Virus record (IMG/VR): IMGVR_UViG_3300011116_001232
Location: 1 to 50,227 of that record
Strand: one strand, 5' to 3'
DNA from: a virus
Length of the DNA: 50,227 nt
The notes under the pieces were generated by a model, which saw only the letters and a list, made by a program, of their open reading frames with translations, did no database searches and was not told where the DNA came from. Positions 1-50,227 of this stretch are shown here, in pieces; position 1 is the first letter of the stretch; each line of letters opens with the position of its first letter. A program made the position numbers and the translations under genes.

Positions 1-183
1 ATTCAGATTGCTTTGATTTATTTGAAACAGGAATATCGAATAGTTCCGGAAGTAATTTTACATGCAATAGCCAATCATAAACGGGGCACCATGTCATTTT
101 ATAAAGAATTGTTAGAAAGAAAAATACCGGTTCCAAAAATCATAATTGATGCAGTGGACAAATGGGGCGGTCCGGATTTTTAA
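1..183 (+). CDS. C-terminal fragment of unknown protein
   Basis: Frame 1 is open from the first base to a TAA at 181-183, giving 60 residues that end in DKWGGPDF. The start lies outside the window. The fragment is charged and looks helical, with no motif I recognise. It lies 39 nt upstream of the next + strand gene, so it is probably the preceding member of the same transcription unit. Confidence 0.6.
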   Translation: MQIALIYLKQEYRIVPEVILHAIANHKRGTMSFYKELLERKIPVPKIIIDAVDKWGGPDF

Positions 184-222
184 AAGATATTGTAAAAACG
201 TTTTTATCTATAAAATAAAACT

Positions 223-711
223 GTGAAGATTGGTTTCAATTGCAGCAGCTTTGATCTTTTGCATGCAGGTCATGTGACCATGCTCAAAATGGAAAAACAA
301 ATGTGTGATCATCTCATATCTGCACTGCAGGTAGATCCCACGATTGATCGGCCTGGAATAAAAAACAAACCGGTACAAAGCATTTATGAACGATATGTGC
401 AACTGCAAGCTTGCAAATATGTGGATGAGATATTGGTATATGATACTGAATATGATCTGCTTCAAATGCTCATGACTCAGAAAATAAACATTCGTTTTCT
501 TAGCGAGGAATATCGGGACAGGGACTTTACTGGCAAACAATATTGCATGCAAAATGGCATTGAGCTTTATTATCACAAACGGCGACATGATTACAGCAGC
601 AGCGATCTGAGAAAAAGAGTATCCTCGTTGGAAAGTAAAAAAGGCGAAAGCAACATAATCATACCTCAATATTCTCCGGAACTGGTAAACAAACACAACG
701 ATGGTAATTGA
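223..711 (+). CDS. Cytidylyltransferase-like nucleotidyltransferase
   Basis: 162 residues from a GTG start. The N-terminus has the HIGH-type signature of the cytidylyltransferase superfamily (H14-A-G-H17 after a beta strand and FDLLHAGH), and a serine-rich SSSDLRKR motif near residue 124 matches the ISST-like nucleotide-binding site. Known relatives (glycerol-3-phosphate or sugar cytidylyltransferases) join CTP to a phosphorylated substrate, releasing pyrophosphate. The size fits a single-domain enzyme. In phages such enzymes may supply activated sugars or polyols for surface or DNA decoration, but nothing here shows the substrate. The 3' end overlaps the next gene by 11 nt, indicating translational coupling. 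Confidence 0.75.
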   Translation: MKIGFNCSSFDLLHAGHVTMLKMEKQMCDHLISALQVDPTIDRPGIKNKPVQSIYERYVQLQACKYVDEILVYDTEYDLLQMLMTQKINIRFLSEEYRDRDFTGKQYCMQNGIELYYHKRRHDYSSSDLRKRVSSLESKKGESNIIIPQYSPELVNKHNDGN

Positions 712-1189
712 GTTTTCTGACAAGCTGGTGAATGCAGTCCGGAAGCATGCCAAAAAGCGACATGATAGCAAAGATATAAGCTTCAGGAATGCTCGGCGTT
801 TTCATCAATCTGGGGATCAGTATGAACCTCACACCGTGGGACTATTTGGCGAAGTGGCCTATGCAAAATATAAAGGGTTGAAAGTGAATACCCTTATATA
901 TCCTGTTCGGGATGGTGGAGAGGATTTTAAAAATATAGAAGTGAAAACAATAACATATTATGGACCGGGTGAACCTGAACTGAAAATACCTTTGAAAGAA
1001 TATGCTGAACGCAAACCTCCCCTGTTATATGTGCTTTGCCGGATAGATCTGAAAAAACCAAATCAGGTAGAAGTGCTAGGGGAAATAACAAGGGAGAATT
1101 TTGATAAAAAGAAAATGATTAAGAAATATGGAGAAGGTCATCATCCAGTTAATTATATTGTGCCTCTTAGCCGAATGAATTTAATATAA
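701..1189 (+). CDS. PD-(D/E)XK nuclease-like protein
   Basis: 162 residues. A conserved-looking core reads GLFGE (E51), then GEDF (D75), then IEVKT (E80-V-K82). This spacing of acidic residue, Asp and E-x-K is that expected for a PD-(D/E)XK restriction-endonuclease fold, as in small phage or mobile nucleases. The remainder is basic at the N-terminus (HAKKRHDSK), possibly DNA-contacting. It is translationally coupled to the cytidylyltransferase-like gene. The nuclease assignment rests on motif spacing only; an unrelated small phage protein is possible. Confidence 0.5.
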   Translation: MVIEFSDKLVNAVRKHAKKRHDSKDISFRNARRFHQSGDQYEPHTVGLFGEVAYAKYKGLKVNTLIYPVRDGGEDFKNIEVKTITYYGPGEPELKIPLKEYAERKPPLLYVLCRIDLKKPNQVEVLGEITRENFDKKKMIKKYGEGHHPVNYIVPLSRMNLI

Positions 1190-1190
1190 T

Positions 1191-1337
1191 ATGAAAAAAT
1201 GGTTTTATCTTGCCTTTAAAGCTTTTGTGAATGATTGCAGCGTGGGATTAACACTAATTATTATTGGCTTTATTGCCGGAATATGTTACATAAACTTGTT
1301 TCATTTTTTACAAAATATTTTCAAAATGATAAAGTAA
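1191..1337 (+). CDS. Small membrane protein
   Basis: A 48-residue ORF starting 1 nt after the previous stop. It has a basic N-terminus (MKKWFY) and a hydrophobic stretch at about residues 19-38 (VGLTLIIIGFIAGICYINLF), consistent with one transmembrane helix. The downstream ORF starts inside it in another frame at 1283. Function unknown. Position and hydrophobic pattern support it as a real short gene. Confidence 0.5.
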   Translation: MKKWFYLAFKAFVNDCSVGLTLIIIGFIAGICYINLFHFLQNIFKMIK

Positions 1338-1594
1338 AAAACGGTCCAAACAGCCTAGAGGAGCTGCTAACCCAATTTGATCAACCAATCCAACCTAAAA
1401 CAACTGAACAAAACATACAACATTATATTATTTTACAAAAAATGATAAAACTGGAAGCTGAATATCAACATAGCCTTCCAGAACAGCTTTATGTGGGCAT
1501 ATACAAGATTGAAGATGAAAAAAGGGTAAGGATAGCCCTTGTGCCATGTCTGACGCGTCCTGGTGTGTTATACGAATGTTTTAACCACAATTAA
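1283..1594 (+). CDS. Hypothetical protein
   Basis: The ATG at 1283 gives 103 residues (MLHKLVSFFTKYFQ...). An upstream TTG at 1235 in the same frame would add 16 residues but has no better ribosome site. The product is charged, with a central helical part and a C-terminal beta-like segment (LYVGIYKIEDEKRVRIALVPC). It overlaps the small membrane protein gene by 55 nt. I do not recognise the family. Confidence 0.5.
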   Translation: MLHKLVSFFTKYFQNDKVKNGPNSLEELLTQFDQPIQPKTTEQNIQHYIILQKMIKLEAEYQHSLPEQLYVGIYKIEDEKRVRIALVPCLTRPGVLYECFNHN

Positions 1595-1634
1595 AAGGCT
1601 TGAATAACCAATCGTTTAATATAATATATGGCCT

Positions 1635-2210
1635 GTGAAAGTATTGCAAAGAAGGTTCAGTGTGCAGGATTTGGAAAACCTATTCCAGGCAGATTTCAAC
1701 AATGGAATAATATATTGCAAAAAAACCGGCAGGGCTATATTAAACAAGCCTAACAAAGACGGTTATCTAAGGGTAGGAATTAAAGATGGTACGAATGGAA
1801 AGTATAAACTTTATTATATTCATGACATTATTTTTTACATGAAATACCATTGGCTTCCCGAAGAAATAGATCACAAGAATCACCTTAAAAATGATAACAG
1901 GATAGATAATCTGCAACCCAGTGACCACATTTTGCAACAAGTAAACATGCCTAAGAAAAGTGGAACTAGCAGTATCTACAAAGGAGTATGTTATTATCCA
2001 AATAAAAAAAGCAAAAAATGGAGGGCCAGTCTTCAACATCAACGAAAACATCTGAGTTTTGGTTATTATGACACGGAGGAACAGGCAGCACGTGCATATG
2101 ACAAGGCAGCTTTTGAATTATGGGGAGAATATAGTCGCCCCCATCTTAATTTTCCAAATGATATAAACAATAATATGGTACAACTGTTATTAAACCTGGA
2201 ATTGGTATAA
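1635..2210 (+). CDS. HNH-AP2 homing-type endonuclease (copy 1)
   Basis: 191 residues from a GTG start. The middle (about residues 55-95) is an HNH core of the EIDHKNHLKNDNRIDNL type: D-H, then N residues that position metal and DNA. The C-terminal part (about 113-175) is an AP2 DNA-binding domain, visible in YKGV, the K-W-R-A-S strand, FGYYDTEEQAARAYD and HLNFP. This architecture is known from mobile phage endonucleases that cut DNA to spread their own gene. It is followed by a diverged paralogue 20 nt downstream. No intron is seen around it, so it is probably free-standing. Confidence 0.9.
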   Translation: MKVLQRRFSVQDLENLFQADFNNGIIYCKKTGRAILNKPNKDGYLRVGIKDGTNGKYKLYYIHDIIFYMKYHWLPEEIDHKNHLKNDNRIDNLQPSDHILQQVNMPKKSGTSSIYKGVCYYPNKKSKKWRASLQHQRKHLSFGYYDTEEQAARAYDKAAFELWGEYSRPHLNFPNDINNNMVQLLLNLELV

Positions 2211-2230
2211 TATTTTGTAAAGTAACAATT

Positions 2231-2812
2231 ATGAAAAGAGCAATAGAAAAAGCATGGAAGAACCGGGAAGATATGTTAAAAGATATAAATCCTGATCCTG
2301 AAACTGGAATTGTACATAGTAGAAGAACAGGCAAAAGTGTGGGATATACCAATAAAGGTTATGTACGTATTTCTAAAAAAAGAAATAGAAAAACTTACCT
2401 TATAAAAAGGAGCAATATCATATGGTGGAGCATGCACCAAAAAATGCCCTCTGTAAAAATGTGTATTGATCATATTGATGGGGACACAACAAATGATAGA
2501 ATAAAAAATCTGCAGGTGCTTACCCCTCAACAAAATATTGCAAAAAAAAGAAAACCCATAAAAGGAACATCAAAATATATGGGAGTTAGATTTAAAAAAG
2601 AAAGGAATAAGTTTAAAGCTTCGGTAAGAAAATGGAGAAAAGAACATCATTTTGGATATCATGATGATGAAAAACAGGCAGCAATTGCCCGGGATAGGGG
2701 AATGATAAAATTATATGAAAAGGAAATGAAGGATACAGGTTTTCTGCCGCCTCTTAACTTTCCAGAGATTTTACAAGATAATAAAGAACTTGTGCAACTG
2801 GAATTGTTTTAA
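2231..2812 (+). CDS. HNH-AP2 homing-type endonuclease (copy 2)
   Basis: 193 residues with the same order of domains as its neighbour: an N-terminal NUMOD4-like lead (PDPETGIVHSRRTGKSVG), an HNH core (CIDHIDGDTTNDRIKNLQVL) near residues 78-98, and an AP2 domain (YMGVRFKKERNKFKASV, FGYHDDEKQAAIARD, LNFPE) near 115-180. The two are clearly paralogous but diverged. Both end with a VQL(E)L-type tail. Its stop is followed by an AT-rich gap, and the next gene is on the other strand, so this is the end of the rightward unit. Confidence 0.9.
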   Translation: MKRAIEKAWKNREDMLKDINPDPETGIVHSRRTGKSVGYTNKGYVRISKKRNRKTYLIKRSNIIWWSMHQKMPSVKMCIDHIDGDTTNDRIKNLQVLTPQQNIAKKRKPIKGTSKYMGVRFKKERNKFKASVRKWRKEHHFGYHDDEKQAAIARDRGMIKLYEKEMKDTGFLPPLNFPEILQDNKELVQLELF

Positions 2813-3083
2813 ATATTTTGTAAAGAATTCGCCCCTCATAAGAGGGCCATAAGGGAAATATAAAAAAAATTATAAAAAAATTTTTTAAAAAATTGTGGGC
2901 ATGCGCCCCGGGTTTTAAAAAAAATCGATTCTTGCCCATTAGCGATTCTAATGCCACCCCCTGCAAAACAAGCCCCCTAATATAAAACAACCACCCTTTA
3001 TAGAAGTGCCATCCTTTTATATAACGACCCCTTTCGTTATTAACGACCCCATAATGTAAAAGACTTTATATAATAAAAGAAAA
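2813..3083. other. Convergent intergenic region
   Basis: No convincing ORF. It contains long A/T runs around 2858-2893, a short GGGC-ATGC-GCCC hairpin (2897-2908) that may end the rightward transcript, and a 9-bp direct repeat AACGACCCC near 3021 and 3041. It lies between convergent genes, so terminators on both strands are expected. Confidence 0.4.
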
Positions 3084-3108
3084 GGGCGGGGATGATTAGT
3101 CCCCGCCC
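3084..3108 (-). terminator. Rho-independent terminator of the DUF932 gene
   Basis: A perfect 9-bp stem (GGGCGGGGA / TCCCCGCCC) with a 7-nt loop is followed on the minus strand by TTTTCTTTTATT. It lies 26 nt past the DUF932 stop codon. Confidence 0.85.
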
Positions 3109-3133
3109 CTTCCTGAACCTTTCCTGAACCCTT

Positions 3134-4126
3134 TTAGTTCAGTAGCATCTCCCCAAACTCCATTGCCCGCCGATTCAGTTCAGCATCCCGACCTTCAAGG
3201 ATGCTGGTCAGGCGCAGGGTAGGATCATCCTTCTCACCTTTGATGGTGCGATGATGAGTGGTGTACTCTGTCACGGCATTGTAGTTTGCCCAGAGTGTGC
3301 CCCGAATGGCACTATCCACTCCCCGACCATGAAGGGAGAGACCGCGAAGGGTATCCAGTTCGTTGATGCTCCTTGTGGAACGATCATCCGACTTGATCTC
3401 GTGGATATTGAGCACCCGCTCAAAATACTCCACGCCCTGCTTCTCACTCATTTTGGTAAGAAGCATGCGATCAAAGATGCGTTTCAGCACCTGCTGATTC
3501 AAACGCGCTTCACTGATCACTTCAGCAACGGCATCCAGTTTGCCTTCCACATTGCCAGAGTGACGAATCTTGTGATCCCGCTTGCCAGTTTCACCCATGG
3601 CCGCCGCCCAAGTGTTGGCGCATACCACACGAGTGTTTATGCTCTTGACCTGTAGGTGGCTTTTACCATTGTGGCTGTTAAACAAACCAAGGTAGGTTTC
3701 AATCTTATCACCTTGACCAATGGTGTACCCCAGTTCATCCAATCGGGCCAGCAACCATACCCGCTCACCCCGACCCAGCACTCCTGCTGTTTCGTAGGTT
3801 GCCTCACCCTCTTCGACCAGCTTGTCAAAGAAGTCAAGGGCATGGCGGTTCTGAAGAATGCTGTACCGTTCACCAACAATGCCAAGCGGTTCACCAGTGT
3901 CAGTCCGCACCGTGCTGTAAGCATCTGGTACCCGCACCATCTGCTCGCCAACCCGTGCAAACACGGGCATTTTCTCGACCACAAAGTCGAGACCACCATC
4001 CACCAACGCCTGCAGTGCTGTCACTGCACCTTCAACCACCTTGCCTAACCGATGCCAAGGGGTCAAACCCTTGCCACTGATCATGCTGGCGGTTCCGTCT
4101 TTTCGTATATACAGGTCATGTGCCAT
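3134..4126 (-). CDS. DUF932 family phage/plasmid protein
   Basis: 330 residues matching the DUF932 pattern: an N-terminal GKGLTPWHRLGKVVEG segment, then YSTVRTDTGEPLGIVGERYSILQN, the central YLGLFNSHNGKSHLQVKSINTRVVCANT block, and a charged helical C-terminus. The family is common in phages and plasmids and its biochemical role is unknown. AAAAGGAG lies 6 nt before the ATG, a strong ribosome site. GC content is clearly higher than in most neighbours, suggesting separate acquisition. A terminator follows, so it is probably transcribed alone. Confidence 0.9.
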   Translation of the reverse strand: MAHDLYIRKDGTASMISGKGLTPWHRLGKVVEGAVTALQALVDGGLDFVVEKMPVFARVGEQMVRVPDAYSTVRTDTGEPLGIVGERYSILQNRHALDFFDKLVEEGEATYETAGVLGRGERVWLLARLDELGYTIGQGDKIETYLGLFNSHNGKSHLQVKSINTRVVCANTWAAAMGETGKRDHKIRHSGNVEGKLDAVAEVISEARLNQQVLKRIFDRMLLTKMSEKQGVEYFERVLNIHEIKSDDRSTRSINELDTLRGLSLHGRGVDSAIRGTLWANYNAVTEYTTHHRTIKGEKDDPTLRLTSILEGRDAELNRRAMEFGEMLLN

Positions 4127-4247
4127 AACTATCTCCTTTTATGAATTTTGGAAACAATGTCCACCAAGTTTCCAAGAGGAAACCACTAGCGTCCAGTTGC
4201 CTATTCCAATCTTCATGAATCTATATGAGCAGATTTTACAAGGATTG

Positions 4248-4282
4248 TCCAGCTTTATTTTGCATAAATTATCCAGCTTTAT
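4248..4282 (-). promoter_or_regulatory. Upstream direct repeat TCCAGCTTTAT
   Basis: The 11-mer TCCAGCTTTAT occurs at 4248-4258 and 4272-4282 in front of the DUF932 gene, and again at 6535-6545 beside an early promoter element. On the minus strand the first copy reads AAAGCTGGACA and continues into TTGTAAAAT, a stretched version of the 20-bp early element. It is a promoter or operator candidate only. Confidence 0.35.
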
Positions 4283-4719
4283 CTGCCATACTTAAACAAA
4301 AGATTTTCCATTTCATTTATCTTTCTTGTTAAAATATCTGCTATTTCATCACTGCTACATGTTTCATCTGCCCACATTCCTTCATGAAATCTTTGCCAAG
4401 CATTACACTCATAGGTGTGATTATAATAATAACTCCAATTAACAATCATGCGTATATGATATGCCAAACCAAAATGATTCTCTTTGTCCTGGTCATATTC
4501 AGCTTCTGCAGTTTTCACAATCTCTAGTGCTTTTTCTTTTGTCATGTTTTCACCATACACTTTTTTTAAAAAGAATCGATCTTGTTTACTGAAATACCAT
4601 TTCACTTTTCTTGCTTTACATTCTTTAAAAATTCTGATAGCTTTGAGGGATGCTAGGCAGACACTATAAGCTGTGGCTGAATAGCCAGTCTCGAAGCTTC
4701 GAGCTGGAATCCCTAGCAT
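4279..4719 (-). CDS. Hypothetical protein
   Basis: 146 residues if the ATG at 4719 is used. The first 24 codons lie inside a strong nested inverted repeat (4650-4719), so the real start may be internal, for example the ATG at 4545 (MTKEKALEIVKTAEAEYDQ), which follows GGTGAAAAC. The C-terminal half looks helical and acidic. I do not recognise the family. It is 77 nt from the divergent tRNA-Gln gene. Confidence 0.5.
   Translation of the reverse strand: MLGIPARSFETGYSATAYSVCLASLKAIRIFKECKARKVKWYFSKQDRFFLKKVYGENMTKEKALEIVKTAEAEYDQDKENHFGLAYHIRMIVNWSYYYNHTYECNAWQRFHEGMWADETCSSDEIADILTRKINEMENLLFKYGR
4650..4719. repeat. Nested inverted repeat / possible structured RNA
   Basis: Outer arms ATGCTAGG and CCTAGCAT pair over 8 bp. 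Inside are CAG...CTG, TGGCT-GAAT-AGCCA, and CTCGA-AGCT-TCGAG. The layout is cloverleaf-like, but it lacks a 7-nt anticodon loop and a normal T-arm, so it is not a functional tRNA. It coincides with the start of the 4279-4719 ORF. Confidence 0.45.
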
Positions 4720-4796
4720 TACAATTTCATATCATTAAGAAAAGAATAGAAATAGAATGGTGTACCATTAAATTATTCGTTATCAGCGGTATTTGA

Positions 4797-4867
4797 TGCC
4801 GGATGGTGTAATGGTAACACTGGTGACTTTGGATCACCCTTTCATGGTTCGAATCCATGTCCGGCAA
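4797..4867 (+). tRNA. tRNA-Gln (TTG)
   Basis: Complete cloverleaf: acceptor TGCCGGA/TCCGGCA, anticodon stem GGTGA/TCACC with loop CTTTGGA (anticodon TTG), and T-arm CATGG-TTCGAAT-CCATG. The discriminator is A, and CCA is not encoded. It is isolated from the main tRNA cluster and on the opposite strand to its neighbours. Confidence 0.93.
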
Positions 4868-4879
4868 ATGTTAATGTTC

Positions 4880-4968
4880 AATGAGTTATGAACGCCCCAT
4901 ATATCCCCAAACGCAACTCATTACGAATTAATGATTTGCAGAATGTTAAATTTCAACATCTGCAAATC
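4880..4968 (+). terminator. Hairpins 3' of tRNA-Gln
   Basis: Two hairpins follow the tRNA. AATGAGTT/AACTCATT (4880-4922) is 8 bp with a 27-nt loop. At 4933-4968 GATTTGCAG-A-ATGTT pairs with AACAT-CTGCAAATC (14 bp, one bulge). The second is followed by CTTCTTT. They could process or terminate the tRNA transcript, or form a separate small RNA. The rest of 4969-5151 holds a TCTATTAGA motif (5114-5122) and no supported gene. Confidence 0.5.
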
Positions 4969-5151
4969 CTTCTTTATCAAGGACTTATTTTTCGGTAATG
5001 TCGATTTTGCAAGTCTTTAAAAATGAGACACTTGCATTTCATCATATTTTATATCAAGTGATGAATATATATGAATGCGTGTTATGGAAAGGTTTGACCT
5101 TCATCCAGGTTTGTCTATTAGACAAGTTTTTTTATTTTTTCAATGCGGGTA

Positions 5152-5373
5152 TTAATTTGATAGTATTATGCTTCGGAATGTTTTGCCTTTGTAATTGCAT
5201 ATCCACCAGGGTTCACCATACATGTTTTCACCCTTGGGATATCTCACCTCTACCTTTTTAACATCAATACATTCCTTTTTAAACACTACATATTCTTTTA
5301 TTCTTTTTCCCCGACTATCCTTTTCCTCTGGCCAATCATAAGCAGGATCCTTTTTCCATGCTTTCTTTTTCAT
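5152..5373 (-). CDS. Hypothetical small protein
   Basis: 73 residues beginning MKKKAWKKDPAYDWPEE. The ATG at 5373 comes 1 nt after the stop of the preceding gene, the natural start for a coupled gene; a longer frame would enter that gene. The product is very basic and tryptophan-rich (EPWWICNYKGK). Unknown family. Last gene of the 6503-5152 operon. Confidence 0.6.
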   Translation of the reverse strand: MKKKAWKKDPAYDWPEEKDSRGKRIKEYVVFKKECIDVKKVEVRYPKGENMYGEPWWICNYKGKTFRSIILSN

Positions 5374-5374
5374 T

Positions 5375-5587
5375 TTAACAACCTTGGCATCCAACAAAAT
5401 CACAATCACACTTTCTCTTGGCTTTATTTGATTTTTCATTGATAACTTGCTTCACTCCATATGTTTCAAGATGATCCTCTCCTATATCAAAGTCTGCAAT
5501 CTCTACAACAACTCCTGCTGGCTTGGAAACAAGTTCTGCCATGCCTCGGTTGATTTCAATTCGTATTATGTTGTTTTTCTTTTTCAT
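5375..5587 (-). CDS. Small protein with Cys-rich tail
   Basis: 70 residues. A basic, beta-like N-terminus (MKKKNNIIRIEINRGMAELV) is followed by an acidic middle and a tail KCDCDFVGCQGC, four cysteines in eleven residues, which could bind a metal. It overlaps the preceding 43-residue ORF by 32 nt, and the next gene follows directly. Function unknown. Confidence 0.6.
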   Translation of the reverse strand: MKKKNNIIRIEINRGMAELVSKPAGVVVEIADFDIGEDHLETYGVKQVINEKSNKAKRKCDCDFVGCQGC

Positions 5588-5687
5588 TATTTTTATTCTC
5601 CAGTTTTTCTATTTTACCTAATAGTTCCATCAGATTTTCATTTGCAATCTGTTCCATCATAATCTTACGCCACTCGCCGTATGTCAT
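5556..5687 (-). CDS. Very small coiled-coil-like protein
   Basis: 43 residues (MTYGEWRKIMMEQIANENLMELLG...). Its ATG overlaps the upstream stop as ATGA, and it ends inside the next gene, so it sits in the operon as a coupled ORF. The sequence is helical and charged. Too short for assignment. Confidence 0.5.
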   Translation of the reverse strand: MTYGEWRKIMMEQIANENLMELLGKIEKLENKNNEKEKQHNTN

Positions 5688-6238
5688 GCTGTTACCATCT
5701 TTTTATGGCTTGCCATGTTGTCCACGATTGCTTTTGCTTCAAGCAATGCATCCTCGTAAGGATAACCTCCGCAACTATCCATCTCTTCATTATCTTTTAA
5801 TATTGTGTAACAGTACACATTCCCGCTAATATAATTGTCATACGCTTTCACTTCGCTGCGAAACATATCCTTTACCTTTTCAATCAAGTTTTTAGTTACC
5901 TTTTTCACACCATACCAACTGCGGATTTTATTATAATCAGCATATATGCATCCTACCAATCCACTATCCCAAGGACAACTAAACCCAGTGGTATTCATGG
6001 TAATACCGCTATGGTCATAAAGATAAAGCGGAAGGGCAACAACATCTTTCTTTTTTCCAGCCAACATGTCCAACACATCATGATATATTTGCTGGATGCT
6101 TATGTTGTTCTCATCGCCCAAGCTGTATCGGCTATGCTTGCAAAGCATATTTCCTAGGTTGTCATTTTCCATTCTTGGATTGATGGGGTTATTGTCCTGC
6201 TCAATCAGTATTTCGTAACCTTTATGATTTGTTTTCAT
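5684..6238 (-). CDS. Conserved phage/plasmid hypothetical protein
   Basis: 184 residues from the ATG at 6238, chosen because AAGGAG lies 5 nt upstream; an in-frame ATG at 6265 lacks a site and overlaps the previous gene. The block LPLYLYDHSGITMNTTGFSCPWDSGLVGCIYADYNKIR is highly typical of a widespread accessory protein of phages and plasmids whose function is not established. The following part alternates helix and strand (SEVKAYDNYISGNVYCYTI). Part of a five- to six-gene coupled operon. Confidence 0.75.
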   Translation of the reverse strand: MKTNHKGYEILIEQDNNPINPRMENDNLGNMLCKHSRYSLGDENNISIQQIYHDVLDMLAGKKKDVVALPLYLYDHSGITMNTTGFSCPWDSGLVGCIYADYNKIRSWYGVKKVTKNLIEKVKDMFRSEVKAYDNYISGNVYCYTILKDNEEMDSCGGYPYEDALLEAKAIVDNMASHKKMVTA

Positions 6239-6240
6239 TA

Positions 6241-6396
6241 TTACTCCTTGTTTAAGTGACTGCAAAGTTCTTGGTAGGTTGTTTCCATTTCAGCATCTGA
6301 TAGGTCAAGTTCGTTTGCCAAGTAATTTCGATAGTCCATATCCTCAAGGGCAATCCTTGCCACTTCTTCAATAATAATTCGTCTTTCGTTATTCAT
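6241..6396 (-). CDS. Hypothetical small acidic protein
   Basis: 51 residues (MNNERRIIIEEVARIALEDMDY...). GAGGAGG lies 4 nt before the ATG, one of the best ribosome sites in the region. The start overlaps the previous stop as ATGA and the stop lies 2 nt before the next start. Acidic and helical; family unknown. Confidence 0.65.
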   Translation of the reverse strand: MNNERRIIIEEVARIALEDMDYRNYLANELDLSDAEMETTYQELCSHLNKE

Positions 6397-6503
6397 TTGT
6401 CCTCCTCGTATTCTTTTGCCATAAGTTCATCATCTTCGCCATGAATAGTGGTGAAAAGCGGGTTGTCCAACTTGTCCATGAAAGTATCCAATTTATTTTT
6501 CAT
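6393..6503 (-). CDS. Hypothetical 36-residue protein
   Basis: MKNKLDTFMDKLDNPLF... The first residues resemble the start of the gene at 6546-6737 (MKNKFDEPVKE), and the two 5' regions are nearly identical, suggesting a duplicated promoter plus start. First gene of the operon ending at 5152. Confidence 0.55.
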   Translation of the reverse strand: MKNKLDTFMDKLDNPLFTTIHGEDDELMAKEYEEDK

Positions 6504-6518
6504 AAAATTGTTCTACCC

Positions 6519-6538
6519 AATTATTTTACAAATGTCCA
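6519..6538 (-). promoter_or_regulatory. Early promoter element
   Basis: The minus strand reads TGGACATTTGTAAAATAATT, 16 nt before the start of the 6503 gene. It is one of about ten copies of TTGACATTTTGNAAATAATT placed before leftward operons. Confidence 0.65.
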
Positions 6539-6545
6539 GCTTTAT

Positions 6546-6737
6546 TTAAATTATTCCTAGGGACTCTGCAACATTCCAAGCATGGTCATAAGCTTTATCG
6601 CTAGGATTATTGTCGGTAATCTCAACATCCATTTCTCCGTCTCCGTAGTATCTGACATATGCATTATGCACTCGTCCTTCATGTTCAAATTGAAACTGTT
6701 TTGATTCTTTTACTGGTTCATCAAATTTATTTTTCAT
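6546..6737 (-). CDS. Hypothetical small protein
   Basis: 63 residues: a charged N-terminus, a beta-like middle (FQFEHEGRVHNAYVRYYGDGEMDVEIT), then a helix ending ESLGII. The leader and first codons are almost the same as those of the 6393-6503 gene. Unknown family; probably a monocistronic early gene. Confidence 0.6.
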   Translation of the reverse strand: MKNKFDEPVKESKQFQFEHEGRVHNAYVRYYGDGEMDVEITDNNPSDKAYDHAWNVAESLGII

Positions 6738-6752
6738 AAAATTGTTCTATCG

Positions 6753-6772
6753 AATTATTTCACAAATGTCAA
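6753..6772 (-). promoter_or_regulatory. Early promoter element
   Basis: Minus strand TTGACATTTGTGAAATAATT, 15 nt before the 6737 start codon. It shares TAGAACAATTTT with the leader at 6504-6518. Confidence 0.7.
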
Positions 6773-6773
6773 T

Positions 6774-7064
6774 TCAATTCTTTTTAAAAGGATGTTTGGT
6801 ATCGACAACCATATTATTCTTTGGATTGTTCCTTATCATCTTTTCACTTTGCCTATCTGGTGCTCCTATAAGATAACCCAATGCTCCACCGCCCACCATG
6901 GTAACTGCCCACATTCCTCCACCACCTCCGCACACGCTACCGACCACCATGCCCACCACCACATCGTTCAATGCTTCACCATCCCAACTGAACAACTCCG
7001 TATCTGCCCTTAATGGTAAAGATATGGCAATTGTTGAAAAGATTATATATTTTAAGTATCTCAT
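6774..7064 (-). CDS. Exported glycine-zipper protein
   Basis: 96 residues. An N-terminal signal peptide (MRYLKYIIFSTIAISLPLRA, likely cut after A20) is followed by a Gly/Val-rich hydrophobic stretch (VVVGMVVGSVCGGGGG... GGGALGYLIGAP, about 36-69) and a basic tail. Glycine zippers of this type insert in or pack at membranes. The start overlaps the stop of the preceding secreted protein as ATGA, so the two are probably made together and may form one envelope complex. Role unknown. Confidence 0.65.
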   Translation of the reverse strand: MRYLKYIIFSTIAISLPLRADTELFSWDGEALNDVVVGMVVGSVCGGGGGMWAVTMVGGGALGYLIGAPDRQSEKMIRNNPKNNMVVDTKHPFKKN

Positions 7065-7552
7065 GGAATCTTGATGGGTTTGCCACAGATAGGGTCAAAG
7101 ACGACTTCTCCGCTATCCATGTTCATGCTGGATGGGTCAAAGCTGAAACGGCTGTAAGGAGACTGAACCATCTTGCCCTTTTTGATTCCCAGCTTGGGTA
7201 TGGTTTTATAATCCACTCCACTTGATGTATTCATGCTTGCCATCTGTTGTTGATACGCCATTTGCTGTTGCATCATTTGCTGTTGATATGCCATTTGCTG
7301 TTGTTGCATCTTTGTATCCACCATCTGACCTTGTTGGGCTTGGGCAGTTCCATATGCTCCACCTGCCATCGCCCCCAACAATCCTCCGACCAGCTTGGCA
7401 TCGCTTCCTTTGCTAATCATAGGTGCAATCAATGCTCCCAGCAATCCTCCCACCACCATATCGGTAGGAGTTCCGCTTCCGCTTTGAATGTTAATCATTC
7501 CTTGAGCTTGGATTGATGCAGGCAAGAGCAAACAGAGTAGTAGTTTTTTCAT
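7061..7552 (-). CDS. Exported glycine-zipper protein with Q/M-rich segment
   Basis: 163 residues. The signal peptide is MKKLLLCLLLPASIQA (cleavage expected after A16). Two zipper repeats (MVVGGLLGALIAPMISKGSDAKLVGGLLGAMAGGAYG in outline) span about 32-68, then comes a repetitive QQQMAYQQQM stretch at about 83-106 that could form a coiled coil. AAAGGAAG precedes the ATG. The protein resembles small bacterial outer-membrane glycine-zipper proteins in layout. A phage exporting such proteins early suggests envelope modification or superinfection exclusion; this is inference. Confidence 0.7.
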   Translation of the reverse strand: MKKLLLCLLLPASIQAQGMINIQSGSGTPTDMVVGGLLGALIAPMISKGSDAKLVGGLLGAMAGGAYGTAQAQQGQMVDTKMQQQQMAYQQQMMQQQMAYQQQMASMNTSSGVDYKTIPKLGIKKGKMVQSPYSRFSFDPSSMNMDSGEVVFDPICGKPIKIP

Positions 7553-7567
7553 GCTTCCTTTCTATGG

Positions 7568-7587
7568 AATTATTTCACAAATGTCAA
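7568..7587 (-). promoter_or_regulatory. Early promoter element
   Basis: Minus strand TTGACATTTGTGAAATAATT, followed by CCATAGAAAGGAAGC and the ATG of the 7552 gene. Confidence 0.7.
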
Positions 7588-7617
7588 GAAAAAATATGGC
7601 ATATCCCTTTTGGGCTA

Positions 7618-8313
7618 TTATGCATTCTCCCTACACATCCGAGAATCTTCATCTGCCTCATCATTTTCTCTTTTATCCTCTTCATATGTATTGATACCCA
7701 ATTCTTCACAAAGTTCATCGGGAACATCTTTGTGTTCGGTATAACATTCATCATCAACTTTACCATTTGGATAAAAATGGTAAGTGCCAAAGAATCCATA
7801 TCCCTCATCCATATAAGTGAGCCGAACAATCTTATTCAGTTTTACTGATAATTTACTTAATGCCCCTTCAGGTGGACTCCACGCTGTTTGGAAAAACAAC
7901 TGCTCGTTATCATCTTTGTCAACGCCACCCCAGCGTGTTTCATAAGTGTTCCATTTGGTTCCCCAGTATTTCACACTCCAGTCATACCATCCAGTCACAC
8001 CATAAAGCTTCTTGCACTTGTCTGATAATTTCTTTTGTTTAATATCAATTTTCTTTCGTTCCTGTGCTGTGCGTTTCGTCATAAGAAAACCCACATCACT
8101 AAACTTTGATGTTTCCAAAATATATTTGGGCATAGGAACAATCTTGTTCAAATCCAAAAAGATGCTGTTTTGCAAATCCTCTTCATTCTCGGTTATCATT
8201 GCCAGTCCATTCACATCACTTGTTGTGTTTTCAGTGGAAAGGAAAGGACGCAATAATCCTTGGATATGTTTTTCGCCCACGATGGTTAGTAGATTTGTTG
8301 TATGATTTGGCAT
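7618..8313 (-). CDS. Api92-like protein (ferredoxin-like domain)
   Basis: 231 residues. It starts MPNHTTNLLTIVG and has the block GWYDWSVKYWGTKWNTYETR followed by FFQTAWSPPEGAL. This combination marks the Api92/YubB-type ferredoxin-like domain found in phages (first named in APSE) and plasmids. The C-terminal third is acidic (DEECYTEHKD..., EEDKRENDEADED). Function is not known; the family is usually encoded among accessory early genes, as here. The start follows TAGGAC, a weak ribosome site. Confidence 0.85.
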   Translation of the reverse strand: MPNHTTNLLTIVGEKHIQGLLRPFLSTENTTSDVNGLAMITENEEDLQNSIFLDLNKIVPMPKYILETSKFSDVGFLMTKRTAQERKKIDIKQKKLSDKCKKLYGVTGWYDWSVKYWGTKWNTYETRWGGVDKDDNEQLFFQTAWSPPEGALSKLSVKLNKIVRLTYMDEGYGFFGTYHFYPNGKVDDECYTEHKDVPDELCEELGINTYEEDKRENDEADEDSRMCRENA

Positions 8314-8328
8314 AGATTTGTCCTAGAG

Positions 8329-8348
8329 AATTATTATCAAAATGTCAA
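8329..8348 (-). promoter_or_regulatory. Early promoter element
   Basis: Minus strand TTGACATTTTGATAATAATT, 15 nt before the Api92-like start codon. Confidence 0.7.
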
Positions 8349-8351
8349 GCA

Positions 8352-8717
8352 TCATTTTATAAATGTTTTTAGGAAAGTATAATCATCATCCCACTTCATT
8401 CGATATTCAGTGAATCCTTCATCATTTTCAGGAACCAACCATTCCCGCAAATCCTTCACCACTTCATCATCAATTTTTGTTTTGAGTGGATAATATGTAT
8501 CTGATTCTTCACTATCAACCCAATCGTTGCTGTACAATTTTCCTTCGCCCAGAATCTCCCAGATATCCTTATCCCCTTCCAGGTCATCTTTGCATAAACT
8601 TTCTTGATAATATTCTGATACTATATGGTCACCGTTATGATGAGCACATGCCACTCCACCATGTTCTGTGACCAGAACACAGTCCGTTTCCCCGCAATCA
8701 AACAACACATATTTCAT
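8352..8717 (-). CDS. Hypothetical acidic protein
   Basis: 121 residues, strongly acidic, with an N-terminal strand (MKYVLFDCGETDCVLVTEHGG), His-rich ACAHHNGDH, and a tryptophan-containing C-terminus. No recognised domain. There is no Shine-Dalgarno; ATATAATATAAA lies directly in front, between the terminator at 8733 and the start, and may be a -10 element. Confidence 0.6.
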   Translation of the reverse strand: MKYVLFDCGETDCVLVTEHGGVACAHHNGDHIVSEYYQESLCKDDLEGDKDIWEILGEGKLYSNDWVDSEESDTYYPLKTKIDDEVVKDLREWLVPENDEGFTEYRMKWDDDYTFLKTFIK

Positions 8718-8732
8718 TTTATATTATATGAA

Positions 8733-8757
8733 ATGGGGGTTAGTAACTTCCCCCCAT
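8733..8757 (-). terminator. Terminator of the 8778-9242 gene
   Basis: ATGGGGG/CCCCCAT stem with an 11-nt loop, 20 nt past the stop. A short ATTTC tract follows, so it is a moderate terminator. Confidence 0.6.
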
Positions 8758-8777
8758 CTCGTGTCGTGCCTCCGAGG

Positions 8778-9242
8778 TTAAACTTTAGTGAAGGTCAATG
8801 CCGTGGTCACCTTGCCACGAATCACCCTCTTCGTTCTTCCTTTCAAATCGGACACGATCTGTTCGCACTCCAATTTGAAGTTTTTGACCTTGCTTTGGTC
8901 TTCGTCCATAGCCCGTCCAATAGCCCGCGTAAGAGCTTTGGGACTGACTTCTTGGGCGAGCTGATACACGATGCTAGCCCAAGGGATTTCCGCCACCACC
9001 ATCTGTTCCTGCGGATTTCCTTTGCGAATCCCACCCTGCACACGCAGGGTAAAATCAATGTTATAGTTTCCTGCTGGCACCAAATCATTGATATGGTCAC
9101 TCAACTCCCTTGTGCTACCTTTCACAAGAGCCAGCAGTTCCACGCTGGACAGGTTTTCGTTGTTGCCTTCCCCACCATAGGGAATGTTGGGCATTTGCGG
9201 GGGAACTTCAATTCCGCCCACATTCTCAATTGCTTTTGCCAC
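8778..9242 (-). CDS. Hypothetical protein
   Basis: 154 residues from GTG, with AGGTGG upstream. The sequence has a Gly/Pro-rich start, a helix (SSVELLALVKGSTRELSDHIND), an amphipathic beta segment (NYNIDFTLRVQGGIRKG) and a basic C-terminus ending TTALTFTKV. GC content is higher than in neighbours. The 100-nt leader is A/G-rich and without a supported ORF. Family not recognised. Confidence 0.65.
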   Translation of the reverse strand: MAKAIENVGGIEVPPQMPNIPYGGEGNNENLSSVELLALVKGSTRELSDHINDLVPAGNYNIDFTLRVQGGIRKGNPQEQMVVAEIPWASIVYQLAQEVSPKALTRAIGRAMDEDQSKVKNFKLECEQIVSDLKGRTKRVIRGKVTTALTFTKV

Positions 9243-9340
9243 TTGCCACCTACTTTCTGATCTCTGCTTTGGTCTGCTTGGGTTTGGCTATCGCCTCTGC
9301 CCTTTGCTTTCCTTTGCTTTGATCTTGATCGACGCTACTA

Positions 9341-9360
9341 AATTATTTCCAAAATGTCAA
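9341..9360 (-). promoter_or_regulatory. Early promoter element
   Basis: Minus strand TTGACATTTTGGAAATAATT. It overlaps the last codons of the upstream DUF6915-like gene and lies 98 nt before the 9242 start. Confidence 0.7.
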
Positions 9361-9713
9361 ACCTTTTTTTCCAATTCTTTTTCCAGCTTGGTTGGAGGTT
9401 GACCCATCCATCTTTCGGGTTTGATATGGCAGAACCAATCTTGAATAGTTGGTATGCGTCCCATATCTTCCAGCACATGCTGTTCGCCAATGAATCGGAC
9501 TGGCACTTTACGACCATCGCTATTGGTAATTGTCGTGCCAAAGATTCTTTCGCAAGTGAAGATTCCTTCGGCATGATGACGCAAGGCACGATGACGAAAA
9601 TCTGCATACATCTTTTTGCTTTCATCAAACCAATCATGGATGGCTTGATAATCTTCGGGTTTGCCCCCGTATTTTCTTACACTACTTACTGAATGATGAT
9701 AAGGATGAGCCAT
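9357..9713 (-). CDS. DUF6915-like protein
   Basis: 118 residues beginning MAHPYHHSVSSVRKYGGKPEDYQAIHDWFDESK, then FRHRALRHHAEGIF, ITNSDGRKVPVRFIGEQHV and GRIPTIQDW. This series of motifs is that of the DUF6915 family from phages and mobile elements. Many conserved histidines suggest metal binding, but no activity is known. AAAGGAG lies 6 nt before the ATG. It is 11 nt downstream of the DUF6878-like gene and probably cotranscribed. Confidence 0.85.
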   Translation of the reverse strand: MAHPYHHSVSSVRKYGGKPEDYQAIHDWFDESKKMYADFRHRALRHHAEGIFTCERIFGTTITNSDGRKVPVRFIGEQHVLEDMGRIPTIQDWFCHIKPERWMGQPPTKLEKELEKKV

Positions 9714-9724
9714 TGTATTCTCCT

Positions 9725-10114
9725 TTATAGTTCGTGTTCGCTATATACAGTTTCTTGAATATAGTTGTTATGTTCCATTTTGATGGTGCGTTCAGCCACA
9801 TCAAATATGATTTCACCATATCCACCTTCATTGTTGTAGAAACCACTTTCTTCATCTTCAATCTTTTCCCAAGTGAAGGTATCAAGATAACTGCGTAATG
9901 TTTCTTTCTCATTTAATTGTTCATCCAACAATTTATGTAGCTTATCAGGTATGGTGGTCATATCATCAGTCTGACCACTATCTCCACTACCACTATAATG
10001 AACCTTCAACACTTGGATTCCTAATGCTTTAAGGAAATCAAAAAGCGTCTTACGTTCTGCGGATTCCTGCGGTTCGGGTAACTCGACTGTTGCAACTTGT
10101 TTTTTCTTTCTCAT
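9725..10114 (-). CDS. DUF6878-like protein
   Basis: 129 residues. The core VLKVHYSGSGDSGQTDDM near residue 40 and the C-terminal GFYNNEGGYGEIIFDVAERTIKMEHNNY are characteristic of the DUF6878 group, often found beside DUF6915 in phages and plasmids. Function unknown. Cotranscription with the DUF6915-like gene from the element at 10130 is likely. Confidence 0.8.
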   Translation of the reverse strand: MRKKKQVATVELPEPQESAERKTLFDFLKALGIQVLKVHYSGSGDSGQTDDMTTIPDKLHKLLDEQLNEKETLRSYLDTFTWEKIEDEESGFYNNEGGYGEIIFDVAERTIKMEHNNYIQETVYSEHEL

Positions 10115-10129
10115 GTTTTCTTTCTATGG

Positions 10130-10149
10130 AATAATTTTCAAAATGTCAA
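10130..10149 (-). promoter_or_regulatory. Early promoter element
   Basis: Minus strand TTGACATTTTGAAAATTATT, 15 nt before the DUF6878-like start. Confidence 0.7.
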
Positions 10150-10155
10150 TAAAGA

Positions 10156-10182
10156 AAAATGGGTTAGTTTCCTCCCCATTTT
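10156..10182 (-). terminator. Terminator of the 10198-10449 gene
   Basis: AAAATGGG/CCCATTTT, 8-bp stem, 11-nt loop, followed by TTCTTTATT on the minus strand, 16 nt past the stop. Confidence 0.75.
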
Positions 10183-10197
10183 CCTTCCCTAACCAAA

Positions 10198-10449
10198 CTA
10201 TAAGAGTTCGGCCACCACACGCCAGAACGCATAGGTATCATCGCTCAAGCGACGAATGGTGACTTTCACACCAAGTGTTCTGCCATAGTGATACACCAAA
10301 GGAACGATTCGGGCATAATATTTGGCAGGAAACATTACCCGATCACCAATTCCCATACGAGACAAAGCAGTCTTGATGGGATTCGTTTTCCTTTTTCGTG
10401 GCATGCGTATGCCACCTTTTTCAATTCTCAACTTTAATGAATGTAACAT
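10198..10449 (-). CDS. Hypothetical basic protein
   Basis: 83 residues with GGAGAAAATC before the ATG at 10449. An internal ATG at 10404 (MPRKRKTNPIKTALSRMG) is a less supported start. Basic N-terminus; the C-terminal half is compact alpha/beta (KYYARIVPLVYHYGRTLGVKVTIRRL). It resembles many short phage proteins of unknown role; DNA binding is possible from charge alone. Confidence 0.65.
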   Translation of the reverse strand: MLHSLKLRIEKGGIRMPRKRKTNPIKTALSRMGIGDRVMFPAKYYARIVPLVYHYGRTLGVKVTIRRLSDDTYAFWRVVAELL

Positions 10450-10586
10450 GATTTTCTCCGTTAGGGTTATGATTTGATCAACCTTTGATCACATGATCTC
10501 TTGGTTTTTCGCATCACGCAAAAGTGTTTATTGGATTTTTTTCAAAATAGCAAGATTTATTTTCAAAATCTTTTTCGACCAGGATA

Positions 10587-10606
10587 GATTATTTGCAAAA
10601 TGTCAA
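10587..10606 (-). promoter_or_regulatory. Early promoter element
   Basis: Minus strand TTGACATTTTGCAAATAATC. It lies 137 nt before the 10449 start, so this transcript has a long AT-rich leader (10450-10586) without a supported ORF. Confidence 0.65.
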
Positions 10607-10695
10607 GCATATAATAAAAAGTTTTCATCAACTTTTTTTCTTTACATTTTGTTAAAATCTGATATTTGCAAAAAAGAAAGGATAAATAATCTTAT

Positions 10696-10800
10696 ATGCT
10701 AATGAGTATTATTGGATATGCATTGGCGGGTTACTTGGCCAGTGCTTTTGTTAGTGTGGCAATTGGTGTAATCATGAATCGTAGTGAACACGAAAAATGA
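10696..10800 (+). CDS. Small membrane protein
   Basis: 34 residues (MLMSIIGYALAGYLASAFVSVAIGVIMN...), one hydrophobic helix and a charged tail. GATAAATA, a late-promoter-like octamer, lies at 10681-10688. It overlaps the next ORF as ATGA. It starts a rightward island in an otherwise leftward region. Confidence 0.5.
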   Translation: MLMSIIGYALAGYLASAFVSVAIGVIMNRSEHEK

Positions 10801-10862
10801 TTGATTTGGTTTTTGGTATTACCATTTTCACATTACTTGTCTTGTTTTTTGCAAAGTATTGA
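10797..10862 (+). CDS. Tiny membrane peptide
   Basis: 21 residues, almost entirely hydrophobic (MIDLVFGITIFTLLVLFFAKY). Its ATG overlaps the preceding stop (ATGA). Translation is plausible but unproven. Confidence 0.35.
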   Translation: MIDLVFGITIFTLLVLFFAKY

Positions 10863-10892
10863 TAACCCATACGGCCATGATAGAGTTGTTTC

Positions 10893-11072
10893 ATGATCAA
10901 CAATCCGTGGGACTTGCCCGATCATGATGAATTGCCAGAGAATAAGTTTTATTTGGGCAGTATGAATGTGGACAAAGGCGACAAAGATGATGAAGTGACA
11001 CCAGAAGAAATGGAAAAGATCAGCAAGTTTCTGGAAAGTATAAATCCATTAATAAATCCTCCCAATGATTAA
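10893..11072 (+). CDS. Hypothetical acidic protein
   Basis: 59 residues (MINNPWDLPDHDELPENKFYLG...) with an acidic, lysine-rich helical second half and a proline-rich end. Codon structure looks real and the next ORF overlaps its end by 8 nt. No family recognised. Confidence 0.5.
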   Translation: MINNPWDLPDHDELPENKFYLGSMNVDKGDKDDEVTPEEMEKISKFLESINPLINPPND

Positions 11073-11184
11073 TACAATCATATCTGCAGTTCTGGGAATT
11101 ATATTCACTTTTATTATTCCAACATCACTATTGTTGTTTGGAATATTTTTCATTTATGAAGTGTTCATACGTTTTAGAAAATAA
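11065..11184 (+). CDS. Small membrane protein
   Basis: 39 residues: MINTIISAVLGIIFTFIIPTSLLLFGIFFIYE and a basic tail, a helical hairpin or single long helix. It starts inside the end of the preceding ORF. Third clear membrane peptide in this + strand island. Confidence 0.5.
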   Translation: MINTIISAVLGIIFTFIIPTSLLLFGIFFIYEVFIRFRK

Positions 11185-11195
11185 TATATAAACAC

Positions 11196-11288
11196 ATGCA
11201 TCAAGGACAAACTTTTCTAATAGACCGGCAAGATGAATTTTTGGTCAGACCGCAAATTATTTTGATACTATCCTTGGTAAGAAGTTAA
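11196..11288 (+). CDS. Possible short ORF carrying a TCTAATAGA motif
   Basis: 30 residues (MHQGQTFLIDRQDEFLVRP...). It contains the dispersed TCTAATAGA motif at 11216-11224 and ends 4 nt into the convergent gene. It may be a regulatory element rather than a gene. Confidence 0.25.
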   Translation: MHQGQTFLIDRQDEFLVRPQIILILSLVRS

Positions 11289-11536
11289 TAACTGAAGCAC
11301 AACTCGTTGCTGATCCAAGGATGCTTTGTGATGATGTAGTTCATTCGGTTAACGATATGATAACCTGCACCGATTCTCAACTTGCCATCACAATCTAGTA
11401 GTGTCCATATGTGATTATAGTTTGTATTAATCACCTCCTCTAGATCATATCCATATGTTTCAAACAACATGCTTCCATCCTGCTTTGTTACTGGTTGATA
11501 AAGCTTTTCGAATGTGCTGTATCTTCCAGCCCTCAT
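11285..11536 (-). CDS. Hypothetical phage protein
   Basis: 83 residues. The block NHIWTLLDCDGKLRIGAGYHIVNRMNYIITKHPW matches a pattern I know from short conserved phage proteins that lack a function. The start overlaps the stop of the preceding gene as ATGA. Last gene of the four-gene 12313-11285 operon. Confidence 0.65.
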   Translation of the reverse strand: MRAGRYSTFEKLYQPVTKQDGSMLFETYGYDLEEVINTNYNHIWTLLDCDGKLRIGAGYHIVNRMNYIITKHPWISNELCFSY

Positions 11537-11772
11537 GAAGTGAACTCCGCTTCTTCACACTGATCTACATATTGTTTGTTTAATGCCCAGTTTGATATGA
11601 ACCGAAGACCACAACTATCCTCAAAAGTCTTCTTTAATTTTGAGATATGAAGGACGCTGTACTCACTTGATTGAGCTTCTCTTCGTTGTTCCTCTGATTC
11701 AATCAGATAGATTTTGTGACATCCATCATAAGCAAAATGTTGTGCCGTGATTTGTTTGTTATTAATTTTCAT
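11533..11772 (-). CDS. Hypothetical protein
   Basis: 79 residues from the ATG at 11772, which overlaps the upstream stop as TAATG; a longer in-frame ORF to 11796 would lie inside the upstream gene. Begins MKINNKQITAQHFAYDGCHKIYLIES, mixed alpha/beta. Unknown family. Confidence 0.6.
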   Translation of the reverse strand: MKINNKQITAQHFAYDGCHKIYLIESEEQRREAQSSEYSVLHISKLKKTFEDSCGLRFISNWALNKQYVDQCEEAEFTS

Positions 11773-12035
11773 TAATTTATGCTTCCTTTTATCCAATCGG
11801 TTGCAAATGCATCCACCTCAACATATATGGTTTCACCATCCATTTTGGTTGGAGTATATACCAAGTCTTGCAAAAGATAGCCATCTTCCACAAACTCGTC
11901 CACCATTTCGTTCAGCAATTGTATACCCATACAATTGCTGGTCAGTTGATCAAACTCAACTGGCATGTTGAAACGAATCCGCTGTCCGTTTTGTTCTGCC
12001 AAACAATCCAGCATTTCTTTTTTTGTGAATTTCAT
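11772..12035 (-). CDS. Hypothetical protein
   Basis: 87 residues, MKFTKKEMLDCLAEQNGQRIRF..., acidic centre (EMVDEFVEDGYLLQDLVYTPTKMDG). TGATG overlap upstream and TAATG overlap downstream show tight coupling. Unknown family. Confidence 0.6.
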   Translation of the reverse strand: MKFTKKEMLDCLAEQNGQRIRFNMPVEFDQLTSNCMGIQLLNEMVDEFVEDGYLLQDLVYTPTKMDGETIYVEVDAFATDWIKGSIN

Positions 12036-12313
12036 CAGTTCACTCCCACGCCATAATAGTAATCGCTGGTCTTATCTCTTGCTATTTTAAGACGCTGGCG
12101 AACCACATGGGCATTGAGTTCCAGTCCACTGCTTTCAATAAGCTCATCCAACACGCAACTGCTGATGAGTTTCTTGGCTGTGGTATGTGCTTCTTTATCC
12201 ACATACTGATTGGGTTCTACGATATCCATCACAGCTTGCTCAAGGATTGCTTTAAGCAACAGCCCTGCTGGATCATCGACTACTCTTACTTGATTTGCTT
12301 GCATCATTTTCAT
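12035..12313 (-). CDS. Hypothetical protein
   Basis: 92 residues, mostly helical (AGLLLKAILEQAVMDIVEP..., SSCVLDELIESSGLELNAHVVRQRLKIARD). First gene of the operon; the early element lies 16 nt upstream of the ATG. A second ATG two codons in is an alternative start. Unknown family. Confidence 0.6.
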   Translation of the reverse strand: MKMMQANQVRVVDDPAGLLLKAILEQAVMDIVEPNQYVDKEAHTTAKKLISSCVLDELIESSGLELNAHVVRQRLKIARDKTSDYYYGVGVN

Positions 12314-12329
12314 GGGGGCAAGCTTGCCG

Positions 12330-12349
12330 AATTATTTGCAAAATGTCAA
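12330..12349 (-). promoter_or_regulatory. Early promoter element
   Basis: Minus strand TTGACATTTTGCAAATAATT, followed by a GCAAGCTTGC palindrome and the 12313 start. Confidence 0.7.
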
Positions 12350-12368
12350 GATTATATTTTATAAAAAT

Positions 12369-12484
12369 AGTTCCTTCTCCTGCCAGACATTGTCTGACTC
12401 TGTTTCGGGAAACAAACACGACCCTCAACATGAACAACACATTCTGAGCCAACCACCACAGGTGATTGAACAGGAGAAAGAACT
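12369..12484 (-). ncRNA. Candidate structured RNA, multi-hairpin
   Basis: A 14-bp closing stem pairs 12471-12484 with 12369-12382. On the minus strand the only irregular pair is a U-G wobble, while on the + strand it would be a C-A mismatch, so the RNA is probably minus-strand. Within it are CACC-TGT-GGTG, a CTCA...ATG...CAT...TGAG hairpin, TGTTTC-CC-GAAACA and CAGACA-A-TGTCTG. It is followed by ATTTTTAT. It lies between a 56-residue ORF and an early promoter. It does not look like a tRNA. It may be a small RNA or an elaborate terminator. Confidence 0.55.
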
Positions 12485-12523
12485 AAACTGATGTTAAAGT
12501 ATGGCTAAAAGAAATCAAGTGGC

Positions 12524-12694
12524 TCAAACCAAATCTGTCAGCTTTTCCAACAAAGTATCTGATGCACTATCTGCTTCAATGTCGAATGTATCAAGCAATT
12601 CCCGAAACACAATAGAACTCAAACGACTATCATCCAGAACCAAATAACCAATGTGGATCAACAAATCTTTTTCTTTGTCTGTGAAATTTTCCAC
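12524..12694 (-). CDS. Hypothetical small protein
   Basis: 56 residues from GTG (VENFTDKEKDLLIHIGYLVLDDSRLS...), acidic and helical, ending LLEKLTDLV. Codon use looks coding. There is no Shine-Dalgarno, and an out-of-frame ATG overlaps the start. The structured RNA candidate follows it. Confidence 0.5.
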   Translation of the reverse strand: MENFTDKEKDLLIHIGYLVLDDSRLSSIVFRELLDTFDIEADSASDTLLEKLTDLV

Positions 12695-12717
12695 ATAAAT
12701 AGTTATCTTTTTTCAAA

Positions 12718-12804
12718 TCATTTTTTGATTTTCTTAGTTCGGATAATCTTAAAAACAGCTTTGGGCTTCGGTTTAAAACGACAACGATTACATGGTCTTG
12801 GCAT
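12718..12804 (-). CDS. Tiny Cys/Lys-rich ORF
   Basis: 28 residues (MPRPCNRCRFKPKPKAVFKII...), very basic, with a CxxC. A GTG or TTG further upstream would add another Cys (PRCYKGT), giving a zinc-knuckle-like arrangement. The evidence is weak. Confidence 0.3.
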   Translation of the reverse strand: MPRPCNRCRFKPKPKAVFKIIRTKKIKK

Positions 12805-12847
12805 GGTACCTTTGTAACATCTGGGCACCAAGCGTCAACAGATTTCT

Positions 12848-13057
12848 TCAGAGCTCTAGAAACGAAATTTCGAAACCAAATCCCAGAATGCGTATGGTGA
12901 AAACTTTCCCATACTCATAAGTGTGATATGTGATTGTGGTGCGCAGATCTAGATCCAGCCCGTAACTGCAGCCATCGTATTCTCCGTAATAGCGGCGTAA
13001 CAAAATTTCAAACGGGTGAAACCATTTTGTCATGCGGCAGTAATTATTTTTTTTCAT
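12848..13057 (-). CDS. Hypothetical protein
   Basis: 69 residues from the ATG at 13057 (MKKNNYCRMTKWFHPFEIL...), which lies inside the end of the preceding gene. Rich in aromatics and Tyr/Gly in the middle (RRYYGEYDGCSYGLDLDLRTT), with a beta-like C-terminus. Unknown family. Confidence 0.55.
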   Translation of the reverse strand: MKKNNYCRMTKWFHPFEILLRRYYGEYDGCSYGLDLDLRTTITYHTYEYGKVFTIRILGFGFEISFLEL

Positions 13058-13322
13058 CCGGGTTCTCCCAGGGAACAATGTCTTTGTTTTTCAAATTCAG
13101 GTAAACATATTCAGGATTCAGGACCGGATTACCGTGTGGATCTGTGTATGTACGGTGTATCAAATCGTATTTGTATCCGTGGTCCGTGAGATAATCAAAC
13201 ACGTCTTGATTATATTTAAAACTATTCTTTTTTGTTTTTACTTCCTCGAAGTCTTCGTGTCCCCAGAATTTGGTGAAATATGTTTTGTAGATGCTGTCTA
13301 CAATATCACCAAACTCGTCCAT
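13044..13322 (-). CDS. Hypothetical protein
   Basis: 92 residues (MDEFGDIVDSIYKTYFTKFW...), charged, with a C-terminal PHGNPVLNPEYVYLNLKNKD segment. The start overlaps the lipoprotein stop as TAATG. Unknown family. Confidence 0.6.
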   Translation of the reverse strand: MDEFGDIVDSIYKTYFTKFWGHEDFEEVKTKKNSFKYNQDVFDYLTDHGYKYDLIHRTYTDPHGNPVLNPEYVYLNLKNKDIVPWENPDEKK

Positions 13323-13795
13323 TATTTTACGTAACTGGAGGTGGCGCTCACGCAGCCATCTGCAATCGCGTTAAGAACTTTGAGGGCCAGTGCTGGATCA
13401 TTTCCAATTTGCCCGTAAAGATTGCGATACACGTCGCTAAGACTGGCAGCGAAGTTTGTCCAATGTGTTTTCTCCGGGAGAAAATTGGCCACAGCTTCAT
13501 CCAGGTCGTCTGCAGATGGTACAGATCCACTGCTCAAACTACGAACCACATTAGCAACATCATGAATCATCTTGGCTTTGGTAACGCGATCTTCGGGGCT
13601 GACAGCTCCTTCAAGTACTGCTGTGCAGGCGAGGTTAACTGCAGGTTTCACATATGGAAGTGCCTGCTCGATCTTTTGTTGGACTGTGGTTCCGCCAGTT
13701 GATCCGGATCCACCTCCGCCGTTATTGGTGGCACAGCTGGATAGAAGCATTGCGAAGGGTAAAGGAAGTAACCATTTGAGTAGTTTATTAATCAT
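13322..13795 (-). CDS. Predicted lipoprotein
   Basis: 157 residues. The N-terminus MINKLLKWLLPLPFAMLLSSC is a lipoprotein signal with lipobox LSSC (C21). A Gly/Ser/Thr-rich linker (GGGGSGSTGGTT) and an alpha-helical domain follow (about 37-157). The mature protein would be anchored by its Cys. It is similar in outline to small bacterial lipoproteins, and a phage role in envelope protection or exclusion is possible. Two coupled genes follow it. The expected early element is degenerate here. Confidence 0.7.
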   Translation of the reverse strand: MINKLLKWLLPLPFAMLLSSCATNNGGGGSGSTGGTTVQQKIEQALPYVKPAVNLACTAVLEGAVSPEDRVTKAKMIHDVANVVRSLSSGSVPSADDLDEAVANFLPEKTHWTNFAASLSDVYRNLYGQIGNDPALALKVLNAIADGCVSATSSYVK

Positions 13796-13860
13796 GAAAG
13801 TATTTACCGCCTGTCAGACCAAAACAACAATTCTTGCCAAAATAAAATATATAATCTTTT

Positions 13861-14001
13861 TTATTTGAATAAATCTTTAAGGGCTTCCATCCAATTGAAC
13901 CCCACATCCCCTGCATTTTCCATCAACAACAATTCCTCTTCACTTGGTGTGTGGTCTTCTCTCACCACCTTGTGTTTGGAATTTCTTTTGTCCACAACCA
14001 T
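13861..14001 (-). CDS. Hypothetical small protein
   Basis: 46 residues (MVVDKRNSKHKVVREDHTPSEEELLLMENAGDVGFNWMEALKDLFK in outline), acidic and helical at the C-terminus, basic at the N-terminus. Codon use looks coding and the frame fills the gap between the lipoprotein and the protease gene. GTGAGAT is a weak ribosome site. Confidence 0.5.
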   Translation of the reverse strand: MVVDKRNSKHKVVREDHTPSEEELLLMENAGDVGFNWMEALKDLFK

Positions 14002-14056
14002 ATGTATCTCACGGGTTATGGAAAAATCAATTATTTTAATTATTTTTTATATTTTT

Positions 14057-14443
14057 TTATCGAAACATGCTGTTTCGGCTTCGTTTGCCGTCAACCTTGC
14101 TGGTATCATAGTCATGACATCTGCTTGGATTCAATCCCAGTGCCCGCATTACACTCCGCCATCCATCTCCATGTCCATCGTCCCCGAAAACCTTATAAGC
14201 AATCAAATGTGCCACTTCATGAGGAATGGTATCATTCATGAAATCCTCAATATTCTCTTTGCATAGCTGTTCATTCAGTTGGATACGCCATTGCTGTAGC
14301 CATGCACGACCTGCAGTGCTGCCAATGATTACCCATTCCAATTTGGGAAAATCGAACTCGGCACCATACTCCTCGTTCAGCTCTTCCAGAACCTGCCACA
14401 CCCGATGAGTGGCTCGTTCTTTCATGGCTGTAACATCAAGCAT
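14057..14443 (-). CDS. SprT-like zinc metallopeptidase
   Basis: 128 residues with a zincin signature HEVAH at 75-79 and a third candidate ligand in HGDGW (H91), as in the SprT/Spartan family. In cellular homologues the domain cleaves DNA-protein crosslinks; in phages such small SprT proteins are frequent but unstudied. The usual C-terminal zinc ribbon of SprT is absent, as the protein ends about 30 residues after HGDGW. It overlaps the preceding gene by 8 nt, so the two are probably coexpressed. Confidence 0.85.
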   Translation of the reverse strand: MLDVTAMKERATHRVWQVLEELNEEYGAEFDFPKLEWVIIGSTAGRAWLQQWRIQLNEQLCKENIEDFMNDTIPHEVAHLIAYKVFGDDGHGDGWRSVMRALGLNPSRCHDYDTSKVDGKRSRNSMFR

Positions 14444-14624
14444 CTGGCTTGTTTCCCCATTCTGGATTCCAGTCCGATTGAACCTGCTTGGTCTTTTCTT
14501 CCATCACCATCATTTTGTATCGGCATGTGGCTTCCACCAAGAATATCTCAATGGCTTGCATGGTTTCGCTATCCACATCTGATAATATTTCCTTCTCTAG
14601 TTTTTTGCTTAATCTGTTGTTCAT
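14436..14624 (-). CDS. Hypothetical small protein
   Basis: 62 residues from the ATG at 14624, chosen because the early promoter element lies just upstream; the frame continues through that element to 14693. Helical, charged (MNNRLSKKLEKEILSDVDSETMQ...). Coupled to the SprT-like gene. Confidence 0.6.
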   Translation of the reverse strand: MNNRLSKKLEKEILSDVDSETMQAIEIFLVEATCRYKMMVMEEKTKQVQSDWNPEWGNKPDA

Positions 14625-14639
14625 GTTGCTAGCTTGGTC

Positions 14640-14659
14640 AATTATTTCACAAATGTCAA
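14640..14659 (-). promoter_or_regulatory. Early promoter element
   Basis: Minus strand TTGACATTTGTGAAATAATT, 15 nt before the 14624 start. Confidence 0.7.
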
Positions 14660-14689
14660 TATTAAAAATAGTTCTTCGACCCTCTACGC

Positions 14690-14827
14690 TCATGATTTCG
14701 TAAAGGAATATCCTGCTCCTCTTTCGCCTCTGACTCTGGGCGTTGGCAGGTTCATCCTCTTATGGGAGTTAGTCAGACTCGCCAAGAGAAGTGTTGGCGT
14801 TCCGTTATACATAACCAATGTCTCCAT
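14690..14827 (-). CDS. Possible small ORF in GC-richer segment
   Basis: 45 residues (METLVMYNGTPTLLLASLTNSHK...). The segment 14700-14850 is noticeably richer in G+C than its surroundings, and the opposite strand is also open (14634-14954), so coding is uncertain. It lies between the tRNA cluster and the protease operon and could be a non-coding or captured piece. Confidence 0.25.
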   Translation of the reverse strand: METLVMYNGTPTLLLASLTNSHKRMNLPTPRVRGERGAGYSFTKS

Positions 14828-14925
14828 TGGAAACTTTCCAGAACTGCAACCTTTCGGTCAACCTTCTCCGATATCGAAGAACTATACGCTTTGTATACTA
14901 CCTGATTTTATTGTCAATAATAAAA

Positions 14926-14998
14926 TAGCGAGTATGGGATTCGAACCCATGTAACAGGAATGAAAGTCCTGTGTCCTGGACCCCTAGACGAACTCGCC
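14926..14998 (-). tRNA. tRNA-Glu (TTC)
   Basis: Acceptor GGCGAGT/ACTCGCT (first pair G-U), anticodon stem CAGGA/TCCTG with loop CTTTCAT (TTC), T-arm ATGGG-TTCGAAT-CCCAT. An AT-rich hairpin (14905-14926) follows directly and may terminate the cluster transcript. Confidence 0.92.
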
Positions 14999-15001
14999 AT
15001 G

Positions 15002-15074
15002 AGCCGGATGTCGGATTTGAACCGACGACCTGCGGTTTACAAAACCGCTGCAACTACCGCTGTGCTAATCCGGC
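15002..15074 (-). tRNA. tRNA-Thr (TGT)
   Basis: Acceptor GCCGGAT/ATCCGGC, anticodon stem GCGGT/ACCGC with loop TTTGTAA (TGT), T-arm GTCGG-TTCAAAT-CCGAC. 3 nt separate it from tRNA-Glu. Confidence 0.93.
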
Positions 15075-15076
15075 AT

Positions 15077-15159
15077 TGGGCAGAAGTGGATTCGAACCAC
15101 TGAAGGCGTAAGCCAGGAGATTTACAGTCTCCCCCGTTTGTCCACTTCGGTATCTGCCC
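15077..15159 (-). tRNA. tRNA-Tyr (GTA)
   Basis: Acceptor GGGCAGA/TCTGCCC, anticodon stem GGAGA/TCTCC with loop CTGTAAA (GTA), a long variable arm as expected for tRNA-Tyr, and T-arm AGTGG-TTCGAAT-CCACT. Confidence 0.93.
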
Positions 15160-15221
15160 ATGATTATTATATATAGCTTAAAATTATAAAATTTTGTTTA
15201 ACTTTCAAGCTAAATATATTT

Positions 15222-15779
15222 ATGGATAAAAATGTTTTAGAATCATTAGTTCAGCAAAGATTGTCTTCTTATAAAATATCCAAAATAATTGGTAAGAGCC
15301 AAACGGCTACTAGATATTGGTTAAAAAAATATTCATTAAAAACAAAAGGTATAAATGCTGCATTTAAAGAAAACAATAAAATATATAAAATTTGTGCTCA
15401 GTGTAAGCAAAAAAAAGAAGTTAATAAGGATAATTTTTACGTAGAAAAGAATGGAAAGTTTCATCCTTGGTGTAAAATTTGTAATTGTAAACGCACTTTT
15501 AAAAGACAAAAAATGTTAAAACAACAATGTTTGGAATACAAGGGAAGTAAATGTGTTGTTTGTGGATATAACAAATATTTCGGTGCCTTGGAGTTTCATC
15601 ACCTTGATAAGACCAAAAAAGAATATGCCATCTCTGATCTTAAAAATTATAATTTTGAAACATTAAAAAAGGAATTAGATAAGTGTGTAATACTCTGTAG
15701 TAATTGTCATGCTGAATATCATGGCGGATTGATTGATCTGGGAACACCCGGGGTCGAACCGGGAATTGGCAAATTATGA
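15222..15779 (+). CDS. HNH endonuclease inserted in tRNA cluster
   Basis: 185 residues. The N-terminal 1-45 look like a helix-turn-helix (ISKIIGKSQTATRYWLKKY). A zinc ribbon follows (C58/C61, C84/C87), then an HNH nuclease core with C111/C114, H126-H127, C159/C162 and H163/H167. It is on the strand opposite to the tRNAs, between tRNA-Tyr and tRNA-Met. Its last 14 codons and stop are the antisense of tRNA-Met. It is clearly more AT-rich than the tRNAs. This fits a homing endonuclease that targets tRNA loci; no intron is present. Confidence 0.85.
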   Translation: MDKNVLESLVQQRLSSYKISKIIGKSQTATRYWLKKYSLKTKGINAAFKENNKIYKICAQCKQKKEVNKDNFYVEKNGKFHPWCKICNCKRTFKRQKMLKQQCLEYKGSKCVVCGYNKYFGALEFHHLDKTKKEYAISDLKNYNFETLKKELDKCVILCSNCHAEYHGGLIDLGTPGVEPGIGKL

Positions 15780-15810
15780 GTTTGCTGTTATACCATTTAA
15801 CTATGTTCCC
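15739..15810 (-). tRNA. tRNA-Met (CAT)
   Basis: Acceptor GGGAACA/TGTTCCC, anticodon stem GCAAA/TTTGC with loop CTCATAA (CAT), T-arm CCCGG-TTCGACC-CCGGG. A normal G1-C72 pair argues against an initiator. It could be elongator Met or a lysidine-modified Ile tRNA. It overlaps the HNH gene in antisense by 41 nt. Confidence 0.88.
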
Positions 15811-15814
15811 TTTT

Positions 15815-15905
15815 TACCTCCGATTGGATTCGAACCAATATTGCGCCCTAATCTAGAGCTTCACGAGTATAAGTCGTGGGTCTTAACCAGTTAGACGACG
15901 GAGGC
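15815..15905 (-). tRNA. tRNA with TAT anticodon and long variable arm (Ile?)
   Basis: Acceptor GCCTCCG/CGGAGGT (G-U first pair), 4-bp D-stem GTCT/AGAC, anticodon stem CACGA/TCGTG with loop CTTATAC (TAT), T-arm ATTGG-TTCGAAT-CCAAT. Between anticodon and T arms are 22 nt that fold as GCTC-TAGATTA-GGGC. A long variable arm is usual for Leu, Ser and Tyr tRNAs but not Ile, so the identity is uncertain. Confidence 0.8.
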
Positions 15906-15911
15906 AAAGCT

Positions 15912-16163
15912 CTACGCCGTCTTTTCTATTCGGGTCTGGTGTTTGAATGGGGGCTTCCATACATAACTGCCCCACATCTTCATCTTTAATTGTTGTTTGG
16001 CTTGAGCAAATGCTTTGGGCTTCATCTTCTTTGATCGCATTCGGGCTTCTTCAATCACACATTCTTCCTGCACTTTACCACTAAACTTTTTAAGACAACG
16101 AGCAAACGAATCGTTGCTTTGTCTTTCCCTTTCACTCACCTTCATGTTTACTCGGTCTACCAT
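15912..16163 (-). CDS. Hypothetical basic protein
   Basis: 83 residues (MVDRVNMKVSERERQSNDSFARCLKKF...), strongly basic and helical, ending with aromatic KMWGSYVWKPPFKH. An internal ATG at 16145 is possible. Preceded by a good sigma-70-type promoter. Unknown family. Confidence 0.55.
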   Translation of the reverse strand: MVDRVNMKVSERERQSNDSFARCLKKFSGKVQEECVIEEARMRSKKMKPKAFAQAKQQLKMKMWGSYVWKPPFKHQTRIEKTA

Positions 16164-16172
16164 ATTCTTAAC

Positions 16173-16201
16173 CTTATATACCTTTCTGGGTTGATTGTCA
16201 A
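16173..16201 (-). promoter_or_regulatory. Sigma-70-like promoter
   Basis: TTGACA (16196-16201) and TATAAG (16173-16178) with a 17-nt spacer on the minus strand, 10 nt before the 16163 start. Unlike the repeated early element, it has host-type spacing. Confidence 0.5.
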
Positions 16202-16390
16202 TTAGTTTTTAAAATCAAACTCATATTGTTCAGCCATGTATCTGCCCCGCATCTTTTCATTCAACAATGCTTGTTCGGCTTCCAACATATTTACCATCAG
16301 TTTTTCTTGCCACAGATCATCGTTACCATGCATGACCAGTTCTTGATAGTCTTTTAGTATTTGTTCCAATACTTCAGTTGCTCGTTTCAT
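16202..16390 (-). CDS. Hypothetical helical protein
   Basis: 62 residues (MKRATEVLEQILKDYQELVMHGNDDLWQEK...), amphipathic helices, acidic. ATGA overlap with the preceding gene. Unknown family. Confidence 0.6.
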   Translation of the reverse strand: MKRATEVLEQILKDYQELVMHGNDDLWQEKLMVNMLEAEQALLNEKMRGRYMAEQYEFDFKN

Positions 16391-16581
16391 GCAATCTCCT
16401 TTTCTGTTGTATAGCTATCCTCATAATCGAATGCTTCATTTGCATCTTGAGGATGATTTCGCAAATAGTCAATCCTTTTCTGTGCCATGTTTAGCAGTTC
16501 GTCTACCGGTATATTATCAAAAGTTCCGATAGGTGTCTCCATTTCAAACCACATTCTTGCAACATAATTAACCACCATCAT
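16387..16581 (-). CDS. Hypothetical small protein
   Basis: 64 residues (MMVVNYVARMWFEMETPIG...), acidic C-terminus. ATGA overlaps on both sides place it in a three-gene operon (16751-16202). Unknown family. Confidence 0.6.
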   Translation of the reverse strand: MMVVNYVARMWFEMETPIGTFDNIPVDELLNMAQKRIDYLRNHPQDANEAFDYEDSYTTEKEIA

Positions 16582-16751
16582 TTGGTTTGCTCCCGATATT
16601 TTTTAATGAAGTCGTGAGCAGTCATCATGCTTTCATCAAAGTGTCGGGTGCGATATTCATGTGGAGTATCCTCGTCAGCTTGGCTCATCAGTTCCGCAAG
16701 TATATCCACACTCTCGTTTAATAACTTTTTATATTTTATATCTTCTTTCAT
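16578..16751 (-). CDS. Hypothetical small protein
   Basis: 57 residues (MKEDIKYKKLLNESVDILAELMSQADEDTPHEYRTRHF...). GGAGGACAA lies directly before the ATG, like the site of the 6396 gene. First gene of the operon. Unknown family. Confidence 0.65.
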   Translation of the reverse strand: MKEDIKYKKLLNESVDILAELMSQADEDTPHEYRTRHFDESMMTAHDFIKKYREQTK

Positions 16752-16769
16752 TTGTCCTCCTAGATGGAA

Positions 16770-16790
16770 GGTGGGGGATTAAACCCCACC
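16770..16790 (-). terminator. Hairpin at the end of the RadA-like gene
   Basis: GGTGGGG/CCCCACC, 7-bp stem. The TAA of the 16779-17834 gene lies in the loop. No U-tract follows, so it may protect the 3' end or act as a weak terminator. Confidence 0.5.
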
Positions 16791-17834
16791 CTCCATTTGA
16801 GCACCACCTGCTTCACCAACATCATCTCCACCTTCCTCACCCGCACCTTCCTCGTTGGCTTGGGCGAGACTAGCTTTGCCAGCATCGGTAAGTTTGTAGA
16901 CTGCTTCCTCTCCCCGACCTTCCTTCATCACCTTGCCCTCTCGGATGAGTTGGCGAATGATGAGATAACCCCGCTGAACATTTCCATCTACGGCGTTAGT
17001 TACATCGGTTTGGGTCAATGGCTCGGCAAGCGAGAGAACCTTTTTCAAATCCTCTTGCCAACGCACTTTGCGAGGGTCGATTTGTGCAGGGGCAGTTCCA
17101 TCATTCACCCGAATTGCATTGTCCAAATCGAATCCGTTATGTCCAAGACGAAGCTCGACATTGTAGAGTCTGCCATACCGATTCTTTGTGCTGTAAATCA
17201 CACGCACATCTTCATCGGTCACGCTAGAACGCATCATAAAGTTTGCATCCACGGCGTGAGGAATGAGAGTCGAACCCCGATAGTTGTTGCTCTTTGTGAC
17301 GTGAAGAATCAATCCAAGAACACACTCTGTCTTTTTGCTGGACTTAATCATCTCGTGGAGACAATAGCTTTCCTTCTCCCTAGCATTCATCTTCTTTGCC
17401 GTGGTGAGACATTGAAAGCTATCCACTACCATCACATCCACTTGGCTCATCATTTCAATTACCTTGTCTACATCAGTTTGAATTGCGATGTTCACATCTT
17501 TCAAACCAAGACGGCGACAAGTATATGCCAACATCTCACGGCTTTCTTCGCCAGAGATATAAGCAGTTTTGATTCCTACCTTGGTCATACAATTAAGCAT
17601 TTGAAGTAGGAAGGTTGTCTTACCAAGACCAGCACCAGCCGCAAGTGTAAAAACTGTAGATGGTAACAAACCTTCGCCCCCAAAGACTTTATCCAACATC
17701 TCATTTCCAGTTTTCAAACGGCGGTTGAAAAGATCGGGGATAACGATCTCGCTAACCTTCGTAAGATTGGTTTCGTTGTGGGAGAGGTTCATCACCGCTC
17801 CGCTGTTAGGTGTAGTTGCTGTTGTGTTGCTCAT
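16779..17834 (-). CDS. RadA/Sms-like recombination ATPase with C-terminal winged helix
   Basis: 351 residues with a RecA-fold core: Walker A GAGLGKTT (67-74), YISGEES (92-98), Walker B MVVDS (135-139) and KNRYG (217-221). The YxSGEES and KNR(F/Y)G motifs identify the RadA/Sms branch, which loads or drives branch migration and D-loop extension in recombination. The N-terminal zinc finger and C-terminal Lon-like domain of cellular RadA are missing. Instead residues about 258-325 look like a winged helix (LAEPLTQTDVTNAV..., GYLIIRQLIREGKVMKEG), with a Gly/Glu-rich acidic tail. It probably serves phage recombination or replication restart. A DnaB-like helicase is less likely. Confidence 0.8.
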   Translation of the reverse strand: MSNTTATTPNSGAVMNLSHNETNLTKVSEIVIPDLFNRRLKTGNEMLDKVFGGEGLLPSTVFTLAAGAGLGKTTFLLQMLNCMTKVGIKTAYISGEESREMLAYTCRRLGLKDVNIAIQTDVDKVIEMMSQVDVMVVDSFQCLTTAKKMNAREKESYCLHEMIKSSKKTECVLGLILHVTKSNNYRGSTLIPHAVDANFMMRSSVTDEDVRVIYSTKNRYGRLYNVELRLGHNGFDLDNAIRVNDGTAPAQIDPRKVRWQEDLKKVLSLAEPLTQTDVTNAVDGNVQRGYLIIRQLIREGKVMKEGRGEEAVYKLTDAGKASLAQANEEGAGEEGGDDVGEAGGAQMEGGV

Positions 17835-17928
17835 AGGTTGGAGAGTGACAGATTTTGAAAATAATACAAGAAAATAATCTTATATTTTATGGGGGTGGGT
17901 GAGTTATTAAAACCTCTAATAACCGCCA

Positions 17929-18222
17929 TTAGCTCACCTTATGCATGAAGATGGGCGTGTAATCACCCACATATGCACCTTCGGTGTTGTAGCTAAAAAA
18001 TTCTTCAGCGTCATCGGGACTCATATCCTTCTCCAAAATCTTGATGCATTTGGCTCGGTCATAGATCGCCACATTCTTTCCACCAAATGCACTTCCAATT
18101 CCAATGAATGCACCATCAAAATTATCTGCCAACAATATCTTGTTCGCTTCATCTGGATAATACTCCTCGATGAATTCGCTGATCATTTTACGATTAGGGT
18201 TTTTATTCTTTATTCTTTTCAT
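17929..18222 (-). CDS. Conserved phage hypothetical protein
   Basis: 97 residues. The block FDGAFIGIGSAFGGKNVAIYDRAKCIKILEKD followed by MSPDDAEEFFSYNTEGAYVGDYTPIF is a pattern I know from widespread small phage proteins of unknown function. It overlaps the preceding gene as ATGA. Confidence 0.75.
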   Translation of the reverse strand: MKRIKNKNPNRKMISEFIEEYYPDEANKILLADNFDGAFIGIGSAFGGKNVAIYDRAKCIKILEKDMSPDDAEEFFSYNTEGAYVGDYTPIFMHKVS

Positions 18223-18536
18223 TGTGCTTTCTCCTTTTTGCCAGTTATCAAGTATTGTTTGATATATTGGCCGTTTAGATTTTCTATATTCACTTCACTA
18301 TACTTCCTGCGATATATGGTATCTGCAAGAAGAAGAGGATCTTTACAATAATAAGCATCCCCATTTCTGTTGAATACACGCCAAAGACCTTGGCCAATAT
18401 TGACCAGATTCTTCAGCTTGCTTCTCAGCTTGTTTGTCATTCTCACTTGGTTACCCTCCTTTGTTTTAGGGTCATCAGAGGTAACCATATTCTTTTCTTT
18501 CTTGCAAGTCTTTTTTTGCAAAATCTTCTTCTTCAT
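18219..18536 (-). CDS. Hypothetical basic protein
   Basis: 105 residues from the ATG at 18536; an internal ATG at 18488 (MVTSDDPKTKEG...) is equally possible because neither has a strong ribosome site. Lys-rich N-terminus, then a compact C-terminal part (GQGLWRVFNRNGDAYYCKDPLLLADTIYRRKY). Coupled to the next gene. Confidence 0.55.
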   Translation of the reverse strand: MKKKILQKKTCKKEKNMVTSDDPKTKEGNQVRMTNKLRSKLKNLVNIGQGLWRVFNRNGDAYYCKDPLLLADTIYRRKYSEVNIENLNGQYIKQYLITGKKEKAQ

Positions 18537-18545
18537 TACTTGATG

Positions 18546-18565
18546 TATTTATTTCAAAATAACAA
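18546..18565 (-). promoter_or_regulatory. Variant early promoter element
   Basis: Minus strand TTGTTATTTTGAAATAAATA, close to the 20-bp early element, 9 nt before the 18536 start. Confidence 0.45.
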
Positions 18566-18598
18566 AAAAGATTTTATATATTTTAAAAAAGAGATGTT

Positions 18599-18654
18599 GC
18601 CGGGGGATGGCAAGATCCAGGAGAAGCTCCCGGCACCACCCTGATCCGGTGGTG
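18599..18654 (-). terminator. Double hairpin with T-run
   Basis: CACCACC/GGTGGTG (18634-18654) and GCCGGG/CCCGGC (18599-18634) stand side by side, and on the minus strand the second is followed by AACATCTCTTTTTT. They form a second, stronger stop after the 18661-18692 terminator, or a short structured RNA of its own. Confidence 0.55.
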
Positions 18655-18660
18655 TTCTAT

Positions 18661-18692
18661 GGAAAAAAACGGGACTGTAAGACTCTTACAGT
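18661..18692 (-). terminator. Rho-independent terminator
   Basis: The perfect palindrome ACTGTAAGA-C-TCTTACAGT (18674-18692) is followed on the minus strand by CCCGTTTTTTT, 26 nt after the stop of the 18718 gene. Confidence 0.8.
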
Positions 18693-18717
18693 TCTGCTGC
18701 CGCTGCAGCGGCCCTGA

Positions 18718-18882
18718 TCACGCGTGAATGTCAACCAGGCGGCGGCATTTGGTCTTCAGGGCCGCGATGAAATCGTCACCCAGGTCATACTCCAGATGCA
18801 GCTCTTCCAGGATCTCAGTGTTCTGCAGTGCAACCAATGCTGCATGCGCCATCACCAATGTTTCACTATCGTCGAAATGCAT
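18718..18882 (-). CDS. Hypothetical small acidic protein
   Basis: 54 residues (MHFDDSETLVMAHAALVALQNTEILEELHLEYDLG...), helical, with a basic end (KTKCRRLVDIHA). GC-rich compared with neighbours. Followed by a clear terminator. Unknown family. Confidence 0.6.
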   Translation of the reverse strand: MHFDDSETLVMAHAALVALQNTEILEELHLEYDLGDDFIAALKTKCRRLVDIHA

Positions 18883-18888
18883 TTTATA

Positions 18889-19110
18889 TTATTTTATTTT
18901 TGTTGATGTTTCTTCCACGAAATGAATGGCTTCTTTTCTCACGTACCATGGCCAGGGCCAACTGCAGTCAATCAACACCGTATAATGCTCAGTGTTGCTG
19001 ACACCGCTTATCTTGCCATATAAACGGTCCCCGTCATCGGTTTGAAATGTGACGCTGCGGCCCACATTCTTTTCCATTAGCTCCAGCTGCAGCTCTTCGT
19101 CTGTTATCAT
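18889..19110 (-). CDS. Hypothetical beta-rich protein
   Basis: 73 residues from the ATG at 19110, chosen because AAAGGA lies 7 nt upstream. Begins MITDEELQLELMEKNVGRSVTFQTDDGDRLYG; the middle resembles a small SH3-like barrel (GKISGVSNTEHYTVLIDCSWPW). Unknown family. Confidence 0.6.
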   Translation of the reverse strand: MITDEELQLELMEKNVGRSVTFQTDDGDRLYGKISGVSNTEHYTVLIDCSWPWPWYVRKEAIHFVEETSTKIK

Positions 19111-19146
19111 GGTATTTTCCTTTATCATGCTTTTTGGATCAACGTT

Positions 19147-19155
19147 TCTATTAGA
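19147..19155. repeat. TCTAATAGA motif copy
   Basis: TCTATTAGA on the + strand within GTTTCTATTAGACAGGTTTGACC. The same neighbourhood (GGTTTGACCTTC) occurs beside the copy at 5114-5122. It lies in a short gene gap together with a TGCACGG/CCGTGCA hairpin at 19260-19283. Confidence 0.45.
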
Positions 19156-19309
19156 CAGGTTTGACCTTCAGTATGGTTGTTCCTGGGTGGTAATGGTAAG
19201 GATATATTATCGTTCCGCCGGAGTGGAAAGAGATGTTCCGCTATCCAGGGTGGTCGGAATGCACGGGATATGATTACCGTGCACTCACGGAAGATAATAA
19301 ATTAATATA

Positions 19310-19699
19310 TTATTTCTTGTGCTTACCGTTAATGGTAATAGCGCTCTGAAGCACTTCCGGGCTGATCTCGGGCAGACCGGCTGTTGCATTCAGTTGCTCG
19401 CGCACCTGCTGCACGTTCAATCCCTGGCGCAGCAACTTGAGTGCAGGACGGCAAATGTATTGGCTCCTGAACTCAGCTGGCTTGGTGCTGAGATATCCGC
19501 TGCCTGCAGTGCGCGTGGCACCGGTAATCAGGCATACCAGCTTGGCTGTTTTACCTTCACTCTTGCGGCCCCGACGGGTTTCAGTGGTTGATGTATTCAT
19601 ATTGTTTTCTTCTCCAGTATTATTCTTTTCAGAAATCTCCAGGACAGCAGCATCTGCCGCTTTCTTCCCGGGAACTTCATCCAGATATGTAATAGTCAT
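19310..19699 (-). CDS. Hypothetical protein
   Basis: 129 residues from the ATG at 19699; a start at 19600 (MNTSTTETRRGRKSEGK...) is an alternative with GGAG 12 nt upstream. The conserved-looking part is KLVCLITGATRTAGSGYLSTKPAEFRSQYICRPALKLLRQGLNVQQVREQL, possibly a small DNA-binding fold with paired Cys. TTGATA and TATAAG spaced as in a sigma-70 promoter precede the long form. Unknown family. Confidence 0.55.
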   Translation of the reverse strand: MTITYLDEVPGKKAADAAVLEISEKNNTGEENNMNTSTTETRRGRKSEGKTAKLVCLITGATRTAGSGYLSTKPAEFRSQYICRPALKLLRQGLNVQQVREQLNATAGLPEISPEVLQSAITINGKHKK

Positions 19700-19817
19700 A
19701 TTTCTTATATAAATGAATTGTTTACATTATCAACCGTTATTTTTATAAAATCTCTTAAATTGTTGATACTTAATGATATTATTTTTAAAAAGAATATATA
19801 TTTTAATAAAATAATGT

Positions 19818-19831
19818 TATAGGGCCCTATA
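19818..19831. promoter_or_regulatory. Perfect palindrome TATAGGGCCCTATA
   Basis: A 14-bp perfect palindrome in the 270-bp gap between the sigma factor gene and the 19310-19699 gene. The gap also holds a TCTATTAGA copy (19853-19861) and no gene. An operator is possible; chance is not excluded. Confidence 0.35.
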
Positions 19832-19969
19832 CATGTTCAATGGACACGCTTTTCTATTAGAATGGTCTTCCTGAATTTTGGTCCGGGCAAAAAATAATAA
19901 CGCAGCTCCAGGATCCATGCCACATATGTGGCATGCTGCATAACCTGCAGCCGGTGATCATCATGAACT

Positions 19970-20755
19970 CTATGTGATCTGCAGGTTATATTTCTTTTTA
20001 TATATTTCTAATTTCTTTTTTATTTTGTACAGGGCACTCATCTCCAGTTGACGAATGCGTTCCCGGGTAACATGCATTTGGCTGCCCAGTTCTTCCAGTG
20101 TGGGAATATGGTCCTGTTGATGGAAACCAAAACGGGCCAGCAATATTTCCCGTTGCCTGGGATCCAGTTCATTTATTAATTTGTGCAGCACACCGTACTC
20201 TTCATTCCCGTACATATTTTCAGGTTCAGATTGCGGCAGCTCCATGTACTCACCGTCGTCATTTGGTTTATCCAGGTCCACACGTTTGCATATCCTGCTG
20301 AAAGATTTGAGCGCTGCAGCACTGAGCCGCTCATCATCAAATTCTATGCCGCATCCCAGTCTTTCCTCCAGTTCATGTTTCTCGTGATATGCCCGGGCCA
20401 CATCATCATTATGCCGGTATGGTACACTGACCACATTGCTGTTCTTTTGAATAAAGCGCCGGATACCGTGCTTGATGTAATATGCCGCGTAATTACCAAA
20501 GCTGGCACCTTTAATCTTCTTCCACCGGCGGACCGCACTGTATAATCCAGGAGTTCCTGCCATGATCAGGTCATCGTGGCTATAACCTGCTGGGGGACGG
20601 TACTGATAAGCCAGGTATATTACCAACTTCATGTTGTGAAGCACCAGTTTGTCCAGGAAATGGCGGCGGCCCTTTTTAATTGCTTTCTGGTACCGTTCTA
20701 TGGTCTCGTCACTCAGTACCGGAAGATCATCGATTTTTATTCCCTTCAAGCTCAT
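19970..20755 (-). CDS. Phage sigma-70-family factor
   Basis: 261 residues. Region 2 (about 33-118) is clear: LVLHNMKLVIYLAYQYRPPAGYSHDDLIMAGTPGLYSAVRRWK, FGNYAAYYIKHGIRRFIQ. Region 4 (about 195-250) reads LDPRQREILLARFGF... TLEELGSQMHVTRERIRQLEMSALYKI, a canonical helix-turn-helix. The stretch between is shortened and acidic. It should direct RNA polymerase to phage promoters, most simply the TATAAATA set of the late genes. T4 gp55 is shorter and lacks a canonical region 4, so this protein is closer to host-type sigma factors. No Shine-Dalgarno is seen. Confidence 0.88.
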   Translation of the reverse strand: MSLKGIKIDDLPVLSDETIERYQKAIKKGRRHFLDKLVLHNMKLVIYLAYQYRPPAGYSHDDLIMAGTPGLYSAVRRWKKIKGASFGNYAAYYIKHGIRRFIQKNSNVVSVPYRHNDDVARAYHEKHELEERLGCGIEFDDERLSAAALKSFSRICKRVDLDKPNDDGEYMELPQSEPENMYGNEEYGVLHKLINELDPRQREILLARFGFHQQDHIPTLEELGSQMHVTRERIRQLEMSALYKIKKKLEIYKKKYNLQIT

Positions 20756-20795
20756 AAAGTTTTGACGGGAAAACGCAACATATGTTCAAAAGGTT

Positions 20796-20963
20796 TTAAC
20801 GGGCCCTGTCCCCGTTTATTATAAAATCTTTGATTTTGACAAAAACATATGCAAGAAACAACGATCCCAGACCCAGTGTCCATATGAGCAATACCAGCAA
20901 CAGCTGCAGCAGCAGCGTGTAAACCAGGTTTACAACACTCCAAATACTTTTAAAAACACGCAT
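20796..20963 (-). CDS. Small membrane protein
   Basis: 55 residues: MRVFKSIWSVVNLVYTLLLQ... then LIWTLGLGSLFLAYVFV, two predicted transmembrane helices, then a charged end. It overlaps the upstream gene by 34 nt and ends 41 nt before the sigma gene. Role unknown. Confidence 0.55.
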   Translation of the reverse strand: MRVFKSIWSVVNLVYTLLLQLLLVLLIWTLGLGSLFLAYVFVKIKDFIINGDRAR

Positions 20964-21133
20964 AAACCTAGTATTGCATTGATTACGCTGCCCAGTGTGC
21001 GCAACACCTCCAGCTTGTGGTTGTGATGGTCCAGCCAGATCTCCAATGGATCGCGCAACTTGGCCAGTTTATTCAGACGTTTCTTTTCCTTTTTACTCAG
21101 TTCTGGAACATTCCAATATTTGCTATATTTCAT
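20930..21133 (-). CDS. Hypothetical protein with C-terminal membrane helix
   Basis: 67 residues from the ATG at 21133, which overlaps the previous stop as ATGA. A basic helical domain (LSKKEKKRLNKLAKLRDPLEIWLDHHNHKLEVL) is followed by a hydrophobic tail (VINAILGLCVFLKVFGVL). Possibly a tail-anchored protein. Confidence 0.6.
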   Translation of the reverse strand: MKYSKYWNVPELSKKEKKRLNKLAKLRDPLEIWLDHHNHKLEVLRTLGSVINAILGLCVFLKVFGVL

Positions 21134-21315
21134 ATTTTCACATGTGTTATCATTGTGGAACATCCCAATGTGGTGCTAATTGTTTCACCATCCTTTTTGC
21201 TTTCACAACCATATGTTCGGTGGAAAGTGTCTAGTTGTTCTTTGAGTTGTTGATTTTGTTTCTCTAGATCACCTATCAAATGTTGCAGCCGCTGCAGTTC
21301 CTCCCCCATGTTCAT
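21130..21315 (-). CDS. Short coiled-coil protein
   Basis: 61 residues (MNMGEELQRLQHLIGDLEKQNQQLKEQLDTFHR...), a heptad-like helix for the first 35 residues. First of three coupled small genes leading to the sigma gene. Confidence 0.55.
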   Translation of the reverse strand: MNMGEELQRLQHLIGDLEKQNQQLKEQLDTFHRTYGCESKKDGETISTTLGCSTMITHVKI

Positions 21316-21408
21316 ATTATTATCTTATCTTATCGTGCATTATTATATTATCAAATGCCACGATAAAGTGCTCCTATTAGGGAAAGACATGCCCCAGGGA
21401 AAGACCTT

Positions 21409-21453
21409 TCTAATAGAGAGGTTTGTCTAATAGAGCAACGTTGCTCTAATAGA
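21409..21453. repeat. Three clustered TCTAATAGA motifs
   Basis: Copies at 21409-21417, 21426-21434 and 21445-21453, with a near copy at 21373. The last two flank a GCAACGTTGC palindrome. The cluster lies 40-80 nt beyond the 3' end of tRNA-Asn, next to a (TTA)n stretch (21458-21490). Confidence 0.55.
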
Positions 21454-21490
21454 AACGAAATTATTATTATTATCTTATTATTATTATTAT

Positions 21491-21562
21491 CTGCTGGGGC
21501 AGGGATCGAACCTGCGACCAATGCATTAACAGTGCACCGCTCTACCTCTGAGCTACCCAGCA
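21491..21562 (-). tRNA. tRNA-Asn (GTT)
   Basis: Acceptor TGCTGGG/CCCAGCA, D-arm GCTC/GAGC, anticodon stem GTGCA/TGCAT with loop CTGTTAA (GTT), T-arm GCAGG-TTCGATC-CCTGC, discriminator G. Confidence 0.92.
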
Positions 21563-21587
21563 AGTTTACTGGGTACTTATAAACTTA

Positions 21588-21902
21588 TTATATAGCGCAA
21601 GCTTTAAACATTCCGGTACGTTTTAAAGGAATATCCAGGCTCATTGGTTTTACAGTCATGTCATTATCAAATTGTTCAACAAATGATGTTCCTTTAACTG
21701 GCATCTTGGCACCATAAGTTACCACCTTATTATTTTCAAAAACATGTATGCATACATGACCAGGCAATACATTAACATCCATTAGTTCTTTCTTTTGATG
21801 TTTAGCGCGATATTGGCGCTTTATGCTACGCGCAACTGCGCAATTTGATGGATCATGTTGTTTGCCGTTTCTTATATCACTTTTGGTTATTTTGAGTTTC
21901 AT
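21588..21902 (-). CDS. Conserved phage hypothetical protein
   Basis: 104 residues from the ATG at 21902 (MKLKITKSDIRNGKQHDPSNCAVARSIKRQ...). The N-terminal pattern ITxxDIxxGxxxDxxxCxVARxIKR is one I know from many phage proteins of unknown role. The rest alternates strands and a helix. An in-frame ATG at 21917 is less likely. Confidence 0.7.
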   Translation of the reverse strand: MKLKITKSDIRNGKQHDPSNCAVARSIKRQYRAKHQKKELMDVNVLPGHVCIHVFENNKVVTYGAKMPVKGTSFVEQFDNDMTVKPMSLDIPLKRTGMFKACAI

Positions 21903-21917
21903 AAAAATATTTAACAA

Positions 21918-22357
21918 TTTGAATATAATATTTGGGGAACAAGCGAAAAACGCAAAAAGCAGGATTTTGATAAGAATTAATATAAAAAAAATATATGAAA
22001 AATATAATAAAAAAAGGATCTGGGGGTGCGGAGGGGACAGTACTTATAATTTATTTTGACAATAATTCCCTATAATATATCATGTCTTATCCCCTATCTT
22101 ATCCATCCCAATATTGCCCACATGGGCAAATGGGGTAATATAGCTTGATATACCCTATTATATCCTCTTATAAGGATATATGGCTTGTTATACCCTATTA
22201 TACCCTCTTATATGGATATTTGCTTTTAAGGTATATAAGGTTCCTTTTCCCCTATTAAACCTTTAAACAAACCATATCTACTCTAGGGGAAATGTATACT
22301 TTCCTTTTTTTACCCTCTTTTTTTCCTTTTTTATGCTTTATTATTATGAAAAAAAGC
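21918..22357. other. 440-bp non-coding region with repeats
   Basis: No supported ORF. It is pyrimidine-rich on the + strand (CCCCTATCTTATCC-like runs), with TTGACA and TATAAT too close for a normal promoter (22055-22077), a TTGCCCA-CA-TGGGCAA hairpin (22114-22129), and the tandem repeat at 22143-22222. It is the longest gene-free stretch in the window, and an origin or control region is possible. Confidence 0.5.
22143..22222. repeat. Tandem 40-bp repeat, two copies
   Basis: Units 22143-22182 and 22183-22222 agree at 36 of 40 positions. Each contains TACCCTATTATA followed by a (T/C)CCTCTTATA variant, so the array can also be read as four 12-bp iteron-like units. Confidence 0.75.
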
Positions 22358-22468
22358 TTATTTTATCTTCTTTTTTATAAAATCATATGTTGCAAAACCT
22401 ATCCATAATAGTCCAAAACATACGAAGAAGAATGGTACTATAACTGCAAATAGTGTATCAGTGCTCAT
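22358..22468 (-). CDS. Small membrane protein
   Basis: 36 residues (MSTDTLFAVIVPFFFVCFGLLWIGFATYDF...), one membrane helix and a Lys tail. The ATG overlaps the stop of the nucleotidyltransferase gene as ATGA, so the two are coexpressed. Confidence 0.55.
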   Translation of the reverse strand: MSTDTLFAVIVPFFFVCFGLLWIGFATYDFIKKKIK

Positions 22469-23091
22469 AATATTTTCAGGGTGCTCATGATATTATCTGC
22501 TATTTGTTGATCATTGAGCGTTTCATCCGGTGTATTTTGTAATAAATGTTGGGCCATTTTTAACTTTTCAATTCGTTCATCCAGTATATTGGATGATTCA
22601 GTAAATGCATTTGATATTCCAATATCTATAATTTTTTGTAAATTATTCAGTCTTTCTTCTATATTATATAAAAGATCAGTTTTTTGGCAAAATACTTGAT
22701 AGTTAAAATTGGGATCGTTTTTCTTCATGCTTTCATTGTCCCTCATATCATGAAGGCTGATGCTATGGTTATTTCTTAATAAAATCCTGTAAAATACATT
22801 CTCATGATATGCCATTCTTTGCAAAAACCCTCGACCATTGTTGCTGGGAAGTTTTTCAAAATAATTCAGCATTTGTTCTCGATCATTCCATTTGCATCTT
22901 TTTTCCACAAATATATCCAAATCCCCCATTTTATTTTTCCCTTTCAAATAACTGCCAAATACGGCCAATTTTGTCACATAATAAGGAGATTCTTCTTTAG
23001 ATAGAATACATGTTTCAATTGCCCTTTTGGTTAGATCCTGTAACAAATTATCTGCTGTTGGTCTGGTTAATCCCACCTTTTTCTTTTTCAT
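22465..23091 (-). CDS. Minimal nucleotidyltransferase-like protein
   Basis: 208 residues. VFGSYLKGKNKMGDLDIFV carries the GS(x)10D-x-D signature of the pol-beta-type nucleotidyltransferase superfamily (G46-S47, D57, D59). A third acidic residue is not obvious. The C-terminal 70 residues are helical. Related MNT/MntA and aminoglycoside-type enzymes transfer AMP to proteins or small molecules, so possible roles are modifying a host protein or acting as an antitoxin; no HepT-like partner is seen. A small membrane protein is coupled to its 3' end. Confidence 0.65.
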   Translation of the reverse strand: MKKKKVGLTRPTADNLLQDLTKRAIETCILSKEESPYYVTKLAVFGSYLKGKNKMGDLDIFVEKRCKWNDREQMLNYFEKLPSNNGRGFLQRMAYHENVFYRILLRNNHSISLHDMRDNESMKKNDPNFNYQVFCQKTDLLYNIEERLNNLQKIIDIGISNAFTESSNILDERIEKLKMAQHLLQNTPDETLNDQQIADNIMSTLKIL

Positions 23092-23121
23092 AGGCCCACT
23101 TTAATATGGGGATATGCTTTT

Positions 23122-23316
23122 TCAATGTTTTTTGTTATTTTTATATATTTTAACAGGGGTTGAAGATGGGGTTTGTTTCATTTTTGGCAGTTGTACCATG
23201 CATAACAAAATCAGTTCCAGGGCTAATACACTAAAGAATCCGGTCAATAACATCCTTACCCTTTTTGTTTTTCGACTGTTGCTTTTTTTAAGGCAATAAT
23301 TATAGGCGTTGAGCAT
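23122..23316 (-). CDS. Small membrane protein
   Basis: 64 residues: a basic start (KKSNSRKTKRVR), one transmembrane helix (MLLTGFFSVLALELILLCMV), then a basic tail. A start at 23253 would remove the basic part. TATTGACAATAATA lies just upstream. Confidence 0.45.
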   Translation of the reverse strand: MLNAYNYCLKKSNSRKTKRVRMLLTGFFSVLALELILLCMVQLPKMKQTPSSTPVKIYKNNKKH

Positions 23317-23376
23317 CTGCCCAAGATAAATGAAGGTGTATTATTGTCAATATATTATAATTTAAGATACGCTTTG

Positions 23377-24051
23377 TTAAGCATCATTTTTGAATCCGGG
23401 TGTTAATGCATACATGGTGTAATTGTCCAAATGTTCTTGCACAAAATAAGCTTCTTGTTTATTAATTTTTGATGTGGGCCAAACATTCCAACGATCATCC
23501 AAGAATTCCAGATTGTAGCTTTCTTTATTAAGAACATATACAAGGGAAGGTTCATCATATTCACCTGTGATATCTGCTTTTTCGATACCATTTAAGTGCA
23601 TGTTCATTCGCTTCATGTATTCATTGTGCCATTTGTGGCAAACATCTCTGCACACATCTATGTTCTTAAAATACATGAATCCAGAATTAAGCTTGCCTGT
23701 CTTTTGTATGGCATTTTCAAAGTCTTTGAGACGAGGTGGAAAGTGCCATTTGCCTGGATATATCACATAAGCAACGTCAGTTTCCGGCTTAATCTTCAAG
23801 TATTGTAAAGGATCTTGTTTTACCGGATACAAATCTGCATCACAAAACAAAATGGGACCTTTTAGATTTTCAGGTATAAGAAGTCCAAACTTGCATTTGG
23901 TGGCTAACCCGTTTAGAACAGGTATTTTAAAGCTGGTTTCAACGCCGGATGTGCGTTGTGTAATAACAATGGTTTGAGGATATGCCTTCAGCAATCTTTG
24001 CACTTCTTTTTCATATTGCATTCCTACTGCAACAGAAACAATATTATACAT
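23377..24051 (-). CDS. GT-A-type glycosyltransferase-like protein
   Basis: 224 residues. It has a strand-loop start (YNIVSVAVGMQYEKEVQRLLKAYP), DAD at 71-73 in LFCDADLYP (the DxD metal/nucleotide-sugar motif), NSGFMYF at 122-128 and YDEPSLVYVLN near residue 167, the order expected for a GT8-like GT-A fold. It would add a sugar from a nucleotide-sugar donor to a phage or host acceptor, not identifiable here. It is preceded by a late octamer 5 nt before the ATG, so it is expressed with virion genes, hinting at decoration of virion proteins. It diverges from the oxygenase gene with 26 nt between starts. Confidence 0.7.
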   Translation of the reverse strand: MYNIVSVAVGMQYEKEVQRLLKAYPQTIVITQRTSGVETSFKIPVLNGLATKCKFGLLIPENLKGPILFCDADLYPVKQDPLQYLKIKPETDVAYVIYPGKWHFPPRLKDFENAIQKTGKLNSGFMYFKNIDVCRDVCHKWHNEYMKRMNMHLNGIEKADITGEYDEPSLVYVLNKESYNLEFLDDRWNVWPTSKINKQEAYFVQEHLDNYTMYALTPGFKNDA

Positions 24052-24056
24052 ATCAT

Positions 24057-24064
24057 TATTTAAA
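24057..24064 (-). promoter_or_regulatory. Late promoter octamer TTTAAATA
   Basis: Minus strand TTTAAATA, 5 nt before the ATG of the glycosyltransferase-like gene. Confidence 0.6.
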
Positions 24065-24077
24065 AGGACAGGTAAAT

Positions 24078-24818
24078 ATGCAAATGGAGAAGTTTAAGCA
24101 TAGTAGCTTTTTGCATGCAGTAGCACCAGTGCCTGTGTGGTATCGCAAACTGACCTCTGCTGATGTGGATCAAGATATTGAAAAATTTAATATTAAGATC
24201 AAGCAAATAGCTCATAGTTATTATCAAGAATGGCAAGTGGAAGTGCCTGATGAAAAGCACTTGTGCAAATCTCAAATACCCAAAAGCATGGTCACTCAAT
24301 TTCAAGAAAAGCGAACATTCTCTCAAGTGAATGCTCCATCCATAGGCAAATGGCATGCAGTAAAAACCAATGACTTCTTGGATGTGAAGGAACCAGAAAC
24401 ACAATTGCTAAGAAGCATCATTTTAAAAGATTACAAACAAGCAGTAGATGATTATTACAACAGTTTTGATCACACCAGCTTGGACATTTTAAAACATTCT
24501 GTTCATCATGTGGATGAAAGCTGGATTCAATTTTACAAGAATGGTGATTACAAAGTATTGCACAATCATCTCAAATATGGTTTTGATCCCCGGTTCACCA
24601 ACATATGGGCCGGAGGTTATTACATTGAAGATGGCAAACCAGATAAATTTCAACCATATGCAGGCAAGTTCTCATTCCGTGTCAGGGATTACAACCATTA
24701 TGTGCATCCGGAACCAGGACTTCTCATGATGTGGCCCGGAGACATACTGCATGAAGTGCATCCCTTTTATGGGGAAAAAGAGCGGGTGGTGATTAACTTT
24801 AACTTGAGTATGCGTTAA
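24078..24818 (+). CDS. 2-oxoglutarate/Fe(II) oxygenase-like protein
   Basis: 246 residues from the ATG at 24078 (AGGACAGG upstream); the open frame back to 23982 lies inside the divergent gene. The C-terminal half has the double-stranded beta-helix signature of the putative 2OG-Fe(II) oxygenase group common in T4-like phages: H162-N-H164 (an HxH in place of HxD), a distal His in GDILHEVHP (H225), and R236 for 2-oxoglutarate in GEKERVVINFN. Likely reaction: hydroxylation of a protein or other substrate using O2 and 2-oxoglutarate. It is the only long + strand gene in the late region. Its stop overlaps that of the convergent virion gene by 4 nt. Confidence 0.75.
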   Translation: MQMEKFKHSSFLHAVAPVPVWYRKLTSADVDQDIEKFNIKIKQIAHSYYQEWQVEVPDEKHLCKSQIPKSMVTQFQEKRTFSQVNAPSIGKWHAVKTNDFLDVKEPETQLLRSIILKDYKQAVDDYYNSFDHTSLDILKHSVHHVDESWIQFYKNGDYKVLHNHLKYGFDPRFTNIWAGGYYIEDGKPDKFQPYAGKFSFRVRDYNHYVHPEPGLLMMWPGDILHEVHPFYGEKERVVINFNLSMR

Positions 24819-25261
24819 CTGGTGAGTACAGAGTAACCTTTGGCAGTAGCAATGCTAGGGGTGCATGTGGCAGCACCTGGATTGTTTGCAACATTGAGAG
24901 TGGCTGTCTTGGTGGTGGCAGGCAGAGCAGTGAAGAATGCATTCAATGTGACAGCACTAAAGCCACTACCGATATATACTGAACTCTGGGTACCAAAATC
25001 TTTAAGAGAGACAAGATTTTGACCGCCAATAATTTTTGTAAGAGAAGAGTAATTAAATTGAACTTGAGCCACTCTTCTAAAAGTGGGGTGAGTAAAATCT
25101 ACAGTATCTCCAGTACTCTGGCCGTTGTCTCCAATGTACGTCCATCCACTATTTGAATGTAATGTTGCATTAGGAAACACAACCTCAAGAGTTAAACCGG
25201 ATGTATAAACTTGAATGCCACTTAATGTGGCGGCACTTGCTGTTGTTAGTTCAATGGCCAT
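24815..25261 (-). CDS. Virion/fibre-associated protein
   Basis: 148 residues, Thr/Ser/Ala-rich and beta-like (LEVVFPNATLHSNSGWTYIGDN...). The N-terminus MAIELTTASAATLSGIQ is related to that of the 26130-27188 fibre (IEITTADAQTINGIR), suggesting a shared attachment motif. Late octamer 5 nt before the ATG. Likely a small tail or tip protein. Confidence 0.6.
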   Translation of the reverse strand: MAIELTTASAATLSGIQVYTSGLTLEVVFPNATLHSNSGWTYIGDNGQSTGDTVDFTHPTFRRVAQVQFNYSSLTKIIGGQNLVSLKDFGTQSSVYIGSGFSAVTLNAFFTALPATTKTATLNVANNPGAATCTPSIATAKGYSVLTS

Positions 25262-25266
25262 ATTTT

Positions 25267-25274
25267 TATTTATC
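25267..25274 (-). promoter_or_regulatory. Late promoter octamer GATAAATA
   Basis: Minus strand GATAAATA, then AAAAT and ATG of the 25261 gene. Confidence 0.65.
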
Positions 25275-25788
25275 CTTGATAAGTTATTTGTACACCATTA
25301 TATGTTAATTCTTCACCCTGATAGGTTAATATATAAGGCGAAACCGGGGGTATGGGAGGAGCAAGAGGTCCTTCTTTTGTGGCTGCACTGCCATCATCGC
25401 CTCCGCTATGACTGTCATGACCATGATTTTCATGATGCACATTCTCTTGTTCCAGTTTGCTTTCCATGATGGCAAAGTCATAATCAATTGCACCATGGCT
25501 AACAAAACCTTTTTGAAAGGCTGGAAAGGATGGTTTAACAATGTTTGCTTGATTTTGTTTTGAAACTGTTTTTTTGTCCCCTTTAAAACCCTCTAGATAA
25601 TTTGTTTTGTTTAAGGTCTTGTTTGATTGTTCCCGGATTATTTTGGCAGCAATAGGTTCTTTATTTGATATAATTTCAGCTATTTTTTTTGCAAAATCCT
25701 CAAAAACCTTCTCAGGCTGTTTAGACAAGGTTTTACCCTTTTTCTTGCCCAGCTTATTTTTTATATATTCTTTTTCAAAACCGTCCAT
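25270..25788 (-). CDS. Late protein with His-rich segment
   Basis: 172 residues. The basic N-terminal half (MDGFEKEYIKNKLGKKKG..., FEDFAKKIAEIISNKE) resembles the charged N-terminus of the giant fibre. The middle is His/Asp/Gly-rich (HHENHGHDSHSGGDD, possible metal site), then a Pro-rich linker and a tyrosine-rich repeat end (LTYQGEELTYNGVQITYQG). Probably a tail or fibre-linker protein. Confidence 0.6.
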   Translation of the reverse strand: MDGFEKEYIKNKLGKKKGKTLSKQPEKVFEDFAKKIAEIISNKEPIAAKIIREQSNKTLNKTNYLEGFKGDKKTVSKQNQANIVKPSFPAFQKGFVSHGAIDYDFAIMESKLEQENVHHENHGHDSHSGGDDGSAATKEGPLAPPIPPVSPYILTYQGEELTYNGVQITYQG

Positions 25789-25793
25789 AAAGT

Positions 25794-25801
25794 TATTTAT
25801 A
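25794..25801 (-). promoter_or_regulatory. Late promoter octamer TATAAATA
   Basis: Exact T4-type late octamer TATAAATA on the minus strand, followed by ACTTT and the ATG at 25788. Confidence 0.75.
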
Positions 25802-25815
25802 TAATAACCAAAACG

Positions 25816-26046
25816 TTAGTATCCAAATCGGGCTTTGTGTGTTGCATGCAATGATTGAATATCGGAAAGGCTTAATACGCTGTTATACACCTTACCCTTT
25901 AGTGGTTTACGCTTAAGCTTTGATTTGCATTGTTTCTTACCAATATATCTTTTATTTGTTACTGTATTAGTTATCTCATATATAAAGCCAAATGTTTCTT
26001 CATTTAAAGTTACATTTTCAGCCAATAGCCAATGTCCAAGATCCAT
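25816..26046 (-). CDS. GIY-YIG endonuclease-like remnant
   Basis: 76 residues from the ATG at 26046. FGFIYEITNTVTNKRYIGKKQCKSKLKRKPLKGK matches the start of GIY-YIG nucleases of T4-like phages (GFVY...KKYIGRK). The following helix with the catalytic Arg and Glu and the WxxYYGSS segment is missing; an unrelated VYNSVLSLSDIQSLHATHKARFGY tail follows. It is probably truncated and catalytically dead, or only a DNA-binding leftover. A TTG at 26085 would extend it. Confidence 0.6.
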   Translation of the reverse strand: MDLGHWLLAENVTLNEETFGFIYEITNTVTNKRYIGKKQCKSKLKRKPLKGKVYNSVLSLSDIQSLHATHKARFGY

Positions 26047-26129
26047 CTTATACTTACATTCCAAAAGAGAATGGTCTACGTGCAAAAAATGTTTTTGTTT
26101 TCTTCTTTATTTTTTTCTTTCTTTTGTCA

Positions 26130-27188
26130 TTAACTCATTACCGAGTATGCCACCTTGTTAGTGGTAACGGTAGTATTCCGAGCAAGAACTCCAGCGGCAT
26201 TCACGAAATTCACATTATCAAACAAAACCAGTGAATATGGAAAAGTAGCCAGATTTGCTGAAGCCACCCCATTAATGGCTTTGGCACCAGATCCAGTGAG
26301 AATGTTGAGTCCGCAGGTGCCAATCGATGCAAGAGAACCTGCAGACAAAGTTATTCCATGTCCAGTGGAGCGATTGTTGGTTAACAGAGTTTGGGCAAGA
26401 GTGATATTAAAACCAGAAACACCATAATCGCCTCCTGAACATAGTATCATGTGTGTTGCATCGCCCTCCAGCTGACACCGAATAAAGTTTAATTTGCCTC
26501 CACTAGCTGCAGCAAACATGCTGTCACAGGAAGCAGAACCTCCTGTTGAATCACAATCCACCATGTTGCAAATGCCATTAATTGCCACAATTCCTCCGCC
26601 TGTAGCAAAAGGACTAAATTGACTCAGCTGCCCATTAACGACACTTGATGCTCCTGTGTTATTAATGTTTACCCCAAAAGAATTGGGGCTTCCGTTTTGA
26701 AACCAAACTGATTCTAAAAATACTCTCAGGGGAACAGCACCGCCCAGCACATCAATGCAATTGCCACTGGTCACTTCAGGTTTGAGAATGGCCAAATTTG
26801 TGATGCCAAAAAAATTGTCAGTGATTGTGCCTGCAGTAGGAGCAATGGTGATGGTGCCATTCAAATACAAGGGAGCTCTTACACCAGAATTGGTAAATCC
26901 TTGCAATCCCACATAACCTGTGTCCATGGTTAAATTTTCTGTGATGCTGCTGAGCAAGTTGATGTACTTGGGATTGAGTCTGGTGGCTCCAATTTTTGCA
27001 GCTGCATATGCCGCACTCAATGTTTTGTATGGTGTTAGTATGTTGCCATCTTGAACATATGTGTCAGTTCTGTTGGCATCAACAAAATATTGACTGGTCA
27101 CTGGCACTCCAATAGGAGCAGCACTCAATGCATTTCTTATACCATTAATTGTCTGAGCATCTGCCGTCGTTATCTCTATGTTGGCCAT
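26130..27188 (-). CDS. Beta-helical fibre/tailspike-like protein
   Basis: 352 residues. After an attachment-like N-terminus (MANIEITTADAQTINGIRNALSA) and FVDANRTDTYVQDGNILTPYKTLSAAYAAA (a lead-in common to phage beta-helix proteins) it is rich in short N/G/S/T turns and repeating strands (about 90-340), consistent with a right-handed beta-helix. No catalytic motif is apparent. Likely a host-binding fibre or spike. The late octamer lies inside an inverted repeat upstream. Confidence 0.7.
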   Translation of the reverse strand: MANIEITTADAQTINGIRNALSAAPIGVPVTSQYFVDANRTDTYVQDGNILTPYKTLSAAYAAAKIGATRLNPKYINLLSSITENLTMDTGYVGLQGFTNSGVRAPLYLNGTITIAPTAGTITDNFFGITNLAILKPEVTSGNCIDVLGGAVPLRVFLESVWFQNGSPNSFGVNINNTGASSVVNGQLSQFSPFATGGGIVAINGICNMVDCDSTGGSASCDSMFAAASGGKLNFIRCQLEGDATHMILCSGGDYGVSGFNITLAQTLLTNNRSTGHGITLSAGSLASIGTCGLNILTGSGAKAINGVASANLATFPYSLVLFDNVNFVNAAGVLARNTTVTTNKVAYSVMS

Positions 27189-27193
27189 TATTA

Positions 27194-27242
27194 TTATTTA
27201 AGGATTATAATGAATATTATTATTCAAATAATCCTTAAATAA
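27194..27242. promoter_or_regulatory. 15-bp inverted repeat carrying two late octamers
   Basis: The arms 27194-27208 and 27228-27242 are perfect inverted copies of TTATTTAAGGATTAT with a 19-nt loop. The left arm gives CTTAAATA on the minus strand (27195-27202, 6 nt before the 27188 start). The right arm gives the same octamer on the + strand. It may both terminate upstream transcription and start the fibre gene. Confidence 0.65.
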
Positions 27243-27250
27243 CCAAAATA

Positions 27251-27685
27251 TTACTGATATTTATTTTTATAAGATTCCAACAAAACTTGTGCCTTTTTCA
27301 TGTCTTCCTGGTTTATTTTGAGAAAATTCATGATTTGATCATCATTCATGTTCAGATTGTCTTTTTCAATACGATAAAGTATTCGGCTGGCCATTTGTTG
27401 CTTGTATTTCTTTACAAAATTATCACTGCTTTCATTCAGTACATTTTCAAAGCTTTCAAAATAATCCTCGTCTTTGCCCTCTTTTGTTTTGTTTTCAATA
27501 TGGGATTTAACAGCAAGTTCCAGATCATTTTTAAAATTTTCAACATTTTGTTTATCTTCATATATTGCAGCCAGTTTAACAAAAGCTGCATGAATGGTCA
27601 TGCGTCGGAGCGGATCCTGAAACAGGTTAAGTGTTTTGGGATAATCAATGCTTAACATTTTGCTGAATATGCTGTTGTCGATCAT
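27251..27685 (-). CDS. Hypothetical late protein
   Basis: 144 residues, helical and charged (FSKMLSIDYPKTLNLFQDPLRRMTIHAAFVKLAAIYED...). No motif recognised. ATGA overlap with the coiled-coil gene before it. Member of the tightly packed 28525-27251 operon. Confidence 0.6.
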   Translation of the reverse strand: MIDNSIFSKMLSIDYPKTLNLFQDPLRRMTIHAAFVKLAAIYEDKQNVENFKNDLELAVKSHIENKTKEGKDEDYFESFENVLNESSDNFVKKYKQQMASRILYRIEKDNLNMNDDQIMNFLKINQEDMKKAQVLLESYKNKYQ

Positions 27686-27870
27686 TTTTTCTGTTTCCTT
27701 TCTTTGCTGTATTTTTCCAGCATCTTGATGAAGCTGACGCTATAAAGTTGATGTTTAAGTTCCCTTATCTCTTTTTGCAGGCTGATGTTTTCCAATACCA
27801 ATTTCTGCAAATCCTTTTGCAGTTTATTGTTCTGCTCTTTCAATTTACGATAAGGTTCCATAAGGCTCAT
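27682..27870 (-). CDS. Short coiled-coil protein
   Basis: 62 residues from the ATG at 27870 (MSLMEPYRKLKEQNNKLQKDLQKLVLENISLQKEI...), a leucine-heptad helix with a basic tail. The frame opens at 27882 inside the previous gene, but the internal ATG fits better. Confidence 0.6.
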   Translation of the reverse strand: MSLMEPYRKLKEQNNKLQKDLQKLVLENISLQKEIRELKHQLYSVSFIKMLEKYSKERKQKK

Positions 27871-27872
27871 GA

Positions 27873-28352
27873 TTAGTCCCAAAGATTATTATAGTAAATG
27901 GCGAACAATTTCAATCCTCGTTTTTGGCGTTTCCTGGATTTTTTGTCGGCATCCTCTTTTAGTTGATATTCAAAAGCAAATATGATGTCATCCAACACAC
28001 TTCGCCATTCCTGTTCAGTTAATGATTCTGTATCTGGTCCGAAAATTACATCTGTTAATTCAGAAACAGTTCCATCCTTTCCATCTTTGTGAAATCGAAT
28101 ACTGGTGCCATGAAAGTTGTTTCGCATCTTTTTCAAAGGAGGTAATATTTTACGGGCAATATACCATGCCACATTCCAAGGATCAGTTTCATTATACCCC
28201 CATACAATTTCCTGGATAAAATATTTTATACGGTGAAAAAAGGGTTTCCCATACCAATTCCACAAACGGTTAAGAAATCCTATCTCAACAATCTTGATGT
28301 TGTTCCGGTCCAGCATGTCTTTTATTTTTTGTTCGATTTCTGCCTGGTTCAT
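27873..28352 (-). CDS. Conserved phage hypothetical protein
   Basis: 159 residues from the ATG at 28352, overlapping the preceding stop as ATGA. The pattern LWNWYGKPFFHRIKYFIQEIVWGYNETDPWNVAWYIARKILPPLKKMR and later WRSVLDDIIFAFEYQ is known from a widespread group of phage proteins without assigned function. Highly aromatic and basic. Confidence 0.75.
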   Translation of the reverse strand: MNQAEIEQKIKDMLDRNNIKIVEIGFLNRLWNWYGKPFFHRIKYFIQEIVWGYNETDPWNVAWYIARKILPPLKKMRNNFHGTSIRFHKDGKDGTVSELTDVIFGPDTESLTEQEWRSVLDDIIFAFEYQLKEDADKKSRKRQKRGLKLFAIYYNNLWD

Positions 28353-28525
28353 TTTCTTTTGCGATGTTTGACCTTTTTCCAAATCTTTCCGTGCTTATCC
28401 AACTCAACGCTCCAAAGCATAAGTTTATTATAAATTGGATAACCAAAACCATCCCCCCAACGCATGATGGTACGGCTGATCATATCTCCTATGTGATACA
28501 GGATCGTGCTAACAACCAACTTCAT
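28349..28525 (-). CDS. Hypothetical small basic protein
   Basis: 58 residues (MKLVVSTILYHIGDMISRTIMRWGDGFGYPIYNKLMLWSVE...), ending in a Lys/Arg-rich tail. Similar small proteins (LYxxGDxxSRxMxRxGxGYxxYNxLMxWSxxLD) accompany the family of the next gene in other phages, from memory. ATGA-coupled to it. Confidence 0.65.
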   Translation of the reverse strand: MKLVVSTILYHIGDMISRTIMRWGDGFGYPIYNKLMLWSVELDKHGKIWKKVKHRKRK

Positions 28526-28555
28526 TTTTATTTCCAGATGATACTGGAAAGAAGA

Positions 28556-28753
28556 TTATTTGTTAAAAACACTGACCAGCTTGGTCTTGATGTCGTTGGT
28601 GTACTTGTGCAGGAACTTGTCGATTGCTGCATTGGCTGCATCAACTCCCTGTGTCTTTTCAATCGTCACTATTTGATCATGATCCAAGGTGACGCTGATT
28701 GAATCAGTTTTTGTTCCGTCTTTGATAAATCCAGTATCCAATGTTATTTTCAT
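28556..28753 (-). CDS. Hypothetical small protein
   Basis: 65 residues from the ATG at 28753 (MKITLDTGFIKDGTKTDSISVTLDHDQ...), alpha/beta. TGTAAGTA, a variant late octamer, is 5 nt before this ATG, which supports the start over the frame opening at 28771. Confidence 0.6.
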   Translation of the reverse strand: MKITLDTGFIKDGTKTDSISVTLDHDQIVTIEKTQGVDAANAAIDKFLHKYTNDIKTKLVSVFNK

Positions 28754-28806
28754 AATATTACTTACAAACAACTTTTAAAAAGCTAGTCTATTTAATATAT
28801 AATATT

Positions 28807-28896
28807 ATGAGTTGTAAATGTTGTGTTGGAATCAAGCTTAAGTGGTTGATTCCGTTTGTTTTACTAATTGCTGCAGTTTATTATTTTGCCAAGTAA
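28807..28896 (+). CDS. Tiny Cys-rich membrane peptide
   Basis: 29 residues (MSCKCCVGIKLKWLIPFVLLIAAVYYFAK) with CKCC and one membrane helix, on the + strand. It overlaps the convergent gene by 16 nt. Plausible but unproven. Confidence 0.35.
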   Translation: MSCKCCVGIKLKWLIPFVLLIAAVYYFAK

Positions 28897-29135
28897 TTGG
28901 CATGATCTTGCAGGGCATACTGAGCATCCCTTATCATTTCTGGTAGGGGATTCAGTATCTCGTTATTCTCTTCATCCAATATGAGATATAGTTTCACCTC
29001 GGCTTCATTTAATCCAACCTTAACATCTCCGTATGCAAAATAATTTTCATCATTGAATTTGAAAGAAGCTTTTAGTTCTTCGAAACTTTTGGGTTCTTTT
29101 GTTTCAACCTCATTCACCAACATTTGCCAATTCAT
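28881..29135 (-). CDS. Hypothetical acidic protein
   Basis: 84 residues (MNWQMLVNEVETKEPKSFEELKASFKFND...), acidic, with a strand-rich middle (VKVGLNEAEVKLYLILDEE). TGATG overlap with the preceding gene. Unknown family. Confidence 0.6.
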   Translation of the reverse strand: MNWQMLVNEVETKEPKSFEELKASFKFNDENYFAYGDVKVGLNEAEVKLYLILDEENNEILNPLPEMIRDAQYALQDHANYLAK

Positions 29136-29491
29136 CAGTCGCCTCTGTCATCTTCCCAATTAAATTCTTTTTCCGGTCTGCCTTTTTCAAAATGTCCAGC
29201 TTCTATTCCTCTTTCATTAGCGTCATCCCGAAGTGCTTCTTTGGCTTTGATGATGATACCTTCATCTGGATATTCTATTTTTTGACCTATATTTTTAGGT
29301 TTGGTTTCATCTCGGTCATAAATGTCCCATATTTCCACATCCCAATTATCCCAGTTCGTATCTTCTGTATCATAATCAACACTACCCACAACAATGTAAC
29401 GAAATCCCAAATAACGAAAAGGAACGGTTAAACCATCGTGATGATAATCACTTTCATTCAGAATGTGTTTTACCAAATCATCAAACTTCAT
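29135..29491 (-). CDS. Hypothetical acidic protein
   Basis: 118 residues, unusually rich in Asp/Trp/Tyr (DTEDTNWDNWDVEIWDIYDRDE) and acidic overall. Coupled on both sides (ATGA with the 29649 gene, TGATG with 28881). Unknown family. Confidence 0.6.
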   Translation of the reverse strand: MKFDDLVKHILNESDYHHDGLTVPFRYLGFRYIVVGSVDYDTEDTNWDNWDVEIWDIYDRDETKPKNIGQKIEYPDEGIIIKAKEALRDDANERGIEAGHFEKGRPEKEFNWEDDRGD

Positions 29492-29649
29492 TTTTTATCA
29501 AACTCCTTTTGCGCAACAAGTTTGTTGTATTGATTCATAACTTGTTGAAAGTATTGGCATTCCAGTTGACCGCCCAATCTTTTAATCACTTCTTCACACT
29601 CTTTCAAGTTCATGATATTAACTTTTTTCTTTTTCTTCTTTTCGGCCAT
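29488..29649 (-). CDS. Hypothetical small basic protein
   Basis: 53 residues: a poly-Lys start (MAEKKKKKKVN) and a helical part (NLKECEEVIKRLGGQLECQYFQQVM...). A late octamer lies 5 nt before the ATG. First gene of the 29649-28881 operon. Confidence 0.6.
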   Translation of the reverse strand: MAEKKKKKKVNIMNLKECEEVIKRLGGQLECQYFQQVMNQYNKLVAQKEFDKK

Positions 29650-29654
29650 ATAGT

Positions 29655-29662
29655 TATTTAAT
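29655..29662 (-). promoter_or_regulatory. Late promoter octamer ATTAAATA
   Basis: Minus strand ATTAAATA, then ACTAT and the ATG at 29649. Confidence 0.6.
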
Positions 29663-29738
29663 CTTTCTTGTCAAAATAAATACATCGCAACCGACCATGA
29701 TATGGTCTGTGATCACACTCCACAGAAATATTTATATA

Positions 29739-29879
29739 TTATTTTTCTCGTTCCGTAAGCATCTGATCTGCAATCTTATATGCTTCAGCACAAGCACCTT
29801 CCGCATAACCCTTATCAATAATAAGGGCATGTAAACTTAATATTGCAAATATATCCCGCAAATCACTATCATTACTCAT
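29739..29879 (-). CDS. Conserved small phage protein
   Basis: 46 residues (MSNDSDLRDIFAILSLHALIIDKGYAEGACAEAYKIADQMLTEREK in outline). The arrangement D-LRDxFAxxxLxAL...A-x-A-Y-x-I-A-D-x-M-L is known to me from frequent short phage proteins of unknown role. AATAGATA, a diverged octamer, is 5 nt before the ATG. Confidence 0.65.
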   Translation of the reverse strand: MSNDSDLRDIFAILSLHALIIDKGYAEGACAEAYKIADQMLTEREK

Positions 29880-29912
29880 ACAGCTATCTATTACTACCAA
29901 CTAAGATATCAA

Positions 29913-30188
29913 TTATTTTTGTTCGGGGGATTCTATCGGAGCTTGTGGAGCAAGTTGCTTGGCAGTATTGATTGCATCCTGCAGATTCTTTATGGATTGA
30001 TTTATTTCACCACTGTTCAGTTCCACCTGCACTCCTTTTAAACGACCCAGTTCAACAAGAACAGCCCCTTCCAAGTGACCAAGAGCTTTGCCAAACTGAA
30101 GCATCTTTTGTGCTATTGCATCTGATTCATTCAGTACTCTACGACTGGATTCATATTTTGAAAACATATCCCGATCAGCTGTTCGCAT
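29913..30188 (-). CDS. Hypothetical late protein
   Basis: 91 residues, helical (ALGHLEGAVLVELGRLKGVQVELNSGEINQSIKNLQDAINTAKQ), with a Pro-rich end (APQAPIESPEQ). Exact TATAAATA 5 nt before the ATG. Unknown family, probably a virion accessory. Confidence 0.6.
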   Translation of the reverse strand: MRTADRDMFSKYESSRRVLNESDAIAQKMLQFGKALGHLEGAVLVELGRLKGVQVELNSGEINQSIKNLQDAINTAKQLAPQAPIESPEQK

Positions 30189-30193
30189 ACTGT

Positions 30194-30201
30194 TATTTAT
30201 A
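30194..30201 (-). promoter_or_regulatory. Late promoter octamer TATAAATA
   Basis: Exact TATAAATA on the minus strand, then ACAGT and the ATG at 30188. Confidence 0.75.
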
Positions 30202-30205
30202 CAAA

Positions 30206-30499
30206 TTACAAAGTAATATTCAATTTCACGTTCAATACATAAACCTTGTTGGCTTGCACCTCATCTGGATCATTCAAGGTTACCCGCTTCTTTTCACTGA
30301 AATTGTAACTTTTTCCATCAGTAAGATCCACAATGTCGTGATCAAAACTGTTTTTTCCAGGCGTATACATTTTCATATAAATGGCGTGATTGCCTCTTTG
30401 TAAGCTTTCATGATCAAAAAAACTAAAAACTTCCCCGGTTTTCACCTTGCTGAATTCCACCATGCTTTCCTTTTCTTTGGTCTGGATTGTGTATTTCAT
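30206..30499 (-). CDS. Hypothetical protein
   Basis: 97 residues from the ATG at 30499 (MKYTIQTKEKESMVEFSKVKTGEVFSF...), with AAGGT 9 nt upstream; the frame is open to a TTG at 30535. Beta-rich (GNHAIYMKMYTPGKNSFDHDIVDLTDGKSYNFSEKKRVTL), like small phage single-domain proteins. Unknown family. Confidence 0.6.
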   Translation of the reverse strand: MKYTIQTKEKESMVEFSKVKTGEVFSFFDHESLQRGNHAIYMKMYTPGKNSFDHDIVDLTDGKSYNFSEKKRVTLNDPDEVQANKVYVLNVKLNITL

Positions 30500-30535
30500 G
30501 AATGAATACCTTATATCATCCAAAACCTTTTTCAA

Positions 30536-30775
30536 CTATTTTGCTTCAACTTGTTTTAATTTTATATAATAATCAGGCCGTTCCCAAAGATGATCCATTG
30601 CGATAAGTCGGGCAGTCTTGGGACATTTGGTATGTTCCATTTCAACAAGTTTGCCTCGTTCCAATTCTTTCATTATCTGTTGCACACTCACGCCATGTTT
30701 GTCAGCAACCTGCTGTTCTGTTTTTCCAGAAGCTAAACCGCTCAATAAACCTTCAATCAATTGATTGTATCGCAT
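30536..30775 (-). CDS. DUF5661-like protein with HTH-like start
   Basis: 79 residues. Residues 17-40 (KTEQQVADKHGVSVQQIMKELERGK) look like a helix-turn-helix, and the end EMEHTKCPKTARLIAMDHLWERPDYYIKLKQV matches the DUF5661 pattern found in T4-like phages (EHTxxxxxAxxIAxDHLxExPxYYxxLKK). Function unknown. Late octamer 5 nt before the ATG. Confidence 0.75.
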   Translation of the reverse strand: MRYNQLIEGLLSGLASGKTEQQVADKHGVSVQQIMKELERGKLVEMEHTKCPKTARLIAMDHLWERPDYYIKLKQVEAK

Positions 30776-30780
30776 ATTGT

Positions 30781-30788
30781 TATTTATT
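30781..30788 (-). promoter_or_regulatory. Late promoter octamer AATAAATA
   Basis: Minus strand AATAAATA, then ACAAT and the ATG at 30775. Confidence 0.6.
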
Positions 30789-30798
30789 AAATAAATTT

Positions 30799-30870
30799 AT
30801 GGATCTGGTGACTTTTCTGCTTTGCACCGGTGTTTTATTTTATATATTAAGTGTGGTTGTTCGTTACTGA
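30799..30870 (+). CDS. Tiny membrane peptide
   Basis: 23 residues (MDLVTFLLCTGVLFYILSVVVRY), one hydrophobic helix, + strand. It overlaps the convergent membrane gene by 7 nt. Low support. Confidence 0.3.
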   Translation: MDLVTFLLCTGVLFYILSVVVRY

Positions 30871-31142
30871 CCATTCAGATACTTTTCAATCTTTGTTTTC
30901 AGTTCTGCATTTTCCTTTAACCGTTTGCGCCGTTCCAAACTTGTAATGAACAAACCCACACTGATAGGAAAGAATATTCTCAAGAAGAATTGAAGATGAT
31001 CTTCTGATGTAAGCATATTAAAGTAAGTGGTGTATAATTCGGCCATTCCCCATATTGTATAAAGCATGGCTGGTATGAACAGCATGAAAAAAGCTTTGTT
31101 CCAGCTTTTCATATTTTTAAAATATTCAATTAACCTGTTCAT
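30864..31142 (-). CDS. Membrane protein
   Basis: 92 residues with two transmembrane helices (about 18-36 AFFMLFIPAMLYTIWGMAEL and 50-66 FFLRIFFPISVGLFITSL), followed by a basic coiled end (ERRKRLKENAELKTKIEKYLNG). An early-type promoter element precedes it. It could belong to lysis or superinfection functions, but there is no diagnostic motif. Confidence 0.6.
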   Translation of the reverse strand: MNRLIEYFKNMKSWNKAFFMLFIPAMLYTIWGMAELYTTYFNMLTSEDHLQFFLRIFFPISVGLFITSLERRKRLKENAELKTKIEKYLNGQ

Positions 31143-31146
31143 TCCA

Positions 31147-31166
31147 AATTATTTAACAAATGTTGA
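31147..31166 (-). promoter_or_regulatory. Variant early promoter element
   Basis: Minus strand TCAACATTTGTTAAATAATT just before the 31142 start, the only early-type element found in the late region. Confidence 0.5.
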
Positions 31167-31181
31167 TTTTGATGATTATGT

Positions 31182-31189
31182 TTTAAATA
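31182..31189 (+). promoter_or_regulatory. Late promoter octamer TTTAAATA (+ strand)
   Basis: TTTAAATA followed by AAAAAT and the ATG of the lipoprotein gene at 31196, the same arrangement as for minus-strand late genes. Confidence 0.5.
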
Positions 31190-31195
31190 AAAAAT

Positions 31196-31360
31196 ATGAA
31201 GAAACTTGTGTTTTGTTTAGTTTTGACTGGATGTGCAGGCGATAACAGTTATGTGGTTCATGATCCTGAAAAAAACACCAGTGAATATAATCTAATGGAC
31301 AGCCCAGATGGTATGCAGGATCCTAATCTAAGAGCAAAGACTGTTATTTTTAAATATTAA
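31196..31360 (+). CDS. Small lipoprotein
   Basis: 54 residues. MKKLVFCLVLTGC is a lipoprotein signal with lipobox LTGC (C13). The mature part is short, acidic and unstructured (AGDNSYVVHDPEKNTSEYNLMDSPDG...). It sits on the + strand between minus-strand late genes, with a membrane protein directly downstream. A small lipoprotein next to a membrane protein in a late region is compatible with an outer spanin, but no second membrane-anchor or proline-rich signature supports this. Confidence 0.6.
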   Translation: MKKLVFCLVLTGCAGDNSYVVHDPEKNTSEYNLMDSPDGMQDPNLRAKTVIFKY

Positions 31361-31377
31361 TTTATATAAAATATATT

Positions 31378-31560
31378 ATGCCATTCAATTTTTTAAACAA
31401 AGATAAATGCACAAGAGATTACTATTATCAAGTAACTGATATTTGGCACAGATTAGGTAATGATCATCCTATAAAACAAGTACTTACGTCTTTAATATTT
31501 CTGGGAACACTTGGGTTGATAATTCATTTAATTATAAAACTTTTTGTTAATGATTTATAA
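31378..31560 (+). CDS. Small membrane protein
   Basis: 60 residues: a polar start (MPFNFLNKDKCTRDYYYQVTDIWHRLGND) and a C-terminal membrane helix (VLTSLIFLGTLGLIIHLIIKLFV). 17 nt downstream of the lipoprotein gene and probably cotranscribed. Confidence 0.55.
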   Translation: MPFNFLNKDKCTRDYYYQVTDIWHRLGNDHPIKQVLTSLIFLGTLGLIIHLIIKLFVNDL

Positions 31561-31692
31561 TTGAATTATTGGTAGGGTCGTTTAAATTAATAATAGTTCA
31601 CGTTAAATGCTTAGGTGGTTGTTGCCGTGATTGTGAACTAACTCGGTGACCATATCCTAACATACGTTTTGTGGTGTTCGTTGAAACCGCTT

Positions 31693-34600
31693 TTATTTCT
31701 TTAAATTTTTAATTTCCAATTCTAATTGCTCTATACGCTCCAACAAGTTCTTTATCACAGTGCTGTGATAAGGAATAACTTGGTCATAATTCATGACCAA
31801 TGCTGCACTTGCAGGTGAAACAAAACCGTCTGCATCAATCTTCTCTTGAAGATCAATGTTACCTACAACACTAATCATATGATCAAAACCAGACCGCATA
31901 ACTTGTTGTGCAATGTAACCACTCTTTTTGCCGGGGTTTTCCTTATCTTTCCAATTGAAGGTAACAGCAGAAACACCTTTAACAAAATTTAAGGCATCAT
32001 TTAGGGTGATGGGGACAATGTTTTCTTTCAATCTTTCATCAGATGATGCATCGAACTCTGGACATTGAATGCGTGAAGAGCATGTGAGTGAATAAGGATT
32101 AGGCGATGTTCCGGCTGTAGTTCCTGCCCCACTAGAAATCAAATAACCATAAGGTTGAGTAATAGCGGTATTTCTGCTTGAATTGATGCTAACATAACCG
32201 TTCAGAGTGCCGGTACCTATAGCAACACCTGTTCCAACAGATCCTCCACTTACTGGAGATTGAACTAAAAGATTGAGCTGGCCATTGTTGGTATTGATCC
32301 ACATGGCATTGCCTGAACCTCTGCTATGAATATGGGTGTTACCGTCATCATAGATTTGACTGTTATTATTGTTAAAACCAATATAACCGCTCAGTGCATC
32401 ATTATTAGAGACTACAGCTGCATTAGCACCATATACGTTAATGGCACCGTCATTTGTAATTTGCAACAAATTGGCTGTGTAAGCACTATTAATTATTTCT
32501 AGACCACCAGATGAATTCAAACGGAAAAACTTGCTGGGTGTAGTGGCAGAACCATATGTGTTGGTCACAGATGCAAAATCATGATAACCCACTCCGCCTT
32601 TGTTAGCATAACCATTGATTTGAAGTGTGGAGACGTTGGAAGAATTACCCAGCGTCACAACACCTGATATATTGGCAAGGTTTGTAACAGTTAAAACTCC
32701 ACTTGTGATATTACCAGTAGCACTAATATCTCCTGTGGCACTGATGTTACCTACCACTGTTAGTTTTTCATTAGGATAACCTGTGTTGATGCCAACATTA
32801 CCTGCTGTGTTGACCATGAACAGAGTACTATTGAATCCGGTCAAAACGCTGAAATAATTGACGGCACTGGCACCAGAAAGCGTGGTCAATGTCAGTGCTC
32901 CTTGAATGCTTGAATCCTTGTATGATTTGAATCCTTGACCGAAACCAGCACCTCCAGATACATCCAGATCATTACCCAGTATGGAATTTTGTGCCACATA
33001 CAATTTGTCGGTCTTGATTCCTCCTGTCTGTAATTGTTGTATGTATGCTCCTCCCAGATCAATTATACGTATTGAATTCAATCCGGTTGTTTGATCCAAA
33101 ACATATGCGTAACGTCCCTGTATTTGCAAACAATTCAAATAAGTAGTACTACCTGTACTAACCGATAGTATTTGCACAATGAAAGGAGCAACAGGATTAC
33201 TAATATCAATTTTAAATAAAAGTGAAAATCGCATAACATACAAATAATTTCCTTGCAGAACCATCTCACCATTCCAACTGAGTGGAATGGTTGTAATTGT
33301 AGTGGTTGAAACAACATTTAATCTTGTCAGGTCAAGAATTCTTATAGTGTCGCTTATCTCCATGTATGCATAATTTCCTCGAACAGTAAAAGAATAAAAA
33401 TTTCCGGTTGTACCATAAACAGATATTGGAGCCGGTAGATTACCATTTGCCACATCAGAAACGTCCACTCTATATAAATTAAGACTTCCGAAACTAGAGG
33501 TGATGTAATAAGCATAACGGTCCTGCACAAGCAATCCTCGTGGACTGATTCCTGCTGATGAATAATTTATGATCATGCGAGGATTGGCCGGGTTGCTGAT
33601 GTTCCACACTGTGAATCGTCCTGCACTTGGACCGCTACTATTTGAACCTAATATGTATGCATAGTTTCCTTGCACATAAACATCGGTTGCATTAAAAGTA
33701 CCCCAACCAATTGTGGTAGCACTGATCATGATTGGTGTTCCTGCTGCCAATTTAAATATCAATAATTGGCTGCTAGAGCCGTTGCTTGTCACCACATATG
33801 CATGTTCACCATTCACATACAATCCATAAGGATTGGTTCCAGCTCCCGCACTGACTGTGCTCAACGTACTGGTGTATGAAACGTCAAAAACCTGCAATGA
33901 ACCGCTTGTGTAATTAAGAACATATGCATAATTGCTTTGAACTTTAAGATTGGAAGGCGCTGTCATGGTTCTTGCTGATGCAACACGCACCATGGTTCCT
34001 CGCACATCCAGCGGGGCAATTGGATCAAAAGTCGCGAATCCGGCATTACCTCTCACAGGATCCACGAACATGCCGCTAATGGATGACAACGAAGTGAATG
34101 ACCCGGTATAGGCAAAATCTAGTGGACCTGCATACAATGAACGAATGCTTGTGTTAGCATTTCTATCAATGCTTATGGCAGGTACTCCTGCATTAGGAGA
34201 GAATTGTGCGCTGATTCCAAAAGCATTGGTCGTTTCATTATAAGACATGTACATGCCACTGAAACCTTGATTGCCACTAGCAGTATCATATTCACCTATT
34301 CTCAGTACCGGATTGGTGCCGTCATTGGCAGGAATATGAACCAAGTCTATGAATCTTGCAGATAATGAGAATGAACTGATGCCCACACTGTTGGTAAGTA
34401 ATCCGGTCATATCATCTCCAGACAATTTCACATACTGAGAGCCCAGTGCATAATTGGCACTTATACTTCTCCAATTACTCCATGCAGCAGAATTACTGTT
34501 TGTTGTAGTATAATTAGAATCATACTTTGCTGAATTGGAGTTAAAAGAAGTATAAACTGAAGACCAATTAGCACTATTTGCATTAATCAAACTCATGTCA

Positions 34601-37600
34601 TAAGCAGATAGATATGCAGTACTGTTATAAACTAGATTGGTGTAAGCGGTGTTCCAGTTTGCACTATTTTGAGTTATGGCTGTGCTGTTAAATCCAGATA
34701 GATATGCAGTACTATTATAAATCAGATTTGTATAAGCATTGTTCCAGTTTGCACTATTTGCATTTGTGGTGGTCCAATTACTGTTCCATTGATTACTATT
34801 ACCGTTAGCTACAGTTATAATATTATTGCTGCTAATTGCACCATTAACTGTAAGTTTATTATAAGGTTCATCGGTAATAGTGCCTTGAAAGCTCAAATCA
34901 TTGGCATTTCCTAGAGGATAATTGCTTATGAATCTCAAGTTACCGGTGTTTGTGCCTGCCCCATATGGTACTAAGAAGATGTAGCCTGATGTACCGGGTG
35001 TAATAGTGATAGGATTAGCAGTTAAAGCTTGATTAACTGTGGGTATAATGTCTGAAGGTGTTGCGGCAACAGTAGCAATTGCTATTGTATTTGCAAGTAA
35101 AGGGTTACTGGATGTTCCATATAAAAATCCTATAGAAGAAGGACCATTATTGGAACGATCCACTATAAAGCTTGCTAATGATGATATAATAATTGTTGTA
35201 TTCTGTGTAGAATAAATAGGAATAGTATAATATTCATTGTTTGCAATTGCAGTTGCTACACTAGCTGCACCAATAGTATAATTTTGTGATCCCCATCCTG
35301 CTGTTGATACAAAAGCACCAATACCTGCAGATCTTGTCATAAGACCTGCTGCAATTGATGTAACGCCAAGAGAAGGAGAAGCTGTAGAAGCTGAACTATT
35401 AATCAAAGAAAAGAAATTATATCCGATTAAATCTTGATTATTTGCTATTGTTGTGACCGGTGTTCCTATACCTACGTTACCTACGCGTGTTATAACAAAA
35501 TTTTTTGAATTATTAGTTTCTAAAAAAAGATTATAATTATCATTAGTACCAATATTAATATCATTCGCTTTTGTATTACCGCCGTCTAATATCCAATTGG
35601 CACTATTTGATTGGGTAGTTGAATAATTACTATTCCAATTATTACTGTCACCCCCATCAGCATAAACTATGCCCGTTGCGCTTGTATTACCTACAACAGT
35701 TAATCCATTAGTGTTATTATCTGTACCAATACCAACATTACTTGGGAAGAAAATACCACCGGATGCACTTACTAGGAATTGATCAGTTCTAGTAGTAGAA
35801 ATTACATTAGTATTTGTTGATCCTTTCCATATCCACGTTCTATCATGAGCTGCTTCTGCATAACTACCGGCTGCATGTGAGGTTGCTCCTCTAGCTGTTG
35901 TACTGGAACCTTCCGCATGGCTGCGGGTACCTGATGCTATGCAACTATCACCCTCTGCATGGCTAGCATATCCTGTCGCTCTTGTGGACTCTCCCTCAGC
36001 ATGTGCATAATTGTCTGTTGCTTGGGTTCTGTTTCCTTCTGCATGTGACATTAATCCTGAAGCTATTGTCAAATATCCTTCTGCATGGCTGTAGTTACCA
36101 GAAGCTAATGTACTTAAACCTTCTGCAAAACTATAAAGACCTGTGGCCGATCCTGCTCCAAATGAAGTTTTGATACTATTACCCGAAAGGGTATCTGAAG
36201 TTAATAACAATTTGCTGCTATTGTTTATCTCTAGTGTGAGATTATAATTATCATTGGTACCGATAGAAATATTAGCACCCTTGGTGTTTCCTCCGTCCAA
36301 TATATAATTTCCGCTGTTGGTGTTTACAGTGCTGTAAACACTGTTCCAGTTTGCACTATTTTGAGTTATGGCCGTGCTATTGAATCCAGAAAGATAAGAC
36401 GCACTGTTATAAACGAGATTGGTATAAGCATTGTTCCACTGATTACTATTACCGCCAGAAGCAAACATAGTACCAGAAGCACTAAGACTACCGGTTACAG
36501 TTAGACTATTATTATTAACTTCTAAAATATTAACACGATTTGTATCGCCGCCTCCTGCACCAACCACAAACAATGCATTATTGTTTGGGTTATTATATTT
36601 TCCTACAACTGCTTGATAAGGTGTGCTGCTGAGTGAAATCAATCCTTCTCCACCCAAAGCCACTGAGTTGTCGCTGTAAACTGCATTATAATCACCCGCA
36701 AACGTACCAGACTTTTTGCCAAGTACTGCTCCGCGATATCCCAAGCCATATGAAAAATCTCCATATACTTCAGAGTTACCCAAGCCTACACACTTAACCA
36801 TTCCTCCGCTCAAGTAATTGTAAGGATCTGCAAAGTACCAAGGTTCCCGTTCAAAGTAAAATCCCGTGGTACCAAATGTGGGGCGATGCACTGTATCTTG
36901 AGTGCCACCATATAACAACCATCCAGCATTTCCTGCAGCACTTATGGGCCAGAATCTATTTTCAAATCCATACGAATCCATCAGATTGCACAATGCAAAC
37001 TCCATGTCTGCTCCACTCACATTGATGACATAAGCATCAAAGTAACCAGTACGAACACCAGTAGGAAATGTGCCTTGTGCAAATGTAGAAATTTTATCTG
37101 ATGTGATGAAACCTGTACCTATTGGAGATGTAGATGGCATGGCAGTGGGTATCCACAGTGTCAGTGGTGAACCAGGTTTGAATCCGGAAAGAATAGATGA
37201 TGTTGAGAAGCGAGCCAATGCATGCTTGGTCATGTTCCGATAACATCCAGTAATACCCACATATTGTGTGCTGGGATTGCTTCCTACCTGACTGGTAATT
37301 AGACTAACACCTGGATTACCACCATTAGTTCGTGATTGCAGATTTACAGCTTGAATACCTTTTTGAGCCGGTACCCAGTTACTACCTGAGCCAATAAAGA
37401 AATCAAACTGAAATGCGGAAAGACTTCCGCCATTTGATGAAACTTGAGTACATTGTGAATTGTAAATAACAGCTGCAAGACCGACAAGACCTGGATTCAA
37501 TGTTACACCCACAACAGAACCGGGAGTTATCAAATTATAATTACCTGCACCGAAAGTAGTATCCAATAAAATAACAACACCAGATACTTTGTCTGTATTG

Positions 37601-40278
37601 GTTACAAGGTTGGCATTTCTGGTATCAAAGTATCCGCTAGTAGCTGCAATAGTGGTGCTGATTTGATATTGAGGAAGAGTGTGAACTAAAAATCTTTGTG
37701 AATATGTATTAGATCCATAACCATAAACACTAGTGGAACCACCGTTGGTCATCTGCCATGCTTGTGTATTGTTACTGGGCGCACCTTGCCATTGAACGTG
37801 ATTATGATCTGATCCTGCAGTAAAATTGTCAATACCAGCACGGAATGACATTGCGTGTGTTACTTGTGCGCGTCCATCGCTTACAAATGTAGTTCCTGGA
37901 TCCATGTTATCTACATTCTGTAACCACATACCGTAAGTTCCTTTTCCAGGAAGATTTTGAATACTAGTGCTATAATCTGGTGAATGACCTTTAATAATAA
38001 AACCACCCGGGGATGCAAATGTGGCTTTTGAATTAAAATACAAAGAATTGTCAGTAAGTGTGGAACTTAATGCTACATAGGATGAATTCTTTACAAATGT
38101 GGCAAAGCTGGGTGAAAAGAGATTGCCACCAGAACCTACACTCAAAGTGCCTGTCATAGTATCACCAGATATTTTTACAAAGTTTGTGTTTACATAATTC
38201 AGACTTGCTCCGGTCAGATAACTAGCACTGTTATAAATGAGATTGGTATATGCAGTATTCCATTGATTGCTATTACCACCCAAAGCAGTTATTGTTTTGC
38301 TTGCGCTGATTGCACCTCGAACACTCAATTCAACGGTGGGAAAGCTTTCATTAATACCAACGAATCCGTTACCTCCGGGATTGGCATTGCCCACATGCAA
38401 TACTTCCACTCCATCTCCATCATAAAAACTGGCCACATCATAGGGACCGGCTGCTTGATACACATAAAGAGCAGGTCCTGGACCAGTATTAATAACACTA
38501 AGAGCACTGGTTGTTGTGAAGATGGTATTCTTAAATGTGCTGGTACCCAGGGCTGTTAGATTGCCTTGTATGGTTACGTTGTTTTGGAAAGTTACATTGG
38601 TATTAGTAAGAGCATAATTCGCGCTGTTTGAATTTACATTACTATAAACACTGTTCCAATTAGCACTATTGCTATTAACCAAACTCATGTCATAAGCAGA
38701 CAAATATGCAGTACTGTTATAAACAAGATTAGTATACGCAGTGTTCCAGTTAGCACTGTTCTGAGTTATAGCCGTACTGTTGAAACCAGAAAGATATGCT
38801 GCACTATTATAAATTAGATTTGTATAAGCTAGAGACCAATTCGAACTATTGTTATTTGTTGTTGTGTAATTGCTATTCCAGTTACTTGAATCTGGATTGC
38901 CTGTAAATGCTGTTGTTTGTGTGGTATTGTCTGGAAATGTTAAGCTACCATAACCAACATCAAAAGTCCACCCACTGAAAGCTGAAAGAGAGTTTCCATC
39001 TACAATATTGATAACTTTACGTCCAACAAGAACATTGGTAGGGTTAACTTCAATTTGATTTTGTGATGTGAGACTACTGGATCCACCATCAAACGAATTA
39101 ATACTTTGATGCGCTACAACAGCTTTGTAACCATCCACTGTAACACGACCTTGATATGCTAGAAATGAGCTACCAAGAGTGTTGGTAACACCAGCTGTTA
39201 TAGCAGTCTGGGATGAGAGTACTTCAATTTGCGATCCTGCCGTCAAAGTATCTCCACTACCTATGTCAATCATGTTAAGATTGCTAATAGTAGAATTATC
39301 AATGGTAAGATTATCTGGAAAAGTTACAGCACCGTTACTACTCAATACTACCTGATAAGAGCCATTAACTAATCTATCTGTAGGGCCACTGCCTCCTCCA
39401 CTTAATGCAGACAAGCTAACTGTATTTCCACCACTGATAGAAAGATCTGCATTACTCGAATTAAAGAAAAGAGTTTGAGTACCGCCACCTCCACCATTTC
39501 CAAAGAAATTAGATATATCTCTACCACCGGAAAGTATGTGACCGTTAACATTCAGATCTCCATTCATTGTGCCACCATTGGCATACTGAACTGCATTCGT
39601 ACCACCCCCGCCTCCATAGGCTGCACCTACTTGATTAAACTTTTGGCTTATTTCATCTTTGAATCCTTTGATTTCTCCTTCCACAAACTTGCGAACCAAA
39701 TCTTTAATCAAATCACTTTTATTTTTTGGTTTCTCCTCATTCTCATCTTTTGGATTTTTGACTAGTTCTTTTACATAATCCTTTACACCAGCTTTGGGTT
39801 TGTCTTTTTTGTGAACAATTGGTGAAGAAAGAACTGGTGTTTCTTTTGGAGTTTTTTGTATGATATCTTTTAAATTACCAATAAATTTTTCAAAACTGTC
39901 TTGTTGTGGTTCTGGAGCAGGTTCATCTTCCACCTTCTTTTCCTCATCTTCATCCTGTTTTTCTTGTTCAATTGGCTTGTTTTTGTTGGCACTTATTGTG
40001 TTGGCCAAAGTGTTTACAAATTTGGCAAGAGGATCTTCTTGTGGTTCCGGATCTTTTTGTTGATAGGCAATCGATGAAACAGCTTCAATTTGTGTTGTTT
40101 CAGGAAGTTGATCTTTCAGTTCTTTTTTTATGGTTTCGGCCACACCCAACATGAAACCTTCAAACACATTCTTATTAACATCAACGTTTTGCGAATCTTT
40201 TATAATATCTTTATATTCTTTTGCTGTCTGGATTTTATTTGCTAAATCAGACAGAAAATGATCCAATGGATTCTGCAT
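31693..40278 (-). CDS. Giant mosaic tail-fibre protein with S74 chaperone
   Basis: 2861 residues. 1-220: charged, Lys/Glu/Pro-rich, probably coiled-coil and virion attachment. About 230-330: YANGGTMNGDLNVNGHILSGG and DRLVNGSYQVVLSS modules. 460-560, 680-710, 1290-1330, 1540-1570 and 1830-1950: repeated NSANWNTAYTNLVYNS-type segments. About 1370-1485: YadA-like head repeats (SHAEG every 14 residues or so). About 2100-2420: repeated AYVL/AYV strands like a beta-propeller. The C-terminus has peptidase S74, SDERLKEN with Ser2746 and Lys2751 as the expected self-cleavage dyad, then a coiled chaperone tail. It should trimerise and release its chaperone. A late octamer lies 5 nt before the ATG. Confidence 0.9.
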   Translation of the reverse strand: MQNPLDHFLSDLANKIQTAKEYKDIIKDSQNVDVNKNVFEGFMLGVAETIKKELKDQLPETTQIEAVSSIAYQQKDPEPQEDPLAKFVNTLANTISANKNKPIEQEKQDEDEEKKVEDEPAPEPQQDSFEKFIGNLKDIIQKTPKETPVLSSPIVHKKDKPKAGVKDYVKELVKNPKDENEEKPKNKSDLIKDLVRKFVEGEIKGFKDEISQKFNQVGAAYGGGGGTNAVQYANGGTMNGDLNVNGHILSGGRDISNFFGNGGGGGTQTLFFNSSNADLSISGGNTVSLSALSGGGSGPTDRLVNGSYQVVLSSNGAVTFPDNLTIDNSTISNLNMIDIGSGDTLTAGSQIEVLSSQTAITAGVTNTLGSSFLAYQGRVTVDGYKAVVAHQSINSFDGGSSSLTSQNQIEVNPTNVLVGRKVINIVDGNSLSAFSGWTFDVGYGSLTFPDNTTQTTAFTGNPDSSNWNSNYTTTNNNSSNWSLAYTNLIYNSAAYLSGFNSTAITQNSANWNTAYTNLVYNSTAYLSAYDMSLVNSNSANWNSVYSNVNSNSANYALTNTNVTFQNNVTIQGNLTALGTSTFKNTIFTTTSALSVINTGPGPALYVYQAAGPYDVASFYDGDGVEVLHVGNANPGGNGFVGINESFPTVELSVRGAISASKTITALGGNSNQWNTAYTNLIYNSASYLTGASLNYVNTNFVKISGDTMTGTLSVGSGGNLFSPSFATFVKNSSYVALSSTLTDNSLYFNSKATFASPGGFIIKGHSPDYSTSIQNLPGKGTYGMWLQNVDNMDPGTTFVSDGRAQVTHAMSFRAGIDNFTAGSDHNHVQWQGAPSNNTQAWQMTNGGSTSVYGYGSNTYSQRFLVHTLPQYQISTTIAATSGYFDTRNANLVTNTDKVSGVVILLDTTFGAGNYNLITPGSVVGVTLNPGLVGLAAVIYNSQCTQVSSNGGSLSAFQFDFFIGSGSNWVPAQKGIQAVNLQSRTNGGNPGVSLITSQVGSNPSTQYVGITGCYRNMTKHALARFSTSSILSGFKPGSPLTLWIPTAMPSTSPIGTGFITSDKISTFAQGTFPTGVRTGYFDAYVINVSGADMEFALCNLMDSYGFENRFWPISAAGNAGWLLYGGTQDTVHRPTFGTTGFYFEREPWYFADPYNYLSGGMVKCVGLGNSEVYGDFSYGLGYRGAVLGKKSGTFAGDYNAVYSDNSVALGGEGLISLSSTPYQAVVGKYNNPNNNALFVVGAGGGDTNRVNILEVNNNSLTVTGSLSASGTMFASGGNSNQWNNAYTNLVYNSASYLSGFNSTAITQNSANWNSVYSTVNTNSGNYILDGGNTKGANISIGTNDNYNLTLEINNSSKLLLTSDTLSGNSIKTSFGAGSATGLYSFAEGLSTLASGNYSHAEGYLTIASGLMSHAEGNRTQATDNYAHAEGESTRATGYASHAEGDSCIASGTRSHAEGSSTTARGATSHAAGSYAEAAHDRTWIWKGSTNTNVISTTRTDQFLVSASGGIFFPSNVGIGTDNNTNGLTVVGNTSATGIVYADGGDSNNWNSNYSTTQSNSANWILDGGNTKANDINIGTNDNYNLFLETNNSKNFVITRVGNVGIGTPVTTIANNQDLIGYNFFSLINSSASTASPSLGVTSIAAGLMTRSAGIGAFVSTAGWGSQNYTIGAASVATAIANNEYYTIPIYSTQNTTIIISSLASFIVDRSNNGPSSIGFLYGTSSNPLLANTIAIATVAATPSDIIPTVNQALTANPITITPGTSGYIFLVPYGAGTNTGNLRFISNYPLGNANDLSFQGTITDEPYNKLTVNGAISSNNIITVANGNSNQWNSNWTTTNANSANWNNAYTNLIYNSTAYLSGFNSTAITQNSANWNTAYTNLVYNSTAYLSAYDMSLINANSANWSSVYTSFNSNSAKYDSNYTTTNSNSAAWSNWRSISANYALGSQYVKLSGDDMTGLLTNSVGISSFSLSARFIDLVHIPANDGTNPVLRIGEYDTASGNQGFSGMYMSYNETTNAFGISAQFSPNAGVPAISIDRNANTSIRSLYAGPLDFAYTGSFTSLSSISGMFVDPVRGNAGFATFDPIAPLDVRGTMVRVASARTMTAPSNLKVQSNYAYVLNYTSGSLQVFDVSYTSTLSTVSAGAGTNPYGLYVNGEHAYVVTSNGSSSQLLIFKLAAGTPIMISATTIGWGTFNATDVYVQGNYAYILGSNSSGPSAGRFTVWNISNPANPRMIINYSSAGISPRGLLVQDRYAYYITSSFGSLNLYRVDVSDVANGNLPAPISVYGTTGNFYSFTVRGNYAYMEISDTIRILDLTRLNVVSTTTITTIPLSWNGEMVLQGNYLYVMRFSLLFKIDISNPVAPFIVQILSVSTGSTTYLNCLQIQGRYAYVLDQTTGLNSIRIIDLGGAYIQQLQTGGIKTDKLYVAQNSILGNDLDVSGGAGFGQGFKSYKDSSIQGALTLTTLSGASAVNYFSVLTGFNSTLFMVNTAGNVGINTGYPNEKLTVVGNISATGDISATGNITSGVLTVTNLANISGVVTLGNSSNVSTLQINGYANKGGVGYHDFASVTNTYGSATTPSKFFRLNSSGGLEIINSAYTANLLQITNDGAINVYGANAAVVSNNDALSGYIGFNNNNSQIYDDGNTHIHSRGSGNAMWINTNNGQLNLLVQSPVSGGSVGTGVAIGTGTLNGYVSINSSRNTAITQPYGYLISSGAGTTAGTSPNPYSLTCSSRIQCPEFDASSDERLKENIVPITLNDALNFVKGVSAVTFNWKDKENPGKKSGYIAQQVMRSGFDHMISVVGNIDLQEKIDADGFVSPASAALVMNYDQVIPYHSTVIKNLLERIEQLELEIKNLKK

Positions 40279-40283
40279 CTAAC

Positions 40284-40291
40284 TATTTACA
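40284..40291 (-). promoter_or_regulatory. Late promoter octamer TGTAAATA
   Basis: Minus strand TGTAAATA, then GTTAG and the ATG of the giant fibre gene. Confidence 0.6.
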
Positions 40292-40325
40292 CAACAATTA
40301 TTTTTGTAAAATATATAATATTATA

Positions 40326-43055
40326 TTATCCTTGATCTTCAGTCCAAGAGATACGACAACGTGTTATGGATTGATAGTTTACACCAGTATTATCCAGTGT
40401 TTTAGCAAATACTGTGATCACATCAGGTCCGTCTGGATATACATTGTTACCACCCAGAACACCATTACCCAGATCACGTACCACATCCAATTCAAGTCTA
40501 TCCGTATACCATGTGGGATTGGTGTAGTTCACTGTAACAGGTGCGTTTGGCACCACAAAGAATGATCCAACCAAATCACCCCCTGCACCTTCTGCACTAA
40601 AGGTACCAGTTGTAGTATGATCAAAGTACTGTGCAATACTGGCATTACCAGCAGGCTGCCAGCCAGAAGCTATTTTGAAGACTGTGCTTTCACAATTAAT
40701 GCGAGCAAAAATTTGAATAGGCTGTGTTGTTACAACCCCTATGGTACGCAATCGAAGAGCAGATCGGTTAATCAGATTACGTATTCCAAATGCAGCGGGG
40801 ATACCGAAATCTACAGAAGGTGCTAATCTCAGACTAATAATTGCTCGTTCCGTATTGTTTGCGCTCAAAATGTTACCAGGTGAAGCAGTAAACAGATATG
40901 ATTTATCCTCATTGAATCCACCATCAATTAGAGTTGAGACACCCCAATGACTGAGTGCAGGTGAACAATTTTGATTGAATGAAAGCCAACCATCATCAAT
41001 AGAAGCAGTTGTTGGTCCTGCTATCAATCCACCTGTGTTTCTATTATCCAGAGTCAAATTGTTATCTGAAGATTTTGTATATTTGATGTATTCGTTGTTA
41101 ATTAAAATGCGTCCTTTGGATGGTAGAAAAGTACCATCGTCTACTGAAAGGGATGTGGAGATAGTACTAAGATTTGATTTAATTCTTCCCCCTTTGGATC
41201 TGCTTTGAATTTCGAATCGGCCCGGTAAATTTCCAGAACGCATATAAGCTTTAGTGTTAACATTGTTATTATACAATTCATGGAAGTAAGTTATCTTTCC
41301 ATCATTGGCGCGTATACCATAACGAACCTTACCGGCACCATACCATGAGTAATCAATAAACATCATCTGCATTCTGTTAGGATCAAACACATAACCACTG
41401 GCACCAGTACCATCCAGCCTGTCAATATTGAATTGGCTCTGAGGTGTTTTGATTTCCTCTGTTTTGAATATCTTGATATTTCTATCGGATGGACCCCTGT
41501 ATGCAGGTGAAATTACAGCATTATTATTATCCCTAATAGAGGTCATGGTATAAGATTGACCTTTGATAACAATATAATCTCCTTCTTTTAATTGAGATTT
41601 AAATTTGCAATTACCATCAAAACTAGAAATTAGTGTACTGCCGGTGGAAAAAGTAATTGTACCTGCTAGAGGTGTGGTGCTTTGTCGTTTACATGCGTAG
41701 AAATTTGTACCATCATATTCAAAGAATATTCCGTTCTGTTCATCGAAAAGACCAGTTCTGACTGTGGCATCATTCCATCCTCTGACTTCTACTTGTCCCA
41801 ATCCACCTGGATTAAAATCTGTGGTAGGAAATGGGTTGAATGTTGTATTCACCGGAATCTGGAGTCGGAAAGTCTTGCTATCTACCACTTCATATATGGT
41901 GAATGTTTTGTTATATGGGTTTGTTTGGTTTGAAGCACTAATAACAAAACCACTGGTAACAACTGACACACCTTGACGGTACAAGTCGGGTGTGACGAAA
42001 CCATGATATTGATCTGTGGTAATTACAAAATCATAATAAGGGTATGTGGATATGTTGTATTTGGTTGTATCAACACGTGCTGCAACCACATCATAAACCG
42101 GACAAAACAATACACCTGTGCTAAACTGTACACTTTTACCAGATTGATATTTAAAGTATTTTCTTGTTTGTCGTATAACTTGTGCATTGGGTGAAGAAGC
42201 TCCTGGATTAATCTGCACACCCCCGTCATAATAACGGTGAATAGCAACACCGTCAGAACGAGCATAAACCAACCCGGAAGGAGCAACAATTCTAGTTGTT
42301 GAAGAAACAAAATTACTGCTTACTCCTGTTTGATAAGTTACAGTGGTATCCGAATCAATTGCACTTACTGAAAAAGAACCCACATATCTTGCTGTAGGCT
42401 GATTAGAGTCGAGTACATTAATAGGTGATCCAATAAACAGATTGTGAGGAGATGAAAAATTAATTTTTGCAGCGCTTGTAGAAGCCACACCAGATACACC
42501 ATTGATTAACATTTGGGAATTTTCATAAAAAGCACCTGTATATAGAACTGTGTAAGGTGTCTTTTGATCACCGGAAAGAGCACCGGGAGATTTTGTTGTA
42601 ACAACAAAGCTTGTTACACTGGGCACCTGTGTGATTGCATAAGCACCGTCAACAAATATAGAATTTGCAGAATCTTTAATAACAATAGCATCTCCTACTT
42701 TAAAAGGCAGTTTGGGTGTGATATTTACAGCGACTGTGACATTCCTTGATCCAGATGCTGCAATAGGAATTATGGAAGTGATCTGCTCGGCTGTGTAAGC
42801 TGGTTCATTGGAACGGGCAAACACTCCAGGTATGTTGTTGTTAAGGGTAGTAAATTCCCATTTGATGGCTTGTAATGAATATTCAAAGTCTGTATCAATA
42901 AGGCTTTCCGGGTTAGAAACACGCAATTTCTCCACAGCATCTCTGCCGCCATCATTAAATGTGATGCCGTCATCGACTATGGTTTGCAAAAAACCAGATT
43001 CTTTTGTGTACGCCATTTGACCCTCGGGGCTCAGGTGGTTCGCACCACCATCCAT
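40326..43055 (-). CDS. Large virion structural protein
   Basis: 909 residues from the ATG at 43055, the start predicted after intron splicing; the ATG at 43016 (MAYTKESGF) is the alternative. The N-terminus MDGGANHLSPEGQ leads to GRDAVEKLRVSNPESLIDTDFEYSLQAIKWEF, a motif known to me from large structural proteins of T4-like environmental phages. The rest is beta-rich, with repeated strand-turn segments (AITQVPSVTSFVVTT, PYYDFVITTDQYHGF). No enzyme motif. Probably a baseplate or tail-fibre-linked component. Splicing would place AAGGAGG 6 nt from this ATG. Confidence 0.75.
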   Translation of the reverse strand: MDGGANHLSPEGQMAYTKESGFLQTIVDDGITFNDGGRDAVEKLRVSNPESLIDTDFEYSLQAIKWEFTTLNNNIPGVFARSNEPAYTAEQITSIIPIAASGSRNVTVAVNITPKLPFKVGDAIVIKDSANSIFVDGAYAITQVPSVTSFVVTTKSPGALSGDQKTPYTVLYTGAFYENSQMLINGVSGVASTSAAKINFSSPHNLFIGSPINVLDSNQPTARYVGSFSVSAIDSDTTVTYQTGVSSNFVSSTTRIVAPSGLVYARSDGVAIHRYYDGGVQINPGASSPNAQVIRQTRKYFKYQSGKSVQFSTGVLFCPVYDVVAARVDTTKYNISTYPYYDFVITTDQYHGFVTPDLYRQGVSVVTSGFVISASNQTNPYNKTFTIYEVVDSKTFRLQIPVNTTFNPFPTTDFNPGGLGQVEVRGWNDATVRTGLFDEQNGIFFEYDGTNFYACKRQSTTPLAGTITFSTGSTLISSFDGNCKFKSQLKEGDYIVIKGQSYTMTSIRDNNNAVISPAYRGPSDRNIKIFKTEEIKTPQSQFNIDRLDGTGASGYVFDPNRMQMMFIDYSWYGAGKVRYGIRANDGKITYFHELYNNNVNTKAYMRSGNLPGRFEIQSRSKGGRIKSNLSTISTSLSVDDGTFLPSKGRILINNEYIKYTKSSDNNLTLDNRNTGGLIAGPTTASIDDGWLSFNQNCSPALSHWGVSTLIDGGFNEDKSYLFTASPGNILSANNTERAIISLRLAPSVDFGIPAAFGIRNLINRSALRLRTIGVVTTQPIQIFARINCESTVFKIASGWQPAGNASIAQYFDHTTTGTFSAEGAGGDLVGSFFVVPNAPVTVNYTNPTWYTDRLELDVVRDLGNGVLGGNNVYPDGPDVITVFAKTLDNTGVNYQSITRCRISWTEDQG

Positions 43056-43059
43056 TAAA

Positions 43060-43297
43060 CTGGAGCGCGACGTTGTTCTTTGATTACTCAAAGCTCGGAC
43101 TATATCTTCAAAATATTATATATTCTGTTGGACGCTCTTGCTGGTTATTAAGGCTTCCTATGCCTCCAGTAGTCTCTACACCTTCATGAAAAGCGTTTCA
43201 TGCTTGGCTCGGTATTACCCTCGACTTTCACGTAGGGCTTCACCGAATTCATCCAATATGGGCCGTTTTTTTAGTTTAAATTATTCTAATGCTGTAT
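43060..43297 (-). ncRNA. Group I intron (subgroup IA-like), no ORF
   Basis: The minus strand shows the full core. P3 is TTGGAT/GTCCAA, P4 CGGT/ACCG, P5 CCCT/AGGG, and P6 a CATGAAA/TTTTCATG arm. P7 pairs AGACTA with TAGTCC in the diagnostic GAAGATATAGTCC. There are P7.1-type insertions between P7 and P3, P8 is AGAATAT/ATATTTT, and P9 CTTTGA-GTAA-TCAAAG has a GNRA loop. The 3' splice after CCAG (43060) and 5' splice after GGTT (43298) are predictions: exon GGUU pairs with GGCC before P3, ending in U-G. Splicing gives AAGGAGGTTTTTAATGG. Confidence 0.85.
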
Positions 43298-44411
43298 AAC
43301 CTCCTTTTGTATATTTAGTGGTTATAATGCGAGTGCGCTGGGCAAATGTAACTGTATCATAACCACCTATGCCTGTATCTGCTTCAAGTTTTCCAATTCT
43401 ATATACTCTACCTTTCTGGGTATGTGCTTTAAATGGAGCGGGTGACCACCATTCAATCGAACTAATATCATACCCCCATTGACCCCGATATCCATCTAGT
43501 GATTCTCTCTGGGAGTTATTCACTTTATTGGCAAAGTATTTCCATACCACTTCCACAAATACTGTTTCATAGGGCTTGAGTGGTATGCCTACAAAGCATT
43601 TAAATAAGAGTGAATCAGTCAAACATGCAGGTCTTCTTTCTGGGACCATTGGCCCACTACCTCCTGAACGGCTTTGCCATTTGTATTTTTCTGTGTCGTC
43701 GTCTCTTCCTGGAACACCGTAATCGGCATCTGTATTTTTAATGGGCCATTTGTTGAGATTGGTCACATCATTGTTGTTGTACCAAACACTTGCAGTTATG
43801 CTAACTGTGGCTGGAACTTGAGGAGCTTGTGCGGCGAAAGGATAGCTAACATAAGTCCAACTTATCTCATTGGCTGTGCTTGAATTAAGCAATGTGTTTG
43901 AAGTAGAAGCAGAAAATGCTGTTACATAGTATGGTCCTGAAGGTGGAGCTGGTGGAATTGTGGCAGGGCGAGTTTCCCAAACCCATCGGGTATTAGCAGA
44001 GTCATATCTGATTCTACTGTTTGAATCGATATTGTACACATCTTCATTGCTTGCGTTTTTGCCAGAAAAAGAAAAGTACAAAGGTCCTGTATTTACAGAA
44101 CTTGGCAGAGCAGAGTCTGCCACAAGAGTAAAAACTCCAGCTGTTTGACTGTCCTTTACATTGCGACCACCATTGCGCTGACCTTTTCTGGTGGCAAGAT
44201 ATACAAATGTTCCATTTTCGTAACGAAACACATATCGCCGCAGCGCTGAACTGAGCGAACTACCAAGTCTAGTTAGACCAGAACCTTTAGTGCTACCTGT
44301 ATTGCATGCAAGTTGCCCTGGATAAAATAAAGTTCTAGGTCCTTTAAAAATAGGAAGCAACGGTGATTCATCCTCACCTCCTACAAATTTTCTATTATCA
44401 ATATCGCTCAT
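43281..44411 (-). CDS. Virion structural protein
   Basis: 376 residues unspliced. Beta-rich with many Ser/Thr/Asn, internal KGQRNGGRNVKDSQTAGVF and PPAPPSGPYYVTAFSAS segments; the C-terminal third is aromatic (YETVFVEVVWKYFANK, GYRGQWGYDISSIEWWSPAPF). Family not recognised; position and composition suggest a tail or fibre component. The group I intron starts inside its last codons. The unspliced end is TKGGYTALE, whereas predicted splicing yields TKGGF followed by TAA, overlapping the next gene's start as TAATG. Confidence 0.7.
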   Translation of the reverse strand: MSDIDNRKFVGGEDESPLLPIFKGPRTLFYPGQLACNTGSTKGSGLTRLGSSLSSALRRYVFRYENGTFVYLATRKGQRNGGRNVKDSQTAGVFTLVADSALPSSVNTGPLYFSFSGKNASNEDVYNIDSNSRIRYDSANTRWVWETRPATIPPAPPSGPYYVTAFSASTSNTLLNSSTANEISWTYVSYPFAAQAPQVPATVSITASVWYNNNDVTNLNKWPIKNTDADYGVPGRDDDTEKYKWQSRSGGSGPMVPERRPACLTDSLLFKCFVGIPLKPYETVFVEVVWKYFANKVNNSQRESLDGYRGQWGYDISSIEWWSPAPFKAHTQKGRVYRIGKLEADTGIGGYDTVTFAQRTRIITTKYTKGGYTALE

Positions 44412-44417
44412 AATATA

Positions 44418-44975
44418 TTATATAGTTACCACTTTAGAGAATAAAACGCCTGTTTCCATGGTACAAAATGCCTTGAGATAAATTGTGCTAGCTTCAGTAA
44501 TAACCCAAGTAAGTTTGCCTATTCCACTATTACGATTAGCTTTATACATATTGCCAGTAGCAGATGAATACCAAAATTCTGCACCTGGATATAGCGTGGC
44601 AACCCTTAGTTCATTTGAAATACTGTAAATAAAACCTGATTGTACGATAGGCGACTTGCAAACAACAGATACTGTTGCAGTAATATTACTACCGACTCTA
44701 GTTAATATGGGAATCGAAACAACAGGCTGATAGATTCTGTCTATAGAATAAGGTTGACCTGCAGTATTACTTTTATACCGGTAAACATCTTGATACAATA
44801 ATTTTTTTGGTATAGTATTTTGGGAAGGAAGACCAGCATCGCCCTTAAACCGGCTTCGTATGGCACGAGGCACAGTTCCTAAGTAATAATTCTTCAAATA
44901 TACCCGGTCATACTGATCATAAGTGTAGGTTATTTTATTAGCCTTCATCTCGGGATCTGGTTGTAGTTCAAGCAT
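44418..44975 (-). CDS. Hypothetical virion protein
   Basis: 185 residues from the ATG at 44975, chosen because the late octamer is 5 nt upstream as in other late genes; the ATG at 44981 lies within the octamer. Begins MLELQPDPEMKANKITYTYDQYDRVYLKNYYLG; beta-rich C-terminal part (ITATVSVVCKSP..., TWVITEASTIYLKAFC). Unknown family; among structural genes. Confidence 0.65.
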   Translation of the reverse strand: MLELQPDPEMKANKITYTYDQYDRVYLKNYYLGTVPRAIRSRFKGDAGLPSQNTIPKKLLYQDVYRYKSNTAGQPYSIDRIYQPVVSIPILTRVGSNITATVSVVCKSPIVQSGFIYSISNELRVATLYPGAEFWYSSATGNMYKANRNSGIGKLTWVITEASTIYLKAFCTMETGVLFSKVVTI

Positions 44976-44980
44976 ATTCA

Positions 44981-44988
44981 TATTTATC
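44981..44988 (-). promoter_or_regulatory. Late promoter octamer GATAAATA
   Basis: Minus strand GATAAATA, then TGAAT and the ATG at 44975. Confidence 0.6.
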
Positions 44989-45364
44989 CTGATAAATATC
45001 TTGTTGTTGCGAATAAGTCATCATTACCTGCCACATAAGCCAATGGCGAAGTACTATTGACTATATTCACAGGACTACAATTCAATCCTTTGCTGAATTC
45101 AAAATTAAAGTTTTCATTAGATTTGATTAATTGAGTCCAAACCAAGGCGCTGCTGCCTGGTGTACCCTTCCATGCTTGAAGATACTGATCATATGGTGCA
45201 AAGGATATGCCATCAATATTTGCAACATATAAAAAAGAACCACTATAACTGAGTACTTTGCTTGTCAGGGCAGATGTGGTTGTCTGTGAAAAATTACTCC
45301 AATTAACAACAGAATTAGTTACAGCAGCACTTATGGGGTATAATAATGAAGTTAAATTGGCCAT
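44984..45364 (-). CDS. Hypothetical virion protein
   Basis: 126 residues, Ser/Thr/Asn-rich (MANLTSLLYPISAAVTNSVVNWSNFSQTTTSALTSK...), beta-like. AATATAATATATT lies directly before the ATG, very like the sequence before the 44411 gene. Probably a small fibre or tip protein. Confidence 0.6.
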   Translation of the reverse strand: MANLTSLLYPISAAVTNSVVNWSNFSQTTTSALTSKVLSYSGSFLYVANIDGISFAPYDQYLQAWKGTPGSSALVWTQLIKSNENFNFEFSKGLNCSPVNIVNSTSPLAYVAGNDDLFATTRYLSG

Positions 45365-45382
45365 AATATATTATATTTACTA

Positions 45383-45991
45383 TTAATAAACCCTCCAACC
45401 TATTGATCCGCCTATATATGTAAGGCTAAACGAAAAACCGCTTATATCACAATTCAAATTTTCTGCCAAAGATTCTATTGTTTGGCCATTTCTTAGCAAT
45501 ACCAGATTGTTGGTTGCCCAAGTTTTATTTGCATCTAAAAAGTTGATGGTTGTGCCAGTTGCTGGTGAAGCTGGTAGTGTGGCAGTAACACCATTAGAAG
45601 CAGTACTAACTACCCAATTAGAAGGTTGAGTTATAATGAAATCAGTAGAAGTGAGGATATATGTATTGCTCCATGAGGCAGAGTTGGAATTGGTTGTAGT
45701 ATAATTACTATTCCATTGATTGCTATTACCTCCATCTGCGTGGATAACACCTCTTGCACTCAAAGTAGCTGTTAATGTATCGGTTACGGTGAGCAGTATT
45801 CCTCTGTTACCTGCAACAGAAAAACGGGTAAGTGCGCTTGCGGCTTGAGCTAGGCTTGAAACTACCAGACCACCTGCGCCATCATATTGTATTTGTGAAG
45901 CGCTAGAGAGATTGGGAACAGATGAACTTCCTGCACTATCATTACTAAATGATATAACTCCAGACGCTGGAACTATTAATGTATTTGGCAT
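45383..45991 (-). CDS. Fibre-like protein with shared module
   Basis: 202 residues. The middle carries GGNSNQWNSNYTTTNSNSASW, the same repeat as in the giant fibre and the 45993-49190 fibre, and RGVIHADGG / SARG-type junctions like the ISASG modules there. The C-terminal domain (TASNGVTATLPASPATGTTINFLDANKTW...) is a beta domain similar to those found in phage fibres. Possibly an adaptor or short fibre. Confidence 0.65.
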   Translation of the reverse strand: MPNTLIVPASGVISFSNDSAGSSSVPNLSSASQIQYDGAGGLVVSSLAQAASALTRFSVAGNRGILLTVTDTLTATLSARGVIHADGGNSNQWNSNYTTTNSNSASWSNTYILTSTDFIITQPSNWVVSTASNGVTATLPASPATGTTINFLDANKTWATNNLVLLRNGQTIESLAENLNCDISGFSFSLTYIGGSIGWRVY

Positions 45992-45992
45992 A

Positions 45993-48900
45993 TTATATTT
46001 CTGTCTGCAATTGAGGTATATCTTTTCTTATGGCTGTAAATGACCAGAAGAATTTATATTCACCTTTGTCAAACAGTTTCTTCTCACACTTGACTGTGAA
46101 TGTGTTGTTATTCACATCTATATCATCCACAAACAATGTTTTGTTATGTTGATAATTAGTTAATTGAATATTTACACCTTCTTGATGTACCAAGCTAAAA
46201 ATATAATCTGGAAGCGGGACTACAACTGAGTCACCGCATTTCACAGATCCATTGCCGGTTAATCGAATACCATGGTAAGGAGATTCCAAGCTTCCATATT
46301 GCAAATGCATGTCAGGTTTGGTGGGATGTGGAATATAGAATGACTTGGTTGCTGCTGCCACATGGTTAAAGAACCCAGTGGATTGAGATGATACAGATGC
46401 CACAGTATTAAAGGCACCAGTGGGTGTAATGTAGGCCAGGGTTACAGGAGTAACATTTCTCCATTCAGTAAGATTACCAGTTTGAGCAGTGGAACCTGTG
46501 ACTCGTAGCACAGCAGCAGCTGCATTTGAATTGGCTATGTCTACATTGACTGTAGCAGTGGTATTAACAGAAAATTGTGAACTACCTGTTTGTGGGCCGC
46601 TATTACCATTTGTGACTCTAAATATGGGTGACACACCGCCACCACCCACAGTAATAGTACCATTGCCAGAACCAATGTAACCATTGTATATCTCACCAGC
46701 GCCACCAGAAGCTCTGAGATTAATAGCTCCACCTACATTAGCAACACCACTAACGGGCCGCACAACAATATGGCAGTTATCTTCTGCAGCAGCGGCTGTG
46801 GTTGTGCGTACCAGTATACCTTTCGCGGTTTGAGTTGTTAATGTAATGTCAGCTCCGCTCAAAGTACCTGAAGCACTAATATTGCCAGATACAGTTAATC
46901 TTTCTGTAGGTGCCGTGGTACCGATGCCAAGATTGCCCGATGCATTTAATCGCATTGATTCGGTTATGTTGTTTGAAAAGCTAAGAATACCGGTGCCTGC
47001 AGACCAAAGACCAGCGTTAACGCCCCCAGTTTGAAATGTTATGCCGTTCTGCCAATTGGCTCCACTCACTCTCAGATTATCTAAAACCCATCCTGATCCA
47101 GCTATCTTAGAAAATGTTCCGTCACCAATTTTGATATAACCGGTATTACCATTACCAACTATTAATGCAGGGTTTGTTGTATCGTTGATGGTTAATGGCC
47201 CAGTCATAGTATCACCAGACAGTTTTACAAAGTTTGTGTTTACATAAGAAATGCTGGCCCCAGAAAGATAATTGGCACTGTTATTAACAAGATTGGTATA
47301 AGCAGTGTTCCAGTTGGCACTATTTTGTGTTATAGCAGTGCTATTAAATCCACTTAGATAAGCAGCACTATTATAAATTAGATTTGTATATGCTTGGGAC
47401 CAATTAGCGCTTGTATTTTTTACTGTAGTAAAAGTACTATCCCATTTACTTGAATCTGGATTGCCTGTAAATGCAGTTGTTTGTGACGTATTGTCTGGGA
47501 ATTTTAGACTGCCATCTGTGCCAAATTCCCATAGATACGGTGTACCACCAGTATTAGTAGCAATACTAGCATAGGTGTTAGCACGTAATTCAGCACCGAA
47601 TGTACCCATAAACAATGCTGTGGTATCATCTGGTGTAGTTGTTAAGTATGCTGTGTTAGGGCCAAAGCCTACAAGATCCAACTTGCTATTACTTGCTGTA
47701 ACTATTGCTCCGGGTACAGTTAAATTACCATCACTGCTTAGTACTGCCTGGTAGGAGCCGTTAACCAATCTATCTGTAGGCCCACCACCAGAAAATATAT
47801 TTAATAAATCAACACCACCTGAAAGGATATTACCATTGACATTCAGATTTCCGTTCATGGTTCCACCATTTGCATATTGAGTAGCTACCGATCCTCCTCC
47901 CCCTCCAAGATCCAGTATACGTTTGGCATAACTCTTCGTATCTTCAGAAACACGTTTGACTTGAGAATCGGTATATTTTTTGCTTAAGGAAATAATATCA
48001 TCTTTTGCTTCGATCAACATTTGCCCTTCTTTAGGCAATTGATCCAATTTTTCCTGAACAAGTTTTATTTTTTCATCAAGAGAAGGAGTTCTTTCATTAA
48101 ACTCATTTACAGTTTTTTCTAATAAGTTTTTTAAATCTTCTATGTTTTTACTAAAATCTTTTTGAAGTGTGGATCTTTCTTTTGATATGAATGTATTGAT
48201 ATAATCACCCACATCTGTTTTTTTCTTTTCCAGATATTCTTTTACAAGATTTTCGTTGATACTGTTTAGTTCTTGAATCAGTTTTTCTTTGTATTGTTGT
48301 AAATCCACAACAAACTTTTCATCAAACAGTTTTTTAAGTTCATCAGATTTATCAACAATTTTGGATACAAAGTCATCTCCTTTGTTTTCCAATAATGATA
48401 TTAGTTCGCTTTTTTGTTCATCGATTCTTTTTTCTAGAAAGCTTTTGAGTTTTTCAACATTATTTCTGTTAAGATCTTCCAATACTATTTTGATATCCTT
48501 ACCATGAATTTGTTTTTGTTCATCCAATTCATTTTCAAAATTCTTTAGATTTATACTAAGCTTTTCTTTGATTGTATTTTCTTGTTTTTCTGAAACATTT
48601 AAAAATTCTTGAAGAAGACTTTGCTTATAATCATTAATCTTCTCTTCTATGATTCTTTCATTTTTTACAATCTGTTTTTGCTCTTCCAGTTCTTTTCTTT
48701 CCTTAACAAGTCTTGCTTTTTCCTCAATCAGACTCTGCTCAAGTTGTTTTGCTTTCCGGATATATTCCTGATCCTGTTTTATTTTGTTTATGCTTTCAGA
48801 AACATCCAAGGGTTTTGCAGGTTTGACCTGTGCTTTATTGGTTTCAACTATCAGTTGCTTCTTTTCAGGAAGCTTGAATGAATCCGCAACAGATGTTTCA

Positions 48901-49190
48901 CCTTTTGGATTAAAGGTTGAAAAAGGTGTTTCTCCTTTTTCATTTAAAATTACCTGAAACTTTACATTTTTGTATGTTTGACCATCCGAAGTAGTAACAT
49001 CCGTAATAATATATTTTTTATTATTTTCAGTTACGTATTTATGTACAAAATCTTTATCCTTTGTGCTAAAATTACCTGTTTCAAACAGTTCATCCCTAAA
49101 GCTTTTACAAAATATAACATTTTGACCATTAACATCTTGTATAAGATTAATGGGTATTCGTTTATCTAAAACTACCTTGATATGATCCAC
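45993..49190 (-). CDS. Large tail-fibre protein with coiled-coil stalk
   Basis: 1065 residues from GTG, with TATAAATA 5 nt upstream. 1-115: N-terminal globular domain (MDHIKVVLDKRIPINLIQDV...). 115-430: long Lys/Glu coiled coil. About 435-460: YANGGTMNGNLNVNGNILSGG. 470-600: DRLVNGSYQAVLSS and SLKFPDNTSQTTAF modules. 600-680: NSANWNTAYTNL repeats. C-terminus (about 950-1065): KSFYIPHPTKPDMHLQYGSLESP... IQLTN... KKLFDKGEYKFFWSFTAIR, a terminal domain known from phage fibres. There is no S74 dyad. Likely a trimeric fibre sharing modules with the giant fibre. Confidence 0.85.
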   Translation of the reverse strand: MDHIKVVLDKRIPINLIQDVNGQNVIFCKSFRDELFETGNFSTKDKDFVHKYVTENNKKYIITDVTTSDGQTYKNVKFQVILNEKGETPFSTFNPKGETSVADSFKLPEKKQLIVETNKAQVKPAKPLDVSESINKIKQDQEYIRKAKQLEQSLIEEKARLVKERKELEEQKQIVKNERIIEEKINDYKQSLLQEFLNVSEKQENTIKEKLSINLKNFENELDEQKQIHGKDIKIVLEDLNRNNVEKLKSFLEKRIDEQKSELISLLENKGDDFVSKIVDKSDELKKLFDEKFVVDLQQYKEKLIQELNSINENLVKEYLEKKKTDVGDYINTFISKERSTLQKDFSKNIEDLKNLLEKTVNEFNERTPSLDEKIKLVQEKLDQLPKEGQMLIEAKDDIISLSKKYTDSQVKRVSEDTKSYAKRILDLGGGGGSVATQYANGGTMNGNLNVNGNILSGGVDLLNIFSGGGPTDRLVNGSYQAVLSSDGNLTVPGAIVTASNSKLDLVGFGPNTAYLTTTPDDTTALFMGTFGAELRANTYASIATNTGGTPYLWEFGTDGSLKFPDNTSQTTAFTGNPDSSKWDSTFTTVKNTSANWSQAYTNLIYNSAAYLSGFNSTAITQNSANWNTAYTNLVNNSANYLSGASISYVNTNFVKLSGDTMTGPLTINDTTNPALIVGNGNTGYIKIGDGTFSKIAGSGWVLDNLRVSGANWQNGITFQTGGVNAGLWSAGTGILSFSNNITESMRLNASGNLGIGTTAPTERLTVSGNISASGTLSGADITLTTQTAKGILVRTTTAAAAEDNCHIVVRPVSGVANVGGAINLRASGGAGEIYNGYIGSGNGTITVGGGGVSPIFRVTNGNSGPQTGSSQFSVNTTATVNVDIANSNAAAAVLRVTGSTAQTGNLTEWRNVTPVTLAYITPTGAFNTVASVSSQSTGFFNHVAAATKSFYIPHPTKPDMHLQYGSLESPYHGIRLTGNGSVKCGDSVVVPLPDYIFSLVHQEGVNIQLTNYQHNKTLFVDDIDVNNNTFTVKCEKKLFDKGEYKFFWSFTAIRKDIPQLQTEI

Positions 49191-49195
49191 TTGGT

Positions 49196-49203
49196 TATTT
49201 ATA
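49196..49203 (-). promoter_or_regulatory. Late promoter octamer TATAAATA
   Basis: Exact TATAAATA on the minus strand, then ACCAA and the GTG at 49190. Confidence 0.75.
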
Positions 49204-49262
49204 TATTTTATTCATGTTTCAAGGCTATTGACATTATATCTTAATAGTTTATAAAGGAAACC

Positions 49263-49418
49263 ATGAGTGAAACATACAAGGTAAAAAAGCATAAAGATGG
49301 TGGTTGGGAAATCTTTGGGATAGATTCCAAAACCAAAACGGAAATGCAAATTGGTTATATCGGGGAAAATCTTCCTGTGGAGGCTTATGCACCTCCTGGT
49401 TCTCAAATTCAAAAATGA
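49263..49418 (+). CDS. Hypothetical small protein
   Basis: 51 residues (MSETYKVKKHKDGGWEIFGIDSKTKTEMQIGYIGENLPVEAYAPPGSQIQK in outline), a compact beta-like pattern. AAAGGA lies 4 nt before the ATG. It overlaps the lipoprotein start as ATGA. + strand island between leftward genes. Confidence 0.6.
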   Translation: MSETYKVKKHKDGGWEIFGIDSKTKTEMQIGYIGENLPVEAYAPPGSQIQK

Positions 49419-49546
49419 GATGGATGGTGCTGGCTTTGACTTTTGCATTGGCAGGCTGTTCTACAACCGGTAATTCCAAAAAAAGAATGGGTCCGGGAAT
49501 GCATGAAGATTCTCAGGATCTACGAGTCGGTGGATATGTTAACTGA
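49415..49546 (+). CDS. Small lipoprotein
   Basis: 43 residues: MRWMVLALTFALAGC is a lipoprotein signal (lipobox LAGC, C15), then a short polar tail (STTGNSKKRMGPGMHEDSQDLRVGGYVN). Coupled to the preceding ORF. The tail shares the short, acidic, D-L-R style end of the 31196 lipoprotein. Possible spanin or exclusion lipoprotein; unproven. A hairpin ATCCTTATA/TATAAGGAT (49549-49575) follows and could terminate this transcript. Confidence 0.6.
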   Translation: MRWMVLALTFALAGCSTTGNSKKRMGPGMHEDSQDLRVGGYVN

Positions 49547-49652
49547 TATCCTTATATAATTTCTTATAAGGATTATCTCCAAAATAATCATTCAGATCTT
49601 CAGCATATTCATCATTATCAAATGATGATAACTGTTCATTTACCGTTGTCAT
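49539..49652 (-). CDS. Hypothetical small acidic protein
   Basis: 37 residues (MTTVNEQLSSFDNDEYAEDLNDYFGDNPYKKLYKDIS in outline), very acidic. It starts inside the end of the nuclease gene (17-nt overlap) and ends 8 nt into the convergent lipoprotein gene. Confidence 0.5.
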   Translation of the reverse strand: MTTVNEQLSSFDNDEYAEDLNDYFGDNPYKKLYKDIS

Positions 49653-50073
49653 AATCATCCCAGTTTTGTTTTTTGTCTCCGTAATATTCTCGGGCATATT
49701 TGTTTTCCAATAGTAGTTGTCGAAGACTTTTACCGTCCATTATAACATCGCCCAACAATCTTCCTCCATACTTGTCCCAGGATAACACTTTAATTTTAAC
49801 ATCTTTGGCATTTTGCAAAAGATTCTTTGTGAAAGAACTGGCCTGTTCCCCCATCTTTCTTTCATGATCGTCTTGCGCCCTCCATCCTTTTTCAGGTGTA
49901 TCCACACCATATACCCTGATATATAAATGATTACTCAGTTCAACTGGTAAAAAGTCTACCTGCACTTCCACAGTATCGCCATCCACGGCTTTTATCACTT
50001 TCCATGAGTAAAGATTGTCTGGTTCAGCATGACATAAGCATGCAAAACCTATTATTAACAAAAACTTTTTCAT
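49636..50073 (-). CDS. Exported thermonuclease (SNase-like)
   Basis: 145 residues. Signal peptide MKKFLLIIGFACLCHA (cut after A16). The SNase fold follows: VIKAVDGDTVEVQVDF, YIRVYGVDTPE (Asp and Glu of the active site, with the preceding Arg), then WDKYGGRLLGDVIMDG (second active-site Arg) and a C-terminal helix. Such Ca-dependent nucleases cut DNA and RNA. With a signal peptide it would act in the periplasm or outside, perhaps on competing phage DNA or host debris. TGTAAATA lies 7 nt before the ATG, so it is probably a late gene. Confidence 0.88.
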   Translation of the reverse strand: MKKFLLIIGFACLCHAEPDNLYSWKVIKAVDGDTVEVQVDFLPVELSNHLYIRVYGVDTPEKGWRAQDDHERKMGEQASSFTKNLLQNAKDVKIKVLSWDKYGGRLLGDVIMDGKSLRQLLLENKYAREYYGDKKQNWDDYDNGK

Positions 50074-50149
50074 TATTAATTATTTACAAAATAACTAAAT
50101 AATAGAGTGAGGTTCGAACAATTATTATATAAAAATTATTTGGCTATTA

Positions 50150-50227
50150 ATGAGGATACATTCTCGTCTGAGAACGATTGTACACTACTCAGCATTTCTA
50201 AACCGAATAGCAAAATACCGTTTTATA
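50150..50227 (+). CDS. Possible start of a gene cut by the window end
   Basis: An ATG at 50150 opens a frame (MRIHSRLRTIVHYSAFLNRIAKYRFI) that has no stop before the end. Basic and plausible as coding, but there is no ribosome site; TATATAAA lies about 15 nt upstream. Low confidence. Confidence 0.3.
   Translation, partial: MRIHSRLRTIVHYSAFLNRIAKYRFI

Follow-up and report, generated by a model that had tools for sequence, protein, structure and literature searches.

The locus described here raises two related questions: (i) what kind of structure would be built from a single phage open reading frame of 2861 residues; and (ii) how its separate modules came to be joined in one chain. We consider it probable that the gene encodes a long host-recognition fibre subunit, in which separate modules are carried on linkers that double as recombination joints.

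The fibre gene and its neighbourhood

The window (the whole stretch of DNA that was analysed) is the linear IMG/VR record IMGVR_UViG_3300011116_001232, which has 50,227 bases and lacks end repeats; other viral contigs are referred to by L numbers. A sigma-factor gene and seven tRNAs are encoded on the same contig. The gene under study, P1, is the final large gene in a minus-strand block that runs from fibre A (P3) through four smaller genes and P2 to P1 itself. The named genes are:

31693..40278, minus strand: P1 (fibre B), an open reading frame of 2861 residues, with ATG at 40278 and stop at 31693
40326..43091, minus strand: P2, 921 residues, a virion structural protein (phrog_5838) encoded immediately upstream of fibre B
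45993..49190, minus strand: P3 (fibre A), a second fibre of 1065 residues, with linkers in common with P1 and a different C-terminal tip

The coordinates and length given for P1 in the initial annotation were exact, and the frame is open throughout; its strand had been overlooked, the plus strand across 31693-40278 being stop-rich.

Attachment of P1 to the tail is assumed here, and one alternative is that it is head-attached or forms some other virion-surface fibre, such as a whisker-like one. P2 lies immediately upstream and phrog_5838 is filed by PHROGs under head and packaging; a P2 orthologue is followed by a fibre in L026 (IMGVR_UViG_3300023174_000138) as well. PHROG categories are, however, inherited annotations, and receptor-binding tail fibres and spikes are where an S74 domain (see below) and recent domain exchange are typically met (PMC3742443, PMC10684548). 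We regard a location other than the tail as unlikely.

Modular organization of P1

From the N-terminus to the C-terminus, the following parts of P1 can be distinguished:

39592..40278, minus strand: N-terminal charged region, residues 1-229, 35% D/E/K/R; presumed attachment region
38593..38889, minus strand: NSxxW linker 1, residues 464-562; DNA-level homology to linker 5 and P3
38275..38592, minus strand: small module of beta type, residues 563-668; counterparts in L008, L010 and L042
38167..38274, minus strand: NSxxW linker 2, residues 669-704, from the repeat pattern
36481..38112, minus strand: mobile module of unclassified family, residues 723-1266; identity to its counterparts in other contigs' fibres is 66-95%
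36289..36450, minus strand: NSxxW linker 3, residues 1277-1330; putative right-hand recombination joint
35839..36171, minus strand: YadA-like head, residues 1370-1480; six 14-residue SHAEG repeats
35593..35658, minus strand: NSxxW linker 4, residues 1541-1562, from the repeat pattern
34801..35592, minus strand: module without an assigned fold, residues 1563-1826, from sequence comparison
34444..34800, minus strand: NSxxW linker 5, residues 1827-1945, from the repeat pattern
33049..33978, minus strand: LVIVD seven-bladed beta-propeller, residues 2101-2410, from Pfam, motifs, AlphaFold and Foldseek
32044..33033, minus strand: beta-rich stem, residues 2416-2745, preceding the chaperone; in L026, too, 2416-2513 follow the propeller
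31696..32043, minus strand: Peptidase_S74 intramolecular chaperone, residues 2746-2861, with Ser2746, Lys2751 and a C-terminal coiled-coil-like segment, LLERIEQLELEIKNLKK

The initial annotation had described a charged stalk. The charge is borne out, and the region is N-terminal; "stalk" is that annotation's label only. An N-terminus of the same type is present in L008 and L010. Within the charged region, a helix-like motif, [DN][PS][LF]xxF[ILV]xxL, occurs three times (window 39900-40272, minus strand), and a similar motif occurs twice in the L008 fibre; it is possibly a docking motif.

The NSANW-type repeats noticed earlier amount to 21 NSxxW copies under one strict pattern, compared with a maximum of 4 in shuffled sequence. 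They are spaced by 14 or 16 residues within five clusters, and the clusters separate modules; on this arrangement the repeats are linkers. Their hydrophobic periodicity gave neither a clear helical nor a clear strand signal. An extreme of the same organization is seen in L056, where one open frame of 4043 residues has 37 NSxxW-type linker motifs. The small module between linkers 1 and 2 is about 50-72% identical to its counterparts in L008, L010 and L042 over the matched stretches, some of which include linker. For residues 1563-1826, a clear relative was not found in related viral contigs or by profile scans.

Linker repeats reach about 89% DNA identity, and in an IMG/VR contig without end repeats this raises the prospect that assembly fused several fibre genes at the repeats into one chimeric open reading frame. 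The longest exact repeat is 31 nt inside P1 and 29 nt between P1 and P3, so that a repeat-driven artefact is unlikely. Several block adjacencies are also confirmed by independent contigs: linker 1, residues 563-668 and linker 2 in L010; linker 2, the large module and linker 3 in L007 and L011; and linker 5, propeller and stem in L026, residues 1300-1850 having the least independent support. Together with the uninterrupted frame, these observations make a chimera very improbable, and we rejected it.

YadA-like heads

The SHAEG head repeats are confirmed as six copies in strict 14-residue register at residues 1397-1467; none of 2000 shuffles of P1 gave even one adjacent SHAEG pair. The head region matches phrog_25468 (E 1.5e-20), and its best solved relative is the head of the trimeric autotransporter BpaC, with a composition-biased match (E 1.2e-4). 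The Pfam YadA_head family (PF05658) requires 25 bits and scores 15.5 here, so we call the heads no more than "YadA-like". The C-terminal YadA anchor barrel was not matched in P1 by Pfam, the C-terminus being S74, and by sequence the resemblance to trimeric autotransporter adhesins is limited to the head. The tail fibre of Verrucomicrobia phage P8625 and the tail spike of Flavobacterium phage immuto carry SHAEG heads that are 48-55% identical within P1 residues 1371-1511; the likeness of these proteins is confined to the head and covers 4-5% of P1.

An LVIVD-type propeller

The region of AYVL strands that had been called propeller-like holds seven blade motifs of NYAYVL type at residues 2113-2386, against a shuffle maximum of 1, and Pfam LVIVD (PF08309) matches with 31.9 and 41.7 bits (cut-off 20.2). 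As the earlier annotation anticipated, structure prediction shows a propeller: the AlphaFold model has about 28 strands in the propeller part, with pLDDT values for the most part between 65 and 93 at about residues 60-370, counted along the modelled stretch. Foldseek matches the model to seven-bladed propellers (E about 1e-12, TM up to 0.76), which include beta-TrCP, YncE and PRPF19 and have WD40 folds among them. Seven four-stranded blades are thus a secure prediction. Sequence searches gave less: the propeller profile found weak kelch matches only in the PDB, the propeller was unmatched among cultured phages, and a literature search for LVIVD in phages returned nothing relevant. In the Foldseek viral library there are large uncultured-phage proteins with propeller-like parts, one of them named an intramolecular chaperone auto-processing protein; the pairing of propeller and chaperone may therefore not be unique.

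The S74 tip

The assignment of a self-cleaving S74 chaperone to the C-terminus holds up. Pfam PF13884 (Peptidase_S74) matches residues 2746-2796 with 45.8 bits (cut-off 22, E 7e-12), the putative dyad lies in S2746-D-E-R-L-K2751, and 116 residues run from Ser2746 to the end of P1, as had been counted. In the S74 family the Ser and the Lys of the dyad are separated by five positions (S578/K583 in MYRF; PMC3742443), and the spacing in P1 is equal. By analogy with the family (PMC3742443), P1 would trimerize and release its C-terminal 116 residues.

A different tip is found in the fibres of P3, L007, L011, L008 and L015, where a common segment of ~135 residues (IPHPTKPDMHLQYGSLESPYHG in P3) replaces S74; it matches phrog_17490 and phrog_28536, both without assigned function.

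A conserved module of unclassified family

The large module at residues 723-1266 had been overlooked, and by sequence comparison it is the most conserved and most mobile module of P1. Eight distinct relatives from IMG/VR contigs were aligned (L007-L012, L014 and L023; 66-95% identical); L013 comes in addition, with match values equal to those of L012. The module's flanks differ among these fibres, the neighbours being unrelated, and at E 1e-8 the examined stretches of L009 and L014 have no similarity to the window beyond the module. The 217-kb L014 record likewise gave no match to the sigma factor or P2 of the window, an absence that proves little in fragments. The gene immediately preceding the module-bearing fibre of L014, at 8065-9714, has matches to PHROGs of RCC1 type (regulator of chromosome condensation).

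No significant match to the module was found in Pfam, NCBIfam or, with the module profile, the PDB. Comparison of nine module members with PHROGs gave a best value of 0.0018 with a function-less profile matched in four of the nine, which is unconvincing. Relatives were not found in a cellular genome collection through the module's conserved patterns, and among cultured phages the module core had no match of weight. An AlphaFold model built from nine sequences was discarded (pLDDT 27), and we make no claim about the fold.

Module order in related fibres

The same modules recur in other arrangements. In P1 the order is small module, large module, heads, propeller and S74. In the L008 fibre, the P1-type N-terminus is followed by the small module, propeller, large module and P3-type tip, so that propeller and large module are reversed relative to P1. 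In the L012 fibre the large module stands together with SHAEG heads and a BNR propeller. In L026 the fibre occupies the same position after the P2 orthologue and has linkers and an LVIVD propeller as in P1, with 46-47% identity to P1 over residues 2048-2513; it is shorter (1096 residues) and carries a second, EPTP/BNR-like propeller where P1 has heads and module. S74 was not matched in the L026 record. The two propeller-type regions of L026 (6570-9857) differ and stand in tandem, EPTP/BNR-like first and LVIVD second.

Cassette junctions within linkers

A clear view of module movement comes from L007 and L011. In the last 1.8 kb of the window, beside and into fibre A, these contigs agree with it at 97.6-97.9% identity, and their sigma factors are 96-97% identical to that of the window; by this measure they are close sisters of the window phage. 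Their fibre A, the orthologue of P3, nevertheless holds a cassette corresponding to P1 from residue 667 or 673 to 1297, at 89-91% DNA identity, between P3-type ends. A full fibre B was not found in these records, which are maybe incomplete, either downstream of the P2-like genes or elsewhere; nothing of it was detected beyond linker-like and N-terminal matches.

The edges of the cassette can be placed with the help of one short string:

38174..38196, minus strand: 23-nt joint TATGTAAACACAAACTTTGTAAA, on the module's left edge; the window's other copy lies in P3 at 47224-47246

In the window, P1 and P3 have one copy of TATGTAAACACAAACTTTGTAAA each. In both L007 and L011 it brackets the cassette on both sides, with the copies 1.8 kb apart, and it is absent from all other contigs of the viral collection. 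In the left linker of L011, informative sites are mostly P3-like before the 23-nt string common to P1, P3 and L011, and P1-like after it; inside the right linker, P1-like sites give way to P3-like ones. The right junction of L007 is as in L011, and its left linker is P1-like, so the left junctions differ.

The cassette junctions are thus shown, at the level of sequence comparison, to fall inside NSxxW linkers. This is the pattern that linker-to-linker homology exchange would leave, and we infer a route by homologous recombination. Because L007 and L011 are sisters, their junctions may record a single event.

A model for the fibre

In the reading that we favour, the phage would be tailed and P1 would be a subunit of its host-recognition fibre, with a very long chain. 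Three such chains would wind together, guided by the C-terminal S74 domain, which would then cut itself off at Ser2746. The mature fibre would display the unclassified module of ~550 residues, the YadA-like heads and the seven-bladed propeller along its length, strung on NSxxW repeat linkers and probably contacting receptors. The linkers, because they are similar at the DNA level within and between both fibre genes, would act as homology joints for the exchange of entire modules from one fibre gene, or one phage, to another. From fibre biology, one or more modules would bind the host, and several binding sites on one predicted fibre, as the initial annotation proposed, are plausible.

An alternative is that most modules are spacers or structural, with recognition confined to one part (for example beside the S74 cut, or residues 723-1266) and the rest setting the length. 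Linkers and heads are low-complexity repeats and the binding roles are putative throughout, which would fit. Propeller and module, on the other hand, are exchanged whole and turn up in several combinations, which is how functional units would behave, although this is not proof of binding. On the whole we find this alternative doubtful, and prefer a fibre with several recognition modules.

A further extension would treat the linkers as a common socket system of short DNA stretches that resemble one another, through which unrelated phages plug whole receptor modules into any fibre gene, residues 723-1266 being a widely travelling plug-in with a new binding or enzymatic fold. We put this forward tentatively, as an idea that may well prove wrong.

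Relation to known systems

Several aspects of P1 have precedents. Both YadA-like domains and S74 were described for the tail fibres of marine phages in 2014 (PMC3909814). These pelagiphage fibres share both domains with P1 and have a hypervariable host-recognition region; they also have a T7-type N-terminal domain, which was not matched in P1, whereas P1 adds the propeller, the linkers and the large module. The endosialidase of phage K1F consists of a propeller, a stalk and a C-terminal chaperone of S74 type (PMC12632334), and this tailspike, like P1, has its propeller upstream of a self-cleaving Ser/Lys-dyad chaperone (PMC12632334, PMC3742443), cleavage in P1 being predicted by analogy. The K1F protein, however, is enzymatic and its propeller is a sialidase; the propeller of P1 is of LVIVD type and is accompanied by heads, linkers and the unclassified module, and the sialidase family (endosialidase GH58) was not matched in P1 in Pfam and NCBIfam scans. 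A YadA-like head and a propeller do stand in one fibre, as first noted; to call this unusual was an overstatement, given the 2014 report, the K1F plan and L012.

Recent domain mosaicism is concentrated in tail fibres and spikes (PMC10684548). Compared with the mosaic receptor-binding proteins described there, the present case has joints that are mapped to nucleotides within one defined type of linker repeat, and a mobile block that is not assigned to any family. What is already known, then, is YadA-like and S74 domains in fibres (PMC3909814), propeller with chaperone (PMC12632334) and fibre mosaicism (PMC10684548); what is new is the way in which the modules are combined, a module family without classification and joints resolved to the nucleotide.

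Module exchange among phage fibres is well known; its joints are seldom caught. Here, a single cassette occupies different fibre genes in sister phages that are 98% identical next door, and its edges fall within a repeat linker, which makes the idea of linkers as recombination joints directly testable. The strongly conserved, unclassified module of ~550 residues is well worth structural and binding studies.

Finally, we note a difference in the genes upstream: L007 (11343-18817) and L011 (16381-23813) have two tandem P2-like genes of ~1250 residues, and the window has one, of 921 residues.
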